In this document: positions 1 through 64,000 of the stretch, in pieces
Position numbering within the stretch: position 1 is the first letter of the stretch
Layout: each line of letters opens with the position of its first letter
Origin: Kastovskya adunca ATA6-11-RM4
Lineage (GTDB): Bacteria > Cyanobacteriota > Cyanobacteriia > Cyanobacteriales > Coleofasciculaceae
Length of the DNA: 64,000 bases
Assembly: GCA_019359445.1 (NCBI GenBank)
Contig: JAHHHJ010000018.1
Coordinates: 1-64,000 of the forward strand
Direction of reading: 5' to 3'
Program-made: the position numbers and the translations under genes
Notes under the pieces: generated by a model
The model's input: only the letters and a program-made list of their open reading frames with translations
What the model was told of the DNA's origin: nothing
The model's database searches: none

Positions 1-125
1 CTTGGGGGAGCTGTAAGTCTCCCCGGAAGTCCAGGGATAGCTTGTCTACGCTTAAGGGCAATTACCCTTGTTTAGATTGGCTTGATCCGGGCTGAAGCCC
101 ACGCGCTTTTAGCCGTGGGTTGCTT
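1..125 (+). mobile_element. Possible right end of an IS200/IS605-type element, cut by the window edge
   Basis: One plus-strand frame is open from base 1 to a TAG at 73-75 and could be the last 24 codons of a protein starting outside the window. It is followed by a hairpin with arms CCCACG (98-103) and CGTGGG (114-119), loop rich in T. A short ORF tail followed by a hairpin just downstream is how cyanobacterial tnpB genes and their right ends commonly look. No transposase motif is visible, so this is only a suggestion. Confidence 0.25.
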
Positions 126-199
126 ACAAGAGCCTGTTAGTTCAAAAAGATTTCAGGGAACCCTATAGTTGAGTCCTAGGATTGAGAAATGAGATAGCT

Positions 200-2221
200 A
201 TGCAACAATTCTCTGAAGAACAACTCCATCATCAATTTGAGAAGCTGACCGATTTCGTAGAAAACGGTGCGGTATGCCTCCACTGGGTTGGACCCGACGG
301 CACTATCTTATGGGCAAACAAATCTGAATTAGAGTCGCTGGGCTACGCTCCAGAAGAATATGTGGGGCAACACATCGCTAAATTTCATGCCGACCAAAAC
401 ACCATCAACGACATCCTCCGCCGCCTCATTGCCAACGAAATCCTGCACAATTACGAAGCCAAGATGGTGTGTAAGGATGGCTCAACTAAGTACGTTCTGA
501 TTGACTCCAGCGTCTACCGAGACGAGAACGGTCAGTTTATCCATACCCGCTGCTTCACCAGAGACAACACGGCACGCAAGCTAGCAGAAGAAGCCCTGCA
601 ACAAAAAACGCAGCAGCTAGAGCAAACCCTGCAAGTATTGCAACAGATCCAGTCTCAACTCGAACAGACAAACAAAGACTTGGAATACCGAGTTGAAGAA
701 CGAACGGCTGAACTGCAACAAGCTAAAGAAGTTGCTGACAGCGCCAACAAAGCCAAAAGTGAATTCCTGGCAAACATGAGCCACGAACTCCGCACGCCCT
801 TGAATGGCATCCTGGGCTATGCTCAAATTCTGCTGCGTGACAGAACAGCGCATCCGAAACAAAAAGATGGCATTGGGATCATTCACCAGTGCGGTTCTCA
901 TCTCCTGACGCTGATTAACGACATCCTCGATCTTTCTAAAATTGAAGCCCGCAAGCTGGAATTCTCCTGCAAAAGCTTCCACCTTGCCTCTTTTCTCAAT
1001 GGCATTGTGGAAATGTGCCGCATCAAAGCCGAACAAAAGGAAATCTGCTTCACCTACGAAACCCTTAACCATTTGCCCACTGCCGTTTGTGCCGACGAAA
1101 AGCGCCTGCGCCAAGTTCTGATTAACCTGCTGGGCAATGCGATCAAATTCACGGATCGAGGCAGCGTTACCTTCAAAGTTGGCATTATGGCAGAATCCCC
1201 CGCCATCGATGCCCAACAATCAGACCAATCCTCTAGCGCAACGGCGCAAAGCGCCCTTCAAAATCCCCAAGCCAAAATCCAGAAGATTCGCTTCCAAATC
1301 GAAGACACGGGTGTCGGCATGACCCCGGAACAAGTTCAGAATATCTTTATACCGTTTGAACAGGTTGGGGATAAAGAACGGATGGCAGAAGGAACGGGAC
1401 TGGGATTGGCAATCAGCCTGCAAATCGTGCAAATGATGGGCAGTGAAATCAACGTCGAAAGTTGTCCCAGTCAAGGGAGTAAGTTTTGGTTTGACGTAGA
1501 ACTGATAGAATCCGACGAGTGGGTTGAGCCAGACGTGGGTAAATCTGCCAACCATATCGTTGGATATGAAGGTGAGAAACAAAAAGTTTTGATCGTTGAT
1601 GACCGTTGGGAAAATCGATCGGTGATTGTTAACCTGCTGGAACCGCTAGGATTTGAATTGCTGGAAGCAGTAAACGGGCAGGAAGGCTACGACAAAGCCA
1701 TTGAGTGGCAACCTGAGTTGATTATCACCGATCTGGTAATGCCTGTTATGGCAGGGCTAGAGATGACGCAGCAGTTACGTTCTCTGCCGGAATTCCAAAA
1801 CACTGCAATTATTGCCTCTTCTGCCAGCGTGTTTAACTTCGATCGCCAGCAAAGTCAGCAAGCAGGCTGCAACGATTTTCTTCCCAAACCTGTCCAATCT
1901 GACGAACTGATGGAGCAACTCCGTCAACACTTGAATCTATCGTGGATTTATGAGACGGATAACGCTCCGGCAAAACTTTCAGCCAATGCTGAGGCAAGTT
2001 TTTCATCGGGGATAATCAGTCCTCCTTTAGAGGAACTAGAAGCCCTGTACGCGGCTGCCCGCATTGGTGATATTGATAGCACTGAACAAGAAGCAAACCG
2101 ACTGATGCAACTTAACGATCGCTACCGACTCTTTGCTCAACAATTGCTCCAGTTTGTTCAAGTAATGGATGACGAAGCCATTTTCAAATTTGTCAAGCAA
2201 CACGTTGAACAATCCGTTTAG
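200..2221 (+). CDS. PAS hybrid sensor histidine kinase with C-terminal receiver
   Basis: Cytoplasmic two-component kinase of 673 residues from the ATG at 200; a TTG six codons upstream (182) is possible but less likely. Order: N-terminal PAS (about 10-125), coiled-coil linker, HisKA with the phospho-acceptor in [10 protein letters not shown] (His195), HATPase with DTGVGM and GTGLGL boxes, then a receiver with VDD and ITDLVMP (Asp511) and a conserved PKP lysine. No membrane segment or signal peptide is seen, so the PAS domain should sense an internal cue. A C-terminal tail of about 100 residues may be a phosphotransfer or dimerisation extension but I see no clear HPt motif. The next gene, also a kinase, begins two bases after the stop, so the two are probably co-transcribed and may form a phosphorelay. 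Confidence 0.9.
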
Positions 2222-2223
2222 GC

Positions 2224-3561
2224 ATGAGCATGAGTCCGCATCCAATGAGTCTGATTCTGATTGTGGATGATAATCCGAACAATACCAAAGTGCTGTTCGA
2301 GTTGCTGAAACAAGCAGGGTATCGAGTGTTAGTTGCCAAAAGTGGAGAAAGTGCGCTGGAGAGGCTGCAATCCGTCTCTCCAGACCTAATTCTGCTGGAT
2401 GTCATGATGCCAGGAGTCGATGGGTTTGAAACCTGCCGTCGCTTGAAAGCCTCGCCAGCCACTCAAAATATCCCAACGATCTTCATGACCGCACTTTCCG
2501 ACGCTACGGACAAGGTAAAAGGTCTATCGCTGGGAGCAGTGGATTACATTACCAAACCCTTCCAACAGGAAGAAGTGCTGGCTCGTGTCAATATTCACTT
2601 AAAGCTCTATCATCTCAACCGGGAACTCGAACAACGAGTGGCAGAACGAACTGCAGAGTTATCCATTGCATTGACCCAGCTCAAACAGTCACAACTGCTA
2701 TTAGTGCATAGCGAAAAAATGTCGGCGCTAGGTCAACTGGTTGCTGGGATTGTCCACGAAATCAAAAATCCGATTAATTTTGTGCAGGGGAATATTGTCT
2801 ATGTCGATGAATACATGCAGGCTGTCCTAAGCCTGCTTCAGGTCTATCAGCAACATTACCCTAACCCAGTGCCAGCAGTGCAAGAGAAAGCAGAAGGCAT
2901 TGACCTCAGCTTTCTCCTGTCCGATCTGCCAAAAACGCTTTCCTCCATGAAATTAGGAACGGACAGAATTTACGAGATTGTGTTGAGCTTGCGGAATTTT
3001 TCGCGGCTTGATGAATCTGAATTGAAACTATGTGATATTCATGCAGGCATCGATAGTACGCTGCTGATTCTGCAACATCGCCTGAAAGCAAAGCCAGATC
3101 GTCCCGATATTAAAGCGATCAAGGAGTATGGTGCCCTACCGGAAGTTGAGTGTTATCCGGGACAACTGAATCAGGTGTTCATGAACTTGCTGGCGAATGC
3201 CATTGATGCACTAGAGGAGTCAATGGTGAGTTGTCCGTTATCAGAAGCCAGTCGGACAAAGGGCGATCGCCCCACAATTGGCATTCGCACAGAACTAATC
3301 GATGGCGATCGCGTCTGCATCCGCATTGCTGACAACGGACTGGGAATGACGGAGGAGGTGAAAGACCACTTGTTCGATCCTTTCTTCACAACCAAACCAG
3401 TTGGCAAAGGCACGGGTTTAGGTCTACCGATTAGCTATCAGATCATTGTCGAAAAACACAAGGGGCAGCTTGAGTGCATTTCAGCGCCCGGTCAAGGAAC
3501 TGAGTTTGTCATTACTATTCCAGTTAGAGTTGCCACTCCAGCCATTCCTAAGATTGTATAG
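2224..3561 (+). CDS. Receiver-histidine kinase (REC-HK) protein
   Basis: 445-residue response-regulator/kinase hybrid with an N-terminal receiver (IVDD at about 12, LLDVMMP with Asp59, TKPF lysine), a coiled coil (about 130-155) and an NtrB-like dimerisation box VHEIKNPINF (His178), then a HATPase with DNGLGM and GTGLGLP. This order is common in cyanobacteria: the kinase is probably controlled by phosphorylation of its own receiver, perhaps by the kinase encoded immediately upstream. An alternative start lies two codons downstream (ATG 2230). No membrane segment is seen. Downstream is a decayed region, so the operon probably ends here. Confidence 0.9.
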   Translation: MSMSPHPMSLILIVDDNPNNTKVLFELLKQAGYRVLVAKSGESALERLQSVSPDLILLDVMMPGVDGFETCRRLKASPATQNIPTIFMTALSDATDKVKGLSLGAVDYITKPFQQEEVLARVNIHLKLYHLNRELEQRVAERTAELSIALTQLKQSQLLLVHSEKMSALGQLVAGIVHEIKNPINFVQGNIVYVDEYMQAVLSLLQVYQQHYPNPVPAVQEKAEGIDLSFLLSDLPKTLSSMKLGTDRIYEIVLSLRNFSRLDESELKLCDIHAGIDSTLLILQHRLKAKPDRPDIKAIKEYGALPEVECYPGQLNQVFMNLLANAIDALEESMVSCPLSEASRTKGDRPTIGIRTELIDGDRVCIRIADNGLGMTEEVKDHLFDPFFTTKPVGKGTGLGLPISYQIIVEKHKGQLECISAPGQGTEFVITIPVRVATPAIPKIV

Positions 3562-3691
3562 CACCCAATAACGTGATGCCGCTCAGTTCTCGGTGGGGAT
3601 GTAATTGGAAGCTATCTGTGGGTTGAGATTGTGGGTATTGCCGTGGTTAGCACAGCGATTGGGGAAAAGTAGTCTCCACGCTGATTTGGAG

Positions 3692-4000
3692 ATGAATACA
3701 TTTGCTAGCCCTGTTACCGGAGCCGCTCGCTTAGGCACACTAATAAAAAATGAGGAACGAGGTTAATTGCCCTTGCCAACGCTCCGGTTGCCATTTCGGA
3801 CTTTAAGGATTTAGCGAGCGATCGCATCAAAACGGTAGCAATTTCCACAAAACAACTAGACTCTGGCAGATACGCCGCGCAAATTTTGACCCACCTAGGG
3901 ATCTTCCCCCAGATTCAGCGCAAAGCCCTGTGGGCAGATTTTGATGTCCGCGAAGTCCGCAAAGCCGTGGAGAGCAAAGAAGCGGATGTTGTGGTCATTC
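3692..4000 (+). pseudogene. Relic of a molybdate-binding protein (modA-like)
   Basis: Two frames together read as the middle of a periplasmic molybdate-binding protein. 3692-3763 gives a short stretch ending at TAA 3764-3766. After a one-base shift near 3763-3766 the reading continues as alternating ALANAPVAISDFKDLASD, KTVAI, SGRYAAQ, LTHLGIF and VRKAVESKEAD motifs, which match the ModA family order (FKDLAS..K.VAIG, PAGxYA, L..LGI, V..AVESG.AD). The N-terminus, lipoprotein signal and C-terminus are absent, so the gene is dead. An apparent 63-codon ORF (TTG 3886 to 4077) is only the tail of this relic. Identification is from remembered family motifs. Confidence 0.6.
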
Positions 4001-4098
4001 TGATTTCCCTCCTTAGTGAGAGGGGAATATCAGGGGGTAAGCGCTTACTAATAACAGCAGAGGCAATATTTACGTAAAAGTATTCTTTTATAACCACT

Positions 4099-5040
4099 AT
4101 GACAACGAACTCTCCTACAACTCCATCAAAAGCGCCAGGAGCGAAGCCTGAGACACCGTTCTACACTTGGAAGGATTATCGCTGTGCTTACTCGCTCTAC
4201 AGCCCAACTGATTCTGTAAAGGCTTCCGGCGTACCCTTGCTGTTGATTCATCCCATTGGTGTTGGCTTATCCAATGCGTTTTGGCAGCCATTTTGTGAGC
4301 AATGGTACCAGCAGGGACAGACGAACTTAATCTACAATCCCGACTTACTTGGATGTGGTGAAAGCGATAAGCCCCACGTTGCCTACGAGCCGCAAGATTG
4401 GGCGCAACAGTTACAGCACTTCTTGCAGACGGTGGTGAAGACTCCTGTGGTTGTGGTGGTGCAAGGAGCATTGTTACCTGTGGCGATCGCGCTGACTAAT
4501 ATGCAACAAGAGCCAAATTTAGTGCAGGGCTTAGTGCTAGCGGGCCCTCCGGCTTGGCAACTGATCACCACAGACACTCCTAAGTGGCGACAAAAAGCGA
4601 TCTGGAATCTTTTGGATTCCCCCCTTGGTTCTGCCTTTTACCGTTACGCCCGTCGTCGTCAGTTTTTAAAATCTTTTTCTGAGCGCGAACTATTTGAGGA
4701 TCAGGCTGACGTTGATCAGCAATGGCTAAATAGCTTGCAAGCTGGTGCAGAAGATCCCAGCACTCGCCATGCTGTGTTTTCATTCCTGGCTGGCTTCTGG
4801 CGAGACAATTATGAAAAAGCGATCGCCTCGATTACTCAACCCACATTAGTAGTCTTCGGAGAGGAAGCTTCCAGCATCAGTAGTCGGGGGAGTTCCGAAA
4901 CCCCAAACGAACGCCTGGTGCAATACGTACAACATCTGCCCAATGGTGAAGGTAAGCAAATTTCCGGACGGAATGTTTTACCCTATGAATCCACCGCCGA
5001 ATTTGTTAAGGTGGTTGCGGATTTTGTCGAGCAGTTGTGA
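4099..5040 (+). CDS. Alpha/beta-hydrolase-fold protein lacking the nucleophile serine
   Basis: 313 residues. The fold is recognisable from LLIHPIGVG (about 48-56, oxyanion side), NPDLLGCGESDKP (about 80-92) and a C-terminal strand TLVVFGEE. At the nucleophile elbow, where family members read G-x-S-x-G, this protein has VVVQGALLP (about 119-127), so a glycine stands in for the serine. It may be a non-catalytic binding protein, or use another residue. The next gene (DUF2470) starts nine bases after the stop, suggesting an operon. Upstream lies the modA relic. Start: ATG 4099; no strong Shine-Dalgarno is seen. Confidence 0.75.
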   Translation: MTTNSPTTPSKAPGAKPETPFYTWKDYRCAYSLYSPTDSVKASGVPLLLIHPIGVGLSNAFWQPFCEQWYQQGQTNLIYNPDLLGCGESDKPHVAYEPQDWAQQLQHFLQTVVKTPVVVVVQGALLPVAIALTNMQQEPNLVQGLVLAGPPAWQLITTDTPKWRQKAIWNLLDSPLGSAFYRYARRRQFLKSFSERELFEDQADVDQQWLNSLQAGAEDPSTRHAVFSFLAGFWRDNYEKAIASITQPTLVVFGEEASSISSRGSSETPNERLVQYVQHLPNGEGKQISGRNVLPYESTAEFVKVVADFVEQL

Positions 5041-5049
5041 ACCTATCCT

Positions 5050-5343
5050 ATGTCTGAGCAATTTTCTCCAGAAATCAGCGATCGCATCTGTAAGCACATG
5101 AACGAGGATCACGCGGAGGCGATCGCACTTTATGCCAAAGTTTATGGTGAGGCTTCTAGCACCACATCGGCAACAATGGAAAGCATTGATGCTGAGGGAA
5201 TGAACCTCACCGCCCAAATCAACGGGAACTCAATCCCTCTTCGCATCAACTTTGACCATGTACTTGCAGATGCAGAAGATGCTCACCACACGTTAATTGC
5301 AATGGTGAAACAGGCACGGATGATGAAAAAGGATGAAGGATGA
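5050..5343 (+). CDS. DUF2470 domain protein
   Basis: Small soluble protein of 97 residues. The motif HMNEDHAEAI (about 17-26) and the following D-x-x-G-M are typical of DUF2470, the domain that forms the C-terminal part of HugZ-type haem-utilisation proteins and plant glutamyl-tRNA-reductase-binding proteins. A stand-alone copy may bind haem or a tetrapyrrole, but the sequence does not prove this. It follows the hydrolase-fold gene by nine bases and is probably co-translated. Its last codons run into a 35-bp direct repeat, so the C-terminus (KKDEG) may have been reshaped by repeat insertion. Confidence 0.85.
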   Translation: MSEQFSPEISDRICKHMNEDHAEAIALYAKVYGEASSTTSATMESIDAEGMNLTAQINGNSIPLRINFDHVLADAEDAHHTLIAMVKQARMMKKDEG

Positions 5344-5487
5344 AAGGTGAAAGTCCATCAATAGCCTCATATCATGTCCGGCTGATTAATTATGATTTGT
5401 TAGGTTGGGTTAAGCGCAGCGCAACCTAACACCACGAAAAAGGATGAAGTGTGAAGGATGAAAGGTGAAAGTCCATCAATAGCCTCA
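5335..5487. repeat. 35-bp direct repeats flanking a palindrome
   Basis: The same 35 bases occur at 5335-5369 and 5453-5487 (both contain GTGAAAGTCCATCAATAG). Between them lies a palindrome with arms GTTAGGTTG (5399-5407) and CAACCTAAC (5422-5430). The first copy overlaps the end of the DUF2470 gene. Heptamer-like GATGAAG units precede both copies. Confidence 0.8.
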
Positions 5488-5621
5488 AGCCCTTTTTTTT
5501 AATATGAGATAGAAGGGAAATATCTGATTATAGTAAGCCGTTTAGTCGCCGAACTATCAAGACATCCTAACTTCAAGCCCCTGAATTTATTTATATTTCA
5601 TACTTCACACTTCAACAGAAT

Positions 5622-6089
5622 ATGGTATTTATCCCCCCGTCTCAAGCGATCGCCCTGACCCCAGGAATGTTACGCAGCGTTCACCACATTGCTTTGAATG
5701 TGAAAGACATGCAAGCTTCGCGTCACTTTTATGGGACAATTCTTGGTCTGCACGAACTGACAGGTGATGAGGTTCCAACAACGCTTGTTGAGTTAGTGGC
5801 AGCAGGGAAAGTCGCTAACTTTAAAACTCCCGACGGCACGATTCTAGACTTATTTTGGGAACCGGATTTAACGCCCCCTGACTCCGATCCTAGTCGTGGC
5901 TTTACCCGTGCTTACCATCTGGCTTTTGACATTGAGCCGCAGTTGTTTGACCAAGCGGTTGAGGTGCTGCGGCGTTGTGAAGTTCCCATTGCTGAAAGGC
6001 CTGTCACCCGTCCGACGGGGAGAGGGGTATATTGCTACGACCCGGATGGGTTTATAGTTGAGATTCGTTGCGATCCAATCTCAGCTTGA
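5622..6089 (+). CDS. VOC family (glyoxalase/bleomycin-resistance fold) protein
   Basis: 155 residues with a single vicinal-oxygen-chelate domain. HHIALNVKDM (about 21-30) is the first beta strand with the usual metal-ligand histidine; YHLAFDI (about 107-113) supplies the second; FIVEIRCDP near the end holds the last ligand glutamate. One domain suggests a homodimer. Substrate is unknown: relatives include glyoxalase I, dioxygenases and resistance proteins. The start at ATG 5622 is preceded by heptamer repeat units (CTTCATAC/CTTCACAC) rather than a clear ribosome site; an internal ATG about 16 codons later, just before the domain, is also possible. Confidence 0.85.
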   Translation: MVFIPPSQAIALTPGMLRSVHHIALNVKDMQASRHFYGTILGLHELTGDEVPTTLVELVAAGKVANFKTPDGTILDLFWEPDLTPPDSDPSRGFTRAYHLAFDIEPQLFDQAVEVLRRCEVPIAERPVTRPTGRGVYCYDPDGFIVEIRCDPISA

Positions 6090-6743
6090 AGCTCAAGAAG
6101 AACTCACGGCGGAAGCAGAGAAACTGAAAATCCTCGAAGACCTCGCTCGCCAAAGCTTTGCTTTATTCCTAAAGATGAGCCGCGATCGCTACAGTACACG
6201 GAATTACTATTGTCGTGGCAAATACTTTTACCTTGCCCTAGGAATTTGAGATTGAAACAGTCGCGTTGTTCTTGGGTTCCGCGTTACTTGTTGGGGTGGG
6301 TTCTGTGTTTTCTCCCGGCGTTGCGAGCCAGCCAACTCGCTCCGGTAAAAGCACTGCGAAATACCTAGCGGTTGAGCGTCCTAATTCTGAAGATTCAGAA
6401 TTTGTAGAGAACTAACGCCTCTACAAAAGTGACATATATAGCGACCCTCCAAATCGGGTTTAAGTATGGGAATACTGGAAGTATGGAGACCTCAACTCTG
6501 ACTGAGCCAAGCAACTTCTTCGCGGTCAACCCTATGTTAGATGCCTTCAGATGAGAGGTTCTATTGTTTTCCTAAAAAAAGCCTGACGACTAAATAAAGT
6601 TCGCGGCTACGAACTAAGCCACCGTCTAAGTTAGCTACAACAAGGGAAAAAGTTCATTGCGGCTACCTTTGTCTTTGAAGAAAGTGCTCAATGATGGGCG
6701 GGGGAGGGGAGAATAATTTAGCGATCGCTAAATAGGTACTCCC
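6090..6743. other. Intergenic stretch, possible decayed coding sequence
   Basis: No convincing gene. A frame from within the VOC gene's end to 6249 reads an acidic helix followed by SFALFLKMSRDRY, and a second frame (6242-6415) reads a hydrophobic stretch then SPGVASQPTRSGKS; neither has a proper start and I recognise neither. They may be fragments of one decayed gene. HIP1 sites occur near 6182 and 6720. Confidence 0.4.
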
Positions 6744-8018
6744 ATGGAAACAATCTCATCTTCCTCGTACCCTGATGCCTCGACGACCACCCCTGAGATT
6801 CAAAGTGTGCAGGAAACAAGCTGTGTTATTGTTGGTGGTGGCCCAGCAGGGGCTGTTTTAGCACTTCTATTGGCACGCCAGGGTATCCCTTGCATACTCC
6901 TAGAAGCCCATAAAGATTTTGATCGTGATTTTCGCGGCGATACACTTCACCCTTCGGTGATGGAAATCATGGAAGAAATCGGACTGGCGGAGCGCTTGCT
7001 ACAGTTACGTCACGCTAAGGTTTCTCAGCTGACCTTTAGGACATCCGAAGGGGCGTTTACCTTGTTTGACTTCAGGCGCTTAAAGAGCAAGTATCCCTAC
7101 CTAACGATGTTGCCCCAAGTGGATTTTCTGGAGATGATCATGGCGGAAGCGGCACAGTACCCCCATTTTCAGCTAGTGATGGGTGCGAATGTGCAGGAAT
7201 TGATTGAAGAAGATGGGATAGTCCAAGGGGTGCGCTACCGGGAACAGAGTGGCTGGCATGAGATCCGCGCTCACCTAACGGTGGGTGCCGATGGACGATT
7301 CTCTCGTATCCGCCAACTGGCTGGGAAAGAGCCAGTCAAAACCTCGCCACCCATCGATGTTTTGTGGTTTCGTCTGCCTTGTCAGGAGGGCGATCCAGAA
7401 AAATCTATCGGCTCTACGATTGGCGGGCGCTTTTTGATTTTGCTCAAGCGCTTTGACCATTGGCAGGTTGGCTACTTCATCCCCAAGGGTAGCTATCAGG
7501 CATTGCGGCAAGCAGGTTTACAAGCCATGAAAGAATCGATTACCGAGGTGATGCCAGAGCTAGGCGAGGGCGCAAATAGCTGGCGTCAGCGCTTGGAATA
7601 CCTGGAAAATTGGTCACAGGTGGCATTTCTGGCTATTGAATCTAGCCGCGTGAAGCGTTGGTATCAACCGGGATTGCTTTTAATTGGGGATGCGGCACAT
7701 GTAATGTCACCGGTGGCTGGCGTAGGGATCAACTATGCGATCCAAGATGCGGTTGTTGCTGCCAATGTCTTGGCAGAACCCCTACGCTCAGGTCAGGTGC
7801 GGCTGAAAGATTTAGCCGCAATTCAGTGCCGCAGGGAAATACCGACGCGAATTATCCAAGGGTTCCAAGTCTTAATTCAGCGCCGGATTGTTGTTCCTGC
7901 TCTCGACTCAAAACAGGCTTTTAAGCCCCCCTTTTTCCTCCGAATCCCGTTTTTGCGTGACCTTCCGGCAAGGTTGATTGGTAAGGGGGTGTGGCAGGTT
8001 CATATCAATTCCTTGTAA
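6744..8018 (+). CDS. FAD-dependent monooxygenase (UbiH/PHBH-like)
   Basis: 424-residue flavoprotein hydroxylase. N-terminal Rossmann motif VIVGGGPAGA (about 28-37) binds the ADP part of FAD; the second site GADGRFSRIR (about 180-189) and the third LLIGDAAHVMSPVAGVG (about 311-327) are intact, as in class A aromatic and quinone monooxygenases. No membrane anchor is seen. Substrate cannot be assigned; cyanobacterial relatives act on pigments, quinones or secondary metabolites. It stands alone between an untranslated stretch and a convergent ABC operon. Start: ATG 6744, the first in frame, with a purine-rich GGGGGAGGGGAG tract about 30 bases upstream. Confidence 0.85.
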   Translation: METISSSSYPDASTTTPEIQSVQETSCVIVGGGPAGAVLALLLARQGIPCILLEAHKDFDRDFRGDTLHPSVMEIMEEIGLAERLLQLRHAKVSQLTFRTSEGAFTLFDFRRLKSKYPYLTMLPQVDFLEMIMAEAAQYPHFQLVMGANVQELIEEDGIVQGVRYREQSGWHEIRAHLTVGADGRFSRIRQLAGKEPVKTSPPIDVLWFRLPCQEGDPEKSIGSTIGGRFLILLKRFDHWQVGYFIPKGSYQALRQAGLQAMKESITEVMPELGEGANSWRQRLEYLENWSQVAFLAIESSRVKRWYQPGLLLIGDAAHVMSPVAGVGINYAIQDAVVAANVLAEPLRSGQVRLKDLAAIQCRREIPTRIIQGFQVLIQRRIVVPALDSKQAFKPPFFLRIPFLRDLPARLIGKGVWQVHINSL

Positions 8019-8082
8019 CTGTCGTCCTCAGATGCGATCGCACGGGACTCTAGTACATCTCCACAACCCTTGCTTTTTTGCC

Positions 8083-9219
8083 TTAAGCACCAGTTGTTCG
8101 CAAACCTAGGGATTCAGGACGAGTGGCTGGTTCTGTGATTTGTTGTGGCTGACCTTGGATGCGATCGCCTGTTCCCACATCAAACCAGTGAATCGACTCA
8201 TCGGGAATGGAGAGGGTGACTTCTTCCCCTTCCCATGCTTGATTGATTGGCAACAAAGCGCGGAGCCTTGTGGACTCTGCCCCCTTTACCCGCACGCTGA
8301 TTAAGTTCTGCATCCCCAAGTGTTCTACGAGGAAAATTCGACCTTGAACAGTTTGCCTCGCCCCTGGTTCTGCGAGGGAGACATCTTCTGGGCGAATGCC
8401 CATGATGATTTGCGACGGCATAGTTGGCAACTTCGGCAGCAAAATTGTGGAATCCCCTAAGACGGCGCGATCGCCTTTACAGTTCAGGGTGAGTAAATTC
8501 ATTTGCGGACTCCCCACAAACCCCGCTACAAACTGATTTGCCGGACGCAGGTAAATGTTTTGTGGGGCATCAAGTTGTTGTAAGTTGCCATCCTGTAGCA
8601 CCGCCACCTTTGTTGAGAGGGTCATCGCTTCCGTTTGGTCGTGGGTAACGTAGACCACAGGTGCCCGTTGAGATTCAAAAAGCTGTTTCAAATCCGCCCG
8701 CACTTGCTCTCGCAACAGGGCATCTAGGTTACTCAACGGTTCATCTAGCAAAAAGACATCCGGTTCACGCACCAGCGCCCGTCCTAGGGCAACCCGCTGC
8801 CGTTGACCCCCTGACATCTGACCGGGCTTGCGATCCATTAAGTTTTCCAGTCCCAGCTTGTTGGCAACATCCCCAACCCGCCGTTTGATTTCCTCAGACG
8901 GTATTTTTCGCAACTTCAAACCAGCGGCAATGTTTTCATATACCGTCATGTGGGGGTAGAGAGCATAGCTTTGGAACACCATGGCAATATTGCGTTTACC
9001 AGGGGCAACATGGCTAACATCGCGTCCATTAATCAGCACGTTGCCACGAGTTGGGGGTTCCAATCCTGCAATTAGTCGCAGAAGCGTTGATTTCCCGCAT
9101 CCTGATGGCCCCAAAAGTGTCAAAAACTCCCCTTCATCCACATCAATACTGATGTCTTTGACGGGAATCACCTTCGGATTGTAAGTTTTGTTGAGATGAT
9201 GTAGTTCAAGTTTAGCCAT
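8083..9219 (-). CDS. Sugar/osmolyte ABC importer, ATP-binding subunit (MalK/UgpC type)
   Basis: 378 residues. Walker A GPSGCGKS (37-44), signature SGGQ (136-139), Walker B FLLDEP with D159 and E160, and the switch histidine in YVTHDQ. A C-terminal TOBE/OB extension of about 130 residues is typical of ATPases energising CUT1 sugar importers. Its partners are the three upstream genes on the same strand (binding protein, two permeases). The gap of about 210 bp to the preceding permease could hold a separate promoter. MalK-like ATPases can serve several importers. In cyanobacteria such systems take up glucosylglycerol, trehalose or sucrose; the substrate here is not readable. Confidence 0.92.
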   Translation of the reverse strand: MAKLELHHLNKTYNPKVIPVKDISIDVDEGEFLTLLGPSGCGKSTLLRLIAGLEPPTRGNVLINGRDVSHVAPGKRNIAMVFQSYALYPHMTVYENIAAGLKLRKIPSEEIKRRVGDVANKLGLENLMDRKPGQMSGGQRQRVALGRALVREPDVFLLDEPLSNLDALLREQVRADLKQLFESQRAPVVYVTHDQTEAMTLSTKVAVLQDGNLQQLDAPQNIYLRPANQFVAGFVGSPQMNLLTLNCKGDRAVLGDSTILLPKLPTMPSQIIMGIRPEDVSLAEPGARQTVQGRIFLVEHLGMQNLISVRVKGAESTRLRALLPINQAWEGEEVTLSIPDESIHWFDVGTGDRIQGQPQQITEPATRPESLGLRTTGA

Positions 9220-9429
9220 AGTTTTGATTGCTTATTGCCAGTGCGATTGATGGGTTAAATTTCGCTGTTATTGTTTGTGAAGTGGGATAATTTTCTCGAA
9301 AACAGTCTTCAGTTATTAAAAAGGCGATCGCGAATAATAAATGTATATTTCTTATCCCACAGAATTCACACTTTTTGCCTCGTTCTGCCGATATAACGTT
9401 AATAACTGAAAACTCAAGCATCAGCCAAA

Positions 9430-10299
9430 TTATCCCTTAACAGCCCCAGCCGTTAAACCTTGGACAATCTTGCGCTGGAACAATAGCACCAGTACAACCA
9501 AGGGCAACGTTCCCACGACTGTAGCCGCCGCAATTGGGCCATAGGGAATTTCAAACACGGATGCCCCACTTAACTGCGCCGTGGCGACAGGGATAGTTTT
9601 CATCGATTCACGGGTAATAAATGTTAGGGCAAAAATAAACTCATTCCACGCCGCGATGAAGGTGAGAATCCCTGTTGTTACCAATGCCGGAAGCGTCATT
9701 GGCAGCACAATTCGTAGCAACATTTGCACAGTATTGTAGCCATCGACCCGCGCCGAATCTTCCAAATCTTTTGGCAGTTGTTGAAAGAAACTCCGCATCA
9801 CTAGAATAGTCAGCGGTAAATTAATCGCCGTGTAAGGCAAAATTAGGGCGAGGTAATTGTTTCCCAAATCAGTCACTCTGACGACTTCTAAGAGTCCTAA
9901 AAACAGCAGGACAGCGGGAAACAACGTCACAATCAGAACCCCAGCCAGGACGAATCTCTCTCCCGGTAACCGCAGCCGCGCCAAGGCATAAGCCGCAGGT
10001 GCGCCTAACGCTAACGCTAGTAGTGTCGAAGTGATGGACACAAAAGCGCTATTCAAAATATATGAGGTAAACGGACGGCGGCCGAACAAAGATAGGTAGT
10101 GATCGAAGGTGAGCCGACGGGGGAAGTAAACAGAGGGAACGGCAGAGATATCTGCATTCACTTTGAATGAGGTTAACAACTGCCAGAGAACTGGCCCCGT
10201 GAAAAAGACCACAACCAAAAAGACAGAGAGGGGTAAAATAATTTTCCGCCAGTTGAAGCTTGACGATGCTTGTGCGGGTTGGTTTTGTGCAACAGCCAT
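9430..10299 (-). CDS. Sugar/osmolyte ABC importer permease (MalG type)
   Basis: 289-residue inner-membrane permease with about six membrane segments. The first is at about 21-44; the cytoplasmic EAA loop, EDSARVDGYN followed by IVLPMTLPAL, is the contact for the ATPase. The long periplasmic loop after segment one is typical of MalG-type subunits. It lies 39 bp after the MalF-type permease and ends with a short basic tail. Together with the neighbouring subunit it should form the heterodimeric channel of a CUT1 importer. Start: ATG 10299. Confidence 0.9.
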   Translation of the reverse strand: MAVAQNQPAQASSSFNWRKIILPLSVFLVVVFFTGPVLWQLLTSFKVNADISAVPSVYFPRRLTFDHYLSLFGRRPFTSYILNSAFVSITSTLLALALGAPAAYALARLRLPGERFVLAGVLIVTLFPAVLLFLGLLEVVRVTDLGNNYLALILPYTAINLPLTILVMRSFFQQLPKDLEDSARVDGYNTVQMLLRIVLPMTLPALVTTGILTFIAAWNEFIFALTFITRESMKTIPVATAQLSGASVFEIPYGPIAAATVVGTLPLVVLVLLFQRKIVQGLTAGAVKG

Positions 10300-10338
10300 A
10301 GGTCAGTAATTCACTAGAAGACAATAAGGGGGAGAAAA

Positions 10339-11259
10339 CTAACGCGCTCCAGCGGCATTGCTGCGAGACCTAGACAAGAAATAAGCCGCGATCGCCACAG
10401 CAGCAATCAGCAATAGAAAAGTCACCACCACTAGCGCCGCCCCATAGCCAAAGTCTAGGTAGCGCATCACGGTGCTGTAGATATAAAGGGAAACCGTTTC
10501 TGTCGCACCCCCAGGGCCACCGCCTGTCATTACCTGGATCAGGTCGAAAATCCCGAAGGCTTGAGCAAACCGGAACAACAGGGCAATCACAATTTGGGGC
10601 ATCAACAGCGGTAAAGTGATCGTCCAAAAGCTCTGCCAGGGACTCGCCCCATCAATGGAATGCGCTTCATAGAGGTCGCTGGAAATTGATTGCAACCCCG
10701 CTAGTAACAAAATGGCGATAAACGGTGTTGTTTTCCAAACATCAGCTAAAACCACAGCAATCATTGCCAGTGTGGGATCTCCTAGCCAGGTAATACCCTG
10801 CTCAATTATTCCCAAGCGGCGCAGGATGTCGTTGACTACACCAAATTGATCGTTAAAAATCCATGCCCAAGCAAGTCCCATCAAGGCTGTAGGCAACGCC
10901 CAAGGAATGAGGGTAATTGTCCGGACAAGTCCCCGTCCTCGAAAGGATTGATTGAGTACCAGGGCAATACCCACCCCTAGGACTAATTCCAGCAAAACAG
11001 AGGCGGTGGTAAAGACAGTGGTGTTCCACATCGTTTGCCAGAAGCGCCCATCGCCCACCATCCGCACATAGTTGGACAAGCCAGAAAATTCTGTTTCCAA
11101 CTGGGTGCCAAGATTTTGGGTGAAGAAACTTAACCAAAACGCCCGCCCAATGGGATAAGCAAATACCAGCAACAACACAATAATTGCTGGCAGTACCAGT
11201 AACCAGCCAGTTCGCTGTTCTCGTTCCCGAATTACGTCTTTTACCTGTGCAGTAGTCAT
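10339..11259 (-). CDS. Sugar/osmolyte ABC importer permease (MalF type)
   Basis: 306 residues, about six membrane segments, the first at about 18-40. The EAA loop reads YEAHSIDGASPWQSF followed by ITLPLLMPQ, with the usual D-G pair. GGPGGATETVSLYIY near 240 is a common MalF/UgpA-type periplasmic signature. It is the middle gene of the operon, 25 bp after the binding-protein gene and 39 bp before the second permease. The short gap upstream contains heptamer-like TGAAGTATGAAGGG repeat units, unusual inside an operon. Start: ATG 11259. Confidence 0.9.
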   Translation of the reverse strand: MTTAQVKDVIREREQRTGWLLVLPAIIVLLLVFAYPIGRAFWLSFFTQNLGTQLETEFSGLSNYVRMVGDGRFWQTMWNTTVFTTASVLLELVLGVGIALVLNQSFRGRGLVRTITLIPWALPTALMGLAWAWIFNDQFGVVNDILRRLGIIEQGITWLGDPTLAMIAVVLADVWKTTPFIAILLLAGLQSISSDLYEAHSIDGASPWQSFWTITLPLLMPQIVIALLFRFAQAFGIFDLIQVMTGGGPGGATETVSLYIYSTVMRYLDFGYGAALVVVTFLLLIAAVAIAAYFLSRSRSNAAGAR

Positions 11260-11284
11260 CTGAAGTATGAAGGGTGAAGGATGA

Positions 11285-12679
11285 TTAAGAGCGAATTGCT
11301 AGCTTTTGAGCCTCCACTGGGTTTTGTGAGGCTTGAGCGGGGGCTAATCTACCCAGTAAGTTGCGGGTTTCCGCCGCTGCCGCCTGCATGGCTCGTTCTG
11401 GAGTCATACTGCCTGTAAAAGCGGCACTGAGATAGCGCTGCAAGATATCAGAAGCTTGAGCATATTGAGCAATGGGAGGACGTAGAACCGATTGTTGCAA
11501 TGCCTCTAACAGTGGCGGGAAATAGGGGTATTTGGCAACAATTGCTGGATCTGTAAACAGGTCTTTGTGACTGGGGAGCAAGCCAGTTTCTAGAACAAAT
11601 CGCCGCATTGTCTCCTTACTAGTCATGTACTCAATGACACGCCATGCCTCATCAGGGTGAGCTGCGGTTAAGGATATTCCTAAACCCCAGCCGCCCAAGC
11701 AGGAACCGCCATTATTGCCCACGGAACTCACCATTGGTCGAATACCTACCTTGCCCCTGACATCTGAACCTTCTGCATTCGCTAGTCTCCAGACATAAGG
11801 CCAGTTGCGTAGAAAAACCGATTCACCACTTTGAAACAACAGGCGGGTTTCTTCTTCTCCGTAGGTAGTGACACCAGGAGGAGAGATACCACGGGTAATG
11901 GTGCTGCGTAAAAATTCCACTGCCTCGATTCCCTGAGGTTGATCGAGACCTACCTCCAGCGTGTCTGGGTTGACCCAGAAGCCGCCGAAGCCTTCGATTA
12001 CCTCAACAAACATGGCAGATAGACCCTCGTACTGCCTGCCCTGCCAGAGGTAACCCCAATCAGTCTCTCCGGCGTCGGTATCTCCCGGCTTTTGCAAGTC
12101 TTGAATAATTTCGATCATCTCCCCAAAGGTTTCGGGGGGGTCGTAGCCACCTTGCTGCAAGAGGTCTGTGCGGTAGTAGAGTACTCCTGCATCTGAGGTT
12201 GTCGGCATCCGGTAGAGTTCGCCGTTGTAGCGCCCCCCCTCGATATTGTTCTCGACTAGTTCTGCGAGTTCTTCGGGGGGAACCCGGTCGCCGAGGGGTC
12301 TTAACCAACCAGCGGCGGCGAATTTTGGCACCCAGGCAATATCCAGGTTGAGAATGTCGTAGGGAGAGTCTCCCAGCAAAAAGGCGGAGGTGAGGAGGTT
12401 CTCTTGCAGGTTGCTATCAAAGGGCCCTTCTATAAGGTTGAGCCGAATGTCCCGATTTTGTTGTTGAAATTCCTCAAGAAGGGGTCTCCAGTTCGACAAG
12501 TCCTGACCTTGCATCAGCATTGTGATCACAACGGGTTGCTGAGTTAAGGCAGGTAATACCCAAAATTGGAAGACGAGGATTAAGGCAACAAGAATTCCTA
12601 AAATACGAGGAATTCCTAATTTTCTCAAAAGCTTTTTCAGGCGTCTTTGTGAGCTGCCTCTAGACTTATTAATTTTCAT
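11285..12679 (-). CDS. Extracellular solute-binding protein of the ABC importer
   Basis: 464 residues from ATG 12679; a TTG twelve codons upstream (12715) would lengthen it but would put a hydrophilic stretch before the basic, membrane-directed N-terminus. A single hydrophobic segment (about 24-45) with no lipobox cysteine suggests an uncleaved anchor or ordinary signal peptide. The rest is a family-1 (CUT1) binding protein: MLMQGQDLSNWRPLLEEF near the N-terminus and the typical AWRVIEYMTSKETMRRF hinge region. It is first in the operon, as expected. Similar cyanobacterial proteins bind trehalose or glucosylglycerol, but the ligand is an inference. Confidence 0.88.
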   Translation of the reverse strand: MKINKSRGSSQRRLKKLLRKLGIPRILGILVALILVFQFWVLPALTQQPVVITMLMQGQDLSNWRPLLEEFQQQNRDIRLNLIEGPFDSNLQENLLTSAFLLGDSPYDILNLDIAWVPKFAAAGWLRPLGDRVPPEELAELVENNIEGGRYNGELYRMPTTSDAGVLYYRTDLLQQGGYDPPETFGEMIEIIQDLQKPGDTDAGETDWGYLWQGRQYEGLSAMFVEVIEGFGGFWVNPDTLEVGLDQPQGIEAVEFLRSTITRGISPPGVTTYGEEETRLLFQSGESVFLRNWPYVWRLANAEGSDVRGKVGIRPMVSSVGNNGGSCLGGWGLGISLTAAHPDEAWRVIEYMTSKETMRRFVLETGLLPSHKDLFTDPAIVAKYPYFPPLLEALQQSVLRPPIAQYAQASDILQRYLSAAFTGSMTPERAMQAAAAETRNLLGRLAPAQASQNPVEAQKLAIRS

Positions 12680-12715
12680 TTTGAATTGGGAAATTAATGC
12701 GAGCTGATGTCTCAA

Positions 12716-13132
12716 TAACCCAGCGCGATCGCCAAGCCGAACGCCACTTGTTCGCCATCGTATTATTACTGATAGCTTTTTTTGGTAGGTTACTGCTTGC
12801 TTACAGGAATGAATGTAAACAAAGGCAAAGTAAATTCAGTTTCCTTAACATTTTCTTGGAGATTTTTAAATAAAAGTATTAAGCATCTATCCAGGGAAGG
12901 AAGTAATAATGGGGTAAATTTGTGAGTTGAAAGATTTAACGACTAACAATAAAAAAAATTGATAAGAGGCGATCGCTACAGATTTTTGTAAAGAGCGATC
13001 GCCATGTTAAACTCTGACTTAATACGAATGGCACTGATTTAAGCAAAACTTGCGGCTCAGATCCCCGACTTCTTCGAGAAGTCGGGGATCTAGATCCAGC
13101 TTATTTCAGCAATATTGCCTTAGCAAATTGAG
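12716..13132. other. Divergent promoter region of the ABC operon and GNAT gene
   Basis: About 420 bp, AT-rich in the middle, between divergent genes, so it should hold promoters for both. HIP1 sites lie at about 12724, 12970 and 12996. I see no clear -10/-35 pair that I would defend. A perfect palindrome near its right end is listed separately. Confidence 0.5.
13059..13091. repeat. Perfect 33-bp palindrome
   Basis: Arms of 15 bp (AGATCCCCGACTTCT and its complement) around a 3-base loop TCG. It lacks a T-run, so it is more likely a dispersed palindromic repeat of a type common in cyanobacterial intergenic DNA than a terminator. It ends about 40 bp before the GNAT start. Confidence 0.85.
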
Positions 13133-13600
13133 ATGAGTTGGTTGCAAATTCGCGAAGATGACCTGACAGGTAAAAAGATCGCTGACCTTCTCCGGGAACA
13201 TCTCGAAAATATGCATGAGATTACCCCGCCCCAAAGCGTTCATGCTCTTGATTTAGAGGCATTGCGATCGCCCGATATTACATTCTGGACGGCTTGGGAG
13301 GGATCGGAGTTACTCGGATGCGGGGCACTGAAAGAACTAGATACAAGAAGCGGTGAAGTCAAATCAATGCGTACCGTCAAGGCTCACTGTCGTAGGGGTG
13401 TCGCCTCAAAGATTCTTGAACACATTATAAAAGAAGCCGAACGGCGTGCTTACGATTGCCTGAACTTGGAAACAGGGGCTGGTTCTGAGTTCGCCCCAGC
13501 ACAAGCCTTGTACAGGCGGTATGGGTTCGAGTACCGAGACCCTTTTGCTGACTACACGGATGACCCGAACAGCGTATTTATGACGAAAAAGCTCGCTTGA
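13133..13600 (+). CDS. GNAT family N-acetyltransferase
   Basis: 155 residues, a single Gcn5-related acetyltransferase domain. The acetyl-CoA pyrophosphate loop is in the region VKAHCRRGVASKILEHII (about 83-100), matching the R/Q-x-x-G-x-G/A signature, and the C-terminal ALYRRYGFEYRDPF is the usual last strand and helix. Similar stand-alone proteins acetylate small amines or antibiotics, and the substrate is unknown. It is separated from the AIM24 genes by about 175 bp and is probably its own unit. Confidence 0.85.
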   Translation: MSWLQIREDDLTGKKIADLLREHLENMHEITPPQSVHALDLEALRSPDITFWTAWEGSELLGCGALKELDTRSGEVKSMRTVKAHCRRGVASKILEHIIKEAERRAYDCLNLETGAGSEFAPAQALYRRYGFEYRDPFADYTDDPNSVFMTKKLA

Positions 13601-13776
13601 TTCGCTTGCTAGTGGGACATTTCACCTTCAATAATTAGTGCAACATCTATGTATTAATACCATTGGCGCGATCGCCTCAGGGTGCTTCTCGTTTCATTAA
13701 GATTTCTGGACACTGGAAAAACTCTTGCCAGACTAGTAGAGATTTTATACATCTCGTCGCCGCAGGAGATTGCGTA

Positions 13777-14439
13777 GTGAAGTATGACATCCGCTATAAG
13801 CCAGCCTTTAGTGCCATTTTCGTCACCTTGAACCCCGGTGAAAGCATCACCGCCGAGGCGGGTGCCATGACGAGTATGGATGCCCAAATTTCCATGAAAA
13901 CGGAGTTCTCTGGGGGCTTGATTTCAGGACTCCTCAAAAACTTCTTTGGTGGAGAATCCCTCTTCGTCAACGTCTTCACCAACAACACCCAACGACCCCT
14001 GGATCTGGTACTCACTCAATCCACCATTGGGGATATTGCCCGAATCGACCTCAAAGAGGGCGAAATTTGCTTTCAACCCGGTGCCTACATTGCTCATACT
14101 CCAGGGGTAAAGATGGGCTTGCAGTGGGCAGGTTTCAATAGCTGGATATCCGGTGAAGGACTATTCAAATTGAGGCTTAGCGGTCGCGGTGAGGTCTTCT
14201 TTGGTGCCTATGGCGGATTGACGCCCAAAACCATCAATGGGGAGTTTATCGTCGATAGCGGTCACTTGGTTGCCTATGAGCCGGGAATTCAAATGAAAGT
14301 CGGACTAGCAGGCGGATTACTGGGTTCGATGAAATCGGGGGAAGGCTTAATCAACCGCCTTTCTGGACGAGGGCTAATTTACCTCCAGTCTCGCAGTGTT
14401 GAGGGCTTGGTGCGGTATCTCCGCCCAAAAATTCGTTAG
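13777..14439 (+). CDS. AIM24/TIGR00266 family protein, first of three tandem copies
   Basis: 220 residues from GTG 13777, chosen because AGGAG sits at 13763-13767 with normal spacing and because the family homology begins at once (KYDIRYKPAF). A longer TTG reading (13663) adds a non-conserved leader. The protein is a beta-rich AIM24 domain with repeated G-E-S-L-F and G-E-G-L-F turns, lacks cysteines and membrane segments, and has the family C-terminus SGEGLINRLSGRG. Eukaryotic AIM24 is a mitochondrial inner-membrane organiser; bacterial function is unknown. Two paralogues follow. Confidence 0.88.
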   Translation: MKYDIRYKPAFSAIFVTLNPGESITAEAGAMTSMDAQISMKTEFSGGLISGLLKNFFGGESLFVNVFTNNTQRPLDLVLTQSTIGDIARIDLKEGEICFQPGAYIAHTPGVKMGLQWAGFNSWISGEGLFKLRLSGRGEVFFGAYGGLTPKTINGEFIVDSGHLVAYEPGIQMKVGLAGGLLGSMKSGEGLINRLSGRGLIYLQSRSVEGLVRYLRPKIR

Positions 14440-14468
14440 GGATTAGACGAAGATAGGAGAGTTTTTTA

Positions 14469-15146
14469 ATGAAAGTCGATATTTTACATCAACCGGATAG
14501 TGCGATCGCGCGGGTTGTGATGAATGCTGGAGACGAATTAGTCGCCGAAGCTGGCAGAATGATCGCCATGAGCGGCTCTATCAACGCCAGCACCACCCTT
14601 CGTCAGGGTAAAGGAGGCGGCATTCTGGGCGGACTGAAGCGGATGGTAGGAGGCGAGTCCTTGTTCATGAGCGTCTTTCGCTCTCCCACCAATGGCGGTG
14701 AGGTCTTCCTGGCACCGAAATTGATGGGCGATATTCTGCTGTATCCGATGACAGGAGTGGGTTTAGTCGTGCAGGCAAGCTCTTACCTCGGTAGTGCTTC
14801 CGGCGTGGATATTGACTTGGGATTTCAAGGATTCAAATCCTTCTTTTCCGGCGAACGCGTCTTTTGGTTAGACATCAGCGGCTACGGAGAGTTAATCCTC
14901 ACCTCCTTCGGTGCCATTTACGAAATACCCATCAACGGCGAGTACATCGTTGACACAGGTCATATTGTCGCCTTTGAAAAAAGCTTATCCTTTGAGATTT
15001 CCAAAGCGGGTTCAAGTTGGGTGGGTGCCTTTTTAGGTGGGGAAGGACTAATTTGCCGCTTTAAAGGTCAAGGTCGAGTATTTTGCCAAACCCACAACCC
15101 CTCAGCCTTTGGGAAGCAAGTTGGCTCGCAACTACCACCAAGATAA
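14469..15146 (+). CDS. AIM24/TIGR00266 family protein, second tandem copy
   Basis: 225 residues. Same beta-rich family as its two neighbours: AGDELVAEAGRMIAMSG near the N-terminus, GGESLFMSVF (about 69-78), GERVFWLDISG and GGEGLICRFKGQG near the C-terminus. It starts 29 bp after the first copy with a GATAGGAG ribosome site about 9 bases before ATG 14469, and is probably translated from the same message. The three copies differ enough to be old duplicates, suggesting a hetero-oligomer or separate targets. No catalytic residue is known for the family. Confidence 0.88.
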   Translation: MKVDILHQPDSAIARVVMNAGDELVAEAGRMIAMSGSINASTTLRQGKGGGILGGLKRMVGGESLFMSVFRSPTNGGEVFLAPKLMGDILLYPMTGVGLVVQASSYLGSASGVDIDLGFQGFKSFFSGERVFWLDISGYGELILTSFGAIYEIPINGEYIVDTGHIVAFEKSLSFEISKAGSSWVGAFLGGEGLICRFKGQGRVFCQTHNPSAFGKQVGSQLPPR

Positions 15147-15310
15147 GTGTGAAGTATGAAGTATGAAGTATGAAGGATGAAAAGAGTGCTGAGTGTTGAG
15201 TAGGGGAGAAAGTATGAAGTACGAAGTATGAAAGAGCTTACTGGTTCACCTCATCCCCTCATCCCCTCATCCCTTCATCCCCTCTCTTCTTTCCAACCTC
15301 CGTGTCCTCT
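15147..15310. repeat. Composite dispersed repeat, copy 1
   Basis: Contains in order: TATGAAG-type heptamers, a GAGTGCTGAGTGTTGAG segment, GGGGAGAAAG, more TATGAAG heptamers (15212-15236), and CCTCATCC-type octamers (15247-15285). The same module order occurs at 35608-35970 and, reversed, at 48181-48293. It splits the second and third AIM24 genes. Confidence 0.8.
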
Positions 15311-15363
15311 GTGCCTCTGCGGTTTATTAAATTCCTCATCCCTCCTACTCAGTACTGACAACC

Positions 15364-16059
15364 ATGAATGAAATTGCATACGAACTGGAACATTCCCCGG
15401 CTTACACCTCTGTGCGGCTTGATTTGAAAGCGAATCAATCGGTGTTAGTGGAATCAGGGGCGATGGCGGCGATGGACTCCTGGATTAACATCAAATCTAA
15501 TATGCGCGGGGGGTTGATGAAGGGTTTGGGTCGCCTAGTGAGCGGGGAATCCTTATTTATCAGCGAGTTTACGGCTCAAGGGAAAGCTGGGCAACTATAT
15601 CTTTCTCCTGGCATTCCTGGTGATGTTCAGCACTACCGCCTCAATGGCAACGCTTTGATGGTGCAGTCGTCGGGGTTTGTTGCCGCTAGTCCCACTGTTG
15701 AACTGGATACCAAGTTTCAAGGTGTCAAAAAAGGTTTCTTTAGCGGTGAGTCTTTATTTCTCCTACGGGCGACGGGTCAAGGGGATATTTGGTTTAGTTC
15801 CTACGGGGCAATTCTGGAGATTCCGGTAGCGGGTGATTATGTGGTGGACACGGGTTACATCGTGGCGTTTGAAGATACCTTGAACTACAACGTTGAGATG
15901 TTGGGGGGCTTGTCGTTTAAGGGTCTGAGAACGGGGATTTTAGGGGGTGAAGGATTAGTTTGTCGCTTTAAAGGGCAAGGTCGCTTGTGGATTCAGTCTC
16001 GCGAACTTTATACGCTAGTTAATTTCCTAAATCCGTTTCGTCCGACTAAGAGTGATTAA
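15364..16059 (+). CDS. AIM24/TIGR00266 family protein, third tandem copy
   Basis: 231 residues, beta-rich, same family as the two upstream copies: SVLVESGAMAAMDSW, SGESLFISEF (about 59-68), SGESLFLLRATGQGD and GGEGLVCRFKGQG. It is separated from copy two by 217 bp containing a composite repeat, and precedes the NACHT-ClpS gene by 51 bp, so it may be co-transcribed with the NACHT-ClpS and M48 genes. Start: ATG 15364. The family's conserved glycine-rich turns are intact. Confidence 0.88.
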   Translation: MNEIAYELEHSPAYTSVRLDLKANQSVLVESGAMAAMDSWINIKSNMRGGLMKGLGRLVSGESLFISEFTAQGKAGQLYLSPGIPGDVQHYRLNGNALMVQSSGFVAASPTVELDTKFQGVKKGFFSGESLFLLRATGQGDIWFSSYGAILEIPVAGDYVVDTGYIVAFEDTLNYNVEMLGGLSFKGLRTGILGGEGLVCRFKGQGRLWIQSRELYTLVNFLNPFRPTKSD

Positions 16060-16110
16060 GCTGAAGTTATAACTGCACAAGGAAAGCAGAACTATTAACC
16101 AGATGCTTCT

Positions 16111-18486
16111 ATGACTCAACAGCTACCTCCAGAACGAAGCTCTCAACCTAACATTGAAGATTTTTCTAGAGATTGTTACCGTAATCGTCAGGTTTTACTC
16201 AATAAGGTCAAAAATTACTGGCTTAAAGGAGTATTGAAAAAATCCTTATCCGGAAAGGGACGGATTGAACTGGGTTTAGAAGAGCGATGGGATACAATCC
16301 AATGTCCTTGGTGTGTGGCGTGGGAAACGACTGACGCACCGAGACAAATTTTGCCACCCCATACCAAAGTTATTGATAAGTTTGATGAACTGGGAACAGG
16401 GCGATCGCTACTGATTCTCGGTGAACCGGGTTCTGGCAAAACTACCACATTATTGCAACTGGTTCGTGAGTTATGCGATCGCGCCGAACAAAATACTAAC
16501 CAGCCACTTCCGGTGGTCTTTAACCTCTCATCTTGGATAGGCGAAGCGCAAACCATTAATGAATGGTTAGTTACAGAACTTTATACCCAATATCAAATCC
16601 CCAGAGTAACCGCTCAATTGTGGCTCAAAAAGCAGCAACTATTGCTGATGCTGGATGGGCTAGATGAAGTCAAAGAACAACAACGGGCATTATGTGTTCA
16701 AGCTTTAAATGAATTTGCCCAAGAACGCGGACAAACTGAGATGGTGGTATGTAGCCGCCTCAAGGATTACGAAATCCTCCCCGAACGTCTGAGGCTGCAA
16801 AGTGCCATTTACCTCCAGCCCCTTACCAGTGAGCAAGTGCATCGCTATCTCACGGCTGGGGGTGAGGAAATGGCGGCGCTAAGTGCCCTATTGCAACAGG
16901 ACACAACCCTGCAAGAGTTGGTGACGACACCTCTAATGCTCAACATCCTCACCCTCGCCTATAAGGGGATGTCGGTTGCAGACTTGCCAAGTTTAAACTC
17001 GACTGAAGAACACCGCAAACATCTGTTTAATGCTTACATCGAACGGATGTTGACGCGTCGAGAAAATCGCCAGGGGTATTCAAAAGCGCAATCAGTACGC
17101 TGGTTGAGCGAACTGGCGTTTCGGATGACTCAGCAGTCGCAAACGGTACTCTTGATCGAGCGTATTCAGCCCAGTTGGTTGCAACTCAACCTCAAAGACG
17201 GATTTACACTGCCTTTCTTCAGAAATGGCAAACGCAAAACCCCGGCTTACCAACAGTACGCCACTGGGGTAAGGCTAACGAGTGGTGTGCTTTGGGGATT
17301 AATTATCGGCTTATTCTGCTCCGTAGGTGGCGATTTAAACTTTGGACTAAAGTGGGGAATAGTCAGCGGCATAATTGTGGGATTAGGGACAAAGGTAGAA
17401 CAGATAAAGCCTGTTGAAAGCCTGAAATGGTCGTGGAGCAAAGCCCAAAAATTACTTCCTTATGGCTTACTTTGTGCCGTGGGGGTTGGGCTGAATGGTT
17501 GGCTGTTTTGGGGAGTGGTTACAGGGCTAGTTGTTGTAATGATTGGTGGACTTGTTGGATCAGATTTAGAAACAACAACGGTTCCTAATCAAGGCATTTG
17601 GCAATCTACTAGGAATGCGTCAGTTTTTGCTTTCATTGGAGGCATTCTTTGCTTGATGGGAGGAGCTGAAGTCGCCGATTCTTTGGGACAACCGTTGGAC
17701 ATATTAGTCTTAGTTGGGGGAATGGTCGGTTTAATCCTCTCCCTTACTCAAGGAGGTACAGCCAGTCTCCGGCACTTTATCCTGCGTCTTGTTCTCTATC
17801 GTCAAGGCTATGCTCCCTGGAACTACGCTGGTTTTCTCAACTACGCCGCCGAGCAGACTTTTCTACAAAAAGTTGGTGGGGGATATATTTTCATTCATCG
17901 TCTGTTGCAAGAGCATTTTATGGCGTTGGGAATTGAGAATTCTAGTCAGACGGTGGAGATTAATCCTGATGATGCCGAAGCTTATATTAAACGAGGAAAT
18001 GTCCGCGCTAGCCTTGGCAATTATCAAGAGGCATTAGCAGATTACACTCAGGCAATTCAAATTAATCCTGATTTAGCGGAAGCGTATGTAGGGCGAAGTT
18101 TAGCTTGCTTTCAGCTAGGAGATTATCCTCATGTAATGGAGGATTATCAGCAAGTTTTTCAACTGAATCCAACGCTGGCAAAAAGCGTTGCTTATCAAAG
18201 TAATGATTCTGAGGCGACGGAACTCAAATCGGTTGAAGAGGCTGACCAAGCTTACGAAGTAATTGTGCTAAATGACAGTTTCAACAGCTTTAATCATGTT
18301 GCTGAATGCTTGATGAGGTACATTCCTGGATTGACAAGCGATCGCGTTTTGCAACTCACTAAGCAGATTGATCAGGAAGGACAAGTAGTTGTTTGGTCAG
18401 GTTGTCAAGAACTGGCGGAACTGTACCGCCTGCAACTGAGTAATGCTGGTTTATCAATGGATCTATGTTGGCCGAAAGTGAATTGA
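16111..18486 (+). CDS. NACHT NTPase with membrane segments, TPR repeats and a C-terminal ClpS-like domain
   Basis: 791 residues. N-terminal region (about 10-60) is the one usual in cyanobacterial NACHT proteins. The NACHT domain has Walker A GEPGSGKTT (104-112) and Walker B LLMLDGLDE (about 178-186). Several hydrophobic segments lie between about 390 and 550, followed by the IHRLLQEHFMALG motif common in this group. Two TPR units span about 618-693. The last part (about 715-791) reads as ClpS: YEVIVLND (N721, D722), a helix ending in RYIPGLT, QLTKQIDQEG and a final helix ELAELYRLQL. ClpS delivers N-degron substrates to ClpAP/ClpCP. The pocket is altered: D36 of E. coli ClpS corresponds to S723 and H66 to D754. 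An M48 peptidase gene follows by four bases. The fusion assignment is by eye. Confidence 0.85.
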   Translation: MTQQLPPERSSQPNIEDFSRDCYRNRQVLLNKVKNYWLKGVLKKSLSGKGRIELGLEERWDTIQCPWCVAWETTDAPRQILPPHTKVIDKFDELGTGRSLLILGEPGSGKTTTLLQLVRELCDRAEQNTNQPLPVVFNLSSWIGEAQTINEWLVTELYTQYQIPRVTAQLWLKKQQLLLMLDGLDEVKEQQRALCVQALNEFAQERGQTEMVVCSRLKDYEILPERLRLQSAIYLQPLTSEQVHRYLTAGGEEMAALSALLQQDTTLQELVTTPLMLNILTLAYKGMSVADLPSLNSTEEHRKHLFNAYIERMLTRRENRQGYSKAQSVRWLSELAFRMTQQSQTVLLIERIQPSWLQLNLKDGFTLPFFRNGKRKTPAYQQYATGVRLTSGVLWGLIIGLFCSVGGDLNFGLKWGIVSGIIVGLGTKVEQIKPVESLKWSWSKAQKLLPYGLLCAVGVGLNGWLFWGVVTGLVVVMIGGLVGSDLETTTVPNQGIWQSTRNASVFAFIGGILCLMGGAEVADSLGQPLDILVLVGGMVGLILSLTQGGTASLRHFILRLVLYRQGYAPWNYAGFLNYAAEQTFLQKVGGGYIFIHRLLQEHFMALGIENSSQTVEINPDDAEAYIKRGNVRASLGNYQEALADYTQAIQINPDLAEAYVGRSLACFQLGDYPHVMEDYQQVFQLNPTLAKSVAYQSNDSEATELKSVEEADQAYEVIVLNDSFNSFNHVAECLMRYIPGLTSDRVLQLTKQIDQEGQVVVWSGCQELAELYRLQLSNAGLSMDLCWPKVN

Positions 18487-18489
18487 GTT

Positions 18490-19302
18490 ATGTCTTCTGG
18501 AACTTCAAGCGATCGCAACCCTCCTCCGAGTAACCGCCAACTACTGATTCTGCTGGGGCTATTTGCCGGATTTGTTGTAGTGGTCATCTGGTTGTTGGGA
18601 TGGCTGATTAGCGCTCTCATCTGGCTGATCCCGCCTAGCGTAGAGCGACAAGTGGGGGCGTTGGTGATTCCGGCATACGAGCGACAAGCTCCGCCTTCAG
18701 CCGCGCAGGATAGCCTGAATCAGCTTTTAGAGCGTTTAGAAGCCCAACTACCGCCGTCACAGGCAAAAAATCATCAGTATCGGGTGCTGTACGTGCCTCA
18801 AAAGACGGTGAATGCGTTGGCGCTACCGGGGGATGCGGTGGTGATTTATCAGGGATTGGTGGAGCAGGCGGAATCAGAAAATGAGCTAATGATGGTCTTG
18901 GGGCATGAGTTAGGTCATTTTGCTCACCGCGACCATTTGCGGGGGTTAGGACGAGGGTTGTTGGTGCAGTTGGTGCTAGCCACGTTTTTAGGGGATGGGG
19001 GTTCTTGGCAATCAGGTGCTGCTTCAATAATTACTGCCGTTAGTCGTGCGGAATTTTCCCAATCTCAAGAACGAGATGCCGATGAATTCGGCTTAACATT
19101 ACTTCAAAAAAACTACGGACATGTGGCGGGGGCAACTGATTTCTTTCAGCGCCTGGGTCAGCAAAAAGGAGCTAATTTAGCATTTTTATCAACTCATCCG
19201 GCACCAAGTAGGCGGGTGAATGAGTTGAAGCGCTTAATTAAGGAGCGGAACTATCCCCTGAAAGTGCGATCGCCTCTACCAAAAATGCTGCAAAACCTAT
19301 AG
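18490..19302 (+). CDS. M48 family zinc metallopeptidase
   Basis: 270 residues. An N-terminal membrane segment (about 18-46) is followed by a soluble domain with the zinc motif HELGH (139-143) and the downstream ligand in SQERDADEFG (E194), as in HtpX/Oma1/BepA-type proteases. The fold should sit on one face of a membrane, probably the outer side given the N-terminal anchor. It begins three bases after the stop of the NACHT-TPR-ClpS gene, so the two are almost certainly co-translated. Oma1-type relatives act in membrane quality control. The catalytic glutamate (E140) is present, so it should be active. Confidence 0.92.
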   Translation: MSSGTSSDRNPPPSNRQLLILLGLFAGFVVVVIWLLGWLISALIWLIPPSVERQVGALVIPAYERQAPPSAAQDSLNQLLERLEAQLPPSQAKNHQYRVLYVPQKTVNALALPGDAVVIYQGLVEQAESENELMMVLGHELGHFAHRDHLRGLGRGLLVQLVLATFLGDGGSWQSGAASIITAVSRAEFSQSQERDADEFGLTLLQKNYGHVAGATDFFQRLGQQKGANLAFLSTHPAPSRRVNELKRLIKERNYPLKVRSPLPKMLQNL

Positions 19303-19446
19303 GGATCGCGGTTTAATACGGATTGATACAGGAAGATTTATCTCTATCTTCAGGAATAAGTTCTCAGCACTCCCTCTCAAGAAGGACGGTTGATTAAACA
19401 TCTCTTGGTAAATTATCAGGTAATGATTAAGAGGTAATAAAAATTT

Positions 19447-19920
19447 ATGTCATCAGAAGTCGAAAAACAAATACTTGACGCCAAAGAAAACTTACCTGAA
19501 GTTACTCCAACTCCCGCTGATTTCAAAAATCAATCTACAGCTCATGACCTCAAGTCTCGTCTCGAGTGGGGAGAGCCTGGTTTTACGATTTTAGACGTTA
19601 GCGATCGCGAAATCTTCAATGATGGTCACATCATGGGTGCGGTAGCAATGCCCATGGATGAAGTCGTAGACCGTGCCCAAGGCACACTAGAACACAACCG
19701 TGACATCTATGTTTACGGCGCAAGCGACGAAGAAAGCTCCACGGCGGCATCCCAGCTCCGTCAAGCTGGCTTTACTCGTGTAGCGGAACTCCGAGGTGGC
19801 TTGGCAGGCTGGAAAGCTCTTGGTGGCCCGACTGAAGGTAGAAAAGAAGCCTTAACTCCTCCTAGCGCTGGCGACTATAACGTTGTTGCTCGCATCCAAG
19901 AGTCCCAAGGTAAGCACTAA
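19447..19920 (+). CDS. Rhodanese-like domain protein without the catalytic cysteine (copy 1)
   Basis: 157 residues. The rhodanese fold is clear: LEWGEPGFTILDVSDREIF, GHIMGAVAMPMDE, then YVYGASDEES and LRGGLAGWKALGG. Where sulfurtransferases have a cysteine at the start of the active loop (Y-C-x-x-G), this protein has glycine, so it should not transfer sulfur. Such inactive domains often bind proteins or anions. A close paralogue lies at 23709-24092; the two flank the sensor-kinase/cyclase gene. Start: ATG 19447, preceded by AAGAGGTAA about 9 bases upstream. Confidence 0.88.
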   Translation: MSSEVEKQILDAKENLPEVTPTPADFKNQSTAHDLKSRLEWGEPGFTILDVSDREIFNDGHIMGAVAMPMDEVVDRAQGTLEHNRDIYVYGASDEESSTAASQLRQAGFTRVAELRGGLAGWKALGGPTEGRKEALTPPSAGDYNVVARIQESQGKH

Positions 19921-20015
19921 ATTGCTTCATAGTCAGGAATTACTAAACGTAGAGACGTTGTATGCAGCGTCTCTACTAGGTAGGAAATTGGAGTTACAAA
20001 AGCAAATTGCCTTAA

Positions 20016-23000
20016 TCAAGACTCCTGCCAGCCTAAGGGTTCAAATTCCTGCCCAACTTCTGAAATCCTAGTAGTCTGGGATTTTTTGCAATATTCAATG
20101 TATAGCCTTGCCGCTCTATCTTGCTCATTTTTGAGCAGAAGCTGCTGAAATATTTCCTGCGCTTGCACAAACTTTTTTTGATGATAGAGACTCACGCCTT
20201 GTTCAAACTCAAAATGGGTTTGGTTTTTGAGGCGTTGCACCTCATCTGAGTCACCATCGTACACTTCAAATACAGACACGGCAGTGGTTTTCCCTTTCAC
20301 CCGAACTCGTCCCAAGAATCGGTAGTTATATTGGTGAGAGTCGGCTAGCTGAGATAGAGTTTGTTCGCTAATTACAATTCCTGCACCATAGACTTTCGTT
20401 AAATCTTCCAGGCGAGAAGCGAGGTTTACCGCATCAGCAATCACGGTACTTTCCATCCGCTGTTCTTCGCCGATTGTTCCTAGCATGAGAGTCCCAGTAT
20501 GCAGCCCAATGCCGATCGCGATCGCTGGGTTGCCATCATCCATCCGCTCAACATTAAACAGCGTCACCTGTTTTTGCATCTCAATTGCCGCTTGCAACGC
20601 CTCATCTGCTGTATTGGGAAAAATCGCCATAATTGCATCCCCAATATATTTATCAATAAAACCATTGTGGTTGCGAATCACCGGGCCTACCCGTTTCAAG
20701 TAGGCATTCAGAAAGTCAAAATTCTCCTTGGGCGACATGCTTTCCGAAAGCGTTGTAAATGTCCGAATATCAGAAAAGAGAATCGACATCTCTTTTTGAA
20801 TTTGATCACCTAACTGAACATCCACAATACTTTCTTTCCCCAAAAACCTCAAAAACTCATAGGGAACGAAGCGGCTAGAGGCTAGATGTATTTTAGAAAG
20901 CCGAATATGAGTTTTGATGCGGGCGAAAAGTTCACTTTTTGAAAACGGTTTAGTGAGATAATCATTTGCCCCGGCACCAAATCCTTCTACTAAATCCGAA
21001 ACCTGGTCTTTTGCCGTTAGTAGCACAATCGGCAGTTCATGGGCAGGAAAATGTTGACGAATAATTCGACAAACCTCATAACCTGTCATTTTCGGCATCA
21101 TTACATCCAGTAAAACCAAGTCTGGCTGAAAACCTTTATCAATAATATCGATCGCTTCCACGCCATTAGTCGCTTGAGTGATGGCATACTTTTGCAGCGA
21201 TAGATGGTTGAATAAGACTTGCAAATTTACTGGCTCATCATCAACAATCAGTATTTTAAATTCTCCCTGAGTTGGCGTCGGCAAGTCTAACTGCTCCTGA
21301 TTATTATCGTCAGGATTGATGAAGGTTTCCATCAAATCTTTTAGCTTTGAAGCTTGAGGCAAAAGCTGCTTCAGATTAAATGTTGGAGAGGCTTCTCCTT
21401 GATAAATAGGTAAGGTAAAAATAAACTGAGAACCTTTACCAATAGTTGAGTTAACTCGAATCGTACCGCCATGCAGTTGTACGAGTTGCCTAGTAATTGA
21501 TAATCCTAAACCCGCACCACCATATTCTCTGGCAATTGAGCCATCGGCTTGTTCAAATGACTCAAAAATGCAAGTCAGTTTATCCTCTGAGATGCCAATA
21601 CCTGTATCGCTGACGGCAACTTCTAGATAGTCATTGATAACTTGAGCAGAGACTTCAATCGTGCCACTTTCTGTAAATTTAATAGCATTACTAACCAGGT
21701 TGTGCAAAATCTGCTGTACCCGATTCTCATCAGCATTCACAGCAGGAATATCAGGAGCGATGTTATTAATGACTTGCAAAGATTTTTTGCCGATCAGGGG
21801 AATAGAGAGAATCAAGACCACATCAGTAATTTCTCGCATCCCTATGGGTTTGGTTTGTAATTCAATATTTTTGTGATTAAGTTGAGAAAAATCTAATAAA
21901 TCATTGACGAGCTGAGTTAATCTTCTGCCGCTAGAGACAATCATTGAAAGATTAAGAACCGTTGCCTTGGGGAGTTTTCCCGTAGCGCCATCAATCACCG
22001 ATTCGGCAATACCGACAATTCCATTTAAAGGTGTTCGCAGTTCGTGGGAAGTATTAGCTAAAAACTCATCTTTGAGTTTATCTATTTGCTGTAAAGCGGC
22101 ATTCTTTTCTTCCATCTCTGCGGCGTAAGCATGTAGACGTTTACGCGCCTCTGTAAAGCGACGCTCCAGAATAATCCCCAAAAATCCTACAAAAACGAAC
22201 ATTCCCCAGTAATAAAGTTCTACATGCCAAGGGAAAATATAAAAAACATAGGCTAAGATATCGTGAATGGCAGAGAGGCAGAAAGCAGCAAATCCTAGTG
22301 TAAATAGTTTCGCTTCTATGTCTCCTTTAAAAGATTTGCCAATAGCAAGAACAATTAAAGTCGTTGCACTCACTATCGTTAGGATGTGATTGGGATAGAT
22401 TGTGTAATTCCAGGGGACAATACGGGTGCCTGCCAAAAGAAAAGCCATCAGGGCAAAACCTAGATGTATTTGTAGTAAGCGATAGACAATCGATTTGTAC
22501 CCTCTGCCAAAAATCTGCTCAAAGAAGGCGCAAACTCCGGCAGGGATTAAATAAAATGAAGCATATTCAATATATTTCCAAAATAAAAATTTGTTAAAAG
22601 TTAAAGGGATAATTTCTGTCCGGGCGATTGTATAGACCCCGACAACTATTGCCAAAAAAGCGAAGGATAAATATAGTTTTTGAAGTTTTCCTCTTAAGGA
22701 AACTAAAATTGGAAATAACCCGATGAAGACAAAGAAAAATCCGAAAATAACTCGATCGATATCTTTAATAATTAAGTTTTTAATTAAGTCAGGTTGAGCG
22801 CCAATCGTTACTTGATTGAATAAGCCAATTGCCAAAGTGGGATCATTGGCAGCATAAGCTTTGAAAAATAGAGTTTTCCCTTCAAAACCTGGTTCCAACG
22901 GAACAATTGGCCATTTTTCATCTCTAATTTCTGCCGCCCCAGAAGGCTCTAAATCGTAAAAAATATAGATGAGTTGACTATCGAGATAGGTATTGAGTAG

Positions 23001-23384
23001 GTAAGGAATACCTCGAATATACAAACTAGGGTAGGGCCATAGTCCGTCTGGTAAGGGAACGCGTAGCCAAATAAACTTTTCTCCGGGCGGAACGGAGAGT
23101 TTCCCCGGAACTTTAAAGCTTTGCCATTGAGAGTCTAAGGTGTCTTCCTGAATCCAAGTTGGCACCCCTTCAATATCAACAGGAGATTCGCCCCAGCGGT
23201 ACTGCCATCCTTGGGTAAGCTCAATCGGTTTTGAATTGATGGAAGGTGGCGACTGGCTAAGACTAGGGGGTGTCTGAACAAAAAGCCCGCTAAATAGTGC
23301 TAATAAAAAGGCACCAAAGAATAATACAATTCTGGCGCGGGTTGAAGCCAATGAAAACTTCATAGTTGCTAACGCCTGTGACAT
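20016..23384 (-). CDS. 7TM sensor histidine kinase-receiver-adenylate cyclase fusion
   Basis: 1122 residues. N-terminal signal (about 16-40), a periplasmic beta-rich 7TMR-DISM-like domain (about 50-190), seven membrane segments (about 210-405), coiled coil, HisKA with [10 protein letters not shown] (His about 443), HATPase, receiver with VLLDVMMP (Asp about 756) and a class III cyclase domain: FSDIRTFTTLSE (metal Asp), IDKYIGDAIMAIFP and DAVNLASRLE. The lysine and downstream aspartate favour ATP as substrate, so cAMP should be the product. A tail with one TPR-like helix pair ends the protein. CyaC-type cyanobacterial cyclases use a similar kinase-receiver-cyclase relay. Alternative start ATG 23363. 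Confidence 0.88.
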   Translation of the reverse strand: MSQALATMKFSLASTRARIVLFFGAFLLALFSGLFVQTPPSLSQSPPSINSKPIELTQGWQYRWGESPVDIEGVPTWIQEDTLDSQWQSFKVPGKLSVPPGEKFIWLRVPLPDGLWPYPSLYIRGIPYLLNTYLDSQLIYIFYDLEPSGAAEIRDEKWPIVPLEPGFEGKTLFFKAYAANDPTLAIGLFNQVTIGAQPDLIKNLIIKDIDRVIFGFFFVFIGLFPILVSLRGKLQKLYLSFAFLAIVVGVYTIARTEIIPLTFNKFLFWKYIEYASFYLIPAGVCAFFEQIFGRGYKSIVYRLLQIHLGFALMAFLLAGTRIVPWNYTIYPNHILTIVSATTLIVLAIGKSFKGDIEAKLFTLGFAAFCLSAIHDILAYVFYIFPWHVELYYWGMFVFVGFLGIILERRFTEARKRLHAYAAEMEEKNAALQQIDKLKDEFLANTSHELRTPLNGIVGIAESVIDGATGKLPKATVLNLSMIVSSGRRLTQLVNDLLDFSQLNHKNIELQTKPIGMREITDVVLILSIPLIGKKSLQVINNIAPDIPAVNADENRVQQILHNLVSNAIKFTESGTIEVSAQVINDYLEVAVSDTGIGISEDKLTCIFESFEQADGSIAREYGGAGLGLSITRQLVQLHGGTIRVNSTIGKGSQFIFTLPIYQGEASPTFNLKQLLPQASKLKDLMETFINPDDNNQEQLDLPTPTQGEFKILIVDDEPVNLQVLFNHLSLQKYAITQATNGVEAIDIIDKGFQPDLVLLDVMMPKMTGYEVCRIIRQHFPAHELPIVLLTAKDQVSDLVEGFGAGANDYLTKPFSKSELFARIKTHIRLSKIHLASSRFVPYEFLRFLGKESIVDVQLGDQIQKEMSILFSDIRTFTTLSESMSPKENFDFLNAYLKRVGPVIRNHNGFIDKYIGDAIMAIFPNTADEALQAAIEMQKQVTLFNVERMDDGNPAIAIGIGLHTGTLMLGTIGEEQRMESTVIADAVNLASRLEDLTKVYGAGIVISEQTLSQLADSHQYNYRFLGRVRVKGKTTAVSVFEVYDGDSDEVQRLKNQTHFEFEQGVSLYHQKKFVQAQEIFQQLLLKNEQDRAARLYIEYCKKSQTTRISEVGQEFEPLGWQES

Positions 23385-23708
23385 TCTGCTTAGTTGTATT
23401 TATTAGGGTACAGTTGCAGCCGAATATCATAACGGTAAAAGAGATTATTGTTTCTCTCCTGCTCCCCTGTCTTCTTTTTAGGGTAGCAGTATTATTACTT
23501 ATGTCTTTAGAATGGTTATTTCTCTGCTATCGGGTAGAGGTAAGTTTTTTTGAGATATTGACCTATAGATTTAAATCTCATCAGTTAGTAGTTACCACTG
23601 CTTATTAGAGACACTTGGTCAAGATTTCTACATAAAATTTGAAGATTTTAAATTTTATTGTTACATTGCAAAGAACTGTACCGTACATGGTAAGGATTCT
23701 TCCGACAC

Positions 23709-24092
23709 ATGATTGACTTATCTGATTTGATTCCGACGCCACCGCCTCTACAGAACCAGTCTCGCGTATATGACCTGAAAGCGCGTTTAGATTGGGGTGA
23801 ACCTGCCCTCACGATTGTGGATGTACGCGATCGCGATGAGTTTAATATCAGCCACATTTTGGGGGCAATTTCCCTACCAATGAGCGAATTAATTAGTCGA
23901 GTTTTAAATAGTCTCGACTTGGCGCGGGATATTTATGTGTACGGCGAAACTGATGAGGAAACCTCTATCGCTGCTGCCCAATTGCGGGAAGCGGGATATA
24001 TTCACATCTCGGAACTTCGAGGTGGACATGCAGCGTGGAAGGCAGTGGGCTATCCGGTTGAGTCAATTCCGCCAGCGACTCTGACGACTTAA
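23709..24092 (+). CDS. Rhodanese-like domain protein without the catalytic cysteine (copy 2)
   Basis: 127 residues, paralogous to the protein at 19447-19920: LDWGEPALTIVDVRDRDEF, SHILGAISLPMSE, YVYGETDEET, ELRGGHAAWKAVGYP. As in copy one, glycine replaces the active cysteine. It lacks most of copy one's N-terminal extension. The gene is on the opposite strand from the kinase-cyclase, whose start lies 324 bp upstream, so the intervening AT-rich DNA probably carries both promoters. Function unknown; likely non-enzymatic. Confidence 0.87.
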   Translation: MIDLSDLIPTPPPLQNQSRVYDLKARLDWGEPALTIVDVRDRDEFNISHILGAISLPMSELISRVLNSLDLARDIYVYGETDEETSIAAAQLREAGYIHISELRGGHAAWKAVGYPVESIPPATLTT

Positions 24093-24180
24093 CGTTTACT
24101 GTCCTTATTCCTCGCCGGAATTTTAAACCTTAAGGATGGCGCTCCAAGTAGGCTGCCAGAGTTGGGTTCAGTTGGAGTTC

Positions 24181-24810
24181 TTAGTGTTCAAAAATATCTT
24201 TGTATTGCAGCAGATCTAGAGAAACCATCACGGGTAAAGCATCAAAGCACTGCTGGGCGAGTTGAAAGCGTTCTTCGCGCTTTAGCATGGCGGTTAGTTT
24301 CTGCTGGGCGCTGAGTAAGTAGCGAACATCGTTGGCAGCATAACTGAGTTGTTCCTCGGAGAGATTGGCGGCGTTTCCCCAGTCGGAACTTTGGGCTTGT
24401 TTGTTGAGTTCTACTTGCTCAAGTTCTTGCACCAAATCCTTAAGTCCGTGGCGATTGGTGTAGGTTCGGGCGAGTTTGCTGCCAATTTTGGTGCAGAAGA
24501 TGGGGGTGACAAAGATGCTCAGGTGGTGGCGCAATTGGGCAACATCAAAGCGGGCAAAGTGGAAAACTTTCAAGACGTTGGTTGCTTCCATGAGTCGTTT
24601 GAGGTTGGGAGCGTCGGTTTGTCCTTTGGCAATGCGAACGACACTCACGTATCCTTCAGGGTTACAGATCTGCACTAAGCACAAGCGATCGCGTAGAGGC
24701 AAAAGCCCCATAGTTTCTGTATCTACGGCAATGGCTTCTGCGCTCAGGTACACAGAGAGAAGCTGATCCGAGAGGTCGCGATCGCAAACTTGAAAGTTTT
24801 CCACTTGCAT
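24181..24810 (-). CDS. RNase D-like 3'-5' exonuclease (DEDDy)
   Basis: 209 residues, only the exonuclease domain of RNase D, without HRDC. DEDDy residues are visible: AVDTETMG (D30, E32), FHFARFDVAQL (D89), and Y157 with D161 in LSYAANDVRYLL. The four acids bind two metals for 3'-5' hydrolysis of RNA or DNA. It lies six bases after the CAP-domain gene, so the two may be an operon, although no functional link is known. Short RNase D-like proteins are common in cyanobacteria; whether they process tRNA is not established here. Confidence 0.9.
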   Translation of the reverse strand: MQVENFQVCDRDLSDQLLSVYLSAEAIAVDTETMGLLPLRDRLCLVQICNPEGYVSVVRIAKGQTDAPNLKRLMEATNVLKVFHFARFDVAQLRHHLSIFVTPIFCTKIGSKLARTYTNRHGLKDLVQELEQVELNKQAQSSDWGNAANLSEEQLSYAANDVRYLLSAQQKLTAMLKREERFQLAQQCFDALPVMVSLDLLQYKDIFEH

Positions 24811-24816
24811 TAATAC

Positions 24817-25359
24817 TTACCGACGCTTAATAAAGATCTGGGTAAAGTAATACTCACCCTTAGCATTTTGGGCAACGCCAATGCCAGCCGAGTCAAACTG
24901 ACCTTCAATATTTTTACGATGTCCTGTGCTTTTTAGCCACCCCTCTACTGCCTGTTTTCCGGGAGCGCTGTAACCTTGGTTGTAGGCAATGTTCTCGGCA
25001 GCACTGCGATAAGGACTCGTTTGACCGATTACGGCTACCCGTTGGTTAAAACCATCGTGACTAAATGCTGTACGACCTGCTGCCATATTCTGGCTATGTG
25101 CTCTAGCTTGCTGGCTGATGGTGGAATTTAAGCTCAGAGGTGGTAAGTTGCGAGACTGACGGTATTGATTAATCTGGGCGTGAACCGATTGTTCAATCGC
25201 ACTGGGCGAAGTAGAAGTTGTGGCTTTCGTCACAGGAGCGGCGTTAGCAGATAAGGGGCGGGTAACGTCTTTGTTAACACTGGAGAGTGTTTCGTAACCT
25301 GTGACTCCACCAGCAATCATGAGGATTCCGAGAACAAGCTTTGTTAATTGTTTGTGCAT
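24817..25359 (-). CDS. Secreted CAP/SCP domain protein (YkwD-like)
   Basis: 180 residues. An N-terminal hydrophobic segment (about 6-22) acts as signal or anchor. A low-complexity linker follows, then a CAP domain from about 60: QARAHSQNMAAGRTAFSHDGF, AAENIAYNQGY, VEGWLKSTGHRKNIEG and YYFTQIFIKR. The family's conserved histidines, in SHDGF and GHRKN, are present. Bacterial CAP proteins are extracellular and of uncertain activity. Co-directional with, and six bases before, the RNase D-like gene. Confidence 0.9.
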   Translation of the reverse strand: MHKQLTKLVLGILMIAGGVTGYETLSSVNKDVTRPLSANAAPVTKATTSTSPSAIEQSVHAQINQYRQSRNLPPLSLNSTISQQARAHSQNMAAGRTAFSHDGFNQRVAVIGQTSPYRSAAENIAYNQGYSAPGKQAVEGWLKSTGHRKNIEGQFDSAGIGVAQNAKGEYYFTQIFIKRR

Positions 25360-25468
25360 GTTAGTTCATACGTCTAGGATTTGCTGGTAGTGCACCGTTT
25401 GACTAGATGGCGATCGCGCGCAACAGTCAATCCTTGAAAAGACGTTAGCCAAGAGTCTCGGTTCCCAT

Positions 25469-25700
25469 TAGGGCGTGTTTTTAAACTTGGAGATCCCCCT
25501 AAATCCCCCTTATTAAGGGGGACTAAGATTTTTGTTCCCGCCTTAATAAAGGGGACTAAGATTTCTGTTCTCGCCTTTTTAAGGGGACTAAAATTTCTGT
25601 TCCCCCCTTAACAAGGAGGATTAAGATTTCTGTTCCCCCCTTTTTAAGGGGGGCTAGGGGGGATCTAAATTTAACGGGGGAGTTTGAAAACCTGCCCTAG
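25469..25700. mobile_element. MITE-like element with nested inverted repeats, copy A
   Basis: Outer ends TAGGGCGTGTTTTTAAACTT (25469-25488) and the complement of AGTTTGAAAACCTGCCCTA (25681-25699) match imperfectly. Inner ends AGATCCCCCT (25491) and AGGGGGGATCT (25656-25666) are also inverted. The core holds about four degenerate units of roughly 40 bp with ACTAAGATTT. No coding capacity. Copy B is at 28065-28267. Confidence 0.7.
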
Positions 25701-25732
25701 CCTTGATCGCTAAAGTCGCCGCTATACGAGAC

Positions 25733-25756
25733 AAAAAAAGCCCGCACAGGCGGACT
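25733..25756 (-). terminator. Rho-independent terminator of trpB
   Basis: On the minus strand AGTCCGC pairs with GCGGGCT across loop CTGT and is followed at once by seven T. It lies about 57 bp after the trpB stop. Confidence 0.85.
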
Positions 25757-25812
25757 TCGTTTCTTATCCCCAGCCAATAGAGCTGCGGACAGACTTTACA
25801 CAGTTGAAGAGA

Positions 25813-27066
25813 TTAACTTTCTACATCGAGAAATTTTGCCACCGTGTGCACATCCTTGTCACCGCGTCCTGAGCAATTGATGACGATGCGAGGGCTACCA
25901 GTGAGTTGCGGACACAGAGTTTCCAAGTAAGCGATCGCGTGAGCTGTTTCCAACGCCGGAATAATCCCTTCTTGCAGAGAAAGCAGCTTAAAGGCATCCA
26001 GGGCTTTTTGGTCACTGATGCTGTAGTATTCCGCCCGACCGCTATCTTTTAAATAGCTATGTTCTGGGCCGACACCAGGATAGTCAAGTCCCGCACTGAT
26101 AGAGTGGGCTTCCATAACTTGCCCATCCTCATCTTGTAGCAAGTAGCTCATCGCCCCATGCAGGACACCCGGACGACCCAGAGTTAGCGTTGCGGCGTGT
26201 TTTTCAGAGTCCACGCCCTCCCCAGCCGCTTCAATGCCAATCAACCGTACCGTTGGCTCCTTAACAAATTCGTAGAACAGCCCGATCGCATTGGAGCCAC
26301 CGCCCACACAAGCGAGGAGAATATCCGGCAAGCCGCCCCACTTTTCCTGCGCTTGAGCGCGAGTTTCTTGACCAATCACGGCATGGAAGTCCCGCACCAT
26401 CATCGGGTAAGGATGAGGGCCAGCCACAGACCCCAGGATATAGTGAGTAGTTTCAACATTCGTCACCCAATCCCGAATTGCTTCCGAGGTGGCATCCTTC
26501 AGCGTCCCAGTTCCGGCGGTAACAGGTGACACCTTTGCCCCCATCAACCGCATCCGAAACACATTCAGGGCTTGGCGTTCCATATCCTGAACGCCCATAT
26601 AAACAACGCATTCCAGCCCAAATCTGGCACATACGGTTGCTGTTGCCACACCATGCTGACCTGCACCTGTCTCAGCAATGATCCGCTTTTTGCCCATGCG
26701 CTTGGCTAGCAGCACCTGAGCCAAAGCATTATTAATTTTGTGAGCGCCTGTATGGTTCAAGTCTTCACGCTTTAGGTAAATCTGCGCCCCACTACCATCA
26801 GGCTTGGCGTAGTGGGAGGTGAGGCGTTCAGCAAAGTAGAGAGGGCTAGGGCGTCCTACATAGTCCCGCAGCAAACCTTGCAACTCAGCTTGGAACTCAG
26901 AGTCATTGCAGTATTTTTGAAATGCCGCCTCTAGCTCGCTCAAAGCAGGCATCAACGTTTCCGGCACATACTTGCCGCCAAAGCGTCCAAACCGACCGAG
27001 TCCATCGGGTTGCTGTACGGGGGCGTTATCAGTCGCTTGATTGGGAGATAGAGGAGTCGTGGTCAC
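25813..27066 (-). CDS. trpB: Tryptophan synthase beta chain
   Basis: 417 residues, full length for TrpB1. It condenses indole with L-serine to give tryptophan, using PLP; the PLP lysine is K110 in [10 protein letters not shown], and the phosphate loop is GGGSNAIG. The entry motif [13 protein letters not shown] and the late ETAHA are typical of the TrpA-dependent form. No other trp gene is nearby, as usual in cyanobacteria where trp genes are scattered. A hairpin terminator follows. The start at ATG 27066 begins a non-conserved leader of about 22 residues, and a later start before the domain cannot be excluded. Confidence 0.97.
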
Positions 27067-27202
27067 GGGATAAATTTAGAAGGGATAACTGAACCAATTT
27101 TATAAGAATTTTGGGGTGAGCTAACATCTCTCTATTCTTGCAGGGGATACAGTAGGGAAAGATGTAGGGATAGAGAGAAAAATTAAACAAGGGATTGTTA
27201 AT

Positions 27203-27299
27203 TTCATCCTTCACCCTTCACACTTCATCCTTCACACTTCACCCTTCACACTTCATCCTTCACACTTCACCCTTCATCCTTCATCCTTCACACTTCATC
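27203..27299. repeat. Heptamer-type tandem repeat abutting a start codon
   Basis: Degenerate seven-base units of the CTTCATC / CTTCACA / CTTCACC type run for about 95 bp and stop four bases before the SUI1 gene. The complementary strand gives the TATGAAG/GATGAAG family seen elsewhere in the window. No unique spacers. Confidence 0.85.
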
Positions 27300-27303
27300 T
27301 GTT

Positions 27304-27654
27304 ATGTCCAAACGCCAATCAAACAACTCTAAAAGCGATCGCGTTGCCTATCAAGAATTTGGCAGCAGCAACCCAGGCGCTACTGAACGCGGCGTTCAGG
27401 AACTTCCTCCCCATCAACAAAACCTGAAAATCCAGGCATCTCGGAAAGGACGCAAAGGCAAAACGGTCACGGTTATTAGTGGCTTTCAGCTCAAGCCGGA
27501 AACCTTAGCCGAATTGCTTAAGAAGCTGAAAGCGCAGTGCGGTAGTGGAGGTACGCTTAAAGAAAATACTTTGGAAATTCAAGGCGATCATACACAAAAA
27601 TTGCTAGAAAATTTGACTGCTCTTGGTTATAAAGCCAAAATTAGCGGTGGTTAA
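27304..27654 (+). CDS. SUI1/YciH-type translation initiation factor
   Basis: 116 residues. The C-terminal eIF1-like domain is clear (GRKGKTVTVISGFQL, LKKLKAQCGSGGTLK, LEIQGDH, LTALGYKAKISGG), and the N-terminal tail is disordered. Eukaryotic eIF1 and archaeal homologues control start-codon fidelity; bacterial YciH inhibits translation under some conditions. The ATG is preceded directly by tandem heptamers and no ribosome site, so it may be weakly or leaderlessly translated. A Pmp3 gene follows in the same direction by about 80 bp. Confidence 0.92.
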   Translation: MSKRQSNNSKSDRVAYQEFGSSNPGATERGVQELPPHQQNLKIQASRKGRKGKTVTVISGFQLKPETLAELLKKLKAQCGSGGTLKENTLEIQGDHTQKLLENLTALGYKAKISGG

Positions 27655-27734
27655 TATTTGCATTTATGACTCCAGATAGATGCATAAATACCGCAGAATG
27701 GCTACAAATAATCTAACGTTAAAGGAAACTGCTC

Positions 27735-27893
27735 ATGGATATCTTTAGAATTTTAATAGCAATTTTTATTCCGCCACTGGGTGTTTTTCTGCAAGTGGGA
27801 ATAGGTACAGATTTTTGGATCAATCTTCTCTTAACCTTTTTAGGTTATATTCCTGGCATCGCTCATGCTCTTTGGGTGATTTTGAGAAAATAA
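27735..27893 (+). CDS. Pmp3/YqaE family small membrane protein
   Basis: 52 residues, almost all hydrophobic. Two membrane helices are joined by a short polar turn: the first holds IFIPPLGVFLQVG, the second LLTFLGYIPGIAHALWVI. The PPLGVF and GYIPGIIHA motifs identify the Pmp3/UPF0057 family, linked in yeast and plants to salt and cold tolerance through membrane potential. ATG 27735 has AAAGGAAA about 10 bases upstream. A strong terminator follows 47 bp after the stop. Confidence 0.92.
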   Translation: MDIFRILIAIFIPPLGVFLQVGIGTDFWINLLLTFLGYIPGIAHALWVILRK

Positions 27894-27940
27894 TCTTTTT
27901 AAATTACTCAATCCTTGATTAAGTAATTAGCAGAGAATAA

Positions 27941-27973
27941 ATCCTACATTGCCACACAATGTAGGATTTTTTT
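27941..27973 (+). terminator. Rho-independent terminator after Pmp3
   Basis: Perfect 11-bp stem ATCCTACATTG / CAATGTAGGAT with a CCACA loop, followed by a run of seven more T. It should end the SUI1-Pmp3 transcript. Confidence 0.92.
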
Positions 27974-28064
27974 AATAGGTTCGTTGTCAGGGCTGGGGTC
28001 TGATTTTGAAGGCTTGTAGTCAGAGCTAAAACCTTTATCTAATGGTTGACGCGGTTTATCCTTA

Positions 28065-28267
28065 AGAGACTGTTTCTAAAGTAATCTTAACTGGCTAGGT
28101 TGCCTAAGGATGGGATAGATCCCCCCTAGCCCCCCTTAAAAAGGGGGGAAGCCAGAGGAAGCTTTGCTTTTGATATCACGGGGGAACGAAATCTCTTGGA
28201 AGTCCCCCTTTTGAAGGGGGATTTAGGGGGATCTCCAGGGATTTGCAATTCTTTAGAGACAGCCTCT
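28065..28267. mobile_element. MITE-like element with nested inverted repeats, copy B
   Basis: Outer inverted repeats AGAGACTGTTTCTAAAG (28065-28081) and CTTTAGAGACAGCCTCT (28251-28267) match at 15 of 17 positions. Inner ends at 28117 and 28234 have GATCCCCC-type inverted repeats shared with copy A. Its right edge touches the stop codon of the following kinase gene. No coding capacity. Confidence 0.72.
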
Positions 28268-30800
28268 AAGCGCTGGGAGTGGGGCGGTGGAGCGGTAACG
28301 TCACCGTAAAGCAGGTTTGGTTAGAGACGCTTTCGACTTCAATTGTGCCTTCTAGGTGGGTGACGAGTCTTTTGACGAGGGCAAGTCCTAGTCCTGTCCC
28401 GCCTTGTTTCCAGGGGTCAACATTGGGAACTCGATAGAATTTATTAAAGATTAAAGGTAGCTCGTTACTGGCGATTTCAACACCGGAATTAGTAACGTTA
28501 AATTGTATTGTTTCTGCTTGTGCTTCGGCAGTAATGGTAATAATTCCTGTAGAGGGTGTGTATTTACAAGCGTTGTTGAGTAATTCGGTAAATACTCGTC
28601 CTAAGCTAACAGAATCACAAAATAAGTTAGGTAGTTGATCGGGAATATTTACTTGTAAGTGTTGCTGGCGTTTCTGAGTGCGTTCTTCAAAGATTTCGGT
28701 TATTTGGGTAAGCCAGTCTGAAATTTGAATAGTCGTGTAGCGCAAGGGGTAAACACCCGCTTCTAGGTGCTGCAAATCTAATAAGTCATCTATTAAACTT
28801 ATTTCCCGTTCACACTCGGTATGCAGGATTTGAAAATAACGGGCTACCTTATTTTGGTCGCTAGGGGGTTTTGATAATTCAGTAAATAGAGAATGATGAC
28901 GATTGAGGGCGATCGCTAACATCTGGAGCGCCATTTTCATTGTGGTAATCGGTGTCCGCAGTTCGTGGGAAACGCTACTCAAAAAGTCATCTTTAAGATG
29001 ATTGAGTTTTCGTTGCTCCTCAACTTGGGCTTGAGCCGATTGATAGAGTCGTGATTGGCGAATGGCGATCGCCAATTGATTTGCCACTTGCAGCACCAGG
29101 CGGATTTCCCAATCTTGGAAGGCGGCTCTTTTTTGCTTGAATAACCACAGATCGCCTAATACACCCTGATTGTCAAAAATCGGGCAAGCGAAGATGGCGA
29201 CAGAACCCCAGCTATCCGGTAGTAACTTGCAAAACTGGAAATGCTGACCTTGCAGGAGTTGGTCAAATTCCTCTGGGTAGTCTGACATAGAAATAGTTAT
29301 GTCGCCTTGAGGAGTCGAGCCTGAAGATGTGGTTTTAAACGCAATAGTGGCAACTTGTTGCTCTAGGTCATACAACGTCGTATCGCAGCCGTAGATTTTC
29401 AGTCCCTGGGTCAGTTCCTGCACAGCGGTTTGCAGACTTTGGTTTTCATCCAGGCTGTCCCGCACTTTATCGGTAATGCGTTTCAGTATCGCTTCTGCTT
29501 CTAGGGCGCGTCGGAGTTCGGCGGTGCGTTCTTCTACTTGGCGTTCGAGATCGGCATTAACCTGGGTTAATTTTTGATGCAATTCCGACTGATGAATCGC
29601 GATCGCCACTTGATCGGCTAACTGCATCAGTAAATCTAGTTCAGCGGATTGCCAATGGCGTGGTGCTGAACATTGATGAGCAATCAATACTCCCCAAAAA
29701 TGACCCTTGTAGGCAATGGGTACGGCTAAACCCGCTTGAATTTGCTGTTGCTGCAAAAACTCCACAACTTCTTCAGGAAAACTGAGCTGCGTCATATCAT
29801 CAATGGCACTAGGGTTGCCTTCCCGGTAGAGGGCGATGGATTCTTTAAACCAAGCCGCATCAACCCTGGAACCAGCGATCGCGCTCCATTCCTTAGCCAC
29901 CGACTCCGCCACCACCATTCCCGAACTATCAGACTCAATTTGATAGACCGCTACCCGGTCAGCTTGCAAAAATTGCCGAGTTTCCACCACGGTTGTGTTC
30001 AGCACCTCTACCAAATTCAGAGAAGCACGAATTCGCCCTTGGATGTCGCGGACTAAGCGCTCTTTTTGTAGGTGCTGCTGGAGTGCGGCTTCAGCTTGTT
30101 GGCGTTCTGCGCTCTCCTGGCGAACCCATTGGTTAGCGGCAATCATCACGGCTGTTTGTTCAGTGAGCTGATGCTCTAGGCAATAGCGATCGCTTTCTAA
30201 TTCTGTATAGCGTTGGCGTTCTGTAATGTCTTGAAGCCGCCAACATAAACGATTTACCTGCCGATCAAAGTCTTGGATGAGGGCGACAGTAACTTCCACG
30301 GGTACCAACTGTCCCGGTTGACGCCGCAGTAGAATTTCCCAAGCACTGACTTTTTCTCCCCCTTGCAGCGCCAGCACTCGTTGACGAAAATCTTGACGCG
30401 CTGACTCAATTACGTACAGGCTCAAGGGTTTGCCAATTAAAAACTCCTGCTTGGTTTGTAATAGCTCTGTGGCGGCTGGGTTAGCTTCCAGAATCAGGGC
30501 TTTGGTGTCCGTTACCAGATAAGCGTCGGGGGCAAAGGTAAACAGCTCTTGATAGTGCGATCGCTCTGCTTCTACAACCAAGCGAGTTGTCTGCAATTCC
30601 TGATTAGACCGCAGTTCCTCGCTGGTCGATTGCATTTTCTGGATTGTCTGCGTCAGTTCTAGCAGCGTTTTCATGAGGGACTGGCGCTGACATGGCGGCA
30701 AATGCTCCGCCCCTTGTAGCATTTCGTCTAAGCGCCGCTGGGAAGATTTTATCTGCTGCTCAAGTTCATCCACATCCACAGGTTTACCAGTTGCTAACAT
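28266..30800 (-). CDS. PAS-GAF-GAF sensor histidine kinase
   Basis: 844 residues, soluble. N-terminal coiled coil (about 10-90), PAS (about 90-205), GAF one (about 255-410), coiled-coil linker, second GAF-like region (about 430-595), then HisKA with VSHELRTPITTMKM (His612) and HATPase with FYRVPNVDPW and GTGLGLALV. No receiver is attached, so the partner regulator is elsewhere. Neither GAF shows the C-H pair expected for bilin attachment. The N-terminal coiled-coil-plus-PAS block resembles the PAS-only protein at 34635-35618, suggesting a shared origin. The stop codon lies at the edge of a MITE-like element. Confidence 0.9.
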   Translation of the reverse strand: MLATGKPVDVDELEQQIKSSQRRLDEMLQGAEHLPPCQRQSLMKTLLELTQTIQKMQSTSEELRSNQELQTTRLVVEAERSHYQELFTFAPDAYLVTDTKALILEANPAATELLQTKQEFLIGKPLSLYVIESARQDFRQRVLALQGGEKVSAWEILLRRQPGQLVPVEVTVALIQDFDRQVNRLCWRLQDITERQRYTELESDRYCLEHQLTEQTAVMIAANQWVRQESAERQQAEAALQQHLQKERLVRDIQGRIRASLNLVEVLNTTVVETRQFLQADRVAVYQIESDSSGMVVAESVAKEWSAIAGSRVDAAWFKESIALYREGNPSAIDDMTQLSFPEEVVEFLQQQQIQAGLAVPIAYKGHFWGVLIAHQCSAPRHWQSAELDLLMQLADQVAIAIHQSELHQKLTQVNADLERQVEERTAELRRALEAEAILKRITDKVRDSLDENQSLQTAVQELTQGLKIYGCDTTLYDLEQQVATIAFKTTSSGSTPQGDITISMSDYPEEFDQLLQGQHFQFCKLLPDSWGSVAIFACPIFDNQGVLGDLWLFKQKRAAFQDWEIRLVLQVANQLAIAIRQSRLYQSAQAQVEEQRKLNHLKDDFLSSVSHELRTPITTMKMALQMLAIALNRHHSLFTELSKPPSDQNKVARYFQILHTECEREISLIDDLLDLQHLEAGVYPLRYTTIQISDWLTQITEIFEERTQKRQQHLQVNIPDQLPNLFCDSVSLGRVFTELLNNACKYTPSTGIITITAEAQAETIQFNVTNSGVEIASNELPLIFNKFYRVPNVDPWKQGGTGLGLALVKRLVTHLEGTIEVESVSNQTCFTVTLPLHRPTPSA

Positions 30801-31017
30801 TACACGCCTCGTGATTTCTATCTCGAAGCCATCGCTGTATTAATTTAAGAATGCCCATCTTAATTACAGAACTACCATTTATGTAGGGATCAATCTGTAG
30901 CGGTTAATTAGTTGTGCCTACTTAATTGGGTGGTATTTTTTATACCTCACCCCTACAGTCTTTGCCTGCAACTCTCAACAAGGGGTGGTGTAGAGATATC
31001 TCTTGCCAGGATGCTCC

Positions 31018-31410
31018 CTACTCCTGCTCAGAGATAGGCGATCGCTTTTTACTCTGCTTAAGGGATCTCTGGGATTCTTGAAGAAATTCCTGGGCTTTTT
31101 CTAGTTGCTTGGCTGTTGCCTCAATATGGGCGGCGTTTGCTTTAATATGTTCTGCGGCTGCCTTAATATGTTCTTCGGCTGCCTCAGTGGAGTACTCCGG
31201 TGATTTTGCATACTCTTGGGCTATCTGGGCATGAGCCAGAGACTTTTCCCCATGCTCCTGAACTAGCTCCCCTAAATGGCTGATTTCCTTTCCAACTTCA
31301 GGATCTGGGAAAGAATTTCCCTGTTCTTGGATCTCCTTCCCGTGCCTACATGCTGTCCTTGCGTGTTCTTCTGATAGCTTTGTATGCTGCTGTTGTGGTT
31401 CAGACATCAC
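31018..31410 (-). CDS. Helical, charged hypothetical protein
   Basis: 130 residues, very hydrophilic, alanine-, glutamate- and histidine-rich. Regular EHIKAAAEHIKANAAHIEA units (about 80-100) predict a long helix or coiled coil. I recognise no family. It lies about 75 bp downstream of the CheR-PAS gene on the same strand and may belong to that operon. It could be a scaffold or stress-related protein; nothing in the sequence decides this. Confidence 0.6.
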   Translation of the reverse strand: MMSEPQQQHTKLSEEHARTACRHGKEIQEQGNSFPDPEVGKEISHLGELVQEHGEKSLAHAQIAQEYAKSPEYSTEAAEEHIKAAAEHIKANAAHIEATAKQLEKAQEFLQESQRSLKQSKKRSPISEQE

Positions 31411-31484
31411 TCAAAAATTTCACCTTGACACAACTAATTCCACTGATATCAATGGCTATGCCATAAGCCTTCATCCTGCCATCC

Positions 31485-33326
31485 TTACTCGCTTCTTTCT
31501 TCCATCAACAGGATGACTCCTTGGGCTTGATTGTTGACCATCAATGTTGTGCAGATGACTCGACAATGAATTGTCTTACCACGACGGTTAATTGCCTCGA
31601 CTACCACCGCTTCTGTTGCCTTTCCTAGTTGACAAGTACGAATTTTTTCCCGTAGTTGCTCTAGGGGTAACCCAATATCTAAATCAAAGAAGAAACGTCC
31701 TTCAGCCTCGTCAGAGCGCAGCCCCCACAACTTTTCAGCGCTGCTATTCCAGAGTTGGACGCTCAATCGCTCGTCTAGAACGATCATTCCTAGTCGCAAG
31801 CTTGTGAGGATTGCCTCCATAAAGGCATTGATGCGGTTCAGTTCCTTAGTCCGGTTGCGGTTTTCCTCATTCGTCGTTTGCAGTTCTTCGTTGGAAGACT
31901 GGAGTTCCTCATTCATTGTCTCCAGTTCTTCGTTCGTGCTTTGCAATTCTTCGTTAGTAGTTTCTAACTCCTCGTTGGTACTTTGCAGTTCTTCGTTTGT
32001 GGTCTCTAATTCTTCGTTCGTGCTTTGCAGCTCTTCATAGGCAGTTTCCAGTTCCTCTGTCGAACGCTCTAGCTCTCGCTGTAGGTATTTGTATTGCGAC
32101 CCATCGTTGAAGACAACTGTTGTGCCCAAAACATCGCTATCTCCATCTAGCAAGGGGGTAATCTCAATGTCCAGATAGAGGAGATTATTTGCCTGAGAAT
32201 ATTCCACTTCCTGAATCTGTATTACACGCCGTTCGTTGCTAGCTTGCTCAATGGGCGCTCGCAACTCTGTCGGACGGTAAGATAGTTGCAAATCCTTCAA
32301 GGGGCGACCAATATCTTGAGTGCTGAGACCAAACCAAATTCTGGCTTTGCGGTTTGCCATCACTAGATGATTGTCCGCATCTAGAACAATTTGGGGATGT
32401 GCTAAAACTTCAAAAGCCTCATCGCGCAAATTGAGATTGTTCACAAGTTGATGGCTGGCTTCTGTATTGCCGGATTCTGACATAATCAGTAGGCGATCGC
32501 GCAAACTAGTTTTTTGCACCTTGGCAAAGATGCGGTATTTAAGGTTTTTCGGTGTAAAGAGATGGGCGTGAGTCAGCAGCATCTCTGCCTTACCGACAAA
32601 CAAAAAGCCAGGGTTATTTAAGGCAAAGTGGAAGCGGGCAAGAATACGGGATTGAGTTTCGGGGTTGAAATACATCAAGATATTACGACACACCAGCAAA
32701 TCCAAGCGAGAAATAGGTGCATCTTGCACAAGATCGTGACGACCAAAAATCACACTGCGCCGTAATTCTTTGCAGACGATGTAGTCTATCCCCGTCTGTT
32801 CAAAATATTTTTCTCGCAGGTTTTCAGAAACATTGGACAGTTGTTTGACTGTATAACTAGCTTGGCGACCTGTAGTCAAGGCGTCTTCGTCAAGATCGGT
32901 GGCGTAGATTTTTACCCGCTGGCGAAACTCCTCCGTTCCCAGTAATTCTGCCAGTACGATCGCCAAGCTGTACGGCTCTTCCCCAGAAGCACAAGCCGCA
33001 CACCAAAACCGTAACGGTTGGCTACCTGTCTGTATTTCTAACAGGCGCGGGAGAACTACTTCCTGTAGGTAGTCCCAAGGCTCTTTGTCTCGAAAAAAAG
33101 CCGTAACATTCAGCAAGAGCGAATCAAATAGCTGATTTAGCTCCATCGGATAGACTTGCAGATAATCTAAATAATCCCCGTAGCTTTGCACCCCAGACTG
33201 CTGCATCCTTTTTTTCATTAGACGCATCAGGCTCGGACGCTTGTAGCCTGTAAAGTCAAATCCACGGCTGCGTTTTAGGTACTGTAAGAGTGCCTCAAAT
33301 ACAGGGTCGTTTACTGGCTCGCTCAT
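31485..33326 (-). CDS. cheR: CheR-type methyltransferase with coiled coil and PAS domains
   Basis: 613 residues. The N-terminal CheR domain (about 1-270) has the all-alpha lid and the SAM site FWCAACASGEEPYSLA, plus LLVCRNILMYF. Then come a PAS-like region (about 300-415), a long coiled coil of repeated EELQSTN/EELETTN heptads (about 425-490) and a terminal PAS. CheR methylates glutamates of chemoreceptors, but no receptor gene is near, so the target may be another protein. The start overlaps the stop of the cheB gene by one base (TAATG), implying coupled translation. CheB-CheR-PAS proteins are often fused; here they are separate. Confidence 0.9.
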   Translation of the reverse strand: MSEPVNDPVFEALLQYLKRSRGFDFTGYKRPSLMRLMKKRMQQSGVQSYGDYLDYLQVYPMELNQLFDSLLLNVTAFFRDKEPWDYLQEVVLPRLLEIQTGSQPLRFWCAACASGEEPYSLAIVLAELLGTEEFRQRVKIYATDLDEDALTTGRQASYTVKQLSNVSENLREKYFEQTGIDYIVCKELRRSVIFGRHDLVQDAPISRLDLLVCRNILMYFNPETQSRILARFHFALNNPGFLFVGKAEMLLTHAHLFTPKNLKYRIFAKVQKTSLRDRLLIMSESGNTEASHQLVNNLNLRDEAFEVLAHPQIVLDADNHLVMANRKARIWFGLSTQDIGRPLKDLQLSYRPTELRAPIEQASNERRVIQIQEVEYSQANNLLYLDIEITPLLDGDSDVLGTTVVFNDGSQYKYLQRELERSTEELETAYEELQSTNEELETTNEELQSTNEELETTNEELQSTNEELETMNEELQSSNEELQTTNEENRNRTKELNRINAFMEAILTSLRLGMIVLDERLSVQLWNSSAEKLWGLRSDEAEGRFFFDLDIGLPLEQLREKIRTCQLGKATEAVVVEAINRRGKTIHCRVICTTLMVNNQAQGVILLMEERSE

Positions 33327-33970
33327 TACTTATTAGTTCCGATAATACTCAACTTTCCCTGGAAGACTAATTCCATCAGAGCCTGAGGAATCTCATTGAT
33401 GGGTAAGATCCAATCGACACAACCTGTATTGATCGCGGCTGAGGGCATACCAAAAACTTGCGAGGTTTCTTGATCTTGAGCAATGACTAGCCCGCCCTTT
33501 TCTTTTATTGTCTGCACTCCCTGCTCCCCATCACTATCTCCTCCAGTTAAGACAACCGCGATCGCCCGTTCCCCATAACTTTCCGCTACAGTCTGAAATA
33601 ATACCTCAGCTGCTGGGCGTACAAAATGCTCCCGCTCGGCTTGGGAAAGGGATAGAGAGCCGTCAGGGTTGACTCGTAGGTGATGATTGGGTGGGGCGAT
33701 ATAAACGTTTCCTGCACTGAGGCGATCGCCAACAGCCGCCTGCTTGACGGCTAAACCTGTACAGCGGTTGAGAATTTCCGCCATCAGGCTGCGGTACTGA
33801 GGTGATAGATGTTGCACGATGGCGATCGCCACCGGAAAGTCTGCTGGTAACACTGACAAAACCTTTTGTAAGGCTTTGAGTCCCCCCGCTGAAGCCGCGA
33901 TCGCCACAATTTCAAACGTCGGATAGATGCGCGAATTAGAAATACTACTAATTTCTTTTTTGGCAGTCAT
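33326..33970 (-). CDS. cheB: CheB-type protein-glutamate methylesterase domain
   Basis: 214 residues, catalytic domain only. The triad is visible: S27 in AIAASAGGL, H54 in VQHLSP and D147 in VVLTGGDSDGEQG. The usual N-terminal receiver that regulates CheB is missing, so activity must be controlled otherwise, perhaps by CheR or by complex formation. It is first in a tight cheB-cheR pair. CheB removes methyl groups from, or deamidates, receptor glutamines; here the substrate is unknown. ATG 33970 lies at the start of a short disordered leader. Confidence 0.9.
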   Translation of the reverse strand: MTAKKEISSISNSRIYPTFEIVAIAASAGGLKALQKVLSVLPADFPVAIAIVQHLSPQYRSLMAEILNRCTGLAVKQAAVGDRLSAGNVYIAPPNHHLRVNPDGSLSLSQAEREHFVRPAAEVLFQTVAESYGERAIAVVLTGGDSDGEQGVQTIKEKGGLVIAQDQETSQVFGMPSAAINTGCVDWILPINEIPQALMELVFQGKLSIIGTNK

Positions 33971-34634
33971 AATTTCATCTTTCTTGGCATTGATTACTGA
34001 TAACTTGAAGGGAAACTGCTGCTAGGTTCTCCTGAAATAGCAGATAGCTATTCTCCTAAACATTAAATAAAGATAATTTTTAGACAGCTGTACCTCAGCG
34101 GCTCAGAAATATTTAAGTTGTATAAATCCTGACAGGTCTTGAAATTAGCGGTGTTCACAGCAATTCTTTATCTATCATCCCTCTTAAAGTAGATTTTTGA
34201 ATCTTGAGATGATAATGCCTATAAGAGGCAAGGAATCCTCGCTAAAGGTTTTTTTTGGGGCGAGTCTAGTGTATTCTGATAGCAGCGGAATCATGCTGAC
34301 CAAAGCTTTCATTTTCAACCCCACTATGGCTTAGGTGGCTTCCTATCGAAGCTATAAATGTGTGGATGATCACGAGCATTGTTAAATAATCGTAATTTAA
34401 ATTTATTTGTCACGAGAAATTCACAAAGTTTTGGAATACTTGTCACTATTGTGAGTTAGTTTTCCACAAATGATAATCAAGTCGGTGCAATTTTGATTTA
34501 TGGAAATTCCTTAGTTTCCATATTTAGACCGACCAAGATATCCCTGGGAAATTCAAGAAATTTTTACCCAAGAATAAAGGTCACTTCACCTGCAGATGCT
34601 GCGCCACTAATTGGTAGGAGTATTCACTATTACC
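33971..34634. other. Long AT-rich intergenic region between divergent genes
   Basis: About 660 bp between the divergent cheB and PAS-only genes; promoters for both must lie here. I see a T8 run at 34251-34258 but no clear stem to make it a terminator. No ORF with family motifs. An 83-codon frame (34493-34744) overlaps the PAS gene and is not supported. Confidence 0.5.
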
Positions 34635-35618
34635 ATGACAGAACAATTATTCGCTCAACACGTTACCTTACACCAACTAAAAGTACTGGAAAAAGGAACA
34701 GGGAAACTGCAACAAATTCCAGAAAAGTTGTTACAGCAAATTAATCAACTTCCCGAACAGCCCCAAGCCGTACTGCTAAAAAGTCTAACAGCCCTTTCCG
34801 ATGCGTTGGCAGAACTAGAAGCCACCCGTCAAATGCTCTTAATAGAGCGTCAACGCTATCAAGAAATGCTTGAGGCTTCTCCCATCGGCTATATTGAAAC
34901 CACTCTAGAAGCCGTGGTACTAGAAGCCAATCTCAGTGCTGCCGAGTTGCTAAACACCTCTCAGAAGCGTTTAATCGGCAAGTCCCTAGCGATTTTTATC
35001 ATGCCTGGCGATCGCGATCGCTTTTACACTCAGCTAACCCAACTCCAAGACGCTCAAGCCGTAAAAAACTGGAAAATTAACCTCCAGCGGCGGCGAGGTG
35101 TCACCTGTTTGACTGTAGCGACAGTCATCCCCGTCCTAGACAAGCAGGGAAAAATCACTCGCCTGCGTTGGCAACTGCAAGACATCTCCGACCGTCAGCA
35201 TACCTTAGAAGCCCTACGACACCAGCAGATCAAATGTCGTTCCATCTTTGAAAACAACGTCGTTGGCATGGCAATTCTCAATCGCCAAGGTTACGCAGTA
35301 GAAAGCAATTGCTTGTTGCAAGAAATGCTGGGCTTTAGCCCCAGAAAGCTACAGCAGAATCCCTTTGCTAAACTGATCAATCCCAAAAAGCCTAGCCCTC
35401 AAGAAACCCTGCTTCAGCAAGTCTTATCAGGACAACGTTCCTCCTACCAGATAGAAGAACGCTTTATCCACAAAGAGGGTCAAATTCTTTGGTTGCGAAT
35501 TACCTGCTCACTGATCCAGAGCAGTGAGAATAAATCCCCATTGGTTACCTGTGTAGTCGAAGACATCACGCAGATTAAAGCAAATAACAGCCAACTACAG
35601 GGAGTCGGTGAGTCCTGA
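34635..35618 (+). CDS. PAS-PAS protein without an output domain
   Basis: 327 residues from ATG 34635, with TAGGAG about 14 bases upstream; a TTG eight codons earlier is less likely. A coiled-coil start (about 20-70) is followed by PAS one (about 75-200, with ASPIGYIETTLEAVVLEAN) and PAS two (about 205-320, with NNVVGMAILNRQG and the PAC-type VVEDITQIK). No kinase, cyclase or other output module follows, so it may be a stand-alone sensor partner or a truncated kinase. Its N-terminal part is like that of the kinase at 28266-30800. The stop is at the edge of a composite repeat, which may have replaced a lost kinase domain. Confidence 0.85.
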   Translation: MTEQLFAQHVTLHQLKVLEKGTGKLQQIPEKLLQQINQLPEQPQAVLLKSLTALSDALAELEATRQMLLIERQRYQEMLEASPIGYIETTLEAVVLEANLSAAELLNTSQKRLIGKSLAIFIMPGDRDRFYTQLTQLQDAQAVKNWKINLQRRRGVTCLTVATVIPVLDKQGKITRLRWQLQDISDRQHTLEALRHQQIKCRSIFENNVVGMAILNRQGYAVESNCLLQEMLGFSPRKLQQNPFAKLINPKKPSPQETLLQQVLSGQRSSYQIEERFIHKEGQILWLRITCSLIQSSENKSPLVTCVVEDITQIKANNSQLQGVGES

Positions 35619-35975
35619 GTTCTGAGTCGGGGAGAAAGGATGAAGTATGAAGTATGAAGTATGAAGTATGAAGTATGAAGGATGAAGTATGAAGTATGAA
35701 GTATGAAGGGTGAAGGGTGAAGGGTGAAGGGTGAAGGGTGAAGGGTGAAGGGTGAAGTATGAAGGAGGTTATCAGTTTTCCTCATCGCCTCATCGCCTCA
35801 TCGCCTCATCGCCTCATCTCCCCTGCACCCCCGCTCCCCCGCTCCCCCGCTCCCCTGCACCCCCGCTCCCCTGCACCCCCGCACCCCCGCTCCCCTGCAC
35901 CCCCGCTCCCCTGCACCCCCGCTCCCCTGCACCCCCGCTCCCCTGCACCCCTGCTCCCCCGCTCCCGATTGGTAA
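35608..35975. repeat. Composite dispersed repeat, copy 2 (longest)
   Basis: Order: GAGTCCTGAGTTCTGAG, CGGGGAGAAAG, about 16 TATGAAG/GGTGAAG heptamers (35638-35765), a short linker with GGAGGTTATCAG, CCTCATCG octamers (35779-35816), then GCTCCCCC/GCACCCCC octamers to about 35966. ORFs that cross it are repeat translations. Confidence 0.85.
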
Positions 35976-35983
35976 CTTGATAT

Positions 35984-36553
35984 TCAATCAAACATCACGT
36001 CCTCATAAAGCGCTTCTAGGGTTCCTTCAAAGTCAATACTGCGGAGGCGAAATGATGTCTGAGCTGGGGTGTAGAACTGCAAGATCCATTGCCCTTCATC
36101 ATTGCGGCAAAAGCACTCGACTCGCTGCCGCTTAGTGTTAATCAGGACGTATTCGCGTAAACTCTCTAGTTCTTGGTAATCGATAAATTTATCGCCTCGG
36201 TCGAAGGCTTCCGTGGAGTCTGATAAAACTTCGACAATCAGAGTAGGAAATCGCTTATAGGTAGGTGTCTCTTGGTCGCGTGGGTCGCAAGTCACCATGA
36301 CATCGGGGTAGTAGAATCGATTGCATGATTCGATTCGGGCTTTCATATCGGAGATATAGACACGGCAACCAGAGCCTCGGACATGGCTGCGGAGGAGGGC
36401 AAAAAGGTTTCCGGCAATAGTGACGTGGGGGTCGCTTGCTCCTGCCATTGCGTAGATTTGCCCATCAATGTATTCGTGTTTGAGTGGGCTTTGTTCCTCC
36501 ATCTGGAGGTATTCTTCAGGCGTGAGGTGGGACTGTTGGGGGGAGGCAATCAT
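35984..36553 (-). CDS. Uma2 family (DUF820) putative endonuclease
   Basis: 189 residues. N-terminal helix TPEEYLQMEE, then HEYIDGQIYAMAGAS with the conserved first acidic residue, and the PD-(D/E)XK core FYYPDVMVTCD and TLIVEVLSDSTE. The family is greatly expanded in cyanobacteria and its function is unknown; a nuclease fold does not prove activity. The gene is flanked by the long repeat tract and the GGDEF-EAL gene, 25 bp away on the same strand. Start: ATG 36553. Confidence 0.9.
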   Translation of the reverse strand: MIASPQQSHLTPEEYLQMEEQSPLKHEYIDGQIYAMAGASDPHVTIAGNLFALLRSHVRGSGCRVYISDMKARIESCNRFYYPDVMVTCDPRDQETPTYKRFPTLIVEVLSDSTEAFDRGDKFIDYQELESLREYVLINTKRQRVECFCRNDEGQWILQFYTPAQTSFRLRSIDFEGTLEALYEDVMFD

Positions 36554-36578
36554 AATTAGAACCTTTGAGTGTTAGGTA

Positions 36579-39236
36579 TTAGCTAATCCCAATTTGCTTG
36601 CTCATCAAACTCGTGATTGTTTGATCATCTACAGGGCGAGAGAACCAGTAGCCTTGTCCGTAGTGACAGCCAAATGCCTTTAACTGCTGCATTTGTTCGG
36701 CAGTTTCTACACCTTCGGCAACGATATTTAACCGGAGATTCAAGCCGAGATTTATGATCGCTCGCACAATTTCATCCTTTTCTCCCTCCACCCCCAAGCG
36801 GCTGACAAAAGAGCGGTCAATCTTCAAGGTATCGATGGGAAAGTGATGCAGATAGCTTAAGGAGGAATAGCCAGTGCCAAAGTCGTCAATGTATATCTGA
36901 ATCTGGCGTTCTTTCAACTCTTTGAGCATCACGGCGGCGAGTTCGGCATTTTCAATCAGGGCGCTTTCGGTAATTTCTAAATTTAGGCAACGTCCATCAA
37001 TACCCGTATCTTGTAACACTTGGTCAATTTTTTGAATCAAATCGGGTTGGGAAAACTGCTTACCGGAGAGATTGACCCCCATGGTTAAGGGGGGGTTTGT
37101 AGCAAAGCGCTGCTGCCAAAAATGTAGCTGCTGGCAAGCTTGGTGCAGTAACCACTGATCGATGGCAACAATTAGCCCTGTTTCTTCGGCAATCAAGATA
37201 AAGTCACCTGGAAAAACTAACCCCCGCGAGGGATGTTGCCAACGAACCAACGCCTCGAAGCCACAAATCTGATTAGTTTGCAGCGAGACAATGGGTTGAT
37301 AATGCGCCACCAATTCCTGACGCTCAACGGCGCGTCGCAGGTCATTTTCGACTTGCAACCGCTGCCGTGCCTGAAGATGCATGGATGTATCAAATACTAC
37401 ATAACAAGCTTTTCCCCGTGCCTTGGCGCAGTACATTGCCGCGTCGGCATCTCGTAAAAGGTGATCGGGTTGGTCGTAAATTTCCGCACTCAAGGCAATG
37501 CCGATGCTGGCGGTGATAAAAATTTCTTGCTCGTCTAAAACGATCGGTTGGATAAGTTCTTGGTGGATACGGTTGGCAACTTGAGTGGCGTCATCGATAT
37601 CAGCGATATCCTCCAGCAAGATGACAAATTCGTCACCTCCTAAACGGGCAGCGGTATCGACACTACGCAGACATTGCTCCAAGCGACGTGCCACAACGAC
37701 GAGGAGGCGATCGCCTACCAGATGACCGAGACTGTCATTAACGACTTTAAAGCGGTCTAAGTCGAGGAAGAGAACCGCAAATTTGCAATTATCCTGGCGT
37801 TGGCTGCGCTTAATCGCTTGCTCTAAGCGATCCATAAACAATTCCCGATTGGGCAATCCCGTCAGGGGATTGTGAAAGGCATCGTAGCGCAGTTGATCCT
37901 CGGCAATTTTGCGCTCGGTAATGTCATGGCAATTCACGACAATCCCTTCTACGGCTGAGTGATCAAGCAGGTTTGTAGCCACAGCTTCAGCGATACACCA
38001 AGAATCATTTTGATGGCGAACGCGATACTCTACGGAGGGCTGGCTGACTCCTGGATTGGCAATGACCTGGTTTAGGAGTTGCGTTACTAAGGGGACATCG
38101 TCTGGATGAATGAAGTCAAATACACTCTTGCCGATCGCCTCTTTCAGACCATAGCCGAGGATGCGCTTGGCGGAGGGGCTGACATAACGCAGGATGTAGT
38201 GGGCATCCAAAATGATGATCATGTCGCTGGCGTTTTCGATCAGGGCGCGAAAGCGTTGCTCACTTTTGCGGAGGGCGGACTCTACGCGTTTGCGTTCTGT
38301 GATTTCGTTTTGGGCTTGTTGATAAAGCTCAACTTGATGAATAGCGATCGCACACTGATCGGCGATCGCTTTGACCAAAGCAATTTCATCATCTGTCCAC
38401 TGACGGGGGCGATCGCATTGATGTAAGCTAATGCCCCCCAGATACACTTGCTGATACAGCAACGGCATAATTAAGCTTGCCCCGATATTACACTCCTTCG
38501 CCGATTGCTGAATTTCTGGGGCACAACTGCGATCAATTTTTGAGAAAACTACTTGCTGACCTTCAGAAAGCAGCTCATGGTAGTAGCGATAAAAATCGCA
38601 ATAAACGCCCAGCAAACTCTCCCCTTTCACGGTTGCTTCACTCACATATTTCGCCCGCATTTGGTGACTGGGGTCAGGCTGAAAAATAAGACAGCGACTC
38701 ACCTGAAGCACCTGATGCAACTGATCCACTGTCGTTTGCAGTACTTCATCTAAAACTAACGTTTCGCGCATCGCCTGCACAATGCGATTGATAATAGTTT
38801 CCCGCTGCGCTTGTTGCTGGATGCGGATCGTCGCCGCTTGCTGCTGGCGACGGAGTTCAACTTCCTGAAGGGCGCGTTCTAAAACTGTGGGCAGACGAAA
38901 CAAACGGTCTTTGAGTACATAATCCGTCATCCCTGACTTAATACACTCTACCGCCGCCTCTTCCCCTAAGGTTCCCGTCACCAAAATAAACGGAATTTCT
39001 TGCTGGGATTGCTGTAACAAGCTCAACGCCCGGAAGCCGTTCAACTCCGGCAGGCGATAATCCGACAAGACAGCATCATAAACTTGGGTTTGCAATAACT
39101 GCTGGCAGACATTACCCGTGTCAGCGGTATCATAGGTAAACTCCATGGTTGCGCTTTCTAGGGCAAGTAAAATCAGCTCTACGTCTTCTAAAACATCCTC
39201 TACAATCAACAAATGCAGAGTTGACGGTTGTGCCAT
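36579..39236 (-). CDS. REC-GAF-PAS-GGDEF-EAL cyclic-di-GMP protein
   Basis: 885 residues. Order: receiver (LLIVED, Asp59 in VLSDYRLP, VLKD), GAF (about 160-315), PAS (about 330-450), GGDEF with intact LGGDEFV (about 533) and EAL with intact GFEALVRW (about 660) plus DDFGTGYSSLSYL. Both catalytic signatures are kept, so it could make or break c-di-GMP, with the receiver and GAF choosing. The GAF has no obvious bilin cysteine. c-di-GMP governs motility and aggregation in cyanobacteria. Start: ATG 39236. Confidence 0.93.
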   Translation of the reverse strand: MAQPSTLHLLIVEDVLEDVELILLALESATMEFTYDTADTGNVCQQLLQTQVYDAVLSDYRLPELNGFRALSLLQQSQQEIPFILVTGTLGEEAAVECIKSGMTDYVLKDRLFRLPTVLERALQEVELRRQQQAATIRIQQQAQRETIINRIVQAMRETLVLDEVLQTTVDQLHQVLQVSRCLIFQPDPSHQMRAKYVSEATVKGESLLGVYCDFYRYYHELLSEGQQVVFSKIDRSCAPEIQQSAKECNIGASLIMPLLYQQVYLGGISLHQCDRPRQWTDDEIALVKAIADQCAIAIHQVELYQQAQNEITERKRVESALRKSEQRFRALIENASDMIIILDAHYILRYVSPSAKRILGYGLKEAIGKSVFDFIHPDDVPLVTQLLNQVIANPGVSQPSVEYRVRHQNDSWCIAEAVATNLLDHSAVEGIVVNCHDITERKIAEDQLRYDAFHNPLTGLPNRELFMDRLEQAIKRSQRQDNCKFAVLFLDLDRFKVVNDSLGHLVGDRLLVVVARRLEQCLRSVDTAARLGGDEFVILLEDIADIDDATQVANRIHQELIQPIVLDEQEIFITASIGIALSAEIYDQPDHLLRDADAAMYCAKARGKACYVVFDTSMHLQARQRLQVENDLRRAVERQELVAHYQPIVSLQTNQICGFEALVRWQHPSRGLVFPGDFILIAEETGLIVAIDQWLLHQACQQLHFWQQRFATNPPLTMGVNLSGKQFSQPDLIQKIDQVLQDTGIDGRCLNLEITESALIENAELAAVMLKELKERQIQIYIDDFGTGYSSLSYLHHFPIDTLKIDRSFVSRLGVEGEKDEIVRAIINLGLNLRLNIVAEGVETAEQMQQLKAFGCHYGQGYWFSRPVDDQTITSLMSKQIGIS

Positions 39237-39416
39237 TGTCTATCGAGATGAAGTCTTAAAGATATAGCAGTGGGCGCATCGCTAAGGATAATTCATCTCT
39301 GGTAGAGACATTCCGGCGGAACATCTCTAGGAAATTCATATAAACCTAACTCGTCTGACCGTTGCTATAGCTACCAACATAACCAAGATTAACCTTCTCC
39401 GCATTGGGGTAGTTGA

Positions 39417-41036
39417 TTAATCCTGAGTATCATTTAACATTTGCCCCAGTTTAAAGTAAAAGCTTGCCCCCTGGTCTGGCTTAGCATCCGCCCAGATTGT
39501 ACCGCCATGCCGATGTACAATGCGCTGGACGATTGCTAGTCCAATTCCACTGCCTTCAAAGTCTTTTTGTGAGTGCAATCGCTGGAACGCGCCAAAGAGC
39601 TGATCGGCATATTCCATGGGAAAACCCACCCCGTTATCCCGCACAAAAATTGTGCCATCGGCGAGAGAACCGATCTCAATTTTAGCTAGGTGGCGATCGC
39701 GGCTAAACTTCACCGCATTGTGAATCAAATTACTAAAGACTTGCTGTAACAGGGCTTCATCTCCCATCAGGAGTGGTAACTCCCCTACTTGAAACTCGAT
39801 TTGACTTGCTTTTCTCTCCCTAGGGGTCGTCGTATTGACTAACCGGATTGCCGTTGCCACCAGTTGAGCCAAATCGACGGAATTACATGCCAACTCTTTG
39901 CGTCCTAGTCGGGATAAGGTTAGCAATCCATCGATCAATTCGCCCATTTTATGACTGCTCTTGTGGATGACATCCAGGTAGTGCTTTGTCTTATCATCAA
40001 GGGTGCCTGCTGCCTCCAATCGTTGCCGAAGAGCACCGACAAAGCCGCTGATATGTCGCAGAGGAGCGCGAAGATCGTGAGAAACGGAATAGGAAAACGA
40101 GTCGAGTTCTCGGTTCACCGTTTCTAGCTGTGCGGTACGTTCGGATAATGCCTGCTTGGTTTCAATCAGCTCGGTGATATCACGGGAAGTCGCCAAGAGT
40201 GACAAAACCTCGCCCTGTTGATTTTTAACCGGGATCTTAAACGTATCAAAGTGATAGGTCTGATTCTGTAACACCAGCGTTTCTTGTACATGTAGGGTTT
40301 CTTTGGAGCTGAACACTTGCTCATTTTGCTTGGCAAAATATTCCGCATCCGCCGCTAAAAAACACTCAAAAACTGTTTTTCCCTCCACCTGCTGCCGATT
40401 TTCAAAACCAATTCCCTGAGCAAAGATGTCATTACAAAACGGAATAGCCATCGTCTGACGCTCAACGACAAAAATATAGTCAGGCAGTAGATTAAATAAA
40501 CATTGTAATTGGGCGGTGTGTTGCTCATTTTGCACCTCCAAGCTCTGTTTTGATGCCAATAGCTCCTGATTGTGTAAGCTTAGTTCTTCTTCTGCTTGTT
40601 TGCGAAGTGTAATATCTTGCCCACAAACAACAACTCCAACAGGTTGATTATTGGCGTCTAATAGGCGATCGGCATTCCACTGCACGTATTTTTGGCTGCG
40701 ATCGCGAGCGAATACAAAATTTTCAAAGTTTCTTGTTGGCGTTCCTGCCAATACCTTTTGGTGGTCTGCTGCAACCAGCTCTTGAACATCAGCAGGGAGA
40801 AACATTTCAAAATAGTCTTGCCCTAAAACCTCTTGTCTCGACCAACCATAGAGGCGTTCTGCTGCTAGATTCCACTCCAAAATGTGGTGTTCTAGGTCTA
40901 AAAGAATAATCACACTTCCAGCCGCCTGAATGATAGAGCGAAAACGTTCTTCACTATCACGCCCATAGACTTTTGCTTGTTTACGTAAGCGCCGCTTACC
41001 TTTAGAGCTGCAAAAATTATCCTTTCTCTCAACCAC
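39417..41036 (-). CDS. PAS-PAS sensor histidine kinase (phytochrome-type HisKA)
   Basis: 539 residues from GTG 41036, which has a GAGGAG ribosome site about 8 bases upstream. Two PAS domains (about 25-150 and 170-285), then HisKA in the phytochrome style SHDLRAPLRHISGF (His320) and HATPase with DNGVGF and GSGIGLAIV. No receiver or membrane segment. The SHDLRAPL box typifies the phytochrome-like HisKA subfamily, but the GAF-PHY photosensor is missing. The first PAS (IILLDLEHHILEWN) could bind a small ligand; none can be named. It is probably its own operon. Confidence 0.9.
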   Translation of the reverse strand: MVERKDNFCSSKGKRRLRKQAKVYGRDSEERFRSIIQAAGSVIILLDLEHHILEWNLAAERLYGWSRQEVLGQDYFEMFLPADVQELVAADHQKVLAGTPTRNFENFVFARDRSQKYVQWNADRLLDANNQPVGVVVCGQDITLRKQAEEELSLHNQELLASKQSLEVQNEQHTAQLQCLFNLLPDYIFVVERQTMAIPFCNDIFAQGIGFENRQQVEGKTVFECFLAADAEYFAKQNEQVFSSKETLHVQETLVLQNQTYHFDTFKIPVKNQQGEVLSLLATSRDITELIETKQALSERTAQLETVNRELDSFSYSVSHDLRAPLRHISGFVGALRQRLEAAGTLDDKTKHYLDVIHKSSHKMGELIDGLLTLSRLGRKELACNSVDLAQLVATAIRLVNTTTPRERKASQIEFQVGELPLLMGDEALLQQVFSNLIHNAVKFSRDRHLAKIEIGSLADGTIFVRDNGVGFPMEYADQLFGAFQRLHSQKDFEGSGIGLAIVQRIVHRHGGTIWADAKPDQGASFYFKLGQMLNDTQD

Positions 41037-41181
41037 GCCTCATCTCCTCATCAAAAACTCAGAATAAATTTGTAACGGGCTACCAAAAGCAAAAAGTACT
41101 GTGAGATGCTAGTGTTTGAACTTTTTGACATCACAAATCACTTAGTTGATTTTTCCCTCCTCCCCCGCTTTTACTCCTAAT

Positions 41182-42270
41182 TTAATCCTTCCTAGCTTGA
41201 GACTCTGGTTTATAAACTGCACCCGCACGATGATCGGCATTAATTTCAATTACCAAATCACTTAGCTGAGGATTGGTCGTCAGCGGTGTGATAAATAACT
41301 CTGGATGGAGGGACTTCCAGAAATATTCCACAAACCGATCGATCTCAGCATCTGTCATCCCAGATTTTCCGGCGGCGATCATTTGCTGCTCTGCCTGACG
41401 CCGCCATTGCTGAGAGAGGTGATAGTCTACGGGGAAAAGTACCATTAATCGGTCTAAGCGCTCCCACAGGGGTAAGTAGGCTTGCAGTTGGGCATTCATA
41501 TCCCGCGCAAATTCTCGGTCAGCAGGAGTTTGAATCGGGGGAGGAGTAGAGCCATCAAATACAGCGGGGTCAACAGGTCGGACGCCGACAAACCAGCCTT
41601 CAAACAGGACAATATCAACGTTTTCTACCCGTTCTGGCTCGGTTCTATCTCCAATTCCGTTGTAGGCAGATTTATCAAAGCGAGGGACAAAAATAGCTTG
41701 TTGCTGCGGCTGTCGCAATTGGTCGAGAATCTGTAAGCCAATCGGGACATCATGGGTTCCCGGTGGCCCTCGCCAGAGTAAGCGGGGGTCTTGGGCTTGC
41801 AGGCGTTGGCGATCGCGGTAGGTTTTATATAGGTCATCCAAGGATAGGCAAAGGGTAGATTTGCCCAATTTTGCCAAAATCAAGCGCAAAACTGCAGCTA
41901 GTGTTGTTTTACCTGTTCCCTGTCCTCCCAAAACTCCCTGAATCAAGGGTCGTCCAAGTTGCTCTTGGGAGGCGGCGAGCTGCTGGGCGAGGGGGAGCCA
42001 CAACTCCCACAGCGTTTCTAGTACGCTATCATCTTGCTGGTGCAGCTCCTGTTGCTGGTATTGCAGGACATCAGAGTAGGTAGACTGAAATAAACGCGAT
42101 CGCGATCGCACGACTTCCAACACATTCTCCGGCGCGATCGCCAATGCCTTTGCCCGTTGCCCATCTGCCAGTATCGCTGCGGCTAGCTGTTCCCAGTCCT
42201 CCGGGGTTGGAGTCCCTCCTGCCATCCAGCGATTGAGAATAGAAAGGCGCGATTCTTGCGGTTGCAACAT
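41182..42270 (-). CDS. glyK: D-glycerate 3-kinase (plant/cyanobacterial type)
   Basis: 362-residue P-loop kinase with Walker A GGQGTGKTT (115-123), then SLDDLYKTYRDR and the substrate-site RGPPGTHD, FDKSAYNG and LFEGWFVGVRP, all characteristic of GLYK. The enzyme phosphorylates D-glycerate to 3-phosphoglycerate, the last step of the photorespiratory C2 cycle. It is soluble, with a non-conserved leader of about 80 residues before the kinase core that is helical here. Start: ATG 42270. Downstream 140 bp away is empty of genes. Confidence 0.9.
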   Translation of the reverse strand: MLQPQESRLSILNRWMAGGTPTPEDWEQLAAAILADGQRAKALAIAPENVLEVVRSRSRLFQSTYSDVLQYQQQELHQQDDSVLETLWELWLPLAQQLAASQEQLGRPLIQGVLGGQGTGKTTLAAVLRLILAKLGKSTLCLSLDDLYKTYRDRQRLQAQDPRLLWRGPPGTHDVPIGLQILDQLRQPQQQAIFVPRFDKSAYNGIGDRTEPERVENVDIVLFEGWFVGVRPVDPAVFDGSTPPPIQTPADREFARDMNAQLQAYLPLWERLDRLMVLFPVDYHLSQQWRRQAEQQMIAAGKSGMTDAEIDRFVEYFWKSLHPELFITPLTTNPQLSDLVIEINADHRAGAVYKPESQARKD

Positions 42271-42422
42271 AAGGGCTAGACTAGAAGCTAAGAGGATTTC
42301 TGAGTTATTTGGTGTTAGCTACTAGGAGCAAAAAACGCTCAAACGCCCTATGTAAAAACAATAAAAATTTTTTGATTGATTTTCAGTTACTAAAAGCCCC
42401 TAACTAAAAACTATTTTATTCC

Positions 42423-42773
42423 TTACGAACCGAGCTTGAAAGCTTCGAGAAACATACTGTAAGTTAACCCAATCTTTAGAGAATTCACCATGTCAGCTAG
42501 TAGCGATCGCTGAGGAGAACCTTTAGCAGATTCCCCACGCCGCCTGCTGTAGGTGAATCGACTCACGGTTTCCGTAAAGATAATCAACACTCCAGCGGTA
42601 AGCACGTCCCAGTTGGATGTCTGTCCGGCGGTTGTAGGAATTGCGGTTCCGAGAAAAACCCCAAACAGCAGACACACCAAAACGAGTGAAACCCGCCGCC
42701 AGGGATTGCGAAAGGTGCGTCCTAAGCGATCTGCGATCGTATCAAAAAGATTATTTAGGCGAGTATTTTGCAT
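42423..42773 (-). CDS. ycf20: Ycf20 family membrane protein (DUF565)
   Basis: 116 residues. TRLNNLFDTIADRLG at the N-terminus and two or three hydrophobic segments (about 28-48 and 56-75) with PTTAGQTSNWDV between them match Ycf20, conserved in cyanobacteria and plastids. Chlamydomonas mutants in a ycf20-like gene are affected in non-photochemical quenching, but the molecular role is unknown. It lies 152 bp before the glycerate kinase gene on the same strand. Start: ATG 42773. Confidence 0.9.
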   Translation of the reverse strand: MQNTRLNNLFDTIADRLGRTFRNPWRRVSLVLVCLLFGVFLGTAIPTTAGQTSNWDVLTAGVLIIFTETVSRFTYSRRRGESAKGSPQRSLLADMVNSLKIGLTYSMFLEAFKLGS

Positions 42774-43041
42774 AATCCCTGCTCTTTACTTCTAATGTTA
42801 GACAAACTACTGGTAAATCAACCCTATTAACCCTCGCAATGCGAGTTCTAAAACGTAAATATAGTTATTAAGTAGGACATGTAAATAATTAGAGGTTTGT
42901 AGTGATGGCTCTAGCCCTCAAAATAGCGCTCCAGCCCTGACTACGAAGCAATTTAATGAATTTTACAGGACAACACAAAGTTTGATTTATTCTCGCCCAC
43001 TTATTTAGAGGCAGTGGTGCAGACTCTGGACGTTAAAAATT

Positions 43042-43599
43042 ATGAAAAAATTTACTAAATCTACAGCTTATCCTGTAGCAATTTTCGCATTATTGGTGGG
43101 ATTAGTAGTGTTGTTCCTGGCAAGTTTTCAGGTGAGAGTTTGGGTGGAACCGGGTAACTCGAAGACAGTATCTGTTCCCAAGGCCCAAACAACAGGTTCA
43201 CCGCTGTTGGAAAAAGCAGACGAACTGTCGGCTACTCTCCCTTCTCCTTCCCCCACAAGCAGCCCGCAACCGCAACCCTCCAACAAGGAAGCACGTCAAG
43301 GCGCGTTCCGGGCAGGAAATCCCACAGAACATCCCGTGCGGATAGCTTTGCTAGCGCGAGGCTCAGAATCCAACTACAACGAGCCTGCCCACTGGGATTT
43401 TGCTCCCGGAGAAGGTAGCCTCCAAGGGTTAATTCTCTCACTTCCCCAAGAGGACTTGCAGCTCAAGCCGGGGGATGTTCTCGTTGCCTTTGCCCAAGAT
43501 GGCTCCCGCCGTTACTGGGGCCCTTATGTTGTGGGCGAAACACCAGAGCCAGTTTGGGAACAACAAACAGGGCAATGGCGGCTTATTTTGCAGCAGTAG
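43042..43599 (+). CDS. Membrane-anchored hypothetical protein
   Basis: 185 residues. A single membrane segment (about 12-32) precedes a Pro/Ser-rich linker (about 67-82: SPSPTSSPQPQPS) and a C-terminal globular part of about 90 residues with HPVRIALLARG, HWDFAPGEG and RYWGPYVVGE. I do not recognise the family; it looks like a cyanobacterial periplasmic or lumenal protein. ATG 43042 is the first codon of a typical basic signal (MKKFTK). Neighbours do not suggest a function. Confidence 0.75.
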   Translation: MKKFTKSTAYPVAIFALLVGLVVLFLASFQVRVWVEPGNSKTVSVPKAQTTGSPLLEKADELSATLPSPSPTSSPQPQPSNKEARQGAFRAGNPTEHPVRIALLARGSESNYNEPAHWDFAPGEGSLQGLILSLPQEDLQLKPGDVLVAFAQDGSRRYWGPYVVGETPEPVWEQQTGQWRLILQQ

Positions 43600-43706
43600 A
43601 TTGGGGAAGTGAGATTAGACCTTCGCCATAACTTTTCATCTGGGAAGGCACATTGTGTCCTGCCCCAATACAACTTAGTGTGTACGCTTTTTGGTTGCTC
43701 GATGCC

Positions 43707-44579
43707 TTAATCTTGGGAAAAAGTATCTAACCAACTCACCAAGTCTTCCACTCCAGAAAAATCTAACAGCGCCTCTGCTAAGGCTTCCACTTGAGCCAAG
43801 GATAAGGCTTCAATTTGGGCTTGCAGTTCTGGCGCTACCGCCCCCACTCGACGATTGAGCTGACGGAGAACCAGTGCAACGCCCTCTTGTTTCCTCCCCT
43901 CTTGCTTCCCCTCTTGCTTCCCCTCCTCCAGTGCTTCTTGGTAAACCCGCGTCTGCTTTAATTCACTCAAGCCAAACATTGCTGCAATCTCCTGCCGACT
44001 CAATTGCGGAAACTTATAAACCACAATGGTTTCAATTAGCTCTATTATGGCTTCTTGAGACAGATGGGTTGGCTTTGTTTGCTGTACTCGTGCAAGCAAC
44101 TGCTGGGCTTGTACCACTGTCTGCTCTTGTGGTTCGACGATTAACCGTACTAGTCCAACCTCCACCGATAATTCCTGAATGTCTCCTAGTTCATCGAGAT
44201 AGATGCGTTGTACCTGAGGGCTATTGAGTAGGGCGCGATAGGGTTGGGTATCAGTAGGCTCTTGACTTCGCGTTGGGTAAATGGCAACGGCTTGCCAATC
44301 GACTATCTGAGGATTTTGTTGCAAAAACAGAAATGCCTCAGCAAATAATCGACGATAGAGTTGCTCATCTTTTTGAAATTGAACTTCGACAAAATAAATG
44401 ATGGGATTGGGAGCATCTTGAGGTGGTAGGAAGACGCCATCAATCCGGAAGGCGGTTTGCTTGAGTTCCACGGAGCGAAAGACATAGCCTTGGGCTTGAT
44501 TTTGAGATTGCCCAATTAGCTCAAAGAAGATGGTAGGCGCACTTTGAAAAAGTCGATAGAACAGGGAGTCGGTTTTCAC
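43707..44579 (-). CDS. Rpn/DUF2887-type PD-(D/E)XK nuclease protein
   Basis: 290 residues. TDSLFYRLFQSAPTIFFEL begins the domain, and the nuclease core is FRIDGVFLPP followed by YFVEVQFQKD (D-E-x-Q form). The central part has YRALLNSPQVQRIYLDEL. Near the C-terminus a short repeat EGKQEGKQEGRKQEG precedes a helix found in Rpn-type and DUF2887 proteins. The family is expanded in cyanobacteria and linked to recombination-promoting nucleases; its real role is unclear. Start: ATG 44579. Confidence 0.88.
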   Translation of the reverse strand: MKTDSLFYRLFQSAPTIFFELIGQSQNQAQGYVFRSVELKQTAFRIDGVFLPPQDAPNPIIYFVEVQFQKDEQLYRRLFAEAFLFLQQNPQIVDWQAVAIYPTRSQEPTDTQPYRALLNSPQVQRIYLDELGDIQELSVEVGLVRLIVEPQEQTVVQAQQLLARVQQTKPTHLSQEAIIELIETIVVYKFPQLSRQEIAAMFGLSELKQTRVYQEALEEGKQEGKQEGRKQEGVALVLRQLNRRVGAVAPELQAQIEALSLAQVEALAEALLDFSGVEDLVSWLDTFSQD

Positions 44580-44661
44580 AAAAAATCCCTATCGAGGGCT
44601 AGACGACTTTGATTCTAAGGCGTGAGGGATGATCGCGATCGCGCTTTCAACAAAAAGAAGA

Positions 44662-44687
44662 TTGAAGAGTGCGCTCGCGCTCTTCAA
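44662..44687. repeat. Near-perfect hairpin
   Basis: TTGAAGAGTGCG and CGCGCTCTTCAA pair with one G-T and a two-base loop, followed by AAAAA. It lies between two minus-strand genes. It could be a weak terminator-like structure for the gene at 44785-45630, but the following minus-strand bases are not a clear T-run. Confidence 0.6.
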
Positions 44688-44784
44688 AAAGAAGCAGCCC
44701 CTCCGCTAGAAATGAAGCAGAAAGGCAGGATTTTTGCGCTTTAAGGAATATAAACTTTTACCCTAAACAAATTTCAGGCGTTCG

Positions 44785-45630
44785 TCACGCTATAGGAGAG
44801 GGGGTTGACGAGGCAGTAGATATCTGTTTTTCTATGCCTTCAATGCGCTCACTCATCAGGCTCAATACCTGCTGTAGGCTCTCACTCTGAGCGGCGATCG
44901 CCCCATTTTCCAGACTGCGCCCAACCGCAGAAACTCCATTATTGCCATTCAAGTTAAGGAGATTCGGGTTTTCACGAATGATTTGCAACAGTCCCGGATC
45001 TAGTTCCAGCAGTTCCGGAATCTGGATAGTTCCGATGGGAAAGTTGGGGAATCTGATCTGGCTCAATGTTACTTGCGCGCCACCCATTGCGGTTGGGAGA
45101 GTATACGCCAATTGATCAAAGTCTAGGCGATTCGTACCTCTGGGCGGATTTGCTGGAATACGGAAGCCATTTGGTAAGAAGGTTCCTCGCTGCTGAGGCG
45201 TCAACAGCAGGTTATAGGAAGTGGAACCAAAGGGGGCACTTAAGGATGTAGTTAGATATCCCCGCAACTCAAAATTAGCATTTTCTACAATGCCGCGATC
45301 GCGCACATCAGGTTGCAGAATAAATAGTCCTGTATCTCCCGCACCAACTGTCACTTGATAGGTTCGATTTGTGGCGATCGCACTTATTGGATTCAAGAAT
45401 TCATTAACGCCATTAATATCCCAAAAAGCTATCACGGGAAGACTGTTAAGATCAGGCGTTTGTGCTCTGAAATTCAGTCGCAAACTGACGGCACTATTCG
45501 TATTCAAGTTGCTGATGGACAAGAAATATCCCTGGATAATCGTGCGACCTGCCCCTAAAATATCTGCCTCTGGTTGTACCAAAGCTTTTACCAACAGTTC
45601 ATAGCTAGAAACAGTAGTGGAAATAGCCAT
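44785..45630 (-). CDS. Hypothetical protein, mostly beta
   Basis: 281 residues, no signal peptide seen. The sequence alternates strand-like stretches (TIIQGYFLSISN, AVSLRLNFRAQ, GLFILQPDVRD, NFELRGYLTTS) with Asn/Pro turns, which suggests a beta-sandwich, and ends with a helix (SLQQVLSLMSERIEGIEKQI). I do not recognise the family. It contains no known catalytic motif. It could be a surface or phage-like structural protein, but this is a guess. Start: ATG 45630. Confidence 0.7.
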   Translation of the reverse strand: MAISTTVSSYELLVKALVQPEADILGAGRTIIQGYFLSISNLNTNSAVSLRLNFRAQTPDLNSLPVIAFWDINGVNEFLNPISAIATNRTYQVTVGAGDTGLFILQPDVRDRGIVENANFELRGYLTTSLSAPFGSTSYNLLLTPQQRGTFLPNGFRIPANPPRGTNRLDFDQLAYTLPTAMGGAQVTLSQIRFPNFPIGTIQIPELLELDPGLLQIIRENPNLLNLNGNNGVSAVGRSLENGAIAAQSESLQQVLSLMSERIEGIEKQISTASSTPSPIA

Positions 45631-45773
45631 TGAATTTTTTCTCCTGTCACTTAGTTCGTTCTCCTTATAGTTTGCAAAATTTTATGGATGGAGACAGTAC
45701 CCACGAGGGTGACTTTTCAAAGTTTCATTAGTGCCAATATTTGACTATATCTTTAAGTACTGGAACTTATTAA

Positions 45774-46742
45774 ATGACTCCTAACAAAAGAATATTCAAA
45801 TTTCAGCCCATGTTTCATAGTTGGGTCGCTATTCACCCCCAACCTAAAGGAATTATTCAGTTTATTGGTGGCGCTTTTTTTGGGAGTGTTCCGACCGTCT
45901 ACTATCGCTATTTTCTCAATACTTTATTTGATGCAGGCTACACGATTATTGCCCTGCCTTTTCGCTTTACGATGCATCATTGGTCTGTGGCGCTTGATTT
46001 ACTTGAAGAACATTATCGGGTTCGTCAAGAGATCATCAACCACATCACTGGATATGGCAATTCACAAGTCTACGACTATGAGATTTACCTCAAATCCTCT
46101 AACTATGTTTGGGTAGGACATAGTCTAGGATGCAAATATGTAATTTTGCTAGAAATCCTTAACGATGGCTTAGATAGAGTGAAAGCTTGCATGGAAGCGA
46201 TCGCCGTTGATCCGGTTCAATATCAAGTCATTCAATCTGGCATCGAACGTCTATCGTTGCAATTGAGGCAAATCGAACAGGATATTCAGCAGTGGACAGG
46301 AAGATCAATAGATTTTGGTACACCTGGGATCGCCAATGAAGCTTCATTGTTGATTGCTCCCGTGATTACAGACCTTAACGACGCTATTCCCATTCGCTCT
46401 TTGGCAAAGTCTTTTGCAAGTCTGGGTGTGCAAGTCTTTCCCACTATTGAACAAACTCATAAGTTAGTCTCTCGTAGCCAATCTTTTAACCTGATGGAGG
46501 TTATCCGTTTTCAAGATGACGATATTGCTAGGGAAACTTGCGATCGCCTCCTCAAAGAGCAATCTATCCCAGCTCAAAATATCAGCGGTAAGCATCTAGA
46601 ACCTGTGGGAATGCAGATGGGCAATTATGTTGCCGACTTCAATCTACTCGACAAATTTTTTCAGCCAATTGATCGTCGTCAACTCGAAGCGACAACGCTG
46701 CAAACGTTAGATAGTTATCAGCGCTTACTCGTTCAGTGCTGA
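45774..46742 (+). CDS. DUF1350 family protein (alpha/beta-hydrolase fold)
   Basis: 322 residues. N-terminal PMFHSWVAIHPQPKGIIQFIGGAF-type start split across about 12-35, then the nucleophile elbow VGHSLGCKY (about 115-123) with serine present, so hydrolase activity is possible. The family is conserved in cyanobacteria and plastids and its substrate is unknown. No signal peptide. Start: ATG 45774. It is on the opposite strand from the preceding gene, and 144 bp separate them. Confidence 0.88.
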   Translation: MTPNKRIFKFQPMFHSWVAIHPQPKGIIQFIGGAFFGSVPTVYYRYFLNTLFDAGYTIIALPFRFTMHHWSVALDLLEEHYRVRQEIINHITGYGNSQVYDYEIYLKSSNYVWVGHSLGCKYVILLEILNDGLDRVKACMEAIAVDPVQYQVIQSGIERLSLQLRQIEQDIQQWTGRSIDFGTPGIANEASLLIAPVITDLNDAIPIRSLAKSFASLGVQVFPTIEQTHKLVSRSQSFNLMEVIRFQDDDIARETCDRLLKEQSIPAQNISGKHLEPVGMQMGNYVADFNLLDKFFQPIDRRQLEATTLQTLDSYQRLLVQC

Positions 46743-46948
46743 TTGACTCTGACGGGATTGCCCTCACCCCACATCCTGATCCCAAGGAATTGGAGGATGA
46801 GCCGCTTTGCTCTGGAACTTGCTAACCTTAGCCAAGTCAAGGAAATCGGCTCACTCAATAGGAGTAACTGTTACGTTTACGGCTAGATTAAACTAATTGT
46901 TGCGCTTTATTGAGTTTGCTGATCCGGAATGGGTAAAGCGGGAGTTGC

Positions 46949-49006
46949 ATGGACTTTAGGGTGAAGTACGCGGTAATGGATTGGTGGAAATCCTATGAGA
47001 AACAACCAGCGATCGCCTGGGGGTTTTCGGTTCTGTGGTTGCTACTAATCAGCGCTTTGGCTTTTTTGTGGAATTTGGGCAGCATCGGTTTGGTGGATGA
47101 GACGGAACCCTTGTTTGCTGAAGCTTCTCGTCAGATGTTAGAAACGGGTGACTGGATTACCCCTTACTTCAATGGGGAGACGCGGTTTGATAAACCCGCC
47201 TTGATCTACTGGACTCAGGCGATCGCCTACAAACTGATTGGGGTTAATGAATGGGCTGTCAGACTCCCTTCGGCACTCGCGGCGATCGCGCTGATGGTTT
47301 TGGGGTTCTACACGCTGCGATATTTTGGCTTTACTCGTCCGGCTGCTGTTCAGTCAGATGATTCCAGCCGTCAACCTCTAAAAATCAGAGCGCGTCAGCG
47401 TCAATTGTGGCTCTCTGCTTGGCTGGGTTCTGCGATCATCGCCTTCACCCCAGAAACGATTGTTTGGGCGCATACGGGTGTCTCCGATATGCTGCTAAGT
47501 GCTTGTATCGGCATGGCGCTGTTGTGCTTTTTTATCGGTTATGCCCAGAACGAGCCAGGGAGAGAAGACCTTCGCCCCATTTCCCATACCCCCATCCCCT
47601 CATCAGTTTGGTATCTGGCGTTTTACGTCCTATCTGCCCTCGCGGTTTTAACTAAAGGGCCAGTGGGAATTGTCCTACCTGTGCTGGTTGTGGGTGCGTT
47701 CCTGCTTTACCTGGGAAAGTTCTGGGAGGTTTTAAAGGAAACGCGACCAATACGGGGCGGCTTAATTTTTGTCGCGATCGCGTTGCCCTGGTACGTCCTA
47801 GTCACGTTGGCAAACCCGAAAACTTACATTGAGTCATTTTTTGGGTATCACAACGTTGAGCGCTTTACCAACGTTGTCAACGGTCACTCCGCTCCCTGGT
47901 ATTTCTACTTTCTCGTCGTGCTAGTTGGCTTTGCTCCTTGGTCGATTTATTTGCCGTTAGCGATCGCCCGCATCCGGTTTTGGCAACGCGAACGATGGCG
48001 TGCGGCTCCCCGCTCAACTCACCTAGGTCTATTTGCCCTATTTTGGTTTGGGGGCATTTTTGGCTTCTTCTCCATTGCCGTCACCAAACTCCCTAGCTAT
48101 GTTCTTCCCCTAATGCCAGCCGCCGCAATTTTAGTCGCCCTGCTGTGGAGTGAGGAAATTTCTCGCGTAGGAGAAGCTAAGGGAGCGGGGGAGCGGGGGA
48201 GCGGGGGAGCGGGGAAGAACCTCTTACCCTTCATACTTCATCCTTCATCCTTCATACTTTCTCCCCGACTCAGGACTCAGGACTCAGCACTCCTAATCAG
48301 TGGCATTGTTAATGTGCTGTTTTTGTTCGCGGTGGCGGCGGCAAGTTTCTATATGCCTCGCTTAATTGGCCCCGATCCGGCTGCACCTAACTTAGTTGAG
48401 CAGGTGCAACAAATCGGGTTGCCCTGGCGTGGTGGCGTTATTTGGTCATTAACAGCGATCGCCGCTACAATTTGTTTGCTAAGGCGCTCGTGGTGGCGTT
48501 GGCTTTGGAGTGTCAACTTTGTCGGGTTTATTGCGTTTTTCATCTTTATGTTGACTCCGGCTTATTTCCTGATCGATACTCAACGTCAGCTCCCACTACG
48601 GCAACTGTCATTTAGCGCCGTTCAGGAGGCAAAACCACGGGAAGAGCTAATTATGGTGGGCTTCAAAAAGCCCAGTGTCGTCTTTTACAGCCAGCGGTCG
48701 GTAATTTACCTCTCACCAGAAGGCGTATCAGAGTACATCACCAGCACCAGTCAGCAAGAGAAAGAACCAACATCCTTCTTAATGTTGGGGCGTCCAAAAG
48801 ATATAAGCCGCATCGGACTTCAGCCCAATCAATACCGAACTCTAGAGGTGGCTGGTGGTTATGAGTTGATCCGTGTCTTACCCCAGGAAGTTGTCGCCAT
48901 CTATCCTAATGGGAAGCAAGGATTCCTAGATCCCGGCGAGGTTGAAGATGATCGGTCGAGGAAAAAAGCTAGCCCTGAAACTCCGAATTACTCAACCTCA
49001 ACATGA
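46949..49006 (+). CDS. GT39/ArnT-like membrane glycosyltransferase carrying an in-frame repeat insertion
   Basis: 685 residues with about eleven membrane segments. The first loop has the family's acidic pair in LVDETEP (D50, E51), then LETGDWITPYFNG and FDKPALIYW, as in dolichyl/undecaprenyl-phosphate sugar transferases of the PMT/ArnT clan. Residues about 411-448 are foreign: GAGERGSGGAGK then FILHPSSFILSPRLRTQDS. This is the translation of a composite dispersed repeat (48181-48293) found elsewhere in non-coding DNA. It lies in a loop between membrane segments and leaves the frame open, so the enzyme may still work. Target unknown; likely lipid or wall glycosylation. Confidence 0.9.
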   Translation: MDFRVKYAVMDWWKSYEKQPAIAWGFSVLWLLLISALAFLWNLGSIGLVDETEPLFAEASRQMLETGDWITPYFNGETRFDKPALIYWTQAIAYKLIGVNEWAVRLPSALAAIALMVLGFYTLRYFGFTRPAAVQSDDSSRQPLKIRARQRQLWLSAWLGSAIIAFTPETIVWAHTGVSDMLLSACIGMALLCFFIGYAQNEPGREDLRPISHTPIPSSVWYLAFYVLSALAVLTKGPVGIVLPVLVVGAFLLYLGKFWEVLKETRPIRGGLIFVAIALPWYVLVTLANPKTYIESFFGYHNVERFTNVVNGHSAPWYFYFLVVLVGFAPWSIYLPLAIARIRFWQRERWRAAPRSTHLGLFALFWFGGIFGFFSIAVTKLPSYVLPLMPAAAILVALLWSEEISRVGEAKGAGERGSGGAGKNLLPFILHPSSFILSPRLRTQDSALLISGIVNVLFLFAVAAASFYMPRLIGPDPAAPNLVEQVQQIGLPWRGGVIWSLTAIAATICLLRRSWWRWLWSVNFVGFIAFFIFMLTPAYFLIDTQRQLPLRQLSFSAVQEAKPREELIMVGFKKPSVVFYSQRSVIYLSPEGVSEYITSTSQQEKEPTSFLMLGRPKDISRIGLQPNQYRTLEVAGGYELIRVLPQEVVAIYPNGKQGFLDPGEVEDDRSRKKASPETPNYSTST
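48181..48293. repeat. Composite dispersed repeat, copy 3, inside the GT39 coding sequence
   Basis: Reversed relative to copies at 15147 and 35608: GGAGCGGG octamers, then CTTCATCC heptamers, CTTTCTCCCCGACTC, and AGGACTC heptamers. It does not interrupt the reading frame. Confidence 0.85.
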
Positions 49007-49063
49007 CGTATTTCCTTCCAGTTCGGCTAGCTACAATCAACGGTTACTTTGAGGTGAATTAGC

Positions 49064-49348
49064 ATGCTTGAGCTGATCTCTGTCCAGATGATGCCATTGT
49101 TTTATATGTCGCTGGTCGTTGTTACTGTAGCAGCGGTCAAAATGGGATTTGAGCTAGGTGAGCTATCCCCATGGGTGGCGCTGGCTATGTTCCTAGTCGG
49201 AAAATCCCTTCCCGTTGTTTTTCCCCAACAGCCAGAGTTACTCGGTCTCATGCTGAGTGGTTGGGCTTTCTCCCTCACCATTGGCATCCTAATTGGTTAT
49301 GTGCCTAAATGGTTGATGACGCAGGTAATGCCTCTTCTCGGTATTTAA
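49064..49348 (+). CDS. Small membrane protein of unknown function
   Basis: 94 residues with three hydrophobic segments (about 6-26, 35-52, 60-82). I recognise no family. The frame starts with ATG 49064 and follows the GT39 gene by 57 bp on the same strand, so it may be part of that operon. The GGT-GAA-like AGGTGAATT lies about 7 bases before the ATG. The end abuts a decayed peptidase fragment on the other strand. Confidence 0.65.
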   Translation: MLELISVQMMPLFYMSLVVVTVAAVKMGFELGELSPWVALAMFLVGKSLPVVFPQQPELLGLMLSGWAFSLTIGILIGYVPKWLMTQVMPLLGI

Positions 49349-49560
49349 ATTCTCAATTCCCCAAATGATGAAATCCCGTAAGGAGCGAGGATCGCCCGTG
49401 TTCTGTTCCGGGATGTTTTCGATAATTCGTTGTTCGCTCTGGGGACGGATATAGATGCGATAGGTGTGTTCGCGATCGCTGAGGGGATCAAACTGTACCA
49501 GGATGGCTACCTCATCGGTGGAGCCAACTGCTTCCATCTCCTGAATATCTTGACCCGAAC
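49347..49560 (-). pseudogene. Fragment of a clostripain-type (C11) cysteine peptidase
   Basis: Minus-strand reading QDIQEMEAVGSTDEVAIL, VQFDP, HTYRIYIRP, NTGDPRSLRDFIIWGIEN matches the N-terminal third of C11-family caspase-like peptidases (QDLxEM..VGS..xVNVLAQFD, TGDPxxLxDFxxWG). The catalytic His/Cys part is missing, so the gene is dead. The piece ends at the neighbouring membrane-protein gene. Confidence 0.65.
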
Positions 49561-49668
49561 CTCTCTAGCAGGACGGGAAGTGGCTAAATAGCCGCACAGC
49601 CTTGCCCCCAGAACAGCCGTCCCCCTAGCGACTGCCTCATCTGGGTTAACCGAGTCATTGATTGTCCA

Positions 49669-49926
49669 GTTGAAATCGATCTGCTGAGGACGGGGAACTT
49701 TATGCCAATGGCAGAAGCAATTCGCTCAGACTACCGCATTCTGGTCAGTCGGGCTAATCTCCGTCCCGAAGCTGAACTCTACCCGTTTAATGTGCGCGAA
49801 TCAATTCCCCAATTCTTGCTTCCTTTGCAGCCACCAGACCAAGAACCTGTTGTGACTCTATCTGAGGTCTTGAGACAAGTTTACCAGGAGGCAGCTATAG
49901 CCCTTGTTATTAATTATTCAGTGTAG
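49669..49926 (+). pseudogene. C-terminal fragment of a DUF4058 protein
   Basis: Plus-strand reading VEIDLLRTGNFMPM followed by SDYRILVSR, LYPFNVRESIPQF, LPLQPPDQEP, VYQEAAIALVINY is the tail of DUF4058 proteins (VEIDLLRxGxPMP..SDYRILVSR...). The first two-thirds of the family are absent, so an ATG-initiated 74-residue ORF (49702) is only a remnant. Confidence 0.7.
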
Positions 49927-50031
49927 CCTGTTCCACAATCACAATAAGCTAGGATAATTATAATAAGCACTCTTTTATGGCAGAGCTATTATGCTCTAGA
50001 TCATCCGAACTTTAGCCTTGTAACTTTGATA

Positions 50032-50853
50032 TTAGGTGTTCTGTTTCTGATAATTATCACCAATACTGATATCTGTTCCTGTAGCAATATTAATATTATA
50101 CTTACTTTTTGGATGTTGCATACTTTGCACAATAAAAGAAATTACACTAGGGAGTGACCGTAAAGCATTTAAGATGATAGGCAAACCTGCAATTGCCCCT
50201 AGCCCTCCCCCTATAAAAGGTATGAGAGATGCAGTTTGCACAACAACGTAAAATAAGGGCAAACTAGTAATAACATTGAACAGATGATTTTCAAGCGTAA
50301 GAGATTCGGAAATAACATTTTTTTCTAAAAAGTTAACTTCTTGATTGGGTTTGAATATAACTTCAAAGTCACTTGTTTTATTCCCGACTGTTAGAAAATC
50401 AATGCTTACAATTTGTCCTACTCCTAGTGTTTCAATTGTATAACGATACTCATTTATTCTATTCACGTCCTGATCTGGAATTACAGGCCCTACCTCATGT
50501 TTAGGAATAGTAGATATTTTGGGAAAAGTCGGATCGATAGATGTTGTACCTTCTGCAAATACACATCTAAAAATCTGGTTTTTAACAATTATTTTTCCTG
50601 TATTTGCAATTTTTAAATTGAAGAAATAAAGAGTGTCAACTTCTGTGTTTTCATAATAAATCTTAAGTTTGTTTTTAAGCTCTTCTCTTGCTAATGTTAA
50701 TGGAATTTCTATCTTTCTAGAGTACGTAATTTGTACTCTTCGACGCCTATCTCCTAAAATTTGTGATGCATAGGCAACAAGAATGCCGAACAAGAACGAC
50801 AAAATTGCTCCAACAATGTTTCCTATAACTTCAGCACTGAACAAAACTTCCAT
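50032..50853 (-). CDS. AT-rich membrane protein of unknown function
   Basis: 273 residues. An N-terminal membrane segment (about 8-28) is followed by RRRR and a soluble region of about 170 residues (beta-rich, with IANTGKIIVKNQIFRCVFAE), a second hydrophobic stretch (about 208-245) and a polar tail ending in ISIGDNYQKQNT. I do not recognise the family. Its codon use is clearly more AT-rich than neighbouring genes and it sits in a region of gene relics, which suggests recent acquisition. No mobility genes are visible next to it. Start: ATG 50853. Confidence 0.75.
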   Translation of the reverse strand: MEVLFSAEVIGNIVGAILSFLFGILVAYASQILGDRRRRVQITYSRKIEIPLTLAREELKNKLKIYYENTEVDTLYFFNLKIANTGKIIVKNQIFRCVFAEGTTSIDPTFPKISTIPKHEVGPVIPDQDVNRINEYRYTIETLGVGQIVSIDFLTVGNKTSDFEVIFKPNQEVNFLEKNVISESLTLENHLFNVITSLPLFYVVVQTASLIPFIGGGLGAIAGLPIILNALRSLPSVISFIVQSMQHPKSKYNINIATGTDISIGDNYQKQNT

Positions 50854-51010
50854 ATTTTCCGAAATCTGGCTTCAAATATCAAGAATAAGGCTCGTCGCCA
50901 ATCCGCATTTTCCTAGCAAGGGGAGATGCTTAAATTAGCTCATTTCAAGAGTCAAGCCTAGTTTACCTATGAAAACACATTATCTTGTTGTGCGCTACAC
51001 CATACTCACG

Positions 51011-51352
51011 TTAATAGCTGTAACAACTCAATCCGCAAGGCGTTCCTACCCACAAGTTAGTCTCGCCAGATTCACCCGTGCTAATCGTGATCGCATTCAC
51101 TCGATTTGCCCCTAAGCCACTGTTGTGGACGTTGAATTCATTAACTATCTTTCAGCCATTATCCTGACTCACCAGGCGAAATAACCCCAAATCTGTCCCA
51201 ACCCACAAACTGCTGGCGTTGCCATCCCATGCCAAGGCTGTAATCGTTCGATTCTCAAGATTGGTTACAGACTCCAATTGTCGAACTTGCCCACATACAA
51301 CCCAAATATTAGTCAATGAAAAAGCGATCGCTCTTTCTTCAGGAAAACCCAA
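51011..51352 (-). pseudogene. Beta-propeller fragment with in-frame stop
   Basis: Minus strand: ITALAWDGNASSLWVGTDLG at 51250-51175, then TGA (51152-51154), and in the same frame VHNSGLGANRVNAITIS, TNLWVGTPCGL and a TAA at 51011. The repeated LWVGT.xGL pattern is that of regulator-type beta-propellers (NRVxAIxxDxxGxLWIGTxxGL). Only two blades remain. It is a fragment of a once larger sensor or receptor gene. Confidence 0.6.
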
Positions 51353-51367
51353 CAGAGCGATCGCTTT

Positions 51368-51568
51368 TCAATTTCCCGCCTCAATCCACTCCCGTCCGGC
51401 TTTTAATGCAGCTTCGGCACTAAAGTAAATCTTTTGCTCTCCAAATACAGCGCCACCAGCAGAGACGACTCGGAACTGCCAAACCTGAGTCTGACCCGTG
51501 TAAAACACGACCAAGATAAAGTTATGGATGCCGACAACTGCATGAACGGTAGTTACGCTCATTACCAT
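51368..51568 (-). CDS. Small hypothetical protein downstream of the clock-adjacent kinase
   Basis: 66 residues from ATG 51568 (alternatives: GTG 51571 and ATG 51562). It starts four bases after the kinase stop, so coupling is likely and it may be real. The sequence is mixed strand/helix (FTGQ-like VFYTGQTQVWQFRVV, then AALKAGREWIE). I recognise no family, though short proteins of this kind with a final AGxxWI helix occur in cyanobacteria. It could be a regulator or partner of the kinase, but nothing in the sequence proves it. Confidence 0.55.
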   Translation of the reverse strand: MVMSVTTVHAVVGIHNFILVVFYTGQTQVWQFRVVSAGGAVFGEQKIYFSAEAALKAGREWIEAGN

Positions 51569-51572
51569 CACG

Positions 51573-54500
51573 TCAATTCAACATCTGCTTGATCACCTCT
51601 AACAACTCTGCCATTGACTGAGAATGTCCTCGCAGAATTTGGGTAGCGACAGCGTTCAACAACGGCTCTAACTCCGGTGAAGAAGGAGTTGCCTTAGCAA
51701 GCACCAACGGTTGGGCATCCAAGCGGCGATCGAGGACAAGAATAGGCGGTCGCTTAGGGAGCTGAATCAGTGAAATTAGCTCCTCCAACAAATCGGGATG
51801 GGTGGGAGTGTCTTTTAAATCAATCAGTAGCAAGTCAACATTTTGCTCTTGCAGTTGATGGGACACTTCCGCCCAAGAGCGCGACAAGGAACTTCGATAA
51901 CCAGCAGTTTGCAGGTAGTGAGTCAGGGCTTGCAGCCACTCACTAGCCGGATGGAAACTGTCAAGCGTGGTGCAGCTTGGTTGGCGATCGCTCAATTCTA
52001 GATTTTCTGGGAGCAGGTCGCATTCCAGAGTCGGGACGGAAACGGGCAGTGTTCCCGCTTCCAAGACTAAGATACTGGGTTGCCAACTGATACCTGCTGC
52101 TACTTGGATAACCTGCAACAAGGCAGAAGTCTTTTGTTGATCATTGGGGGCTAAACAGGGAAACACCGCAAGACCTGTGACGTGATTGGCGGCTTCTGTC
52201 GTTTGATAGTCCAGGGTCACCAGGGGAAGAGAGGCTAAACCGCTATACTGGCTCAACTGTTCTAGATAACTCACGGGATCGAAGTGACCCACGTTCTCCA
52301 ATACCACCACATCTGGATGCCACACCCGCGCTAACAATTCGGCTTGCTCTAAATCGTCAGCTTCGAGAACTCGACAATGAGAACTCAAAGGAGAAGGCTG
52401 ATGATCGAGGGCTTCGTATAAGTCGGGGCGGTTATCGTACTGTAATGTCGGAGCTACAGCCTCCCCAACCTCCGTCACACCAACAGCAACTGGCTCAGTT
52501 GAGGTACGGGATAGGTAAGGAGTTTTGCTGTCGCCGTTAGTGAGATACAAAATCGTCAAACTATTATGCAAGCTAGGCTGGTGCTTGGTGATGCGGTTCA
52601 AGCTTTGCAGTAAGGCATCTTCCCGAACAGGCAAGCTCAAGAAGCCATCGGCTTTGTTTTGGTGCGCCCGCTGTTTTTCTGCCTGGGTTGCCGTGACAAG
52701 GATGGGAATATGGCGAGTTTGAGGGTCAGATTTGAAGAGGGTGAGGACATCCCAGCCAGAAAGCAGGGGCAGTAGGGGATTGAGCAAGATGGCGCAAGGT
52801 TGTAATTGGCGTCCTTTTTCGATTGCTTCTGTCCCGGAGCGGGCAACGACTACCCAGTAGCCCAAGTTTTTGAGCTGTTGGGTCAATTGCTCGATGTACT
52901 GCGGCACCGCCTCGACAATTAAGACTAAGCGGTTACTACTGCTACTACTAAGGCGATGGTTGGCTCTTTTGCGATCGCCATTAGCTTCAGGCGTCACCGC
53001 TAATGGGGGGGGACAAGGTGGCAAAAGCAGAGTGAATTCGCTGCCCTTGTCGATTTGGGACACAAAGGAGACATCGCCACCGTGCAAGTGTGCCAAGCGT
53101 TGAGCCAGCACCAGCCCTAAGCCTGTGCCCTCAAAGCGACGGTTTAAGGGATTTTCGAGCTGTTGGAATTTTTGAAAGATGAGGTGCTGTTTTTCGGGGG
53201 GGATGCCCAGACCTGTGTCCCACACGGTAAAGGCAATCCACCCTTGCCAACGGCTGACTTTTAATCCAGTTTTGCCTCCCAGATCGGTGAACTTGATGGC
53301 ATTGGAGAGCAAATGCACGAGTATTTGGCGCAAGCGCAATTCATCTGCCACGATTGACTCCAAACCCGGTTCTACTTCCAGGGTGAAGGGGGTGTCAATT
53401 GGTGAGTGTTGAGAGTGGGAGTCTTTTTCCGTCAATCGTTGCAGTGCCTGGGTATAGGCGCGATCGCATACTTGCCGAATCTGCACAGGCTCCAGCGTCA
53501 GCTTCAGTTGTCCCGTCTCCATGCGAGTCAAATCCAAAATGTCATTGACGACGCCCATCAACTGACGCCCGCTCTCATGAATCAGACGTGCATAGCGGGC
53601 TTGACGGTCGTTGAGTTTGCCCAGCATTTGCTCTTTGAGCAACTGGGACAAACCGAGTACTGCGGTTAAGGGAGTCTTGAGTTCGTGGCTGATGCAGGCT
53701 AAAAATTCGTCTTTAAAGCGATTGAGTTGGACTAAATCGGCATTTTTTGCCGCCAATTCTTTGGCAAGCTGCTGCTGCTCTGTAATGTCTGTTGCCATCA
53801 CCAGGTAAAGGTCAGGCGTTAGGGAAGGAGAGTTAGGACTCAGAGGCAGGCTAAATTGGCTTGCTTGTTTGGCAACCCAATCCGATAGTGGTACTTTGAC
53901 GAATTGCCAGGTACGCTTGCCGATGGGGTTTTGGGTGTCAGATATGACCGCTGAGGCTTCCCAGTAGGTCGGACTACTTGTGGGGGTGAGTCTTGATACG
54001 GATGTCATCACCCTGAGTCTGGACGCGGTTGCCGTAGGCGCATCGTCCCTCATGCCATAAGGCGGCTCTAAAGGCTCTGCTGCTTCATAGCCCTCGTTAG
54101 CCGATGATTCCAACGGGGTAAGATTAACCTCCGCCGCCTGACGATCGAGCCATTCTAGTTCTGGTATCAGTCCAATTTCTTGTCGCCAAAGGCGATTGCG
54201 AGTTAGCAACTGCCCTGTACTGGTGTGCAGCATGAGGGGTAGAGGCAGTTGTTCCAGCAGTTGCATTAGGGGATTGAGAAGCGGGATTGGGGATGATTCA
54301 CCCTCCTCAATTGCTGGGGTGGCTATGGGGGAGCGATCGCGCTGGGTTTTTGCTAGATACTGCAATAAGCGCTTGCTATCTAAAAGCCCCACAATACTGC
54401 CGTCGGGATTGATGATTCCCCAAGGCTGGTTTGTTGCTAGCTCGGGACGGTTCTGAACCTCTGACCAAAACTGACTCAACGGGAGCTGGGCTGATAAAAT

Positions 54501-54770
54501 TGCTAAAGTCTCGATGTGAGGCGACTGGAGTTCAGACAAGGGAGCCTGAACATCGATAGCCTCTGCCTGACCAGGGTGAGGGGGTAGCAGATCAATCAGG
54601 AGGCTGTGGAGGTTTAATACTCCCAATGGATGTCGCGGCTTGCTTACCACAACCAAAGTGTCGCACCCAGAGGAGCGCAGAATTTCCAGCGCGTCAGCTA
54701 GCCTAGTTGTTGGCTCGGCATAAGCAACGGGTTTAGTAAATTCTTTTAGACTGAGAGTGGATGTGGGCAT
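51573..54770 (-). CDS. CBS-PAS hybrid histidine kinase with degenerate receiver domains, divergent from kaiABC
   Basis: 1065 residues. A CBS pair (about 5-140), PAS-like region (about 165-335), HisKA with ISHELKTPLTAVLG (His362), HATPase with DTGLGIPP and GTGLGLVLA. Then three receiver-like segments: the first (about 615-735) has VEAV for VDD, N664 for the phospho-Asp and L for the K of KP; the second (about 800-880) has VVVLEN; the third (about 970-1050) has LLLIDLKD. At least the first two look like pseudo-receivers that cannot be phosphorylated. CikA, a clock input/output kinase, also has a pseudo-receiver, but CikA has GAF, not CBS-PAS. Divergent, 294 bp from kaiA. Confidence 0.85.
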   Translation of the reverse strand: MPTSTLSLKEFTKPVAYAEPTTRLADALEILRSSGCDTLVVVSKPRHPLGVLNLHSLLIDLLPPHPGQAEAIDVQAPLSELQSPHIETLAILSAQLPLSQFWSEVQNRPELATNQPWGIINPDGSIVGLLDSKRLLQYLAKTQRDRSPIATPAIEEGESSPIPLLNPLMQLLEQLPLPLMLHTSTGQLLTRNRLWRQEIGLIPELEWLDRQAAEVNLTPLESSANEGYEAAEPLEPPYGMRDDAPTATASRLRVMTSVSRLTPTSSPTYWEASAVISDTQNPIGKRTWQFVKVPLSDWVAKQASQFSLPLSPNSPSLTPDLYLVMATDITEQQQLAKELAAKNADLVQLNRFKDEFLACISHELKTPLTAVLGLSQLLKEQMLGKLNDRQARYARLIHESGRQLMGVVNDILDLTRMETGQLKLTLEPVQIRQVCDRAYTQALQRLTEKDSHSQHSPIDTPFTLEVEPGLESIVADELRLRQILVHLLSNAIKFTDLGGKTGLKVSRWQGWIAFTVWDTGLGIPPEKQHLIFQKFQQLENPLNRRFEGTGLGLVLAQRLAHLHGGDVSFVSQIDKGSEFTLLLPPCPPPLAVTPEANGDRKRANHRLSSSSSNRLVLIVEAVPQYIEQLTQQLKNLGYWVVVARSGTEAIEKGRQLQPCAILLNPLLPLLSGWDVLTLFKSDPQTRHIPILVTATQAEKQRAHQNKADGFLSLPVREDALLQSLNRITKHQPSLHNSLTILYLTNGDSKTPYLSRTSTEPVAVGVTEVGEAVAPTLQYDNRPDLYEALDHQPSPLSSHCRVLEADDLEQAELLARVWHPDVVVLENVGHFDPVSYLEQLSQYSGLASLPLVTLDYQTTEAANHVTGLAVFPCLAPNDQQKTSALLQVIQVAAGISWQPSILVLEAGTLPVSVPTLECDLLPENLELSDRQPSCTTLDSFHPASEWLQALTHYLQTAGYRSSLSRSWAEVSHQLQEQNVDLLLIDLKDTPTHPDLLEELISLIQLPKRPPILVLDRRLDAQPLVLAKATPSSPELEPLLNAVATQILRGHSQSMAELLEVIKQMLN

Positions 54771-55064
54771 GATCGATTGGGTTATACGTGATAGGAAGCG
54801 CTAATGCAGTTGCACATCCTTATTAAAAGTTTGATAAATAGTTAACCAATTTGGAAGACGGTCTTTCAGCTCACTTTTACAAACTACTGCTTAATTATTG
54901 CTCTCGATCGGGGGGGGATAGGACAAAGCAATTACAATTACTTACATTTCTGAGATGATTTGAAATCATGTTAAGTATTACAACACTGATTTTCATCTGA
55001 AGCGATCGCTTCTACATGATCTGATGTTGCCAGCCACTTATTTGTTTCTTGGTCGGTTCTTACT

Positions 55065-56006
55065 TTGCCTTCTCAACTTACCATCTGTAGTTTTGTGTAC
55101 TCTGGGTCACTGGCTCAATCTCTGAGGCAGTGCTTGCATGGCGATCGTTATCAGTTACACTTCACTGAATCGGAAAAGGATTTTTTTAAGACTGTTGAGC
55201 AATATAAGCAACAGCTTGATTGTTTAGTTGTGCAGGAGGATCGCTCGCTCCTACCGACGCTCAACTACCTACAGGAGCAAGGTATCCTCTTACCTGTCGT
55301 AATTTTCACTCCAACCACGGGCAGCGATTTTGGTAAATCCTCTTTGTTGACGCTCTCCACCGCCCAACCTCATACTTCTCCCAAGCCCGCAACCCATCTA
55401 TTTCACTCAGCAGAGGTGCGCCTTGATCAGACGCAAGGGAGTGACATTAAGTCTTTTATTGATCAGGCGATCGCGCAATTTCTCAATCTCGCACCCACCT
55501 GTATCCTTCCTAAGTTCGACGATACTGATGATTTGCAGCGATCGCTCTCAACCCAAAATTTCATCCAACAGCAGCAGCGTCGGCTGTCAGACAAACTGCA
55601 AGAGCGACTAGGATACCTAGGTGTGTACTACAAGAGAAATCCCCAACAATTCTTACGTCATCTGCCTGATAGCGAAAAGCAACAGCTTTTAGAGCATCTA
55701 GAAGCTGAGTATCGACAAATCCTGCTTGAGTACTTCTTGCCAGATAATGCTCTAAACCAAAAAATTGATAATTTCGTCGATAGGATATTTTTTGCCGACG
55801 TTCCAGTTTCTCATATTGTAGAAATTCACATGGAATTGATCGAGGAATTTTCTAAGCAGCTTCAACTAGAAAACAGAAGCGAAGACATATTGCTGGACTA
55901 TCGCTTAACATTAATTGATATAATTGCTCACCTGTGTGAAATGTACCGCCGCTCAATTCCTAGAGAACAGCCAATGAGTGACGAACTAAACTTCAAAAAC
56001 AGCTAA
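55065..56006 (+). CDS. kaiA: Circadian clock protein KaiA
   Basis: 313 residues, full length. KaiA stimulates KaiC autophosphorylation by binding the KaiC C-terminal A-loop. The N-terminal pseudo-receiver is divergent as usual; the C-terminal four-helix domain is strongly conserved: RLGYLGVYYKRNPQQFLRH, FFADVPVSHIVEIHMELI, SEDILLDYRLTLIDIIAHL split across about 175-295. The start is TTG 55065: it coincides with the N-terminus of family members (LSQ-type start) and no ATG fits. It is first in the kaiABC cluster; 33 bp separate it from kaiB. Confidence 0.97.
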   Translation: MPSQLTICSFVYSGSLAQSLRQCLHGDRYQLHFTESEKDFFKTVEQYKQQLDCLVVQEDRSLLPTLNYLQEQGILLPVVIFTPTTGSDFGKSSLLTLSTAQPHTSPKPATHLFHSAEVRLDQTQGSDIKSFIDQAIAQFLNLAPTCILPKFDDTDDLQRSLSTQNFIQQQQRRLSDKLQERLGYLGVYYKRNPQQFLRHLPDSEKQQLLEHLEAEYRQILLEYFLPDNALNQKIDNFVDRIFFADVPVSHIVEIHMELIEEFSKQLQLENRSEDILLDYRLTLIDIIAHLCEMYRRSIPREQPMSDELNFKNS

Positions 56007-56039
56007 TTAAAAACAATAAATCCAAACCTTAAATTTAGT

Positions 56040-56354
56040 ATGAGTCCGCTAAAGAAAACTTACGTTCTCAAACTCTATGTGGCTGGGAACACTCCCAACT
56101 CTGTACGGGCTTTAAAAACACTCAAAGATATCCTTGAACAGGAGTTTCAAGGAGTTTATGCCTTGAAAGTTATTGATGTCCTAAAAAACCCTCAACTCGC
56201 TGAAGAAGATAAAATATTGGCAACTCCAACTTTATCAAAAGTTTTGCCGCCGCCAGTTCATAAAATTATTGGTGACCTTTCCGATCGGGAAAAAGTCTTG
56301 ATCGGTTTAGATTTACTTTATGAAGAGTTGCGTGAAAATGAAACAGGTTCTTAA
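56040..56354 (+). CDS. kaiB: Circadian clock protein KaiB
   Basis: 104 residues. The thioredoxin-like, fold-switching protein that binds KaiC and sequesters Kai[20 protein letters not shown] (about 8-26) and [34 protein letters not shown] are conserved. It lies 33 bp after kaiA and 108 bp before kaiC, all co-directional. In Synechococcus kaiB and kaiC have a promoter upstream of kaiB; the short gap here leaves little room for one. Confidence 0.97.
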
Positions 56355-56462
56355 ATCCTTACTAATTTTCAATTATAACTTTTGAGCTATTATGATAACT
56401 GGATTTGCATCAATTCAGTAGTTATATCGAGACTTCTTAATAACGTATTTTAGCGCCTAATA

Positions 56463-58022
56463 ATGACTCAAATTAATCCCACTGATCAGAACAAAGAAAA
56501 AGCGGTTTTCAAAGGCATCAAAAAAATCCGTACCATGATTGAAGGCTTCGATGATATTAGTCATGGTGGCTTACCGCTCGGCAGAACAACCTTAGTAAGT
56601 GGAACATCAGGTACCGGAAAAACCTTAATAGCCGTTCAATTCCTCTACAACGGTATTAACTATTTTGACGAACCAGGCATATTTATTACCTTTGAAGAGT
56701 CTCCCCAAGACATTATTACAAATGCCCATAGTTTTGGTTGGGACTTACAGGAATTAATTGACGAAGGTAAGCTATTTATCCTCGATGCATCTCCCGATCC
56801 AGAAGGGCAAGAAGTTGTAGGAAACTTTGACCTTTCTGCCTTAATTGAACGCATTCAATACGCTATTCGGAAATATAAAGCCAAACGGGTTTCCATAGAT
56901 TCTGTCACCGCTGTCTTTCAACAATACGAGGCCGCGTCAGTCGTCCGCCGGGAAATCTTTCGCTTAGTTGCACGCCTCAAGCAAATTGGGGTGACAACCG
57001 TGATGACAACCGAAAGAATTGAGGAATACGGTCAAGTTGCCCGTTTTGGGGTAGAAGAATTTGTCTCCGACAACGTTGCTGTTGTCCGCAATGTTTTGGA
57101 GGGGGAACGCCGACGCCGCACCATCGAGATTTTGAAACTGCGCGGCACCACCCATATGAAGGGAGAATATCCTTTTACCATTACTCAAGAAGGTATTAAT
57201 ATCTTCCCCTTAGGCGCGATGCAACTGACCCAGCGTTCTTCTAATATCCGCGTATCTTCAGGCGTAAAAACATTAGATGAAATGTGCGGTGGTGGCTACT
57301 TTAAAGACTCTATTATTCTTGCCACAGGTGCCACAGGTACAGGTAAAACTCTCCTCGTCAGTAAGTTTTTGCAAGAAGCCTGTGCTCGAGGAGAACGCGC
57401 CATTCTCTTCGCCTATGAAGAATCTCGTGCCCAGCTTTCTCGTAATGCTTACTCTTGGGGAATTGATTTTGAAGAAATGGAACAAAAAGGCTTGTTGAAG
57501 CTGCTTTGTTCTTATCCGGAATCATCGGGATTAGAAGATCATTTGCAAATTATTAAATCCGCAATTTCCGAGTTCAAACCCTCTCGCATTGCTATTGACT
57601 CGCTTTCTGCGTTAGCGCGAGGGGTGAGTCATAACGCTTTTCGGCAATTTGTGATTGGGGTAACGGGTTATGCCAAGCAAGAGGAAATTACAGGATTTTT
57701 TACAAACACCACAGACCAGTTTTTAGGCTCTCATTCCATTACTGATTCTCATATTTCTACCATTACCGACACAATTTTGATGTTGCAATATGTAGAAATT
57801 CGCGGGGAAATGTCTAGGGCAATCAATGTCTTCAAGATGCGCGGTTCTTGGCATGACAAAGGCATTCGCGAGTACACCATCAGCGAGGCTGGGCCAGAAA
57901 TTAAAGATTCTTTCCGCAACTACGAACGGATTATTAGCGGTTCTCCCACTCGCATTGCCGTGAGCGAAAAGAATGAACTTTCTCGCATTGTTCAGGGAGT
58001 CCGAGAGAAAGGGAATGAGTAG
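56463..58022 (+). CDS. kaiC: Circadian clock ATPase/kinase KaiC
   Basis: 519 residues, two RecA-like lobes. CI Walker A GTSGTGKT (47-54) and its catalytic EE in FITFEESPQ; CII Walker A GATGTGKT (289-296). The phosphorylation pair is S432 and T433 in SHISTITDTI, one position later than S431/T432 of Synechococcus because of a longer N-terminus. The hexameric protein is both ATPase and autokinase/phosphatase, paced by KaiA and KaiB. The C-terminal A-loop region (SRIVQGVREKG) is present, so KaiA binding should be intact. Nothing unusual is seen. Confidence 0.98.
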   Translation: MTQINPTDQNKEKAVFKGIKKIRTMIEGFDDISHGGLPLGRTTLVSGTSGTGKTLIAVQFLYNGINYFDEPGIFITFEESPQDIITNAHSFGWDLQELIDEGKLFILDASPDPEGQEVVGNFDLSALIERIQYAIRKYKAKRVSIDSVTAVFQQYEAASVVRREIFRLVARLKQIGVTTVMTTERIEEYGQVARFGVEEFVSDNVAVVRNVLEGERRRRTIEILKLRGTTHMKGEYPFTITQEGINIFPLGAMQLTQRSSNIRVSSGVKTLDEMCGGGYFKDSIILATGATGTGKTLLVSKFLQEACARGERAILFAYEESRAQLSRNAYSWGIDFEEMEQKGLLKLLCSYPESSGLEDHLQIIKSAISEFKPSRIAIDSLSALARGVSHNAFRQFVIGVTGYAKQEEITGFFTNTTDQFLGSHSITDSHISTITDTILMLQYVEIRGEMSRAINVFKMRGSWHDKGIREYTISEAGPEIKDSFRNYERIISGSPTRIAVSEKNELSRIVQGVREKGNE

Positions 58023-58224
58023 AGGCGAATATTACCTCCGTCGGAGCCTGAGGCTCTACAAAGGCGCTGTTTGCCCTGTAAAGCCACCTCAACCTGCAAC
58101 GCAGGCAGAATATCGGCGCTACGGAAGATTTTTCCCGCTCTAGTTTTGAGCTAAACCTACAGGAATAGGCTAACCTACGACTAGCGACGGAAGGATGTCC
58201 AAAACCCTAATTTGATATTTCTAA

Positions 58225-58297
58225 CGAGCACGGAGGGATTTGAACCCCCGACACCCAGAACCGGAATCTGGTGCTCTATCCCCTGAGCTACGTGCCC
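58225..58297 (-). tRNA. tRNA-Arg (anticodon CCG)
   Basis: Minus strand: 7-bp acceptor GGGCACG/CGTGCTC, D-arm GCTC...GAGC, anticodon stem CCAGA/TCTGG with loop TTCCGGT (anticodon CCG), T-arm with GGTTCAAATC. Discriminator G; no CCA encoded. 73 nt. Confidence 0.95.
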
Positions 58298-58339
58298 TTG
58301 TTGGTCTTTGCCATCATAGCATTTTTGGAAACAACGCGG

Positions 58340-59533
58340 TCAGAGGTAACTCAGTGGATCGACAGGTTCCCCATTTTGGCGCACCTCAAAGTGAAGATGG
58401 GGGCCAGTCGATAGTCCTGTAGAGCCGACAGCGGCGATCGCTTCCCCCTTCTCCACAGTTTGTCCCTCACTCACATGAAGCTTACTGGCATGACCATAAA
58501 GCGTCGCTATGGCGTCACCGTGGTCGATTACCACCGCATAACCGTAGCCCCCATACCAACCGGAAAAAATTACCGTTCCTCTGTCTGCGGCGCGAATCGT
58601 GCTGCCATAGCTGGCACCAAAGTCAAGACCTGCATGAAAGCGTCCGTAGCCCAAAACGGGATGATTCCGCCAGCCAAAGCTACTGGTAATTGTGCCGTCG
58701 CTGGGATAGCTTAACTGACCTGTCCCGCGAATAATTATCCCTCCAGGCAACCTGGCTTTGTTTGCCGCTGTAACTTTTTGTTGAATCAAGATGCCAATGT
58801 TTTGTGAATCCTTGACGAGTTGAGCGTGTGCGGCATCAAGAGCAAGTCGGTCTGAGTTGAGACGTTCAATGAGCTGCTGCTGGACAACAAACTGTTTTTC
58901 GTATTCGGCTTTTTGTGCCAGGAGTTGTTGGTTAAGGAGGGCAATTTGATTTTTTTGTTGTTCAATTGCCAGCTTTTGGATTTGAATGTCATTCGCCGCC
59001 GCTTTTAAGTTGAGCAAAATTTCCTGATCGGCTTGATACACTCGCTTTAAGCGTTCTCGTCGATTGAGGAATTCATTGAAGTTTTGGCTTTTGAGCAAAA
59101 TGTCCCAACCCTGGGTTGATAGTTGTTGGCGTTGCAGAAAACGCAGGCGGGCAATGGTTGCAGTTTGTTTTTGGGAAAATACTTGTTCGGCGATCGCTAA
59201 ATCTTCCTGGATTTCCTGTATCTGTTTATTGGCTAGCTCAATTTGAAAGTTGTAGTCTTGGATTTGCGTCTCTGTGGCTTGGACTTGATTTCCTAGGTTG
59301 TTTAGATAGCCTTGGGCGGCTTTTTCGATATCTGTGAGGCGATCGCTTTCTTTGGAGAATATGGCTCGCTCTTGGTCAAGATGCTTTTGTACCTCTCGTA
59401 AGGTATCAACAGAGGGAGATTCTGCTGTTTGAGCTAACGTCGGTGTTGTTGCCGTCAGCAAGCAGCACAGCAGGAATAGCCCCAGCCAAGGCAAGAATTT
59501 AAAGCGTTGCCGTCGAGTTCGCCGAAATTTCAT
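58340..59533 (-). CDS. M23 family murein peptidase with coiled coil (EnvC-like)
   Basis: 397 residues from ATG 59533; a TTG 15 codons upstream would add residues before the signal peptide and is unlikely. Signal peptide (about 1-37, ending LAQTAES), long coiled coil (about 40-260), then a C-terminal LytM/M23 domain: HAGLDFGASYG and PHLHFEVRQNG with the zinc-ligand histidines. It also has SSFGWRNHPVLGYG. The architecture is that of EnvC/NlpD proteins, which activate amidases or, where all zinc ligands remain as here, may cleave peptidoglycan directly during cell division. It converges on the tRNA. Confidence 0.93.
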   Translation of the reverse strand: MKFRRTRRQRFKFLPWLGLFLLCCLLTATTPTLAQTAESPSVDTLREVQKHLDQERAIFSKESDRLTDIEKAAQGYLNNLGNQVQATETQIQDYNFQIELANKQIQEIQEDLAIAEQVFSQKQTATIARLRFLQRQQLSTQGWDILLKSQNFNEFLNRRERLKRVYQADQEILLNLKAAANDIQIQKLAIEQQKNQIALLNQQLLAQKAEYEKQFVVQQQLIERLNSDRLALDAAHAQLVKDSQNIGILIQQKVTAANKARLPGGIIIRGTGQLSYPSDGTITSSFGWRNHPVLGYGRFHAGLDFGASYGSTIRAADRGTVIFSGWYGGYGYAVVIDHGDAIATLYGHASKLHVSEGQTVEKGEAIAAVGSTGLSTGPHLHFEVRQNGEPVDPLSYL

Positions 59534-59672
59534 TAAAAACCGATCCAAAATGTGGAGGCTAAAAAGATGAAACCACAAATGGACACTCCTATATAGGCGT
59601 AAACTTTGTTAGGTTACACAAAGATTTTCCCTGGGTGGGCGAGTTTAACCTCACTCAGCACAGCAGCGATCG

Positions 59673-60527
<855 letters not shown>

Positions 60528-60639
60528 TTACTCCTAAAATCAGGGTTCATCGCTAAGCGCTCTTGCCAATCTCCACACCCCAAGCCTTAATCTCCAGTCC
60601 CAACCTTAAACTGTAAGAAGAAATCACCCATCGTTTGAT

Positions 60640-60957
60640 ATGGCAACCAAAAAGCAATTCAATAGTTTCCCCGATTTACTGACTGGCTCTACTGTGCCTG
60701 TATTAGTCGATTTTTACGCAACTTGGTGTGGCCCTTGCCAGATGATGAGTCCGATTTTGGAGCAGGTAAATGCTCAAATGAAAGACCGTTTACAAGTGGT
60801 GAAAATTGACACAGATAAGTATCCTGACCTCGCCAGTCAGTATGAAATTCATGCCCTACCAACTCTAGTGCTTTTTAAAGATCAACGACCTGTAGAGCGG
60901 TTTGAGGGCGTCATCCCAGCAGAACAACTTATTCAGCGTCTACAGAGCCTACTTTAA
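60640..60957 (+). CDS. Thioredoxin
   Basis: 105 residues with active site WCGPC (C30 and C33), cis-Pro in ALPTLVLF and a C-terminal helix LIQRLQSLL. The sequence starts with NSFPDLLTGSTVPVLVDFYA. It reduces protein disulfides, using electrons from ferredoxin- or NADPH-dependent reductases. The motif is that of the y- or m-type thioredoxins of cyanobacteria; which one is not clear. It ends seven bases from the convergent thf1 gene. Start: ATG 60640. Confidence 0.95.
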   Translation: MATKKQFNSFPDLLTGSTVPVLVDFYATWCGPCQMMSPILEQVNAQMKDRLQVVKIDTDKYPDLASQYEIHALPTLVLFKDQRPVERFEGVIPAEQLIQRLQSLL

Positions 60958-60964
60958 AAGTCAC

Positions 60965-61720
60965 TTAGGAAGAGGGTGCTTCATTTTTAGAAGCCCCGGA
61001 TTCCTGAGAATTGTCTGCTGATGGTGTGGCTTGATTATTTTCTTGAGCAAGCTTCTCCCGCTTTTTGCGGTCAGCATTTAAGGCTTCTTGCAAAACTAGT
61101 TGTGCCTGAGAAAATTTTTCTAGGTTACTGCGATACAGTTCTAAGTCTTTTTGCATTTTTTCCTGGGGTAAATGCAATGCTTCCGCAACTTGTTTGATCG
61201 CCTGATTCCGTTCCTTTTCGTCTTTGACGCTCTCTGAGTCTGCTGTTTCTAGTAGGGTATAGAAACCAACGGCAAAGAGACGGCTGTACTTAAAGTGCGG
61301 ATTGTTGGCGATCTCCTGTATAGACTCATACAAGTTCCCCGTATCATCTCTAGGGGTAGGATTACTCAGCCAAGAGATTAATTCCTGTTCTGTCAAGCTA
61401 TTTGCTAAAGACTGAACTTTCTCGGCGTCTTGTTTATAGCGTTCGGGATCATCTCCTACCGCTTTACATAAGGCATTAAAAATCGAGTCCTTGTCCCGCT
61501 CCGGTCGATATCCTTGCATAAAGCGGTTAAAGGATGTGGTAACCCCCAAGGCATAGATGGGGTCGTAGTGAAAATCAGCATTAACTGTAAGCAAGTGCAT
61601 TTCCACCATTAATTCTTCTACCACTCGCTGGTAGATCGAGTTAATGGGACGGGTATGGTATTTATAAAAATCCCGCTTGGTATCCGAGACAGTGCGAACG
61701 TTATTCACGGGTGGAGACAT
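60965..61720 (-). CDS. thf1: Thf1/Psb29, photosystem II biogenesis protein
   Basis: 251 residues. RTVSDTKRDFYKYHTRPI, NSIYQRVVEELMVEMHLL, FNRFMQGYRPERD and CKAVGDDPERYKQDA are hallmarks of Thf1/Psb29, a soluble helical protein that stabilises FtsH proteases and assists photosystem II repair. The C-terminal 60 residues are a charged coiled coil (KKREKLAQE) and a disordered tail. Convergent with the thioredoxin gene. Start: ATG 61720. Confidence 0.95.
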   Translation of the reverse strand: MSPPVNNVRTVSDTKRDFYKYHTRPINSIYQRVVEELMVEMHLLTVNADFHYDPIYALGVTTSFNRFMQGYRPERDKDSIFNALCKAVGDDPERYKQDAEKVQSLANSLTEQELISWLSNPTPRDDTGNLYESIQEIANNPHFKYSRLFAVGFYTLLETADSESVKDEKERNQAIKQVAEALHLPQEKMQKDLELYRSNLEKFSQAQLVLQEALNADRKKREKLAQENNQATPSADNSQESGASKNEAPSS

Positions 61721-62078
61721 AAAATGGGCAACTATTTCCCATTGTCTCGCTAATCACGTCCTTTGCCAAGAAATGCGATCGCTCCGGCGCACAGCTTGAG
61801 TTAGGTTTTGCCTAGGGAAGTGAGACAATGAGCGGGGAAAATTGCCCCGAACCTGCTCGCCATCAGCACTAAGACTCCTGCTGATTCCATCATCTATAGA
61901 CCACACAGCGCCACGCTCTATCTACAATTGAGAGTAACGAGGATGGGGTTCTATAGTTTCCCCCAAACCCTACATGTTGATAGTAGCGATCGCTACCCTG
62001 GTAACTTGATCTTTAGTATCTTTCCTGTTTAACCTTGCTGAATACTAATTCGACCAATAGCGATCGCCACTGACTACT
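61721..62078. other. Intergenic region between divergent thf1 and cpcT-like genes
   Basis: About 358 bp. It has several HIP1 sites (near 61777, 61986 and 62059) and a short CGGGG..CCCCG hairpin (61835-61851). Promoters for both genes should be here, but I cannot define them. Confidence 0.5.
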
Positions 62079-62693
62079 ATGAGCGTTTCTCCTGAACTCC
62101 TGACCTTAGCAAAGTATATGGCAGGGGAATTCGACAACCAGCAGCAAGCCGCAGCGGAGCCTGCTTGGTATGTTCACCTGCACTTTTGGCAGCGACCTGT
62201 TCCCCTCTTTACCGCCGACAGCCTGACCTTCTTTGCCGAACAAGCTAATATTGTCAACTTAGATAAACCTTACCGTTCGCGAATTCTGCGCCTCCGGCAC
62301 AGCAAAGCCGCACCTGAGTCTCTTGAGGTGCAGTATTACAGATTTAAAGAGCTTGCTGCCTTTCAAGGGGCAGGACGCCACCCAGAACGGTTAAAATCTT
62401 TAACTCCAGATGATTTGGAATTTCTCCCTGGCTGCATTCTCAACATTGAGCAACGCCAAACTGCACCCGATTCCTCTGTTTTTGCAGCCGTACCGCCACC
62501 TGATACTTGTTGTCGCTTTTGCTATCAAGGCAAAACTATCCAGGTTTCTCTAGGTTTTGAGGCAACGGCTGAAGAATTTCGCAGCTACGACAAAGGCGTC
62601 AACCCTGACACAGGCAAAGCGATTTGGGGAGCCTTACTCGGCCCCTACCGCTTTACCAAACGTCACGATTTTTCGACAGAAATCCCTGTGTAG
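62079..62693 (+). CDS. cpcT: CpcT/CpeT-type chromophore lyase
   Basis: 204 residues. LAKYMAGEFDNQQQA, HLHFWQRPVPLF, YRSRILRLRH, YYRFKELAAFQGAGR and CRFCYQGKTIQVSLGF are the family signature. CpcT attaches phycocyanobilin to Cys-153 (beta subunit) of phycocyanin. CpeT acts on phycoerythrin; the sequence cannot separate the two with confidence, and no phycobiliprotein gene is nearby. The protein is soluble and of normal length. Start: ATG 62079. Confidence 0.88.
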   Translation: MSVSPELLTLAKYMAGEFDNQQQAAAEPAWYVHLHFWQRPVPLFTADSLTFFAEQANIVNLDKPYRSRILRLRHSKAAPESLEVQYYRFKELAAFQGAGRHPERLKSLTPDDLEFLPGCILNIEQRQTAPDSSVFAAVPPPDTCCRFCYQGKTIQVSLGFEATAEEFRSYDKGVNPDTGKAIWGALLGPYRFTKRHDFSTEIPV

Positions 62694-62751
62694 TCGTCAA
62701 CTTTTCCCAATCTGAACAACAGATATTGATCCCGCGAGCGCTGACCAATGG

Positions 62752-63120
62752 TTAAGTTGCCATACTCCGAGGAACCCCCTCTAAAGCTTCTTCCTCGGTA
62801 TCAAAAATTTCAAATACCGAATCCATCATCGTCACCTCAAACACCAGTTTGGCTTCCGGGTGCACATTGCAAATGCGGAAACTGCCTTTAACTTTGTCTG
62901 CATCCCGCATCCCCGCTACCAGGGAAGTCAAGCCAGAGCTATCAATAAAGTTAACCTGACTCAAGTTAACAACGACGTGGCGACTGAGCTTAGAGATACA
63001 CTCCTGCAACTTCAGCCGGAATTGCCAAGCCGTCGTGATGTCTAGGCGTCCAGTGGGTGCCAAAACAATGACGGTCGTACCATCTTGTGTCGTGTGGATC
63101 TTTTGATCGATATGGATCAC
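62752..63120 (-). CDS. STAS domain anti-sigma factor antagonist
   Basis: 122 residues from GTG 63120, fixed by a perfect AAGGAGGT ribosome site at 63125-63132. TGRLDITTAWQFRLKLQE and VNLSQVNFIDSSGLTSLVAG are the STAS motifs; the phospho-serine is in DSSG. SpoIIAA-like antagonists bind an anti-sigma kinase and release a sigma factor when unphosphorylated. No kinase or phosphatase gene is beside it. Cyanobacterial members also link to light or carbon signals, but this is not shown here. Confidence 0.93.
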   Translation of the reverse strand: MIHIDQKIHTTQDGTTVIVLAPTGRLDITTAWQFRLKLQECISKLSRHVVVNLSQVNFIDSSGLTSLVAGMRDADKVKGSFRICNVHPEAKLVFEVTMMDSVFEIFDTEEEALEGVPRSMAT

Positions 63121-63279
63121 CAGTACCTCCTTGCAGCAGCGACTTCCTTAACTTAAAGACAGGAGTGATGTTGTCTTTGCATAAATGGTGCATCAACTGA
63201 AATATTAAACAGCTTATTTTACAAAGCCTCTTAATTATTTGAATTGCCGCACCCGGCTACACACCGAACGTATTCTAAC

Positions 63280-64000
63280 TCAGATATCTGAGGTTTCAGG
63301 TGTCCAGTTCGCCCAGTCTTGAGGCTTTAAGAAAGTTTCATATAACTGGGCTTCAGGCGTATTCGGTTGCGGCTGATATCCGTATTCCCACCGAACTAAC
63401 GGCGGAAGAGACATCAAAATTGACTCTGTACGTCCGTTGGTCTGCAAGCCAAAGATTGTCCCCCGGTCATAAACCAGGTTAAATTCTACATAGCGTCCCC
63501 GACGATAGAGTTGGAAATTGCGTTCGCGATCGCCATAGTCCATCGAAGCACGCTTTTTGGCGATCGGGATATAAGCTGGTAAAAAGGTTCTACCGCAGCC
63601 TTGCACGAACGCAAATAATTCTTCCCAGCTTCGCGGTTCTACCGCGCCTAGGTTTTTGCTATAGTTAGCAGCGGTTCCCTGCGGGTCTGGACCTTTGTAT
63701 ATTTCTCCTTGACCATGTTGGTAGTCAAAAAATAACCCACCAACGCCCCGTGTCTCATCGCGGTGCTTCAAGTAAAAATATTCATCACACCAGCGTTTAA
63801 ATACTGGGTAATATTCCGGATGGTGCTGATCGCAGGTTTCCTTGAAAGTACGGTGAAAATGGGCAGCATCTTCAGCAAAGGGGTAATAGGGAGTTAAATC
63901 TGCCCCTCCCCCAAACCACCAAACTGGGCCTGCCTCAAAGTAGCGATAGTTGAGATGAACGGTAGGAATATAAGGACTCCGAGGATGCAGCACCATCGAG
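63280..64000 (-). CDS. hemF: Coproporphyrinogen III oxidase, oxygen-dependent (partial)
   Basis: C-terminal about 240 residues; the gene continues beyond the right edge. [23 protein letters not shown] and [14 protein letters not shown], in pieces, are the HemF core; [21 protein letters not shown] and [13 protein letters not shown] near the C-terminus are standard. The enzyme makes protoporphyrinogen IX from coproporphyrinogen III with O2, in haem and chlorophyll synthesis. The visible reading starts in the middle of the conserved VLHPRSP region, so there is no real start here. Confidence 0.97.

Follow-up and report, generated by a model that had tools for sequence, protein, structure and literature searches.

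The window analysed here (the whole stretch of 64,000 nucleotides) carries a gene whose product joins a NACHT ATPase core, a hydrophobic region and two TPR units to a C-terminal ClpS domain. Its features and those of the adjoining genes are as follows.

13663-14439, 14469-15146 and 15364-16059, + strand: three AIM24 genes (Pfam PF01987), directly upstream of the fusion
16111..18486, + strand: NACHT-TM-TPR-ClpS fusion gene, an ORF of 791 aa with an ATG start
16405..16851, + strand: NACHT NTPase domain, residues 99-247 (Pfam PF05729, E 9.6e-12, 45.5 bits, cut-off 26.7)
16420..16443, + strand: Walker A, GEPGSGKT, residues 104-111 (motif in the translation)
16639..16668, + strand: Walker B / NACHT signature, LLLMLDGLDE, residues 177-186 (motif in the translation)
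17269..17748, + strand: membrane region with four strong hydrophobic segments, residues 387-405, 465-483, 504-522 and 528-546 (hydropathy scan)
17860..17919, + strand: conserved FLQKVGGGYIFIHRLLQEHF stretch, residues 584-603, shortly past which 24 relatives without TPR-ClpS stop
17974..18174, + strand: two TPR units, about residues 622-688 (Pfam TPR_1/TPR_2, TPR_1 E 2.2e-15; helices in the model)
18244..18483, + strand: ClpS domain, residues 712-791, Pfam match 712-778 (Pfam PF02617, NCBIfam, tree and structure)
18271..18279, + strand: N721-D722-S723, aligned with E. coli ClpS N34, D35 and D36, the third position differing
18370..18372, + strand: D754, aligned with E. coli ClpS His66; 10 of the 12 fused domains have His here
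18490..19302, + strand: M48 metallopeptidase gene (Pfam PF01435, E 7.7e-28), starting 3 bases past the fusion stop

An earlier note on this DNA had described intact NACHT Walker A and B motifs, hydrophobic segments, TPRs and several quoted ClpS-like motifs, and the ORF lies at the coordinates it had given and contains all of the motifs it had quoted. The protein is a genuine cyanobacterial NACHT (STAND) protein with a ClpS fusion. The hydrophobic segments are probably membrane-spanning; the same hydropathy scan gave two to six segments per protein across seven fusion proteins, so that both segment count and membrane topology are unsettled, and a cytosolic side for the ClpS domain is therefore an assumption.

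The same note had read the last ~77 residues as ClpS-like, and profile and structure comparisons agree that a true ClpS domain makes up the C-terminal 80 residues. The whole ORF matched Pfam ClpS (PF02617) with an E-value of 5.6e-10 (39.3 bits, cut-off 23), and the C-terminal 91 residues by themselves with 1.7e-11, no other Pfam family matching these 91 residues up to an E-value of 1. The NCBIfam ClpS model NF009563 gave an E-value of 1.7e-30, yet its 104.9 bits for the protein, or 109 for the domain by itself, lie below the model cut-off of 117; on the same model the fused domain of G118 alone scored 128.4 bits, that of G392 scored 76 and a standalone ClpS (L002) scored 183.5. The Pfam cut-off was passed by 10/10 other fused loci scanned, pieces included; the G178 piece, which is cut by an IS, scored 22.1 bits, under the cut-off of 23. 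Since the full-length structure model (mean pLDDT 59.8) was of low quality across the TM and ClpS regions, we used a separate model of the ClpS domain alone. ClpS structures are the best PDB hits of this domain model (Foldseek E 2.1e-7), with a VIA Z of up to 15.3 against 7d34 (79 residues, 1.2 A); L7/L12 is the next fold, with a Z of about 10. Absence of a ClpS match and a fold unlike ClpS, the two outcomes that the earlier note had named as counting against its proposal, were both looked for, and neither arose.

In a tree the fused ClpS domain falls within the cyanobacterial ClpS2 clade, and the fused domains form one clade with support of 100/100 (G178 piece excluded; standalone domains hand-picked among those fetched). 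The NACHT cores of the fusions likewise form one clade (SH-aLRT 98). Of 388 genomes sampled across the host's order, 10 have the architecture, as does a single genome from another order; it spans seven families and two orders in all and is intact in six of those families. As independent genomes share the layout, which is a single ORF in eight of them, we could rule out that the fusion stems from mis-assembly or from accidental read-through into a clpS gene behind it. The fusion most likely arose once and was kept; in the simplest account, a NACHT-TM core gained a TPR pair and a duplicated ClpS2 domain at its C-terminus a single time. Three of the 11 genomes (G064, G178 and G190) have it in broken form, and the gene is thus dispensable in some genomes. 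Replacement of a standalone ClpS by the fusion was also ruled out, because all ten fusion genomes tested retain two further ClpS genes and G392 keeps a ClpS2 beside the fusion; ordinary adaptor work is therefore covered. A scan with the ClpS domain found no viral relatives of it, and a profile scan of viruses gave two loci (30 and 28% identity), both standalone ORFs of 84 aa with no fusion.

The fused ClpS domain is held under purifying selection, with dN/dS values of 0.24, 0.17, 0.13 and 0.11 in four pairs, compared with 0.17-0.22 for the NACHT portion of these genes (three pairs). Standalone ClpS2 gave 0.05-0.06, so constraint on the fused domain is weaker. Outside this main statement, TM values were 0.14-0.19 and TPR values were 0.32 (G118/G134) and 0.25 (G042/G067), the dS of G061/G067 lying beyond the formula. 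The G190a/G178 pair was excluded from the statement, as the N-terminal end of G190a is replaced and the frame of G178 enters an IS (NACHT 0.62, TM 0.25, TPR 0.19, ClpS 0.58 over 32 codons), as was the TPR value of G190a/G190b (0.85 over 46 codons at a frameshift edge).

We considered whether the neighbouring genes could point to a function. An M48 match was found in 12 of the 29 related genomes searched, the host's own included. Nine regions were fetched from the 11 other genomes with an M48 match, and six hold the three AIM24 genes and M48 whole without the fusion; of the remainder, L158 shows only the third AIM24 gene and M48 before its contig ends, the contig of L164 ends about 100 bases short of M48, and L157 has no AIM24 match within the 735 bases up to its contig end. 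In the window the AIM24-M48 cluster encloses the fusion; in two Hormoscilla genomes the fusion lies immediately upstream of the cluster. Because the cluster stands without the fusion and the position of the fusion varies, an operon function with AIM24 and M48 was set aside, and we regard these genes as context and not mechanism. No partner or operon running across all fusion lineages was seen.

The NACHT core itself belongs to a family with modular ends. Non-fusion proteins end 7-18 aa past the FLQKVGGGY stretch in all 24 such loci with a match; 49 loci were scanned, and the count covers these 24 and the fusion L007, the 24 loci without a match being left out (among them L011 and L047, which have C-terminal additions, and L093, a fusion). 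Among ten proteins scanned, C-terminal modules were WD40 in one and Tll0287 in one, and N-terminal modules were a kinase in three, a caspase in one and AAA_35 in one. The nearest paralogues of the fusion have the same TM core, and none of those examined outside the fusion clade has TPR-ClpS. As relatives mostly end before TPR-ClpS or carry other modules, this comparison suggests that ClpS occupies the sensor end of a modular NACHT switch. Intact Walker A/B motifs and modular ends are shared with bacterial NACHT/STAND proteins such as antiphage bNACHT and the cyanobacterial NACHT proteins with WD40, kinase or caspase, from which the fusion differs in its TPR-ClpS end, in having no N-terminal effector domain (no kinase or caspase in the fusion proteins scanned) and in matching no named defence model in full: EruA (NF058535) gave 25.7 bits of 1000 and DS8 (NF053861) 20.8 of 790, and the best PADLOC match (E 3e-6) was weak and partial.

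The residues by which ClpS binds N-degrons and docks on Clp were compared across the fused domains. All 11 fused domains that cover positions 34 and 35 retain the pocket anchors N34 and D35 (both positions are absent from the G178 piece, the twelfth domain), and position 40 is Phe in 12/12, as in ClpS2. His66 is kept in ten, with Asp in the window copy and the G178 piece. The window pocket is therefore altered (D36S, H66D); this is not proof of inactivity, because the type-2 N-degron domain of human UBR1 also has Asp (D263) at the His66 position, according to the accessible portion of PMC8346999. Of the E. coli docking residues, given as Glu79 and Glu82 in the portion of PMC12493166 available, both are present in 1 of 12 fused domains, the window copy, versus 36/36 ClpS2 and 10/10 ClpS1 domains; one or both are gone in the other 11. 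The window copy thus has docking residues intact and the pocket altered, and most other fusions the reverse. Lys84 is Tyr in all fused and standalone domains compared. Docking-surface erosion was not upheld as strong statistical evidence, since 2243 of 20000 random pairs of near-invariant ClpS2 columns were kept as little, an unexceptional loss among diverged columns; retention of the pocket was mildly unusual in the random-column test (653/20000). Positions 77, 79, 82, 85 and 90, on or near helix 3, have diverged and the remaining helix 3 positions are kept. Finally, ClpS stands at the C-terminus on a linker of about 25 residues to the TPRs and lacks a free unstructured N-terminal extension, the element that E. 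coli ClpS uses for delivery (PMC12493166, same portion).

Taken with the sensor-end position, these features lead us to favour a putative N-degron-reading sensor over a ClpCP adaptor. We put at roughly 0.4 the probability that the fusion is a membrane NLR-like sensor of proteolytic fragments, instead of or besides ClpCP delivery. The protein would be a single-gene, membrane-anchored molecular switch in which ClpS is the ligand-reading part, binding exposed hydrophobic N-termini (type-2 N-degrons; L, F, Y, V and I of the ClpS2 sort). The TPRs and NACHT would turn fragment binding or crowding into ATP-driven opening and oligomerisation, and the output would run through the membrane segments, a route suggested by the lack of an N-terminal effector domain in the fusions scanned. 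That the protein is a bacterial NLR-like receptor for which the N-degron itself is the ligand, with a built-in N-recognin and an answer at the membrane, is a tentative proposal that we regard as somewhat doubtful; the fragments sensed by such a receptor may come from host damage, phage or membrane proteases. The NACHT-membrane-TPR-ClpS fusion claimed by the earlier note is fully supported, but its suggestion that a signal is coupled to ClpAP/ClpCP proteolysis is one of several options and, in our view, another has better support, because of the sensor-end position, the loss of docking acids in 11/12 and the missing extension. The docking part of this argument is weakened by the window copy, which keeps both E79 and E82, and by the unexceptional statistics.

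The suggestion just mentioned could take the form of an effector adaptor, in which NACHT senses something else and its active form clusters ClpS, bringing N-degron proteins or ClpCP to the membrane. Cyanobacterial ClpS1 and ClpS2 work with ClpC (PMC7966870, portion available), the host genome has four ORFs with Clp_N domains, and the conserved ClpS fold and pocket anchors, together with E79 and E82 in the window copy, are what such an adaptor would need. We nevertheless think it unlikely, given the same three features: docking acids missing in 11/12 fused domains, no free N-terminal extension and ClpS at the sensor end of the family.

Less probable still is an integrated decoy or guard, in which the ClpS domain is bait mimicking ClpS2, so that an attack on the Clp/N-degron machinery by a phage or stress factor would set off NACHT. 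Plant NLRs carry integrated domains in a parallel manner, and here too a duplicated host domain has been joined to a NACHT core, with divergence of positions 77, 79, 82, 85 and 90 near helix 3 while the rest of the helix is kept. We are aware of no phage factor directed at ClpS of cyanobacteria, however, and this counts against the proposal, as do the weak and partial PADLOC matches. A precedent is bNACHT25, which detects phage via the chaperone DnaJ and is a proposed guard of a host process (PMC12169576, portion available). We would be surprised if the ClpS domain were a turnover handle that docks its own chain on ClpC, keeping the switch scarce or removing it after use; a fused adaptor could conceivably bring ClpC to its own chain, and the window copy has the docking residues, but these acids are lost in most orthologues, whereas the N-degron anchors, unneeded for this purpose, are kept. 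A passive passenger, fused by chance and kept by drift without ClpS function, is already disfavoured and very improbable: broken copies in 3/11 genomes, the altered window pocket and constraint weaker than on standalone ClpS2 would fit it, but dN/dS of 0.11-0.24, near that of the NACHT part (0.17-0.22, three pairs), and one fusion across seven families and two orders, intact in six families, would not.

Among known systems, cyanobacterial ClpS2 (NF009563; PF02617) shares the fold, sequence clade, N34/D35 anchors and Phe at position 40, but the fused ClpS forms the C-terminus of a NACHT protein of 800 aa, lacks a free N-terminal extension, mostly does not keep both E79 and E82 and, in the window, has D36S and H66D and falls under the NF009563 cut-off. 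L12/ClpS-fold domains in vWA proteins of Bacteroidetes conflict systems are similar in placing an L12/ClpS-type domain in an NTP-dependent conflict protein; that host is a vWA protein of MoxR systems in another phylum, and the domain is called a multimerising L12/ClpS and not an N-degron reader (PMC7159879, portion available). Judged by titles or the opening lines of abstracts, none of the matches listed in literature searches, whose coverage excludes most subscription journals, describes a NACHT-ClpS fusion, and the accessible portions of PMC7159879 and PMC8346999 describe none. Eukaryotic UBR1/UBR2 N-recognins resemble the fusion in having a ClpS-type N-degron reader inside a large multidomain protein, and yeast Ubr1 was matched by fold to the ClpS-domain model (Z 10.9), with the Asp at the His66 position a further likeness of the window copy to human UBR1 (PMC8346999, same portion). 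UBR1 is a ubiquitin ligase, unlike the fusion, which is a NACHT ATPase; neither a UBR box nor a RING figures among the 25 listed Pfam matches.

In bacteria ClpS is known as a small, free-standing adaptor, and in eukaryotes ubiquitin ligases contain it as one of their domains; a conserved NACHT ATPase with ClpS is a candidate built-in N-recognin of bacteria's own. To our knowledge, the ligands sensed by most bacterial NACHT proteins are an open question; since the sensor candidate here belongs to a domain with a well-known ligand class, the question becomes open to peptide tests. A 2021 paper still described N-degron pathways as undemonstrated in vivo in cyanobacteria (PMC7966870, portion available). 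The fusion brings together two fields of study, N-degron proteolysis and NLR-type signalling, and it may enable the cell to detect the breakdown of proteins or to act on it. The N-degron receptor reading, if true, would connect STAND immunity with the N-degron pathway through a pocket that, in the window, bears the UBR1-type Asp.

The gene at 16111-18486 of the window encodes a single chain in which a NACHT domain, a hydrophobic region, TPR units and a ClpS domain follow one another. The earlier note had claimed an intact NACHT Walker A/B pair, hydrophobic segments and TPRs in this chain, and all were located in the ORF.

Features of the fusion and its flanks (nucleotides of the window, or residues of the fusion protein)
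13663-16059: three AIM24 genes, upstream of the fusion
16111-18486, + strand: fusion ORF, ATG start, 791 aa
residues 99-247: NACHT domain (Pfam)
residues 104-111: Walker A, GEPGSGKT, intact
residues 177-186: Walker B, LLLMLDGLDE, intact
residues 387-546: region with four strong hydrophobic segments (hydropathy scan)
residues 584-603: conserved stretch FLQKVGGGYIFIHRLLQEHF
residues ~622-688: two TPR units
between TPR units and ClpS domain: linker
C-terminal end: ClpS domain (Pfam)
18490-19302: M48 peptidase gene, start 3 bases past the fusion stop

The same hydropathy scan gave two to six hydrophobic segments across seven fusion proteins, so that any membrane topology is provisional. A full-length model (mean pLDDT 59.8; 10 sequences) was fair to good in the NACHT part and poor in the membrane and ClpS parts. 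No N-terminal effector domain was found in the fusion proteins scanned with Pfam.

The proposed C-terminal ClpS-like domain was borne out by Pfam, in which ClpS matched the whole protein at 39.3 bits (E 5.6e-10; cut-off 23) and its last 91 residues alone at E 1.7e-11. The closest solved sequence is the chloroplast ClpS1 7d34 (E 1.4e-7). Structure comparison of a model of the domain, the check that the note had suggested, agreed: all 38 PDB chains found by Foldseek at E up to 0.001 are ClpS entries (assigned by entry title, 4o2x by molecule name), with ribosomal L7/L12 next, and the first 25 VIA rows are likewise ClpS entries (Z 12.3-15.3). The model also matched residues 305-384 of yeast Ubr1 (VIA Z 10.9).

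With fusion residues 530-791 as the query, matches running into TPR and ClpS were found in 10 of 388 genomes of the order (the window's own, G000, and G042, G061, G064, G067, G118, G134, G173, G178 and G190). The same query against 388 genomes of the class, a sample that overlaps the first so that the counts are not additive, gave two genomes at E up to 1e-35, G000 and G392. G392 is the sole genome of its order; its match stopped short of the ClpS part, yet a clear ClpS domain (Pfam, 40.6 bits) stands at the end of the ORF. A profile search of the class matched 254/388 genomes at E up to 1e-30, and among its best rows only G000 and G392 matched the model end to end, the rest being ClpS alone. 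The fusion is a single ORF in eight genomes (G000, G042, G061, G067, G118, G134, G173 and G392) and lies in pieces in G064. In G178 the ClpS part is interrupted by an insertion sequence. Of the two fusion loci in G190, one carries a frameshift and in the other the N-end is replaced. Locus L018 (Hormoscilla SP12CHS1) keeps no more than the N-terminal part in frame, followed by other sequence. All these Hormoscilla NACHT-ClpS copies (L087, L088, L091 and L018) are decaying.

Forty of 57 related genomes match the fusion protein at E 1e-40 or better (best-E column), with the listed places in the NACHT-TM part; the tally of 57/57 at E 0.001 includes TPR and ClpS matches. A regex for FLQKVGGGY hit 25 of 49 loci. 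Apart from L007, which is a fusion, the 24 proteins hit all stop 7-18 residues past the stretch. In a Pfam scan of ten proteins, additions at the N-end were a protein kinase (three), a caspase (one) and AAA_35 (one), and at the C-end WD40 (one) and Tll0287 (one); two had no addition and one was the G392 fusion itself. Based on these tail lengths and the scan, TPR-ClpS is an addition at the end that bears sensor-type domains in relatives. Loci L010, L016, L038 and L025 carry the NACHT-TM core with N-end Ser/Thr kinases or a caspase, and proteins of this kind form a modular membrane STAND family of cyanobacteria.

A single origin of the fusion is probable. A tree of 48 ClpS domains, built from 84 columns and with several long branches, places the 11 fused domains on one branch (support 100/100), nested among standalone L002-type domains and apart from the L001-type. 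We label these types ClpS2 and ClpS1, respectively, because chloroplast ClpS1 resembles the L001-type by eye and is the sole ClpS of plastids (PMC7966870, in the part consulted); NCBIfam calls both only ClpS. For the NACHT cores, a branch with an SH-aLRT of 98 sets 10 fusion rows apart from 16 paralogues, in a quick tree where G392 is a long branch of unusual composition. The fused ClpS domains are under selection, with dN/dS values of 0.24 (G118/G134, resting on 16 changes), 0.17 (the two G190 copies), and 0.13 (G042/G067) and 0.11 (G061/G067), both with synonymous sites near saturation; the NACHT part gave 0.17-0.22 in the pairs other than G190, and standalone ClpS2 0.05-0.06 (two pairs). 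Each of 10 fusion genomes tested (10/10) has two further ClpS genes, and G392 has at least one ClpS2 besides the fusion. In G042 (L086, 9118-14001) the NACHT-ClpS gene is followed, ~2.1 kb further downstream, by a standalone ClpS1 gene.

In E. coli ClpS numbering, the N-degron anchors N34 and D35 are kept in 11/11 fused domains holding these positions, D36 is D in five, N in five and S in the window, and position 40 is Phe in 12/12 (likewise 36/36 ClpS2). His66 is kept in 10/12, with Asp in the window and the G178 piece. This need not mean loss, since human UBR1, whose pocket residues are conserved by homology model bar Asp263 at this place, reads type-2 N-degrons (PMC8346999, in the part consulted). 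One of 36 standalone ClpS2 (L111 of G173) also has Asp there; in this natural, unfused ClpS with a UBR1-like residue, Asp-Asp-Asp replaces Asn-Asp-Asp. A small viral ClpS-like protein (L143) aligns Asp at the same position. Viral contigs L143 (2007-2261) and L144 (1998-2252) each carry an 84-aa standalone ClpS-like gene directly after a helicase-like gene, possibly a phage ClpS or decoy.

The data show the domain make-up, a probable single origin, selection on the fused domain and its position in the protein. As to mechanism, we favor a reading in which the ClpS domain would read N-degrons and the NACHT switch and membrane region would answer. The main rival is that the fusion recruits ClpCP as effector, and four ORFs of the window's own genome with Clp_N domains are ClpC/ClpB candidates. 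E. coli ClpS docks on ClpA through Glu79, Glu82 and Lys84 and delivers through its N-terminal extension (PMC12493166 and PMC9663308, in the parts consulted). Glu79 and Glu82 occur together in 36/36 ClpS2 and 10/10 ClpS1 and in 1/12 fusions (the window), and position 84 is Tyr in all fusions, ClpS2 and ClpS1 compared. Among near-invariant ClpS2 columns, such loss is not unusual (2243/20000 random pairs were at least as low); the retention of the pocket is mildly unusual (653/20000). The window, in which the pocket rim is altered and the docking acids are kept, is therefore the odd one among the fusions. Lesser rivals are that the ClpS domain is a decoy or a turnover handle.

Three AIM24 genes followed by M48 recur as a gene cluster in cyanobacteria. 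Of nine regions fetched from related genomes, six have it whole and lack the fusion, and the remaining three are cut or unclear. The fusion sits within this cluster in the window, between the third AIM24 gene and M48, and just before it in two Hormoscilla genomes. No AIM24/M48 match was found in the regions of G061, G042, G173, G118, G064 and the other G190 copy, in a scan that left out G134, G067 and G392. A 1122-aa ORF at 20016-23384 (- strand) appears by eye to be a membrane hybrid histidine kinase that includes receiver and adenylate/guanylate cyclase portions.

The earlier note knew of no described system with this layout, and there was none among the literature matches listed for ClpS domain fusions or NLRs with ClpS/ClpC, nor a NACHT-ClpS architecture in the consulted parts of PMC7159879 and PMC8346999. 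The nearest description there is of Bacteroidetes vWA proteins, which have an inserted L12/ClpS domain (PMC7159879); cyanobacterial NACHT-caspase-WD40 proteins are already known (PMC2853523 and PMC3501461, in the parts consulted). Since bNACHT25 senses phage via DnaJ (PMC12169576, in the part consulted), a NACHT protein that watches proteostasis is plausible. We regard the fusion as a STAND switch carrying a new, putative reader module.
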